Below, in pieces: positions 1-22,020 of a stretch of DNA of 22,020 nt; position 1 is the stretch's first letter, and every line of letters begins with the position of its first letter. This DNA comes from a virus. The stretch spans positions 1-22,020 of the IMG/VR virus record IMGVR_UViG_3300034407_001011. One strand, 5' to 3'. Below the pieces are notes generated by a model, which saw only the letters and a program-made list of their open reading frames with translations, was not told the origin of the DNA and searched no databases. The position numbers were made by a program, and so were the translations under genes.

Positions 1-11
1 TATCAAATAAC

Positions 12-545
12 TCATCTAATGGCATAGCAGCCATCACACCATTCTGGTACATCACCATGTTTCCAAGTACAGAAATGAGCTTTCTCTTTTCTGTAGTACT
101 CTCTGTATGCTTCTACAGGATCATCTCTATGAAGTTCTGTATTAGTTATTGCCTGTACAAATTCTGTTCTACATGGTTGTTCAAATTCACAATACTGTAA
201 CTGTGCTTCATATACTGAAACAAGTCCTTCTTGTTTATGTGTCTTGCCATAGCGAGCTGTATACTCATAACACAAAGCTCTCATATGTCTTACTAACCAC
301 ATAGCGTTTTGTTTAGATGCTCTAGCCCATAAAGTGCAAGGATGTTTTGCATGAGCTTTTGGATAGCCTGGTAGGCCAAATTGTTCAATCACTGGTCCAT
401 TACCACCTTTGTGTTCATCTTTATATTGATGATCTAATACAGCAGATAACATTTGTGCTGATTCTAATATCATTTTAACTATATGCTTATCACACATCAT
501 GTATGCAGCAGTCTTAGGGTCTCTATCTAATACAAATATATTCAT
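12..545 (-). CDS. Conserved phage hypothetical protein, Cys/His-rich, 177 aa
   Basis: I do not recognise a function. The N-terminus (MNIFVLDRDPKTAAYMMCDK, then HIVKM) resembles a family I associate with marine T4-like phages, but I cannot name an activity. Seven cysteines and many histidines are spread along the protein: CDKH near 19-22, a KHPC motif near 70, CEFEQPC near 120 and WCDGC at the C-terminus. This could mean metal binding. The ATG has a good Shine-Dalgarno (GGAGG, about 4 bases upstream), and the stop is TGA. Unlike the genes to its right, it is preceded by a near-consensus sigma70 promoter rather than a T4 late promoter, so it was probably acquired or kept as an early gene behind the late module. 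A DNA-repair or nucleotide role is possible but unsupported here. Confidence 0.75.
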   Translation of the reverse strand: MNIFVLDRDPKTAAYMMCDKHIVKMILESAQMLSAVLDHQYKDEHKGGNGPVIEQFGLPGYPKAHAKHPCTLWARASKQNAMWLVRHMRALCYEYTARYGKTHKQEGLVSVYEAQLQYCEFEQPCRTEFVQAITNTELHRDDPVEAYREYYRKEKAHFCTWKHGDVPEWCDGCYAIR

Positions 546-561
546 TGTGCCTCCAGAATAT

Positions 562-590
562 AATATACTAGATTACTATATGTAGGTCAA
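562..590 (-). promoter_or_regulatory. Sigma70-type promoter for the 545-12 gene
   Basis: Read on the minus strand there is TTGACC (590-585), a 17-base spacer and TATATT (567-562). This is close to the TTGACA-N17-TATAAT consensus. The expected start near 555 leaves a leader of about 10 bases beginning just before the GGAGG ribosome binding site. The TGA inside TTGACC (589-587) is the stop codon of the structural gene upstream. The motif match is seen; promoter activity is inferred. Confidence 0.65.
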
Positions 591-1195
591 CCATTTATTT
601 GTACTGATGTATTACTATTACCTGCAGATGTTATACTGTCTATTCTAAAAAAGTTAACTCTAAATGTTGCTGTAGCTTCTACATAATCTATATCTGTATT
701 TCTTGTATCAAATACTATATCTGTTAGAGATGTTGGAAAACAATCTTGAAGTGTTATTGATAAATTTGGTTTAGATGCACTATTCAATACTGTTATTGTA
801 GCATCACTAATAGATCCCTCACCTAACGAACGTCCTGTTCTTTGTACGTTTCTTAATCCTGTAAGTCCACCCATACCATCTTTATTATATACTTGTTTGG
901 ATTGATTGAAACTTTCTGGAAATGATATGTATTGTAACCAATTAAACAATTCAATATAATTTTTCATATCTTCATCTACTTTAAATGTTACAGATAAATC
1001 TCCAAGTGTCATTTCATCACCTGGTATAGGTACTTTTTTAAATTGTGTTGGTAGTTCTGCATTACCTACTTGCACACCAGGTATGTTTACTGATTGCGCA
1101 AAGTAATTCACATTAGGTAACTTTCTTATTTGAAAATTGAAACCTACTGGTGATAAGAACTGAGGGTTCGTTGGTTGTGTATCTAATATTGCCAT
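587..1195 (-). CDS. Tail-tube-fold structural protein (gp19/gp54-like), 202 aa
   Basis: This is probably a baseplate or tail-tube-initiator type virion protein. The N-terminal half has the tube-protein pattern: an early FQIRK strand, an 'SVNIPGVQVG' segment and 'PIPGDEMTLGDLSVTFKVDED' near 57-76. It continues with MKNYIELFNWLQ, which resembles T4 gp54's 'SFRMDSEACNYRAMQDWV'. The C-terminal half has an 'ITLQDCFPTSLTDI' strand pair and an 'EATATFRVNFF' strand, as in gp19 and gp54. It is about 200 residues, close to gp19 (163) and shorter than gp54 (320). It lies directly after the gp23 terminator with its own late promoter. No Shine-Dalgarno lies within 20 bases of the ATG, and the next Met is residue 62, so the start is secure and the message may be leaderless. 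Its exact place in the virion is not shown by the sequence. Confidence 0.8.
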   Translation of the reverse strand: MAILDTQPTNPQFLSPVGFNFQIRKLPNVNYFAQSVNIPGVQVGNAELPTQFKKVPIPGDEMTLGDLSVTFKVDEDMKNYIELFNWLQYISFPESFNQSKQVYNKDGMGGLTGLRNVQRTGRSLGEGSISDATITVLNSASKPNLSITLQDCFPTSLTDIVFDTRNTDIDYVEATATFRVNFFRIDSITSAGNSNTSVQING

Positions 1196-1200
1196 GATAG

Positions 1201-1208
1201 TATTTATG
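1201..1208 (-). promoter_or_regulatory. T4-type late promoter (CATAAATA), predicted leaderless start
   Basis: CATAAATA on the minus strand ends five bases before the ATG at 1195. T4 late promoters place this box at -13 to -6, which puts +1 on the A of the ATG. It directly follows the gp23 terminator, so this gene needs its own promoter. The motif is seen; the start site is inferred. Confidence 0.7.
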
Positions 1209-1210
1209 TC

Positions 1211-1240
1211 AAAAAAAAGGGGCTCCTAAGAGCCCCTTTC
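1211..1240 (-). terminator. Rho-independent terminator after gp23
   Basis: Minus-strand GGGGCTC / TTAG loop / GAGCCCC forms a seven-pair GC stem, extended by three A-T pairs at the base. It is followed by eight Ts (1218-1211). It starts 25 bases past the gp23 stop and fits strong termination of the capsid transcript. On the plus strand only a three-T run follows, so it is effectively one-directional. Confidence 0.92.
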
Positions 1241-1264
1241 TAATTTGCTATTGCTAAGCCAATC

Positions 1265-2632
1265 TTACATAAGATTGTTAACAACTACTTTTCTGTAGTA
1301 CTCGTTAAGATCTTTAACGATTGTTCCAGCAGCTGCTACTGCAGCAGTACCTCTAGCAAATGGATTTTCTACTACGCCATAACGTGTTTTAAATCCAATT
1401 TTTGGTTGGAAAGAATCCTCTCCAACTGCTCTTACCATCTGTAATGGCACATATGGACAATAGAACAGTCCAGCATCAAAAGCACTTGAGCCTTTGTAAC
1501 CAACTGTCATATAGTTATCACCAGCATATGGATCTACATATACTTTGATACGACCATTAAGAACACCTGCGAAGGTTGATCCTGTGTCATCTACATTTAG
1601 ATTGTTAGAGTTAAGCGCTGGTGTGTAGTCTAGGACACCTGCCATTTGTAATGCTGATGCAACATCAGATCTACAAATAACTATGTTACCTTTACCACGC
1701 CTTGTGCCTTTTGCTATCGCGTTCGCTTCTCTTTCGATTGCAAACATTAAGCCTTTGAACTTTTCAACCATCCAACGACCGTTTGAGTCGGTGTCAAGGT
1801 CAAATTTACCAGCAGTAGTTGTGCCTTCCTGTGCTCCAACTTTAGCTACAACACCAACAGTTCTTACTAATTCTCTGTTGATTTCAGCTAAAATTTCAGT
1901 TGAAAGGATGTTAGCTAATTCTGTTTCTGCATCTAAGCCATGGATAGCTTTAAGGTCTTGTGCTAATTCCATTGTGTACTCAGCTTTTAGAGCACGTGAT
2001 AATGCTGTTACAGAAATCTTTTCTATACTAAATGCCATTTCAGGTATTGTGTTTGTAGTCTGTGCTTCAGCTGCTTCAGCTTGAGCTGTTGTCATACCTG
2101 ACATAAAGTTGTAAAGTTCTACATTAGATGCAGATGAGTTTAAGTAACCGTCAGCAGGAGAATCTCCTAAGTTACCGTCAGATTTACCGACAGTAGCGGC
2201 TGCTTCAGTTACAACTGCTGATACAGCATGAGCTGTATTTGCTTCGTTGTAGAATGCTTCTGTACCTGATTGTGATGTGTATCTTGAACGCATTGCAAAG
2301 ATAAGTCCAGTTGGACCTGTCATTGGCTGTACGCCCATGATGTCATATGCTACCAAGTTTGGCATAGCTCTTCTTACAAGAGATATTAAAACTGGATCGT
2401 ATATGTCTATTGCTCCGTCAGAAGCTGTAGAACTTGATGCACCCATTGCATTTGTAGGTGATGTTTCTAATAAGCTCTGAGGTGCAAACTGTGCTTGCTC
2501 TTTTAGAGATAGCTCAGTGTTTTCTAATAAAGCTGCAGTTACTTGACGCTTGTGAGGATCTTTAATTTCTGGAAGATCTGAATGCTCAAGTATGGGCTGC
2601 CACTTATTTTGTAGCTCTTCAGTTAATTGCAT
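1265..2632 (-). CDS. gp23: gp23 major capsid protein
   Basis: This is the HK97-fold shell protein that forms the head hexamers. Diagnostic stretches are 'YDPVLISLVRRAMPNLVAYD' followed by the 'GVQPMTGPTGLIFAMRSRY' segment, which are near-invariant in marine T4-like phages. Near the C-terminus are 'FYCPYVPLQMVRAV' and 'KTRYGVVENPFA'. I chose the ATG at 2632 (MQLTEELQNKW) over an upstream ATG at 2701. The internal one has a strong AAGGAGG eight bases upstream, and the longer version would lie across the gp22 end. This gives 455 aa, shorter than T4 gp23 (521). A gp21-type (LxE) cleavage site is visible at LLE/TSPTNA after residue 56, so the mature protein would be about 399 aa. It sits behind a variant late promoter and ahead of a strong terminator, as expected for the most abundant late protein. 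Confidence 0.98.
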   Translation of the reverse strand: MQLTEELQNKWQPILEHSDLPEIKDPHKRQVTAALLENTELSLKEQAQFAPQSLLETSPTNAMGASSSTASDGAIDIYDPVLISLVRRAMPNLVAYDIMGVQPMTGPTGLIFAMRSRYTSQSGTEAFYNEANTAHAVSAVVTEAAATVGKSDGNLGDSPADGYLNSSASNVELYNFMSGMTTAQAEAAEAQTTNTIPEMAFSIEKISVTALSRALKAEYTMELAQDLKAIHGLDAETELANILSTEILAEINRELVRTVGVVAKVGAQEGTTTAGKFDLDTDSNGRWMVEKFKGLMFAIEREANAIAKGTRRGKGNIVICRSDVASALQMAGVLDYTPALNSNNLNVDDTGSTFAGVLNGRIKVYVDPYAGDNYMTVGYKGSSAFDAGLFYCPYVPLQMVRAVGEDSFQPKIGFKTRYGVVENPFARGTAAVAAAGTIVKDLNEYYRKVVVNNLM

Positions 2633-2660
2633 TTGGTTTCCCTCCTTGGGTCTTTGTTTA

Positions 2661-3815
2661 TTATTTACGAATACTTCTTGAGATCGCCTGTGAATATACA
2701 CTCATTGGACCAGACTCTTTAGCTGGTGCCTCTGCATCTACATCTACAGGGTCACTATTAAGATCTTCTGCTTCAGTAATGGCTTTCTTATTTGTGAAGT
2801 AATGTTCTTTTAATTGATCAATCTTATTTTTATAATCAGCTTGATCAGCATATTCTATTCCTTCTGAAAGTTTTGTTAACTTATCTTTTTGTGTGATGGT
2901 TAGACCTTCACATGCTTCTGCAAATACTTTGAATGCTTCTAATCCTTCAGAAACTTTCTTAGCATCTATAGTAGCTTGAGTTTGTTCTTCTAACTTTCCT
3001 TCAAGTTCTAATTTTTGCTTTTCTAATTCAGCAACAACATCAACTTTGTCTTCTGGAACACTGATATAGTTTTCCTTAAACAGAGTTTTGATACCATCCA
3101 TGAATGTTTCAGCAACTTCGACTTTAAGTGCATTTTCAATTGCAACTTCGTTCTCTTTCATCCACTCTTCAGTGACGTAATCAAGATACTCGTCTACTCT
3201 ATCTGTTAAATCTTTCTGAAAACTTTCTTTGCTTTCATCAAGTTTTTTGTTATACTCTTCATGCATATGATTGGACAGCTCAATTAACTTAGCATTTACT
3301 GTTGCTTCAAAAATTGTTTGAGCTTTAGAAGTCATGTCTTCTGATAGCTCCTCTCCAGCAAAGATCTCAGCAGTAGCATCTATAGCTTCTTGCTGTGTAA
3401 CTTTACCTGCTGCCAATTTGGGCATTGAATCTTTACCATGGGATTGAGGTTTAGATGCTGGTAGTTTATTTTTACCATACGTATCTACTTCCCCTGCAAG
3501 TTTTTGCAATGAGTCTTTTGTCATTGAATTCATCTTGCCCATGACTTGCGAGATTAAGCTAGCTTTAGATACTGACGCTTTTGTTGCTGCAACGGGAGCA
3601 TTCATAGAATCTCCTTGTTTTTTGTCAGCACCTCGAGCTGTTGAGCCAGTGCCTGTTGGTTCTGGAACTTCTGCACCCTTAATTACGGATGTCAATGCAC
3701 CTTCACCACCGGAAGCATCAGCTTTAAACTCGTCAAGTTGTTTCTCGTCAGTAGCCTCGCTGGCCTCTAGCAGATCGTCATCTTCGACTACCTGTTTGAT
3801 TTCTTCTTTGGCCAT
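2661..3815 (-). CDS. gp22: gp22 prohead scaffolding core protein
   Basis: This is the internal scaffold of the prohead, assembled inside the gp23 shell and then degraded by gp21. It is highly charged and mostly helical. An acidic N-terminal region is followed by a Ser/Ala/Lys-rich linker with several 'KASLISQVMGKMN'-type stretches, then a long coiled-coil-like segment around residues 165-350. Possible gp21 sites include LLE/A near residue 17 and IFE/A near 168. The C-terminus 'SVYSQAISRSIRK' is a short basic tail, as in related scaffolds. Two ATGs lie side by side (3818 and 3815). AGGAG is four bases from the first and seven from the second, so I chose the second, giving 384 aa. That is well above T4 gp22 (269), the extra length being mainly in the N-terminal linker. 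It lies between gp21 and gp23, as in T4, with a perfect late promoter upstream. Confidence 0.92.
   Translation of the reverse strand: MAKEEIKQVVEDDDLLEASEATDEKQLDEFKADASGGEGALTSVIKGAEVPEPTGTGSTARGADKKQGDSMNAPVAATKASVSKASLISQVMGKMNSMTKDSLQKLAGEVDTYGKNKLPASKPQSHGKDSMPKLAAGKVTQQEAIDATAEIFAGEELSEDMTSKAQTIFEATVNAKLIELSNHMHEEYNKKLDESKESFQKDLTDRVDEYLDYVTEEWMKENEVAIENALKVEVAETFMDGIKTLFKENYISVPEDKVDVVAELEKQKLELEGKLEEQTQATIDAKKVSEGLEAFKVFAEACEGLTITQKDKLTKLSEGIEYADQADYKNKIDQLKEHYFTNKKAITEAEDLNSDPVDVDAEAPAKESGPMSVYSQAISRSIRK
2662..2669 (-). promoter_or_regulatory. Variant T4-type late promoter (CGTAAATA) for gp23
   Basis: CGTAAATA differs from TATAAATA at the first two positions; the first varies freely in the other copies here, so effectively one base is off. 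It overlaps the gp22 TAA stop (2663-2661). The predicted start at about 2656 gives a 24-base leader carrying AAGGAGG, matching the leader lengths of gp19 and gp20. Position and spacing support it; the mismatch lowers confidence. Confidence 0.5.
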
Positions 3816-3868
3816 CATTGGACTCCTCTTAATTGTTCTAGAACGGATTAAATATCCTATTATTCTAT

Positions 3869-3876
3869 TATTTATA
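3869..3876 (-). promoter_or_regulatory. T4-type late promoter (TATAAATA) for gp22
   Basis: A perfect TATAAATA lies in the 69-base gap between gp21 and gp22. The predicted start near 3863 gives a leader of about 45 bases, ending in AAGAGGAG before the gp22 start. Confidence 0.82.
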
Positions 3877-3887
3877 AAATTTAATTA

Positions 3888-4544
3888 TTATAAGTTACGT
3901 AAAAACTTCTCGAACATAGCGACCTTCTGTTCTTCTAATTTTTTCGCATCTTTTATTCCCACTTTCTTAATATCTTCAACCACTTCCATACTACGGAATG
4001 AAGATGAAGCTGCATCATAAACCCACTCAACTCCTTCCATTACACCATTAACAAATGCTTGAGGTGCGGAAGGGTCTGCAACTATATCAGCTGCTGTTGA
4101 TAACATAAAATCTGATTGTACTTCTTGGGATCCTTGATTGTCTTTTAATGTTCCCATACCTCTGGAACTAACACCAAGTTGTGCTCCCTCGTCTATTAAA
4201 TTTTTTACTATATTACCATAAGGTGTATCAAGAACTTTTGCTTTACCAATAAAATTTGGTCCATCAGGTTTTAGTTCTTTAATCATATGTGATACTCTCT
4301 CGAGATTAATTGTAGGACCTTGTGGATGTCCTAGCTCACCATATGCTTTATTCTTTTGAATGTATTCTTTATTGTAACGAGCTGCTTCTTTAGCAAGTAC
4401 TTCTTTAGGATACATTCTACCATTACGGTTCTTAATATCTCCTTGCATGAAGATACCTTCTATAAAGTAATTTTTCTTTTTAGTTTTTTCATCTTCTTCA
4501 AAGATATATTTTACTTCTTCGTTTAACTCTGTAATAAGTTTCAT
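3888..4544 (-). CDS. gp21: gp21 prohead core protease
   Basis: This serine protease cleaves the scaffold and the gp23 N-terminus after (L/I)xE during head maturation. It is 218 aa (T4 gp21 is 212). Visible family motifs are 'NRNGRMYPKEVL' near 39-50 and GELGHP at 69-74, with His73 the likely catalytic histidine. GVSSRGMG at 124-131 holds the candidate catalytic serine. The C-terminal 'EGVEWVYD' is also typical. The start ATG has AGGAAAG upstream and follows the preceding gene by nine bases. No late promoter separates it from the three genes before it, so it is probably the last gene of the transcript starting near 5807. Target sites fitting its specificity are visible in gp23 and gp22. Confidence 0.95.
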   Translation of the reverse strand: MKLITELNEEVKYIFEEDEKTKKKNYFIEGIFMQGDIKNRNGRMYPKEVLAKEAARYNKEYIQKNKAYGELGHPQGPTINLERVSHMIKELKPDGPNFIGKAKVLDTPYGNIVKNLIDEGAQLGVSSRGMGTLKDNQGSQEVQSDFMLSTAADIVADPSAPQAFVNGVMEGVEWVYDAASSSFRSMEVVEDIKKVGIKDAKKLEEQKVAMFEKFLRNL

Positions 4545-4553
4545 TAGTCTTTC

Positions 4554-4925
4554 CTAATATGTTGTTGAGCTATAATTTGAAGTTTTTTGGAATTCGATAA
4601 TTGCAGTACTGTTTGCATCAGCAAATGTAACATTTATTGCTTGATCACTATTGGCACTTAACAAACAACCAGCTGCTTTGAAATCAAAATCAAATGAATC
4701 GTCTGTATCACCAGATATGAATACGTTTGTTGTATTCCTAGCTATTTTTAATTGTCCTGAACCAGTATAAAATATACGTGATATTGCTGCCTCAGATACT
4801 GTTTCTCCAGTTGCTGCTAAACCTGACAATGCAAGATTAACTACAGATGCAGAACCTGGTTTATAAAGTACTACTACTTTACCACCACCTGGAGCTAAAT
4901 GATTTGATAATATCTGACTAGCCAT
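4554..4925 (-). CDS. Unrecognised 123-aa protein in the prohead gene cluster
   Basis: I do not recognise this protein. It is small, neutral and probably all-beta. A Gly/Ser-rich N-terminus (SNHLAPGGGKVVVLYKPGS) is followed by alternating hydrophobic strands such as 'SRIFYTGSGQLKIARN', 'VFISGDTDDSFDFDF' and 'STAIIEFQKTSNY'. It has no charged scaffold character, unlike the genes on either side. GGGGAGAAT lies about eight bases before the ATG, inside the end of the preceding gene, which stops only a few bases away. In T4, gene 68 is followed directly by 21, so this is an insertion into the prohead cluster. It could be a head decoration or vertex protein. That is inferred from position and beta-rich composition only. 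Confidence 0.75.
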   Translation of the reverse strand: MASQILSNHLAPGGGKVVVLYKPGSASVVNLALSGLAATGETVSEAAISRIFYTGSGQLKIARNTTNVFISGDTDDSFDFDFKAAGCLLSANSDQAINVTFADANSTAIIEFQKTSNYSSTTY

Positions 4926-4929
4926 TTAC

Positions 4930-5490
4930 TTATTCTCCCCACTGTGATGCAAAACTAATTAGTTGTTGCGTTCCAAATTTTGTTAAGAGTTTATTTTCAA
5001 ACTCTTTTTTGTTTTCGTCATTTAAACTTTCATATATTTTTTTTAATGCTTGTGCATCTTCTAATGTAAGTTTGAATTCTTTATTCTCTACAGTTACAAT
5101 TCTATCTTCTGTAGCATTTATAATACTTTCTAAAACTGTATCTTCAGACTGTGCTTGTTTAGTAGCAGTGGCATGCATAACACTTTCTGCATCTTTACCA
5201 TATCTTTTAATAAAGTCATGTGTATTCTTTTTCATGCCTTTAACAATTTCTTCTTTTCTTTTCATTTGTGAATCAGACATTTCGTATACTGCTTTTTCGT
5301 CTTCGTGATCTGTTCTTTTCTTTTTTCTCTTCTGTTTTTTACCAGAAAAAATATCATCATTAGAACCATTTTTTGGTGTATGAGGATAATCAGTTTTTTG
5401 AATTACGTGTTTGTCTACAAAAGCCTTGTCACCAGGTGACTTTGGATTTGCAAAATCTGATTCTTTAACTATTTGTTTCAGAGTTTTCAT
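4930..5490 (-). CDS. Prohead core protein at the gp68 position
   Basis: This is a lysine-rich, mostly helical protein of 186 aa, likely part of the prohead core. It has 'VKESDFANPKSPGDKAF' near the N-terminus, a basic run KKQKRKKKR near 54-62, and a segment KRYGKDAESVMHATATKQAQ in the middle. The last resembles a 'yGkdaxxVMyATATK' motif that I know from prohead-region proteins of marine T4-like phages. The C-terminus is helical ('KKIYESLNDENKKEFENKLL'). The frame stays open to an ATG at 5532, but I chose the ATG at 5490 (MKTLKQIVKESD). It has CAGGAGAAA about eight bases upstream, and the 5532 start would bury the gene in the one before. It overlaps the preceding gene by 26 bases. Homology to T4 gp68 is assumed from position, not seen. 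Confidence 0.75.
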   Translation of the reverse strand: MKTLKQIVKESDFANPKSPGDKAFVDKHVIQKTDYPHTPKNGSNDDIFSGKKQKRKKKRTDHEDEKAVYEMSDSQMKRKEEIVKGMKKNTHDFIKRYGKDAESVMHATATKQAQSEDTVLESIINATEDRIVTVENKEFKLTLEDAQALKKIYESLNDENKKEFENKLLTKFGTQQLISFASQWGE

Positions 5491-5791
5491 CTGTTGTTTC
5501 TCCTGTGGCTTCTGTTGCATCATCAGCATCAAGCTCTTTTTCTTCTTCAGGTGTTAATTCCATTTCAGTATCTTCATCAGGTATACTGTCTTTATTACCA
5601 CCTTCTTCAGCACCATCACCAACTTCTCCTGTTGGATCCAATCCTGCTAGCTTAGCTGCGACTTTTGCTCTAATAGCTTCCACGCCAGCATTTACTTTAT
5701 CTTTCATTAGATCGCCAAAGGCGTCTCCAAATTTTGCTGGTTTACCTGTGGCTGCAAACTTAATCATTTCGTCACTATTGTTTTCTGGCAT
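5465..5791 (-). CDS. gp67: gp67-like prohead core protein
   Basis: This small acidic prohead core component has 108 aa (T4 gp67 is 80). The N-terminal half follows the gp67 pattern: a helix with 'MIKFAATGKPAKFGDAFGDL', then 'MKDKVNAGVEAIRAKVAAKL'. Compare T4's 'LIEAIKSNDLVAARKLFAEA' followed by a KEEKIAIARNFL-type helix. The C-terminal half is a long Glu/Asp-rich tail, again as in gp67. It lies directly after the portal gene, the position of gene 67 in T4. In T4 the protein helps set head shape and is cleaved by gp21. The late promoter overlapping the gp20 stop gives it a leader of about 16 bases with AAGGA before the ATG. The C-terminal codons overlap the next gene. Confidence 0.75.
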   Translation of the reverse strand: MPENNSDEMIKFAATGKPAKFGDAFGDLMKDKVNAGVEAIRAKVAAKLAGLDPTGEVGDGAEEGGNKDSIPDEDTEMELTPEEEKELDADDATEATGETTDENSETNS

Positions 5792-5812
5792 AATAATATC
5801 CTTACGTATATA

Positions 5813-5820
5813 TATTTATA
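5813..5820 (-). promoter_or_regulatory. T4-type late promoter (TATAAATA) containing the gp20 stop
   Basis: A perfect TATAAATA whose TAA (5818-5816) is the in-frame stop of gp20. The predicted start near 5807 gives a 16-base leader with AAGGATATT before the gp67-like ATG. It should drive the gp67-like, gp68-position, 123-aa and gp21 genes as one unit. Confidence 0.82.
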
Positions 5821-7426
5821 ATTCTTGAGCTGGCGGTTCTTCCTCAGGAGGTTGATCGTCCATTGGTTCATCTGGCTGTGCTTCTTTACCAGCAGGCTCA
5901 AGGTCTTGATGGATTGTTCCATCTTCTTGTTCCTCTGCTATTTCAGCATCCATTTGTTCTATTTGCTCATCTGTCATTCTTAAAATATTCTTCTTAGCCC
6001 ATTTTTGTGAAAAGTATCTACCAATAAATGGGTCAACATTATTTAGGGCGTTAATTCTCTCTGTTTGAATTTCCATTTCTTTAAGTTCAGAGAAGTGATT
6101 ATCTTCCATAAAGTCGTATCTAATAAACTCTTTAGCTTCTGCATATTCTTCTAAAGTCATAATACCTTTAAGTACTAATTGTTTCTCCATAACTTTATCA
6201 AATAATATTGAGAATCTATTACGAGTTCTACCAATAAACTTTTGGAATTTTAATTCATCTCTACTTATCTCTGTACTTCTACCAAGTTGGAAACCAGTTT
6301 CTGATTCTAATCTTGATACAGGAACATTTAATGATCTGTATAATTTCTTTTGGAAGTATAGTACGTCTTCTAGCTCACCCAAGTTTTGACCACCACCTAA
6401 AGATGATATCTCTGTACCTCTACCACCTTCTCTTCTAGGTAACCAATAGTCTTCTAACATTGTCATGAACTTACGATCGTCTCTTACTTCTCCAGTACCA
6501 GCATCATAGACTAATCTATTTTTATGCTTTACCATCATATCTCTTAGATACTGTTCTGCTTTCATCTTAGGAAGATTACCTACATCAATATAGAACACTC
6601 TTCTTTCAGGTGCTCTTGATATTCTGTATATCACAGTTGCATCTTCTAAGATACGTAATTGATTTAATGGTTTGATTGCTTTGTGTAGATGTGACAACAC
6701 TATTCTATTATCTTCAGACATCATACCTGATGTCACATTAATAACTGAATCTCTTGCTATCTTAACACCTTGCTCACCAGCAGCAGCGGTAGGAGATCCA
6801 CCAGGATAACCTGTGAATCCTTTTTCATTATAGATAAAATATTCTTCTTTTGTTTTCTGGATTGTTACAGCACCTGGTCCTGATTGAGCAGAAGCATTTC
6901 CAATCCTTTGCTTTTGAACTGTTCTTATCTTTTTAATTTTTCTTGGATCTATGTAACGTAATTCTCTAACACCATCTTCTGTATTGTCTCTATCTACTAC
7001 TACATGATAGTATAATCTACCATCAATATACCAATGTCTAAAGATTTCATATCCTTTACTATTGAAATCTAATAGTCTTAATGTGTTATCAAATTCTTCA
7101 CGTATAAGTTGTTTAAGTTTTGGACTACCTTCTAAGCTATCCAAATTCACTTCACAAATCTTATGCTCTTCTCCATAGACAATAGTCTCATTGACTATAT
7201 CATCAATGGCAAGTTCACACTCTGGCTGTAAAGCCATACGTCTGTATCTTGTTATGAGTTCTGATTCGGTCCTGGTTGAGCCTTCAAGATCAACGTAGGT
7301 ACCATAAGCACCGCCTTCTGCGACTGTTATAGCACCTTCGTCATCTATCTTTGGTGCAAAAGAACCTATATCTTCTTCTGTCTTTACACCTTTTCTTTTA
7401 AACTCAAACCCAAATAATTCCGCCAT
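5816..7426 (-). CDS. gp20: gp20 portal vertex protein
   Basis: This is the dodecameric portal through which DNA enters and leaves the head, and on which head assembly starts. It has 536 aa (T4 gp20 is 524). Highly conserved portal stretches are visible: 'YRRMALQPECELAIDDIVNE' near 61-80, 'FRHWYIDGRLYYHV' near 147-160 and 'YIDPRKIKKIR'. The block 'LEDYWLPRREGGRGTEI' plus LGGGQNLGELEDVLYFQKKL lies near 326-365, with YRSLNVPVSRL just after. The last 50 residues are a Glu/Asp/Pro-rich tail. The start has AAAGGTGAA about nine bases upstream, within a 24-base leader set by the late promoter overlapping the gp19 stop. Confidence 0.98.
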   Translation of the reverse strand: MAELFGFEFKRKGVKTEEDIGSFAPKIDDEGAITVAEGGAYGTYVDLEGSTRTESELITRYRRMALQPECELAIDDIVNETIVYGEEHKICEVNLDSLEGSPKLKQLIREEFDNTLRLLDFNSKGYEIFRHWYIDGRLYYHVVVDRDNTEDGVRELRYIDPRKIKKIRTVQKQRIGNASAQSGPGAVTIQKTKEEYFIYNEKGFTGYPGGSPTAAAGEQGVKIARDSVINVTSGMMSEDNRIVLSHLHKAIKPLNQLRILEDATVIYRISRAPERRVFYIDVGNLPKMKAEQYLRDMMVKHKNRLVYDAGTGEVRDDRKFMTMLEDYWLPRREGGRGTEISSLGGGQNLGELEDVLYFQKKLYRSLNVPVSRLESETGFQLGRSTEISRDELKFQKFIGRTRNRFSILFDKVMEKQLVLKGIMTLEEYAEAKEFIRYDFMEDNHFSELKEMEIQTERINALNNVDPFIGRYFSQKWAKKNILRMTDEQIEQMDAEIAEEQEDGTIHQDLEPAGKEAQPDEPMDDQPPEEEPPAQEL

Positions 7427-7455
7427 ATTAATTTCACCTTTATATTTTCATTTTA

Positions 7456-7463
7456 TATTTATG
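7456..7463 (-). promoter_or_regulatory. T4-type late promoter (CATAAATA) containing the gp19 stop
   Basis: CATAAATA whose TAA (7461-7459) is the gp19 stop codon. The predicted start near 7450 gives a 24-base leader for gp20. Confidence 0.75.
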
Positions 7464-8007
7464 TGCCACCAGCATTACCGGTAACGCCACCAACCTCCCA
7501 ATAGTCATATTGGAATGTAACAGTAAACTCTTCTAAAGTATCTGTTGTATTCCAGTCTAAGTCAATAGGGCTTACTTCCGTAGGAAATATCCCATTAAAT
7601 GTATAATTTCTCAACGGAAGACCAGTTTTCCCAAAATGGGTCACTGTTGCGTTTGCTTTGTAGAGAGTAGGACTTGATGTTCCAAATGAACGTAAGTTAC
7701 CTAAATGTGAATTAATGTTATTAGACCACTCTTCCATAGAGTTTCTAATAATCATATCTTCATCATTCATACAAGTAACTGTCCACTCAGCAAAAGTTCT
7801 GTCTCCAGCAATTTTTACTTTACGACCGAAGTATGGTACCTCGATTGTTCCTAGTGTAGAAGCAGGCATTTGCGCTGCTCTACACATGAATGGAAATTTT
7901 AAATCCGCAGCTGCGTTTACAGGGTTAGTCAATGTCACCTGGAACAGGGATGGACGTGCGCCTCCAAGAGCTAGTTGGGATTTTATTTCGTTTATATTAA
8001 AAGCCAT
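7459..8007 (-). CDS. gp19: gp19 tail tube protein
   Basis: This is the major protein of the inner tail tube. It has 182 aa (T4 gp19 is 163). Typical features are the start 'MAFNINEIKSQLALGGARPS' followed by LFQVTLTNP, then FMCRAAQMPASTLGTIEVPY near 40-59 and GRKVKIAGDRTFAEWTVT. These continue into MNDEDMIIRNSMEEWSNNIN, and the C-terminal strand is 'EFTVTFQYDYWEV'. It is distantly related in fold to the 202-aa protein after gp23. AAAGGAGAAA lies about eight bases before the ATG, in an 18-base leader. It has its own late promoter directly after gp18, so it can be made at high level independently of the sheath. Confidence 0.97.
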   Translation of the reverse strand: MAFNINEIKSQLALGGARPSLFQVTLTNPVNAAADLKFPFMCRAAQMPASTLGTIEVPYFGRKVKIAGDRTFAEWTVTCMNDEDMIIRNSMEEWSNNINSHLGNLRSFGTSSPTLYKANATVTHFGKTGLPLRNYTFNGIFPTEVSPIDLDWNTTDTLEEFTVTFQYDYWEVGGVTGNAGGT

Positions 8008-8030
8008 TATGCTTTCTCCTTTTACCTAAC

Positions 8031-8038
8031 TATTTATC
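8031..8038 (-). promoter_or_regulatory. T4-type late promoter (GATAAATA) for gp19
   Basis: GATAAATA starts on the base directly after the gp18 TAA stop (8041-8039). The predicted start near 8025 gives an 18-base leader containing AAAGGAG. Confidence 0.75.
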
Positions 8039-10234
8039 TTAGAATTGACCAACAACTTCAGAGAATTCAACTCCTGTACGAACCGCTACAAAGTTTAACT
8101 GTATGAAGTTAATTGCTCTGGCAGGTTTAATGTAGATATCTCCTACGAACCTGTTAGCATCAATTACTTCTCCAGTGTTGTTTGTTTCGTCACATACAAC
8201 TCTAAAGTCAAATATACCTCTTCTACCTTGTACATCTCGTAAGAATGGTTCTACCATGTTACGGAATTGTGCTCTAGTGAACTCATCATTGAATTCAAAT
8301 AGAGTGTACTTGGCTGCTGTTGCTATTGCTTTTTCTAGAACAATGAATAATCTTCTTACATTAATTCTATCAAATGCACTTGGTTTAGCCAATAATGTTT
8401 TATCTCCAAACAATAATGTTCCTTGACCAGGTTGAGTAATAACAGGATTTACTTTATTCTTGTAGAGATGATCTCTGTCAGCTTTATCAGGATTGTATGG
8501 AAGTTTAATTACATTTTTAATTACACCTCTATTATATCCTGCAGGACTGAACCAAGGATCTCTTACATCATCTGTTCTTACACAAAGACCAGCTATATCA
8601 CCATTAAGTGGGATATATCTGTATACATCATTGTACTTATCGTATTGATATTTCCATCCACTATCCATTACTGCATATGAACTTGGTGTTAAAGAATCTG
8701 CAAAAGTTGCTACGTCATTAAATTCTCCACCAGTATTGTTTACTACATCAGCCTTTTCAGGTGAGCAGAACACTACACAATCTTTTCTAATATCAGCAAT
8801 ATTATCAATAAGATAATTTGGCCATTGTTCACCATTAGTACCACCTCTGGATAAACCAGCTAGTATTAATGATACATCAACATCCTCTGGACTCTTGAAT
8901 AAGTCAACAGCTGATGATAATTGTCCTATTGCAATTGAAGTTTCATTTGGATTAGTTCCATCTGAACCAACTTGGAAGGAAGATGTAAATGGTATTACAG
9001 AGTTAACATAATTGTTTAAGTTTGCACCTGTATTTGAATATGTTTCTGCAGCAGTGTTAACATTAGAAGTTGCTCTAATATCTGTTCCGCCTACCCATAC
9101 CCAATTAGATTGGTTATCTATAACATCTTTGTAGTATATGGATTCACCACTTTCGTTCTTAGCATCAGAAGCTCTTGATAGACCTTCCCATACTTCTAAA
9201 ATGTTATCTTTAACACCTGTGATGTCTCCATCTTCATCAGATATTACTATATGTAATTCATCATTAGCAGTATTGTTTGCTACGTTGTTTGACCAGTCAG
9301 TTTGACCTGGGGCTTTATCAACATTGTCTCTGTATTCCCAGAAACGTGTAACTCCACCTGAATTAATACTATCTCCTACAGTACTGTTTGCACTAAGGTC
9401 TGATGATAATCTGTATTTTTGATCTAATGTAAATGATACGTTAGCTAAGAATGTTGTAGTTCCACCTGAAAGAGTAGCTCCAGCTTGTACAGCACTCTTT
9501 GCTACAATCTTAGCTGTTTGATATCCGATAGTACTATTACCTAGACGTACTGTATCTCCAACTGTAAATACTGTTTGTGCAGTAGTCATAGATAAATTAG
9601 CACCAACTCTTATAGCATGTGATGTCTGACCAGTACTATCTCCTGACTCAGTACCTGATTGACTGAATAGTAATGTATTACTACCAACAGACATAGTTGC
9701 TACAAAGCCATTATTGGATCCAGCAACATCCATTGAACTGTTTGTTTGACCAGTAAATGTGCTTTCAAATGCTAATGGACTATCACATACACTAATTTTT
9801 AAACTATTACCTAATGATCCTGGATACTTTGCTATGAAAGCTGATAATGATGCTGAAGATGATAATGTTAAACCATCGTGATGTTCTGAATTTTTAATTA
9901 AATCTGTTTGTGTTGCTACTTCATTGTTTGCAGTTGTTGATTGGTTTTGCAATACAGTTGAATTAATTGCATCAGATGGTATTGCTCTTGCTACATATAA
10001 CTTATTACCATATGATAAAAAGTTTGCAGCTGTGAAAAATGTTACGAAGTTGGTTGAATCTGGCTCACCAAAGGTACTCGCTAACTCTTCTTCAGAAGAT
10101 ATTAGGCTTCGCTCTTCAGCGGGTCCCCATCTAAACCAACCAGCTAGGGCGCCTTCTGTGGTAGAAACTGCAGGTATAATGCCTGTCAGATCTACTTCGG
10201 AGACGTTTACGCCTGGACTAACTTGAAATCCCAT
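8039..10234 (-). CDS. gp18: gp18 contractile tail sheath protein
   Basis: This is the sheath subunit whose contraction drives DNA injection. It has 731 aa (T4 gp18 is 659). The N-terminus 'MGFQVSPGVNVSEVDLTGII' is the classic sheath start, followed by 'AGWFRWGPAEERSLIS'. The conserved C-terminal handshake domain has 'FEFNDEFTRAQFRNMVEPFL' and RDVQGRRGIFDFRVVCDETN near 650-690. It ends with 'GDIYIKPARAINFIQLNFVA' and a short tail. The middle (about 90-400) is the variable surface-exposed insertion, with repeated Ser/Thr/Asn-rich strands; it accounts for the extra length and may be under diversifying pressure. AAGGAGAAAC precedes the ATG, and a strong late promoter lies about 55 bases upstream. 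Confidence 0.98.
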   Translation of the reverse strand: MGFQVSPGVNVSEVDLTGIIPAVSTTEGALAGWFRWGPAEERSLISSEEELASTFGEPDSTNFVTFFTAANFLSYGNKLYVARAIPSDAINSTVLQNQSTTANNEVATQTDLIKNSEHHDGLTLSSSASLSAFIAKYPGSLGNSLKISVCDSPLAFESTFTGQTNSSMDVAGSNNGFVATMSVGSNTLLFSQSGTESGDSTGQTSHAIRVGANLSMTTAQTVFTVGDTVRLGNSTIGYQTAKIVAKSAVQAGATLSGGTTTFLANVSFTLDQKYRLSSDLSANSTVGDSINSGGVTRFWEYRDNVDKAPGQTDWSNNVANNTANDELHIVISDEDGDITGVKDNILEVWEGLSRASDAKNESGESIYYKDVIDNQSNWVWVGGTDIRATSNVNTAAETYSNTGANLNNYVNSVIPFTSSFQVGSDGTNPNETSIAIGQLSSAVDLFKSPEDVDVSLILAGLSRGGTNGEQWPNYLIDNIADIRKDCVVFCSPEKADVVNNTGGEFNDVATFADSLTPSSYAVMDSGWKYQYDKYNDVYRYIPLNGDIAGLCVRTDDVRDPWFSPAGYNRGVIKNVIKLPYNPDKADRDHLYKNKVNPVITQPGQGTLLFGDKTLLAKPSAFDRINVRRLFIVLEKAIATAAKYTLFEFNDEFTRAQFRNMVEPFLRDVQGRRGIFDFRVVCDETNNTGEVIDANRFVGDIYIKPARAINFIQLNFVAVRTGVEFSEVVGQF

Positions 10235-10284
10235 GTCTTGTTTCTCCTTATATGACCTTTAGTGGTGCTTGTAATTTGGGCTTG

Positions 10285-10296
10285 TATTTATTTATA
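10285..10296 (-). promoter_or_regulatory. T4-type late promoter for gp18 (TATAAATA, overlapping second copy)
   Basis: Minus-strand TATAAATAAATA contains a perfect TATAAATA (10296-10289) and an overlapping AATAAATA (10292-10285). The predicted start near 10283 gives a leader of about 49 bases before the gp18 ATG. It lies in the 86-base gap after the oxygenase-like gene. Confidence 0.82.
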
Positions 10297-10320
10297 AAAA
10301 CCATGGGTTCACGAAAAAAC

Positions 10321-11055
10321 TTATAATGCATCTTTTATAAGATAATTGTACTTATTTAAAAATTCTTCTATTGTAGGAGCTGATTCTGGCATCAATGATA
10401 CAGTAACTCTCCTAGTTTCTATATTCTCTACTGAATGTAATCGTTGTGTATTAAACAAATGCCATTGTTCTTTCTCAAATTTATATTTTGCTATTGGTAT
10501 ACAGTCAGATACTTTTTTTATAAAAGGATCTTCAAAATTTTCAGTACGCACATCTTCATAGAAAATAGTTTGCACATTGCTACCACCTAGTTCTAATATT
10601 ATATTAACACTTGCTGCTTTTACTTTATCATAATGTGGTGGAAAAGATGCCAATCTATCTGTCTTATTACGCATAACACCTATAATAGGTACAATTGGTT
10701 CACCAAATATTTCACTATAAGCATCTAACTCTGGTGTTATTTCATCATAAGGATCAAAATTATGAGCCACACAATTAACTAAACCATTATTAAAATCGTT
10801 TATATAATCAGTTTTTCTATATGCTTGCTCCATCTTTCTACCAACATCACCAACTGATTTATTGTGTTCTTGTTGTGTTTTTGGTTTAGCTCCTAAACTA
10901 TCTGCAATACATTTATCTGCTTGTGCATGTTCTTCAAATGTTAAAGGCTCATCTAATGCCCATAGATTTGCCCACATCTTCATTTTTCTTTTTATAGAAT
11001 GTTCTAAAGGTGGAAGGTCTAGTTTATATGCTTTAAAAGATTCCTTGTGTATCAT
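10321..11055 (-). CDS. 2OG-Fe(II) oxygenase-like protein between terminase and sheath
   Basis: This is a probable 2-oxoglutarate/Fe(II)-dependent dioxygenase or a related double-stranded beta-helix protein of 244 aa. The C-terminal half shows the expected pattern. The segment FPPHYDKV near 138-145 supplies an HxD pair (His141, Asp143). 'VNIILELGG' and 'TIFYEDV' are core strands. 'LHSVENIETRRVTVSLM' near 206-222 supplies a second His (207) and the Arg (215/216) that would bind 2-oxoglutarate. The N-terminal 100 residues are helical and unrecognised. It overlaps the gp17 end by 23 bases, so it is co-transcribed with the terminase. T4 has no gene here. The target could be a virion protein or a nucleotide; nothing in the sequence decides. 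I am fairly sure of the fold, less sure of catalysis. Confidence 0.7.
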   Translation of the reverse strand: MIHKESFKAYKLDLPPLEHSIKRKMKMWANLWALDEPLTFEEHAQADKCIADSLGAKPKTQQEHNKSVGDVGRKMEQAYRKTDYINDFNNGLVNCVAHNFDPYDEITPELDAYSEIFGEPIVPIIGVMRNKTDRLASFPPHYDKVKAASVNIILELGGSNVQTIFYEDVRTENFEDPFIKKVSDCIPIAKYKFEKEQWHLFNTQRLHSVENIETRRVTVSLMPESAPTIEEFLNKYNYLIKDAL

Positions 11056-12691
11056 CTACATCCCACTCCGCATGTGTCAATAATGTATCTGCACCAAACT
11101 CATCTTTCTCTGCTACACTACCACCAGTTCCATCATTAATAAAACCAAATGGTAATACATCATCTTCAATTGCTTGTTCATTTTTATTATGTAAGTTCTT
11201 TCTTATGTCTATATCTGTTAACTCTTTGAAATATTCTTGATTAGATAACCATGCAAATAATACTAAACACATTACTAAGTCATCATTATATCCTTCTTCT
11301 GCTTCATAACTATTACCCTTTACAGAAAAAGCTGTAAGTTCTTGTAGAATATCAAAGTCATTTATTTCTAACTTATCATTCTCTATAATAGTTTTTAATG
11401 TAGCACAACCAACTCTTTTTAATTGTTTAGTAGTTCGTACACCCATTTGTTGTTGACCACCACCAAAGCCAGCATTAACTATCTGTCCTGCTCTACCTCT
11501 CCACTGTGCTGTCATTATAAATTCATATTCAAGATCATGATGTAATATGTCTGCTACTTGCTGACCTATGTCATTTATTTCTACAAGACAGTATGCATTG
11601 TTATATTTTTTACCAACTTCATATATTTTATTAGGATATAACATAGGAGCTATAATATTACTTCTATAAGTACATACAACTTTATATGGTATAACACTGC
11701 AATCAATAACTACAAATGCAGAATAATCATTACCTATACCTCTTGATGTATCTACACATATAGCATATACATGGTTTGGCCTAGGCTCTTCAAAAACTTT
11801 TACTTGATCTGATTTGAATATTGGTTCATGAAATACTAGTGCTCCTAACTTAGTGGGATGTATAAGTGTATTAGATGAACCTAAAAATTCACATTCAAAC
11901 TCTACTCTAAATTGTTCTTCACTTGTATTTTGTATCGTTTGTTTTTTCCAGGCCTCATCTCTACCTGGTACATCAGACCAATGTACTTCAATAGCTTCAT
12001 ACTCACTTCTAAGTTCTACAGCATCTGTCCATATTTTATAAAATAAATTCATACCTCTAGGTGTAGAAGTAATCATAACTCTTGTAGTATTACCAGATGA
12101 TATTGTAGGATAAGTTGATGCAAAGAATTCTTCTTGTTGATGTGCGGGTACAAATGCAAACTCATCTAAGTATATTAAGTTAAAAGAACCACCACGAACA
12201 GAACCAGATGATGTTGCACCAGCTAATATTTTAGAACCATTTTCTAATTCTACATTACCTTTATTCCATTCCACTATACCTTGTTGCATCCAATGTGGTA
12301 AGTATTCAAAACCTAATTGTATTCTATGTAATATTTCTCTAGCAGTTGCAGCTTTATTAGCTAATACTGCTACATTGAATGACTCATTGAATAATGCAAA
12401 GTGTAATATAAGAGCTGTCATAACAGTAGTCTTGCCAGACTGTCTAGGCATCTTACATATAGTAAACCTATTATCCTGTACACTTCTTATTATATTGTCT
12501 TGGAAATCATATGTTTTAAAGTTAATTAAACCTTCATCTACATTTACTATTTTCATATACTTATTACAAAAATATAAAATATCTTTTGAGCATTTTGCTA
12601 ATTCTTTAATCTGCTCTTTTGTGTATTCAATTTTTACATTAGCTTTTTTTAGTCTAGGATTACCAAGATATATTTGATCTTTACGTAACAA
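11033..12691 (-). CDS. gp17: gp17 terminase large subunit (DNA packaging motor)
   Basis: This ATPase-nuclease packages DNA through the portal. It has 552 aa (T4 gp17 is 610). In the N-terminal ATPase domain, Walker A is PRQSGKTT near 82-89, Walker B is LIYLDEF near 172-178 and the coupling motif is TSTPRG near 208-213. The RNase H-like nuclease domain has VDTSRGIGNDYSA (Asp314), VEINDIG (Glu371) and YNDDLV near the C-terminus, which supply the metal-binding acids. The start is a TTG at 12691. An in-frame TAG lies 24 bases upstream and the next Met is residue 46, inside the conserved region, so TTG is the only reasonable start. Its only Shine-Dalgarno-like bases (AAGG) sit unusually close. It overlaps the nuclease-like gene by 11 bases, suggesting translational coupling and modest expression. 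Confidence 0.97.
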   Translation of the reverse strand: MLRKDQIYLGNPRLKKANVKIEYTKEQIKELAKCSKDILYFCNKYMKIVNVDEGLINFKTYDFQDNIIRSVQDNRFTICKMPRQSGKTTVMTALILHFALFNESFNVAVLANKAATAREILHRIQLGFEYLPHWMQQGIVEWNKGNVELENGSKILAGATSSGSVRGGSFNLIYLDEFAFVPAHQQEEFFASTYPTISSGNTTRVMITSTPRGMNLFYKIWTDAVELRSEYEAIEVHWSDVPGRDEAWKKQTIQNTSEEQFRVEFECEFLGSSNTLIHPTKLGALVFHEPIFKSDQVKVFEEPRPNHVYAICVDTSRGIGNDYSAFVVIDCSVIPYKVVCTYRSNIIAPMLYPNKIYEVGKKYNNAYCLVEINDIGQQVADILHHDLEYEFIMTAQWRGRAGQIVNAGFGGGQQQMGVRTTKQLKRVGCATLKTIIENDKLEINDFDILQELTAFSVKGNSYEAEEGYNDDLVMCLVLFAWLSNQEYFKELTDIDIRKNLHNKNEQAIEDDVLPFGFINDGTGGSVAEKDEFGADTLLTHAEWDVDDTQGIF

Positions 12692-13127
12692 TACCTTCTT
12701 CCAATAACTTTGTTCTATTTTTCATATGTGCTTCTTGTATATCATCTTTACTTTGACCATGATAGGCTACAGCATGTCCTTCTTTAATTAATATTTCTGT
12801 AGCAGTCATTTGATGCCAACCGTTTCCTTGTTCGTACTGTGCTACAAAATCACCTAAGATTCTACCAAACTTACCTTTCATATCTTCTCCACCTCTGCCA
12901 ACCATAGTACGAAGATATACATCATCTTTTAATAATTTTTTTAATCTTTCTTTTGCAGCAAGACCAAATTTCTTTTCTTCTAAATCTCTAGTACGACTTT
13001 CTGGAGTATCAATACCATATAATCTTACTCTTTCATTCTTTAACCATACACCAAAACCTAAGTCTATGTCAACATCAACTGTGTCACCATCTATTACTTT
13101 CAGTACTTCTACTCTATATTCATACAT
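12681..13127 (-). CDS. Staphylococcal-nuclease-like (thermonuclease) protein
   Basis: This is a probable Ca2+-dependent nuclease of the SNase/thermonuclease family (148 aa, close to the 149 aa of mature staphylococcal nuclease). Catalytic-type residues are visible: 'VIDGDTVDVDIDLGF' near 11-25 with the metal-binding acids, VRLYGIDTPE at 34-43 with Arg35, Asp40, Thr41 and Glu43, and GKFGRILGD with Arg89. These are the full set of SNase active-site positions, so the enzyme looks intact. There is no signal peptide, so it acts inside the cell. It starts by a TAATG overlap with the gene before it and ends inside gp17. The terminase context suggests a role in DNA end processing, host DNA breakdown or packaging; this is inferred from position. 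Confidence 0.88.
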   Translation of the reverse strand: MYEYRVEVLKVIDGDTVDVDIDLGFGVWLKNERVRLYGIDTPESRTRDLEEKKFGLAAKERLKKLLKDDVYLRTMVGRGGEDMKGKFGRILGDFVAQYEQGNGWHQMTATEILIKEGHAVAYHGQSKDDIQEAHMKNRTKLLEEGIVT

Positions 13128-13558
13128 TATTTTTTTCCATTCTTGATTTGATCTATTGCTTTTTTATTTGCTGCTATCATATTATCTTGATTTAGATCTA
13201 TTAACTCTTGAATTTTTTTAGCTTTTTCTTCAGGAGAGTCAAGATGTAACTCAGGATTAATAATTTTTTCTAGTTTTAAATTTTCTATTTTAGTATTAGG
13301 AACATATCTCCATACATAACCTGCATCTGAATATACACCAAACACTGTTTCTGTTATTCCTACTTTAACTATAACAGCAGGCTTACCATCTAATATAACA
13401 TGATCACTCTCATTGAATGCTTTGTTCATTCTAAACTTCATACCTTTAACTAATGAAGTTACCCATTCTTTTAACCATAACGTAGCTACGAGTGATAATA
13501 GTAAAGCTATCCAAGGTACTAAGAATAGCGTGAGATCCATTGATGCTTGATCTATCAT
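13127..13558 (-). CDS. MscS-beta-domain-like protein with one membrane segment
   Basis: This 143-aa protein has one clear hydrophobic helix (LTLFLVPWIALLLSLVATLWL, about 9-29, ending in positively charged residues). A soluble domain follows that resembles the MscS channel's pore-helix exit and beta domain. The segment from MNKAFNESDHVILDGKPAV at about 44 through VKVGITETVFGVYSDAG to YVPNTKIENLKLEKIIN at about 101 lines up with MscS. In MscS the order is a basic turn, a 'GxYVxLGGVAGTV' strand, 'STTMRTADG' and 'IPNGKI..xxIIN'. A charged helical tail ends in KNGKK. Full MscS has three membrane helices and a large vestibule; here only the last-helix and beta-domain equivalents remain. It overlaps the gp16 end (ATGA) and the nuclease start (TAATG). 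Its function in a phage terminase operon is unknown. Confidence 0.7.
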   Translation of the reverse strand: MIDQASMDLTLFLVPWIALLLSLVATLWLKEWVTSLVKGMKFRMNKAFNESDHVILDGKPAVIVKVGITETVFGVYSDAGYVWRYVPNTKIENLKLEKIINPELHLDSPEEKAKKIQELIDLNQDNMIAANKKAIDQIKNGKK

Positions 13559-13989
13559 AATTTTTTCTTTCCTGATGGTACATCTCTTGCTGTACCTCCT
13601 AATAGTTTAGTTAACTCTGATGTGTTACCAACAAATAAATTATTGTTAATTGTTTTAGAATCTACATTATCATCTTTAAACAAATCTTTTGCTTTCTTTT
13701 GTAGATCAATCAAATCTCTATTAGTGTCCGTTACAGTTTTTATTAGCTGTCCTGCAACTTCATAAGCTCTAGGTGACTGACTTTGTTGTGCTAAATCTAA
13801 TATACCTTCTAAAGCATCTCTACCTCTTTCAACTAAGTGATATAAATTCTCTCTTGAGTAATCTAAATCTCTTTGAGATTGATCATCTTTAGGTGGCTCA
13901 ACAACTGTAACTTCTTTCTTTTCATTTACAGCTGGAGTTATATCTAAAGACTTTGCTATTTTATCTTCTTTATGCTGATGTGTTTGCAC
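13555..13989 (-). CDS. gp16: gp16 terminase small subunit
   Basis: This is the DNA-recognition and regulator subunit of the packaging motor. The conserved gp16 core is visible as 'YSRENLYHLVERGRDALEGI' plus LDLAQQSQSPRAYEVAGQLI, then KTVTDTNRDLIDLQKKAKDL. This is the central helical oligomerisation domain. The frame is open to an ATG at 14037, which would give 160 aa. That ATG and the ATG at 14010 lack a good Shine-Dalgarno and would overlap gp15 by 68 or 41 bases. I prefer a GTG at 13989: it has TGAGGA eight bases upstream and overlaps gp15 by only 20 bases, giving 144 aa (T4 gp16 is 164). It ends with an ATGA overlap into the MscS-like gene. Confidence 0.9.
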   Translation of the reverse strand: MQTHQHKEDKIAKSLDITPAVNEKKEVTVVEPPKDDQSQRDLDYSRENLYHLVERGRDALEGILDLAQQSQSPRAYEVAGQLIKTVTDTNRDLIDLQKKAKDLFKDDNVDSKTINNNLFVGNTSELTKLLGGTARDVPSGKKKL

Positions 13990-14863
13990 TGAACCATTCC
14001 TCAAAATCATGTATATATCCGTAATTATCATCTTCATCTATACTATCTATGCCAACTGATAATGACGCATTTGATGTTGGACTTCCATTTGCTAATAAAC
14101 CAGGTGTAGTTGTTGTTCTACTATGTAAATAATATCCAGCTGATGAGGAATTTGTTACATTAACATTTGCAACTACTGTATTAGCTGGATGAGAGTTTGC
14201 ATATATTGTTGAAGTATCAACGTGTGTCATAACATTAGCAAGTTTAATAACACCTGTTTTTCTAACAGGACCCCAGAAGTAACCTTTCAATGTAAAGTTT
14301 AATGTATGTATTAAAGCTCTTCTAGTTTCAAAATCTGCTTCATACGTATCTGATGCACTCACACTATTAAGTACAATAGGTATATCTTGTTTCCAATTCA
14401 TCTCTGGAATTAAATTCATAGTAACAGACCATTCAGGTGTAAAGAATGGTAATATTTGTTCTATCAATCTTGTAGAATCTTCTGCAGCTTTTGTCATAAT
14501 ATTTAATTCAAAACCTATATCATATGGTACAGGACTATATGCATTATATAATTTCTTTTTATCATCTGTGTATGCAGAAACATTTCTATGAATTTTATTT
14601 AATTTTCTTTCAGGAGCATAATTATAAGAAGTCATTTCAAATGACATACGTGGTAAAGTTATAGCTACTTTTCTATTAAGATCAGGATCTTGTTCTAATC
14701 TAGCTAATGCTTTTTCTCTAGGACCGTATGCTAATGGTACTTTTATATTTTGTATTATGTTACCAGCTGAATCTTTTCTTTGTACAATCAGATCATTAAA
14801 TAAAGTACCAAATACTATTACATACTTACGTAAATGATTATGTTGAAAATCGTGACCAAACAT
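13970..14863 (-). CDS. gp15: gp15 tail terminator / sheath stabiliser
   Basis: This protein caps the tail and joins it to the head neck. It has 297 aa (T4 gp15 is 272). Conserved features are an aromatic N-terminus 'MFGHDFQHNHLRKYVIVFGT' followed by LFNDLIVQR, and VPLAYGPREKALARL near 42-56. Also visible are ITLPRMSFEMTSYNYAPERK near 73-92 and 'YSPVPYDIGFELNIM' near 109-123. 'NFTLKGYFWGPVRK' also fits. The C-terminal 90 residues are a Ser/Thr/Asn-rich, low-conservation extension. The start overlaps the gp14 stop as TAATG, with AAGGTGGT upstream encoded in gp14's last codons. Confidence 0.96.
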   Translation of the reverse strand: MFGHDFQHNHLRKYVIVFGTLFNDLIVQRKDSAGNIIQNIKVPLAYGPREKALARLEQDPDLNRKVAITLPRMSFEMTSYNYAPERKLNKIHRNVSAYTDDKKKLYNAYSPVPYDIGFELNIMTKAAEDSTRLIEQILPFFTPEWSVTMNLIPEMNWKQDIPIVLNSVSASDTYEADFETRRALIHTLNFTLKGYFWGPVRKTGVIKLANVMTHVDTSTIYANSHPANTVVANVNVTNSSSAGYYLHSRTTTTPGLLANGSPTSNASLSVGIDSIDEDDNYGYIHDFEEWFSANTSA

Positions 14864-15630
14864 TAGAAAGTACCACCTTCACTAAATGGATCAGAATCAC
14901 TAAAGTCTATAATTGCATCTGCATCTGTTTCTAATTGTATGTTATCAGAATCTGTTATTGTATCAAAGTCTCTATCTGATTCTGAGCTTGCATCACTTCT
15001 ATCTTCAGCTTCTGATAATATTCTATTACCTTCTTCTGTAAATAAAGGTGTTATGCCATCTTGTAATAATAGTTGAGTGTCTACAAATATATCAGTACTA
15101 TGTGTATCCATTATAGTATCAACTTCACTAAATCCAGTATTCATTCTTTCACCAGCATACTCAAACAATTCGCAAGTAATATCATAGAATTGTAATGAAC
15201 CCATTTGATAAAATACTGGCTCATGCTCTACAAATTTTATTTCAAATATTTTTTTATTTAATGGAAGATAAATTAAATCACCTTCTCTTGGTCTTGATAT
15301 TGATTGATCTGCTTCTATTGTTTCAGCAAACTCACGACGAGCAACAGAGAATGTAATTCTATCTCTAATTTCTACACCAAATTTACTTAAAAAATCTCCT
15401 TCACCTTCAAAACCATCTACGTTTTTAATATACATTACAACTTGACTATGAGCAGCAAAGTAACCTTTACTACTTTCATTAAGTATATCATCAGTGTCAG
15501 AATATGTTTTTGCCATATAGCCAACATCAATACCATACATTTTAATAGATTCGTATGCCAAATCATTAATTAAATTTTGTTCGTCTGTGTTTCCAAAATG
15601 ATTGAAATACAGATTTGTGCCTCTTGCCAT
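14863..15630 (-). CDS. gp14: gp14 neck protein
   Basis: This head-completion/neck protein, with gp13, joins the filled head to the tail. It has 255 aa (T4 gp14 is 256). The N-terminus 'MARGTNLYFNHFGNTDEQNL' followed by INDLAYESIKMYGIDVGYM is characteristic. Later come 'ESSKGYFAAHSQVVMYIKNV', REGDLIYLPLNKKIFEIKFV near 115-134 and EPVFYQMGSLQFYDITCELF near 137-156. The C-terminal 60 residues are Asp/Ser/Glu-rich and end in SEGGTF. The codons for that ending supply the ribosome binding site of gp15. Only a weak GGA precedes its own ATG, four bases after the gp13 stop, so it may rely on translational coupling. Confidence 0.97.
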   Translation of the reverse strand: MARGTNLYFNHFGNTDEQNLINDLAYESIKMYGIDVGYMAKTYSDTDDILNESSKGYFAAHSQVVMYIKNVDGFEGEGDFLSKFGVEIRDRITFSVARREFAETIEADQSISRPREGDLIYLPLNKKIFEIKFVEHEPVFYQMGSLQFYDITCELFEYAGERMNTGFSEVDTIMDTHSTDIFVDTQLLLQDGITPLFTEEGNRILSEAEDRSDASSESDRDFDTITDSDNIQLETDADAIIDFSDSDPFSEGGTF

Positions 15631-15634
15631 TTAA

Positions 15635-16378
15635 TTATCCAGTCAGATCATGAACGGGTAGAGAGTAGCTAGCAATCATTTCATCTTCTAATCTTTGCTT
15701 CTCTTCTAAACCTTGTTGCAGTATTTGTTCTCCATTGAATTGAACACCACCAGGTAATTGCATACCTGTAAATTTAGTTAAATTTGAACCCCATTGTACT
15801 TTAAATAAACATGTTATATATCTTTGTAACCATCTATCACCCCATACATCTGTATATGTATCTGGATCAAGTTTCTTATATACTTTAGCTATTAAGTAAT
15901 CCCCTACATTTACTTTTTCCCAATCCATGTCAACACTCAATCTATTTTGATGTCTGTTATATCTTATTGGTTGTTTTCCAATTAACATTTCTTCTATAAA
16001 TCTAATATTCATAAAGTTCATAAAATAAGGTACAAGATCATATCTTGATAAATCATACAAATCATTTAATGCTATTTGATATCTAACATTAAATAAATTA
16101 TTTGTACTTGTTGCATCTCCTATATCAAATATATCTACAATCCCAATTGTATTGCTATCAGTAATAGTAATGTAATTATTATCTTTATCTGTTTGTGTGA
16201 TTTCATGTTTTAGCCATGTTGTTTCTACACCATCAAAATGATAGTCTTGAAAATACATTAATGCTTCATCAATACGATCATCCATTTGATCATCATCAAT
16301 GTTTATTTCAATTACTGGTTTGCCTAATCTACGTAGACAATATTCTTTCATTGTTGCTCTGCTACTAGGTGTTGCCAT
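15635..16378 (-). CDS. gp13: gp13 neck protein
   Basis: This head-completion protein binds the portal with gp14. It has 247 aa (T4 gp13 is 309). The N-terminal block 'MKEYCLRRLGKPVIEINIDD' is a signature of marine T4-like gp13. It continues as DQMDDRIDEALMYFQDYHFD and leads into GVETTWLKHEI. Later 'NLFNVRYQIALNDLYDL', DMDWEKVNVGDYLIAKVYK and 'WGDRWLQRYITCLFKVQWGS' also fit. It lacks about 60 residues of the T4 protein. The ATG follows GGGGATAACAA, where GGA TAA are the last codon and stop of the gene before. Confidence 0.95.
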   Translation of the reverse strand: MATPSSRATMKEYCLRRLGKPVIEINIDDDQMDDRIDEALMYFQDYHFDGVETTWLKHEITQTDKDNNYITITDSNTIGIVDIFDIGDATSTNNLFNVRYQIALNDLYDLSRYDLVPYFMNFMNIRFIEEMLIGKQPIRYNRHQNRLSVDMDWEKVNVGDYLIAKVYKKLDPDTYTDVWGDRWLQRYITCLFKVQWGSNLTKFTGMQLPGGVQFNGEQILQQGLEEKQRLEDEMIASYSLPVHDLTG

Positions 16379-16381
16379 TTG

Positions 16382-16783
16382 TTATCCCCAAATCTTTGTA
16401 CCACTAGAATTATATATTTCTAGTTTATTACCGTTACTGTCTTTAAGAGATCCTCTAAAATTTACATTATAAAGATTTGCAGTTGATGTGCTTGTCATTG
16501 TTATATTGGCTTCTGTATTGACAGCTTGCTTAAATGTATCAAAATATACATTAGCTGCTTTTATTTCATTTATAGAGGATGTTGAATTTGCAACAAGTGC
16601 CTGGTTGGCTGTTAATGTACCAGGTGTTCTTACTCCTCCAATAGCTACTACATTAGATGTATTACCATCTTCTCTACCAATATGTAGCGTTTGACTATTT
16701 GAAGACCATGCTACTTCACCAAATTCTAAAGTACTTGGTGTTGCAGTATTTGCTGATCTTTTGATTTGAATTGTACCAGCCAT
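16382..16783 (-). CDS. Fibre-like structural protein, 133 aa
   Basis: This is a probable tail-fibre or baseplate-attached structural protein. The N-terminus 'MAGTIQIKRSANTATPSTLE' followed by FGEVAWSSNSQTLHIGREDG is a common phage-fibre head motif (IQIKRS...P..L..GE.A.......L.IG). It normally anchors a fibre and precedes a long shaft, but here the protein ends after about 85 more beta-type residues. The C-terminus 'LEIYNSSGTKIWG' resembles fibre-tip strands. It could be a short fibre or an adaptor for a fibre encoded elsewhere. The ATG overlaps the stop of the preceding gene as TAATG, with GGAGG upstream in that gene's last codons. The next gene is gp13. Confidence 0.75.
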   Translation of the reverse strand: MAGTIQIKRSANTATPSTLEFGEVAWSSNSQTLHIGREDGNTSNVVAIGGVRTPGTLTANQALVANSTSSINEIKAANVYFDTFKQAVNTEANITMTSTSTANLYNVNFRGSLKDSNGNKLEIYNSSGTKIWG

Positions 16784-16986
16784 TAAAAACTTCCTCCATC
16801 TAATTGTCTTGTGTCTGCTTTATAAGTATCGTCTGCTTTGTTGTACCTTAAAACATGGGTGTTAGCTATGTTTGTCAAACTAACATCTTCATTTCCTACA
16901 ACTGATTCTGCTCTTCTGCTTAATACTTTTGTTGAAATTGAGCTAGTAGTAGATAATGTCCCACTTACATTAGTAGTACTACTCAA
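16783..16986 (-). CDS. Small structural protein with DGGSF C-terminus, TTG start
   Basis: This 67-aa Ser/Thr-rich protein has no recognised domain. It resembles the gene just upstream in layout: a polar N-terminus, a central 'ANTHVLRYNKADDTYKADT' strand pair comparable to the neighbour's 'NNNILVYNAERDLFLLQEP', and an identical-type ending (DGGSF versus DGGTF). The two are probably short paralogues and minor tail/fibre parts. The start is TTG at 16986, overlapping the previous stop (TTGA), with GGAGG six bases upstream. No ATG is available in frame near the N-terminus. Confidence 0.65.
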   Translation of the reverse strand: MSSTTNVSGTLSTTSSISTKVLSRRAESVVGNEDVSLTNIANTHVLRYNKADDTYKADTRQLDGGSF

Positions 16987-17195
16987 AATGTTCCTCCATC
17001 AGCTGCTGGTTCTTGCAATAAAAATAAATCTCTTTCAGCATTATACACTAGTATATTATTATTAGCTTTACTTACTTCTCTAACATCATCTAATTTATCT
17101 AATCTTGGTGAATTACCTAACCCAGTTGTTTGTGCTACCTTTACAGCTAATGCTGTTTGATTAGTTAATATAGTATTATTTGTTCCTAATGCCAT
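16983..17195 (-). CDS. Small structural protein with DGGTF C-terminus
   Basis: This 70-aa protein has a Thr/Asn-rich N-terminus, a 'LDKLDDVREVSKANNNILVY' segment near 32-51 and a final GGTF. The 'LDDV' plus 'ILVYN' pattern recurs in marine phage fibre and baseplate proteins, often as repeats; here a single unit forms the whole protein. It is probably a duplicate of the next gene. AGGTAG precedes the ATG, inside the end of the previous gene. The codons for GGTF carry the Shine-Dalgarno of the following gene. Confidence 0.65.
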   Translation of the reverse strand: MALGTNNTILTNQTALAVKVAQTTGLGNSPRLDKLDDVREVSKANNNILVYNAERDLFLLQEPAADGGTF

Positions 17196-17197
17196 TA

Positions 17198-17530
17198 CTA
17201 CCTCGTTACACTTGGGTTAACTGTTACCAAACCTTCAACAACTCTTGATATAACAGAACTACCAGATGTGACTTTTACATCATAAACATATCTACCTTCA
17301 GTTATAGCTGCTGTATTTGCAGCATCCAACTGTAATGTTAGCTGTCCATTAGTACCACCATTAGATATGGTAAATGTTTTTGTGGCTGAGGATGAGGTAT
17401 GATGCTTTCTTATTTGTGCATTTGCGGTATAACCAGTTAAGTTAACAACATCTCCATTTGTATCCGTCACTGTAACAACCGTTTCAAATGTAGTTCCTTG
17501 GTCTATAAGGATATCAGCTCTGGCTGCCAT
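17198..17530 (-). CDS. BppU-N-type structural protein, 110 aa
   Basis: This is a probable baseplate/fibre-associated Ig-like protein. The whole length follows the pattern of the BppU N-terminal domain. 'ILIDQGTTFETVVTVTDTNG' lies near 7-26, 'VVNLTGYTANAQIRKHH' near 28-44 and 'NGQLTLQLDAANTAAITEGR' near 64-83. It ends with 'YVYDVKVTSGSSVISRVVEG' near 84-103. In siphophages this domain anchors receptor-binding complexes to the baseplate; here it stands alone. It is the first gene of the long late operon, with AGGAG about nine bases before the ATG and a late promoter upstream. Confidence 0.75.
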   Translation of the reverse strand: MAARADILIDQGTTFETVVTVTDTNGDVVNLTGYTANAQIRKHHTSSSATKTFTISNGGTNGQLTLQLDAANTAAITEGRYVYDVKVTSGSSVISRVVEGLVTVNPSVTR

Positions 17531-17563
17531 TGTAGTATACTCCTATTTAATATTAGATATATA

Positions 17564-17571
17564 TATTTATA
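17564..17571 (-). promoter_or_regulatory. T4-type late promoter (TATAAATA) for the 17530-10321 operon
   Basis: A perfect TATAAATA on the minus strand in the 77-base divergent gap. The predicted start near 17558 gives a leader of about 28 bases ending in AGGAG before the ATG at 17530. No other late box lies between genes until 10296, so it may drive twelve genes. The opposite strand of the same gap must hold the control of the glycosyltransferase cassette, where I see no late box and no clear sigma70 promoter. Confidence 0.82.
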
Positions 17572-17607
17572 AGAAACAATTAGACTATTATTAAAGGTGG
17601 ATATATA

Positions 17608-18033
17608 ATGAAAAGAAATTCTAAAAAACAAGAAGTTCCTGAATATTTTAAACCAGCTCGTGGCACTATAATGGATTACTATAGATTAGTAGCTAATAAA
17701 CACAAGTGGGTAAATTATTTAGTAACTACTTATAGAAATACTTATGAAGGTTTTGATGATATATTCAAATTCAGATTAGCTTTAGATAAAAGAATACCAT
17801 TTGATTATGATGCTAAATTAAGAGAGCATGTTGTTAAAAAATCAAATCAAAAATATGTTAATCATGGACGTGATGGATTAGAAGAACATTTCTTTTTAGA
17901 AGATCACCATACAATGTTACATATTTTAGTTAGTAAACGTGTTGACACATTACAGTTAATGTATGATAATATAAAATTTAAAGAAGAAGTAGATTCATAT
18001 CTAACAATAACTAGAGACTTTTATTATGAATAA
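17608..18033 (+). CDS. Unrecognised 141-aa protein opening the plus-strand cassette
   Basis: I do not recognise this protein. It is basic and rich in aromatic residues and histidine, with no signal peptide or membrane segment. Helical stretches include 'GTIMDYYRLVANKHKWVNYL' and 'HHTMLHILVSKRVDTLQLMY'; an EEHFFLEDHHTM segment near 91-102 is acid- and His-rich. The start is well supported (AAAGGTGG about eight bases upstream). It overlaps the first glycosyltransferase-like gene by eight bases, so it is part of that cassette. Direction and lack of a late promoter suggest earlier expression than the structural genes. Confidence 0.75.
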   Translation: MKRNSKKQEVPEYFKPARGTIMDYYRLVANKHKWVNYLVTTYRNTYEGFDDIFKFRLALDKRIPFDYDAKLREHVVKKSNQKYVNHGRDGLEEHFFLEDHHTMLHILVSKRVDTLQLMYDNIKFKEEVDSYLTITRDFYYE

Positions 18034-18736
18034 TATATTCTGCGTTAAGACAACACCAGAAGATCCTACCATAAAAGACAAATATAGAGATAGTCATGTC
18101 TATGATTTGTATTGGCAACTAAAAAGACGTTATAAAAAGAAATTTAATTTTTATTTACTAACTAATCTTACTACTGTAATACATCCTGATATAAAAATTA
18201 TAGATGTAACAAAATATAAGTTAGATGGTTGGTGGAATAAAATGTTGTTGTTTCATCCTGAAATAGATAAAGAAGGTACAAATTTATATTTTGATTTAGA
18301 TGTAACTATTGATAGAGAAATAACTGATATAGATAAATTTATTACACCAGATAAATTAACATCTGTATATTGTTATTGGAAACCAATTGACTGGTTGGAT
18401 CTTAGTAAGCAACCTAAGAAGTTACAAGAAGATCCAAATATGCAGCACCCTTCATTTTTTAACACATCTTTTATGGGATGGCAAGGTGGTACTCTTTGTG
18501 ATATATGGAGAGACTTTAGTAAAGATCCTGAGTTTATAATGACAATGTACAGAGGTAATGATGATTACTTAGGACACCAATGGTTAAGATCACTCAAACC
18601 ATTACCAAGAGGTATTGTGTATTCATATTATTATGGTGCAGATGTTGGCTCAGAATTTTTTCCAAGAGATAAACAATCATATCAAAAAAGAGATGAATAT
18701 TATATAAGGTTATTAAATGGTCCAGGAAAAAATTAA
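18026..18736 (+). CDS. GT-A-type glycosyltransferase-like protein 1
   Basis: This is a probable sugar transferase using a nucleotide-sugar (236 aa). Visible family features, in order, are an N-terminal nucleotide-binding-type strand, 'FNFYLLTN' near 40-47, GWWNKMLLF near 68-76 and YFDLDVTI near 88-95. That last segment carries the DxD-type metal motif (FDLDV). Next come 'FFNTSFMGWQGG...DIWRDF' near 144-164, DDYLGHQWL near 179-187 and a C-terminal 'VYSYYYGAD' near 198-206. It shares all of these with the next two genes in the same order, so the three are paralogues. It lacks the 'ICVF'-like strand that ends the other two. The acceptor is unknown. The ribosome binding site is weak, consistent with coupling to the gene before. 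Confidence 0.8.
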   Translation: MNNIFCVKTTPEDPTIKDKYRDSHVYDLYWQLKRRYKKKFNFYLLTNLTTVIHPDIKIIDVTKYKLDGWWNKMLLFHPEIDKEGTNLYFDLDVTIDREITDIDKFITPDKLTSVYCYWKPIDWLDLSKQPKKLQEDPNMQHPSFFNTSFMGWQGGTLCDIWRDFSKDPEFIMTMYRGNDDYLGHQWLRSLKPLPRGIVYSYYYGADVGSEFFPRDKQSYQKRDEYYIRLLNGPGKN

Positions 18737-19475
18737 CTTAATAACTATTAAGTGGGGTGATAAGTTTGCAGCTGAATATCCTAACTTAATTCATAGAATG
18801 GCTAAACGTCATATGCCTTGTGAGTTTAATTCATATTGTATGACAGATAATCCAGCTGGTTTAGATAAAGATATTATTCCTGTAGAGTGTACAGAGAAAT
18901 GGTTATGGGATGATGTGGTTAATAATTGTCAGGGTCAAAAACAATGGTGGTTTTGGGATGCAATTAAAATGTCTTTATTTGCTCCTAGATTATGTGGTAT
19001 AGAAGGTAAAATATTATTTTCAGATTTAGACAACTTATTCTTAGGTGATTTAAGTAGAGTTGTACAAACTAAACCTCCAGCAATTATTGGAACTGATTGG
19101 AACCCTAAGTGGCATGTTCCTATGCATGGTGGTAATTATTTTCTTACTATGAGTTTTAATGCTAGTTTAATTTATGTTGACAACACTGCTCCTATAACAA
19201 ATAAAATATGGGAGCATTTTTTAAAACATTACAAAGCTGCTAAAGGTTCTTTGTATAGTAGTGATGCTTATCTATGGAGATGTCATAGAGATAAGATTAA
19301 TACATATCCAGAAGGTACAGTATATTCACATAGTAGAGGTGCTAAGTATCCAGATAAACAAAAAGCAAAGTACAGACCTGATCATGCTGTATGTGTTTTC
19401 ATGGAAGATCACGAACCAGATCCATTAGATATAAAAGAAGGTTGGGAGGCAGACATATGCAAGCAGTATCTTTAA
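18717..19475 (+). CDS. GT-A-type glycosyltransferase-like protein 2
   Basis: This is the second paralogue (252 aa). 'INLITIKWGDKFAAEYPNLI' lies near the start, with 'FNSYCMTDNPAGLD' near 37-50, QWWFWDAIKMSLF near 76-88 and FSDLDNLFLG near 101-110, which carries the DxD motif. 'NASLIYVDN' lies near 148-156, SDAYLWRCHRDKINTYPEGT near 182-201 and VYSHSRGAKYPD near 202-213. It ends with AVCVFMEDHEPDPLDIKEGW. The N-terminus adds about eight residues over the third copy. The ATG at 18717 overlaps the preceding gene by 20 bases and has AAGG seven bases upstream. It is longer in the middle than its neighbours and fairly diverged, so an old duplication is more likely than a recent one. Confidence 0.82.
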   Translation: MVQEKINLITIKWGDKFAAEYPNLIHRMAKRHMPCEFNSYCMTDNPAGLDKDIIPVECTEKWLWDDVVNNCQGQKQWWFWDAIKMSLFAPRLCGIEGKILFSDLDNLFLGDLSRVVQTKPPAIIGTDWNPKWHVPMHGGNYFLTMSFNASLIYVDNTAPITNKIWEHFLKHYKAAKGSLYSSDAYLWRCHRDKINTYPEGTVYSHSRGAKYPDKQKAKYRPDHAVCVFMEDHEPDPLDIKEGWEADICKQYL

Positions 19476-20134
19476 AAGTTGGTACAACATATAGTGCAAG
19501 ATATGTTAATCAATTATATAAACAATTAAAACATGCAGATCAAAGAATTGAGTTTACATGCTTAACAGATGATGCAGAAGGATTGAAGAAAGAAATAAAT
19601 GTAATACCAATAACGGATGACTTTCAAGATCGTAAATGGTGGAATAAAACTAAACTATTTAAACCAGGTTTGTTTAAAGAACCAACATTATACTTAGATT
19701 TAGATTGTTATGTACATCAGAAGTTTATAGATGAAGAGAAGCCTTGGGGGTTAGAACCTTTTTTTAATTGTTCTGTTAAAGACAAATTAAATATATTAAA
19801 AACATATTGGTTTAGTGAGGACACAGCAAAAAAGATACATCAGTGTGATATTAATAGCTCTATTATGGTTATTAATGAAAGTAATGGTGAACCAATGTGG
19901 AGAGATTTTGTAGATAATCAAGAGATGTTATATAAAAGTTTTTATGGATTAGATCCATGGCTATATAGAAGACATAGAAATAACTTAAACTTTTTTAAAC
20001 CTGGATTAGCATATTCATACAAACATGGGTGTGTATTTCCAGATGATGTAAAAGCTAATACATTTAGACAAATACCAATTTGTGTATTAGATGATGTTAA
20101 TGATAGAGGTGAAATTTTAGATGGATTGTGGTGA
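19457..20134 (+). CDS. GT-A-type glycosyltransferase-like protein 3
   Basis: This is the third paralogue (225 aa). It has 'VSLKVGTTYSARYVNQLYKQ' near 4-23, 'IEFTCLTDDAEGLKK' near 31-45, KWWNKTKLFKPG near 60-71 and LYLDLDCYV near 78-86, which carries the DxD motif. 'NSSIMVIN' lies near 133-140 with 'MWRDF' after it, LDPWLYRRHRNNLNFFKPGL near 165-184 and AYSYKHGCVFPDD near 185-197. It ends in 'PICVLDDVNDRGEILDGLW'. The frame is open from 19391, but I chose the ATG at 19457. It has GGGAGG seven bases upstream and restores the paralogue N-terminus; the upstream extension has no counterpart. It overlaps copy 2 by 19 bases. Confidence 0.83.
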   Translation: MQAVSLKVGTTYSARYVNQLYKQLKHADQRIEFTCLTDDAEGLKKEINVIPITDDFQDRKWWNKTKLFKPGLFKEPTLYLDLDCYVHQKFIDEEKPWGLEPFFNCSVKDKLNILKTYWFSEDTAKKIHQCDINSSIMVINESNGEPMWRDFVDNQEMLYKSFYGLDPWLYRRHRNNLNFFKPGLAYSYKHGCVFPDDVKANTFRQIPICVLDDVNDRGEILDGLW

Positions 20135-20720
20135 AGTACAAAGACTCTGGGTTAAAGGTTTAGGATACGTTTCAGATAAACACGTATATAAATTTAAAGA
20201 TTTTTCTGAATGTGTATTTGATACTCAGATACAAAGTAAAGATTGGCTATGTCATGAGTTAAAGAAAGTTGCACCCGATAACTTTAGTCATGTATCTATT
20301 CTTGCTGGATGGTATGGTATTGTTTTGATACCATTCTTATATCAAACATTTGGTGAAATAAATGTTGACCTTTATGATGTAGATGAATATACAACAGATA
20401 TAGCTGCACACATATTTAATGATTATCCTAAAGTAAATATTCATACTAAAGATGTAGTGTTTGATGATATAGATTACAAAGGACAAGTTATAATTAATAC
20501 TTCTTGTGAACATATGATGGACATGAGTATTATTACAGAAAAGTTTCCGGATAAATTATTTGTTTTACAAAGTAATGATAACGATAATGTTAAATGGTTG
20601 CATATCAATTGTGCTAAAGATACAGATGAATTAATTAAACAATCTGGTTTAAAAAATATATTATACAGGGGTGGTAAAACAATATACTACCATAAAAGAA
20701 TGATGGTGATTGGAACATGA
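20121..20720 (+). CDS. Class I SAM-dependent methyltransferase-like protein
   Basis: This 199-aa protein has a Rossmann-type methyltransferase pattern. 'VSILAGWYGIVLIPFLY' near 58-74 is the glycine-containing motif I after a hydrophobic strand. 'VDLYDVDEY' near 82-90 supplies the acidic end of strand 2, 'VNIHTKDVVFDDIDY' near 105-119 the third region, and 'GQVIINTSCEHM' near 121-132 the strand-4 motif. The region after it ('PDKLFVLQSND') fits strand 5. GAGGTGAAA precedes the ATG, which overlaps glycosyltransferase-like gene 3 by 14 bases. By context it could methylate the glycan or the same acceptor, but a nucleic-acid or small-molecule target cannot be excluded. The fold call is fairly good; the substrate is unknown. 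Confidence 0.75.
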   Translation: MDCGEVQRLWVKGLGYVSDKHVYKFKDFSECVFDTQIQSKDWLCHELKKVAPDNFSHVSILAGWYGIVLIPFLYQTFGEINVDLYDVDEYTTDIAAHIFNDYPKVNIHTKDVVFDDIDYKGQVIINTSCEHMMDMSIITEKFPDKLFVLQSNDNDNVKWLHINCAKDTDELIKQSGLKNILYRGGKTIYYHKRMMVIGT

Positions 20721-21100
20721 AGTTTGAAGTAAACGAAAAAGTATTTGCATTTACTATGTTGTTATATGGACAACAACTATTTGTTCAATTGTTTAATGAA
20801 GAAGAAGATAAAGAATGGAAATTAATACAACCTATATTAAAACAACTTCATGAAGGTTTAAAAGAAGAACATAGAAAGAAAGGTTATCAAAGAGCATTAG
20901 ATTATAGTGGTTCAAGACCTCCTGTGCTAACTGACTTTTCTGATTTGTGGTTTATTCTTTATTGTATCTCTAACTATAGAATCTTTTGGGTAGATTTAGA
21001 TTCTGATAAAAAAGAGTTAGAGATACTCAAGTATGCTTTAAATAATGTTGCTAAGAAATCACATAGAACATTTAGTGAATACAAATCAAGGCATATATGA
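20717..21100 (+). CDS. Unrecognised 127-aa protein ending the plus-strand cassette
   Basis: I do not recognise this protein. It is highly charged and probably all-helical, with 'EDKEWKLIQPILKQLHEGLK' near 35-54 followed by EEHRKKGYQRAL, and 'LWFILYCISNYRIFWVDLD' near 77-95. The start overlaps the methyltransferase-like stop as ATGA, so it is translationally coupled to it. The 3' end runs 15 bases into the convergent oxygenase-like gene. Confidence 0.7.
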   Translation: MKFEVNEKVFAFTMLLYGQQLFVQLFNEEEDKEWKLIQPILKQLHEGLKEEHRKKGYQRALDYSGSRPPVLTDFSDLWFILYCISNYRIFWVDLDSDKKELEILKYALNNVAKKSHRTFSEYKSRHI

Positions 21101-21850
21101 TGGGCTATCTTTTGGCAACATAGAAGGATCAAATGGTGCTAATGGCCATACCAGTTCTTTACCAGCAATATCTTCTACCATATTTTTCCATAAATCTTCA
21201 TTGTATACAACATAACCTAATGTCATTCTTGGTTCACCACCATAAGCACTATGCCACATAATTTTATCTTCTTCTTCCTTTTTACCATAATAGCCTGTCT
21301 TCATATGCCATCCTGGTACATCTGGTATGTGTACTAAATGTTTATCAAATGGTTTATTAATTTTACCTTTAGAACCTTCAGGATTAATATGTCTCCAAAA
21401 TCCATTACCAGTTTCTGTATATGTAAATAGAACATTGTATCCTGGTACATTCCAATTATTGTGCCATGCAATATATCCATCTTTTGGATACCACATCTTT
21501 AATGCACAAAACCTTATACCAAGTATTGATCCTAATTCATTGTCAAGCCATTGGCTTTTTTCTTGTATTGCTTTTGCATGTTCACTAGAATAATCATTTA
21601 GATCATCATGTTTAACCCATGTTGCTATTTGATTAAAATCATAGCCATGTGAGTCAGGTGGATATCCATCATGAGTATCATGTTCCATAGTACTCAAACA
21701 TTCTATACTTGTTGCATACTTAGACCTATTCTCTCTAAAGAACTTGCCTTTTCTTTTCATGAGTTGGTCCATGTCTAGTCCCCAGACAAAATCCTTCCAC
21801 TCATTTAATAATTTTAAAATCTCCGATTGTATTTCGTATACCGGGGTCAT
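21086..21850 (-). CDS. 2OG-oxygenase-like (cupin/hydroxylase-type) protein
   Basis: This is a probable jelly-roll dioxygenase-type protein of 254 aa, of a kind I know from marine phages. Likely metal-site residues are in 'DGYIAWHNNWNVPGYNVLF' near 124-142 (His130 with Asn132, an HxN rather than HxD/E) and IMWHSAYGGEPRMTLGYVV near 197-215 (His200, Arg208). Between them are 'TYTETGNGFWRHINPE' and 'HIPDVPGWHMKTGYYG', typical core strands. The N-terminal 110 residues are helical. AGGAG lies about nine bases before the ATG, and the gene overlaps the end of the one upstream by 50 bases. If HxN replaces HxD, metal binding may be altered. It is a different subtype from the 11055-10321 protein. It converges with the glycosyltransferase cassette. 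Confidence 0.75.
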   Translation of the reverse strand: MTPVYEIQSEILKLLNEWKDFVWGLDMDQLMKRKGKFFRENRSKYATSIECLSTMEHDTHDGYPPDSHGYDFNQIATWVKHDDLNDYSSEHAKAIQEKSQWLDNELGSILGIRFCALKMWYPKDGYIAWHNNWNVPGYNVLFTYTETGNGFWRHINPEGSKGKINKPFDKHLVHIPDVPGWHMKTGYYGKKEEEDKIMWHSAYGGEPRMTLGYVVYNEDLWKNMVEDIAGKELVWPLAPFDPSMLPKDSPSYMP

Positions 21851-22020
21851 CTAATGTGCTCCTATCTACTAAGTCGTTTGGTATTGTGTAATGCCAAAAT
21901 ACTATATTATCTTTTTCTGTTAATTCACGCTCAGGTCTATATCCTTTAACATAATTCCATTTAGCATGTATCTCTTTTATCTTTACACCGTAGTCTACAT
22001 TATAGTTAGTATTAAAGAAA
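21801..22020 (-). CDS. Partial gene running off the right edge, C-terminal 72 residues
   Basis: An open frame (codons from 22019 leftward) reads to a TGA at 21803-21801 and lacks its start. The visible part includes 'VKIKEIHAKWNYVKGYRPER', then ELTEKDNIVFWHYTIPNDLV and 'DDPGIRNTIGDFKIIK'. I do not recognise it. The 50-base overlap with the oxygenase-like gene, whose ribosome binding site lies inside this frame, suggests the two are co-transcribed. Codon use looks ordinary for the window. Confidence 0.6.
   Translation of the reverse strand, partial: FFNTNYNVDYGVKIKEIHAKWNYVKGYRPERELTEKDNIVFWHYTIPNDLVDRSTLDDPGIRNTIGDFKIIK

Follow-up and report, generated by a model that had tools for sequence, protein, structure and literature searches.

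What do the glycosyltransferase (GT)-rich host-recognition islands, common in abundant marine phages, decorate: the phage's own fibres or the surface of the host? GT clusters in phage host-recognition regions are already known, and those of pelagimyophages have been read as modifiers of the host O-chain (Zaragoza-Solas et al., PMC7029224). The cassette described here offers a defined system for asking this question. The window analysed is an entire viral contig of 22,020 bases, whose minus strand encodes the late module for head, neck and tail of a T4-like phage. Its gp17 is nearest to those of marine myoviruses (Methylophilales phage Melnitz and cyanophages), with 56-60% identity. At positions 17608-21100, the plus strand holds six genes in the order o1, GT1, GT2, GT3, MT, o6 (Table 1). 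They had been predicted to overlap head to tail, and all six reading frames do run in the same direction with overlaps of 4-20 nt. The start of GT3 was corrected from 19391 to the position given in the table, on the basis of a GGGAGG Shine-Dalgarno sequence just upstream and of the same start in relatives. Purifying selection acts on each of the six genes (dN/dS 0.04-0.27), and no transmembrane-like segment was found in any of their products.

Table 1. Coordinates of the cassette, its promoter element and flanking genes in the window, and of giant fibre-like genes in related contigs.
Feature	Coordinates	Strand	Remark
o17198	17198..17530	-	First gene of the divergent late operon leading into fibre-like and neck genes
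Palindromic late-promoter element TATATATATTTATA	17558..17571	both	Within the 77-nt o17198/o1 spacer
o1, orphan, 141 aa	17608..18033	+	Found in this cassette only; purifying selection
GT1, GT-A-type glycosyltransferase (by homology), 236 aa	18026..18736	+	phrog_1962, E 2e-8
GT2, GT-A-type glycosyltransferase (modelled), 252 aa	18717..19475	+	Most conserved member of the cassette
GT3, GT-A-type glycosyltransferase (by homology), 225 aa	19457..20134	+	phrog_1962, E 2.8e-13
MT, class I SAM-dependent methyltransferase fold, 199 aa	20121..20720	+	Structure model
o6, orphan, 127 aa	20717..21100	+	Found in this cassette only
r7, conserved flanking gene, 254 aa	21086..21850	-	No family match
GT4 C-terminal fragment, glycosyltransferase-like	21801..22019	-	Cut by contig end
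Giant fibre-like gene, L048	2874-11000
Giant fibre-like gene, L048	11024-18730
Giant fibre-like gene, L043	10210-17391
Giant fibre-like gene, L049	2117-11848

The three GTs had been proposed as tandem paralogues, and profile-profile comparison (hhalign) places their kinship far beyond chance, with E-values of 2e-27 for GT2-GT3, 1.7e-25 for GT1-GT3 and 3e-10 for GT1-GT2. All three match the phage glycosyltransferase family phrog_1962 (GT2 at E 0.0019, the others as in Table 1). The ordered motifs behind the original prediction are also real: each orthologue set has an invariant DLD and NxS strand, and WW(N)K is likewise invariant in GT1 and GT3, its counterpart in GT2 being W-W/Y/F-FWD..K. In a tree that includes the GTs of distant phages, GT1, GT2 and GT3 each form their own fully supported clade, GT2 and GT3 being sisters (99/89) and GT1 separate; the three are thus old, distinct enzymes rather than the outcome of a recent triplication.

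Structure prediction, which had been suggested as a check of the GT-A fold, makes this fold credible for GT2. At E about 3e-5 and probability 1.00, its model resembles two kinds of solved GT-A enzyme, glycogenin (GT8) and the ABO enzymes GTA/GTB (GT6). Model confidence is modest (mean pLDDT 60, pTM 0.66), query TM-scores are about 0.33-0.51, and the matches do not fix the exact GT family. GT1 and GT3 would be of GT-A type by homology; the GT3 sequence profile had no match at E<=1 among solved structures.

For MT, the predicted structure is of good quality (pLDDT 86, pTM 0.85) and gives 649 PDB matches at E<=0.001, the best 50 of which are nearly all class I methyltransferases. The methyltransferase-like assignment is therefore upheld: by its model, MT has the class I SAM-dependent methyltransferase fold (Rossmann-like, SAM-binding). 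The structural matches span N-, O- and C-methyltransferases as well as nicotianamine synthase, and the substrate class cannot be read from them. At the sequence level, MT had no match in Pfam or NCBIfam, its profile had none at E<=1 among solved structures, and a pattern search of a bacterial and archaeal genome collection yielded no confirmed homologue. The two proteins originally left unrecognised, o1 and o6, remain without recognisable relatives outside the cassette, their profiles giving weak, chance-level matches only against solved structures. No known anti-phage defence gene was detected with the PADLOC models at E<=0.01.

The cassette is present in about 30 viral contigs. In every relative with an uncut contig, the six genes are complete and in the same order, even where protein identity drops to 28-45%. 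Conservation is highest in GT2 (65-99% identity in relatives), and the lowest values are 28% for o1 and about 42% for GT1; no orthologue of o1, GT2 or o6 was found outside the cassette. With a GT-A fold modelled for GT2 and a fixed co-occurrence of the genes, neither a foreign fold nor a scattering among relatives speaks against the original prediction.

Some relatives carry insertions in the cassette or at its head. Most of the distant group has radical-SAM and Asp/Asn-hydroxylase-like or TauD-like genes before o1. At this head, an Asp/Asn-hydroxylase-like gene (PF05118 in L017) and a radical-SAM gene (PF04055) are found in L017 (4344-5811), L021 (7275-8769) and L043 (2724-4224), and L018 has instead a radical-SAM gene and a TauD-type oxygenase. 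Between MT and o6, some relatives hold phosphate-uptake-type genes or a gene for a 480-aa protein. The phosphate-uptake-type genes differ at this one position (L021 12140-13129, L028 12063-12548, L025 12122-13081), being PBP-like/PstS-type with Pfam support, or NptA-like and PiT-like by eye. An Fe-S assembly protein can likewise be encoded between GT2 and GT3.

The orientation of the cassette is less constant than its order. It was originally described as lying on the strand opposite to the late module, which is true of the window; in L012-L016, the cassette as a whole is flipped between its flanks, as compared with the close relative L038, and is there co-directional with the late genes. A switchable segment was considered and rejected, since the cassette borders have no inverted repeats, only scattered pairs at chance level; the flip thus looks like an evolutionary inversion.

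The window has four copies of the T4-type late promoter TATAAATA, each of them on the late strand and no more than about 62 nt from a late gene. In relatives, its density upstream of genes is about 25 times that in coding sequence. One perfect copy (8/8, 17564-17571, minus strand) lies upstream of o17198. Fused to it on the plus strand is TATATATA (17558-17565), which matches TATAAATA at 7/8 and faces the cassette, contrary to the original view that no late promoter was present. In such 100-nt stretches, chance alone is expected to give a best match of 7/8 in about 14-29% of cases and of 8/8 in 1-2%, so the plus-strand site of the window is weak by itself and the relatives carry the argument. 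The whole element is conserved in six window-type loci, its core TAAATATATTTATA is invariant in 15 loci of the distant group, and L029, L030, L042 and L043 have an 8/8 late promoter on both strands. In the flipped cassettes where the junction is present, o1 starts right where r7 stops, which leaves no room for a promoter, so that the cassette is most simply read as a continuation of the late genes on the fibre side. The promoter motifs and the flip jointly favour late expression of the cassette.

Beyond these relatives, at least 556 distant viral relatives of MT were confirmed. Among 39 non-redundant distant loci, picked by MT alone, a GT of the cassette's family lies directly beside MT in 33, and 37 have one no more than two genes away; the corresponding rate for the other ORFs of these loci being beside such a GT is 13.7%. 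The distant MT-GT pair often occupies the slot between two tail-fibre gene groups, which is the slot of the cassette in the window. In one large distant group, the order is giant fibre, p282, GT4, r7, GT (antisense), MT, o17198, fibre, gp13. The cassette, with its six genes, resembles a more elaborate form of this minimal pair. That the pair recurs in marine phages so distant from one another suggests that the mechanism is general and not a local peculiarity. Limited literature searches yielded no earlier description of the fixed unit of six genes, of the widespread MT-GT pairing or of the late promoter facing both ways. Three distant loci (L077 7342-7950, L090 7306-7938, L104 7348-7947) encode, between GT and MT, a protein of about 200 aa with a sulfotransferase-like P-loop (for example GSPRSGSTA) seen by eye; it had no Pfam match and is a lead only.

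Taken together, these observations are best explained by a late glycan-assembly module whose acceptor is, most likely among the readings weighed but with a little under even confidence, the phage's own tail-fibre or adhesin proteins. The constant association of three distinct GTs, each with its DxD kept, and one MT points to a methylated glycan that is short and defined. Three soluble GT-A enzymes would build it, acting in sequence, and MT would methylate the glycan or its attachment site. The donors are likely to be nucleotide sugars of the host, since six relatives, all of them fragments, showed no sugar-nucleotide epimerase. The acceptor proteins would be encoded on both sides of the module, and their decoration might tune receptor binding or shield the fibre.

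A virion acceptor is favoured by the late signals, by the slot between fibre groups, kept over great divergence, and by a parallel in phage P1. PmgQ of P1 shares the WWxK and YLDLD motifs with the cassette GTs and is a relative of GT1/GT3. Its gene belongs to a late operon that runs away from baseplate gene 26, and the late promoters of the two overlap. It stands with pmgO and pmgP and without an MT, whereas the cassette has three tandem paralogues, an MT and two orphans. If the acceptor is the virion, the glycosylated capsids of the mycobacteriophages Che8 and Rita, with their phage-encoded GTs (Freeman 2023, as reported in PMC11256854), offer a working analogue; the account given there concerns other hosts and capsid proteins as acceptor. 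Against a fibre acceptor, fibre-adjacent positions also accumulate accessory genes, pmgQ is dispensable in P1 (PMC10695390), the GT2 model has a low pLDDT, and the promoter evidence is motif-based.

The strongest competitor, which we consider only somewhat less probable, is that the cassette remodels the host surface glycan (LPS or capsule), which would block competing phages or prevent re-adsorption of progeny to debris. This is how the GT-rich pelagimyophage clusters have been interpreted (PMC7029224), and the cassette has the position of such a cluster, between fibre genes and the neck gene gp14 of a T4-like marine phage, with multiple GTs and, in some cases, radical-SAM genes nearby. That cluster is described as non-syntenic, whereas the cassette keeps a six-gene order in about 30 contigs. 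Six relatives, all fragments, showed no CsgG, a curli marker that most groups of pelagimyophages are reported to have. The Pelagibacter phage Mosig EXVC030M encodes both enzymes, a GT that matches the GT1 profile at E 8e-22 and an MT at E 6e-18, but in separate clusters, at about 125 kb and about 68 kb of its record, respectively. The GT8/GT6-like model of GT2 and the soluble look of the enzymes would suit LPS sugar transferases, which are often soluble, and a late enzyme could still be useful by keeping progeny from being lost on debris. On the other side, the cassette holds no flippase-, polymerase- or membrane-type partner. Serotype-conversion gtr operons have a membrane flippase (GtrA) and a membrane-anchored GtrB, whereas the cassette proteins are free of transmembrane-like segments and have no Pfam match. 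The absence of a confirmed MT homologue from the bacterial and archaeal collection searched also counts against a host target, and the late expression indicated by promoter and flip would come late for superinfection exclusion.

An unlikely, more specific proposal starts from the fibres themselves. The fibre-like proteins of relatives are giants of 2,700 residues and more, the longest reaching about 3,200 aa. About one residue in four is aromatic, at regular spacing (YTKIWSKDYVKNY...), Tyr makes up roughly 10-19%, and some of the proteins have a tip-like stretch rich in Gly. The repeat of distant phages is YxGx and nearly free of Lys; whether the repeat is YxKx or YxGx goes with cassette size, but this link is confounded with clade. 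Glycogenin attaches sugar to its own Tyr, and the cassette may similarly belong to a post-translational-modification island for the giant Tyr-rich fibre encoded beside it, in which the GTs would sugar the Tyr (or Ser/Thr) of the repeats, while MT and the relatives' radical-SAM enzyme and Asp/Asn-hydroxylase-like protein would add further marks. We know of no example of so heavily modified a phage fibre, and the literature, with the terms tried, yielded no report of a tyrosine-rich repeat fibre in a marine phage.

The genes flanking the cassette are of related interest. Three residues of r7 are conserved (H130, H200, R208), which suggests a two-His oxygenase; its profile had no match in Pfam or PDB, and the gene is also found in the fibre slot of very distant phages. 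The GT4 profile gave weak glycogenin matches among solved structures (E about 0.04), below an unrelated bacteriohemerythrin (0.0035).

Also improbable is a loose accumulation of accessory genes without a common pathway. The host-recognition region of pelagimyophages is a hypervariable, non-syntenic island (PMC7029224), and phosphate-uptake-type genes do enter the cassette in some relatives. This reading is opposed by the order kept in all untruncated loci despite the protein divergence, by the overlapping reading frames, by the confinement of o1, GT2 and o6 to the cassette, and by the MT-GT neighbours of the distant loci.

Modified DNA, also listed among the original targets, is very improbable: phages, with T4-like phages as the classic case, do glucosylate DNA and could use the cassette against restriction, but T4 DNA glucosyltransferases have a GT-B fold whereas GT2 models as GT-A, no thymidylate-synthase-fold hydroxymethylase (PF00303) was matched in three relatives including a 128-kb record, all incomplete genomes, and the three GTs and MT stand among fibre genes rather than nucleotide-metabolism genes.

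Other genes in these contigs also deserve mention. The 128-kb relative (L046, 4307-18916) has, far from its cassette, a radical-SAM run with a carbamoyltransferase-like gene, which recalls a cluster in phage Mosig. In the window, a 244-aa gene (10321-11055, minus strand) lies between gp17 and gp18, is only 37% identical in the close relative L006, and its product shows oxygenase-like motifs by eye, without a family match. At the edge of the late module, the minus-strand gene at 12-545 matches the pyrimidine-dimer DNA glycosylase family (PF03013, E 1.5e-9).
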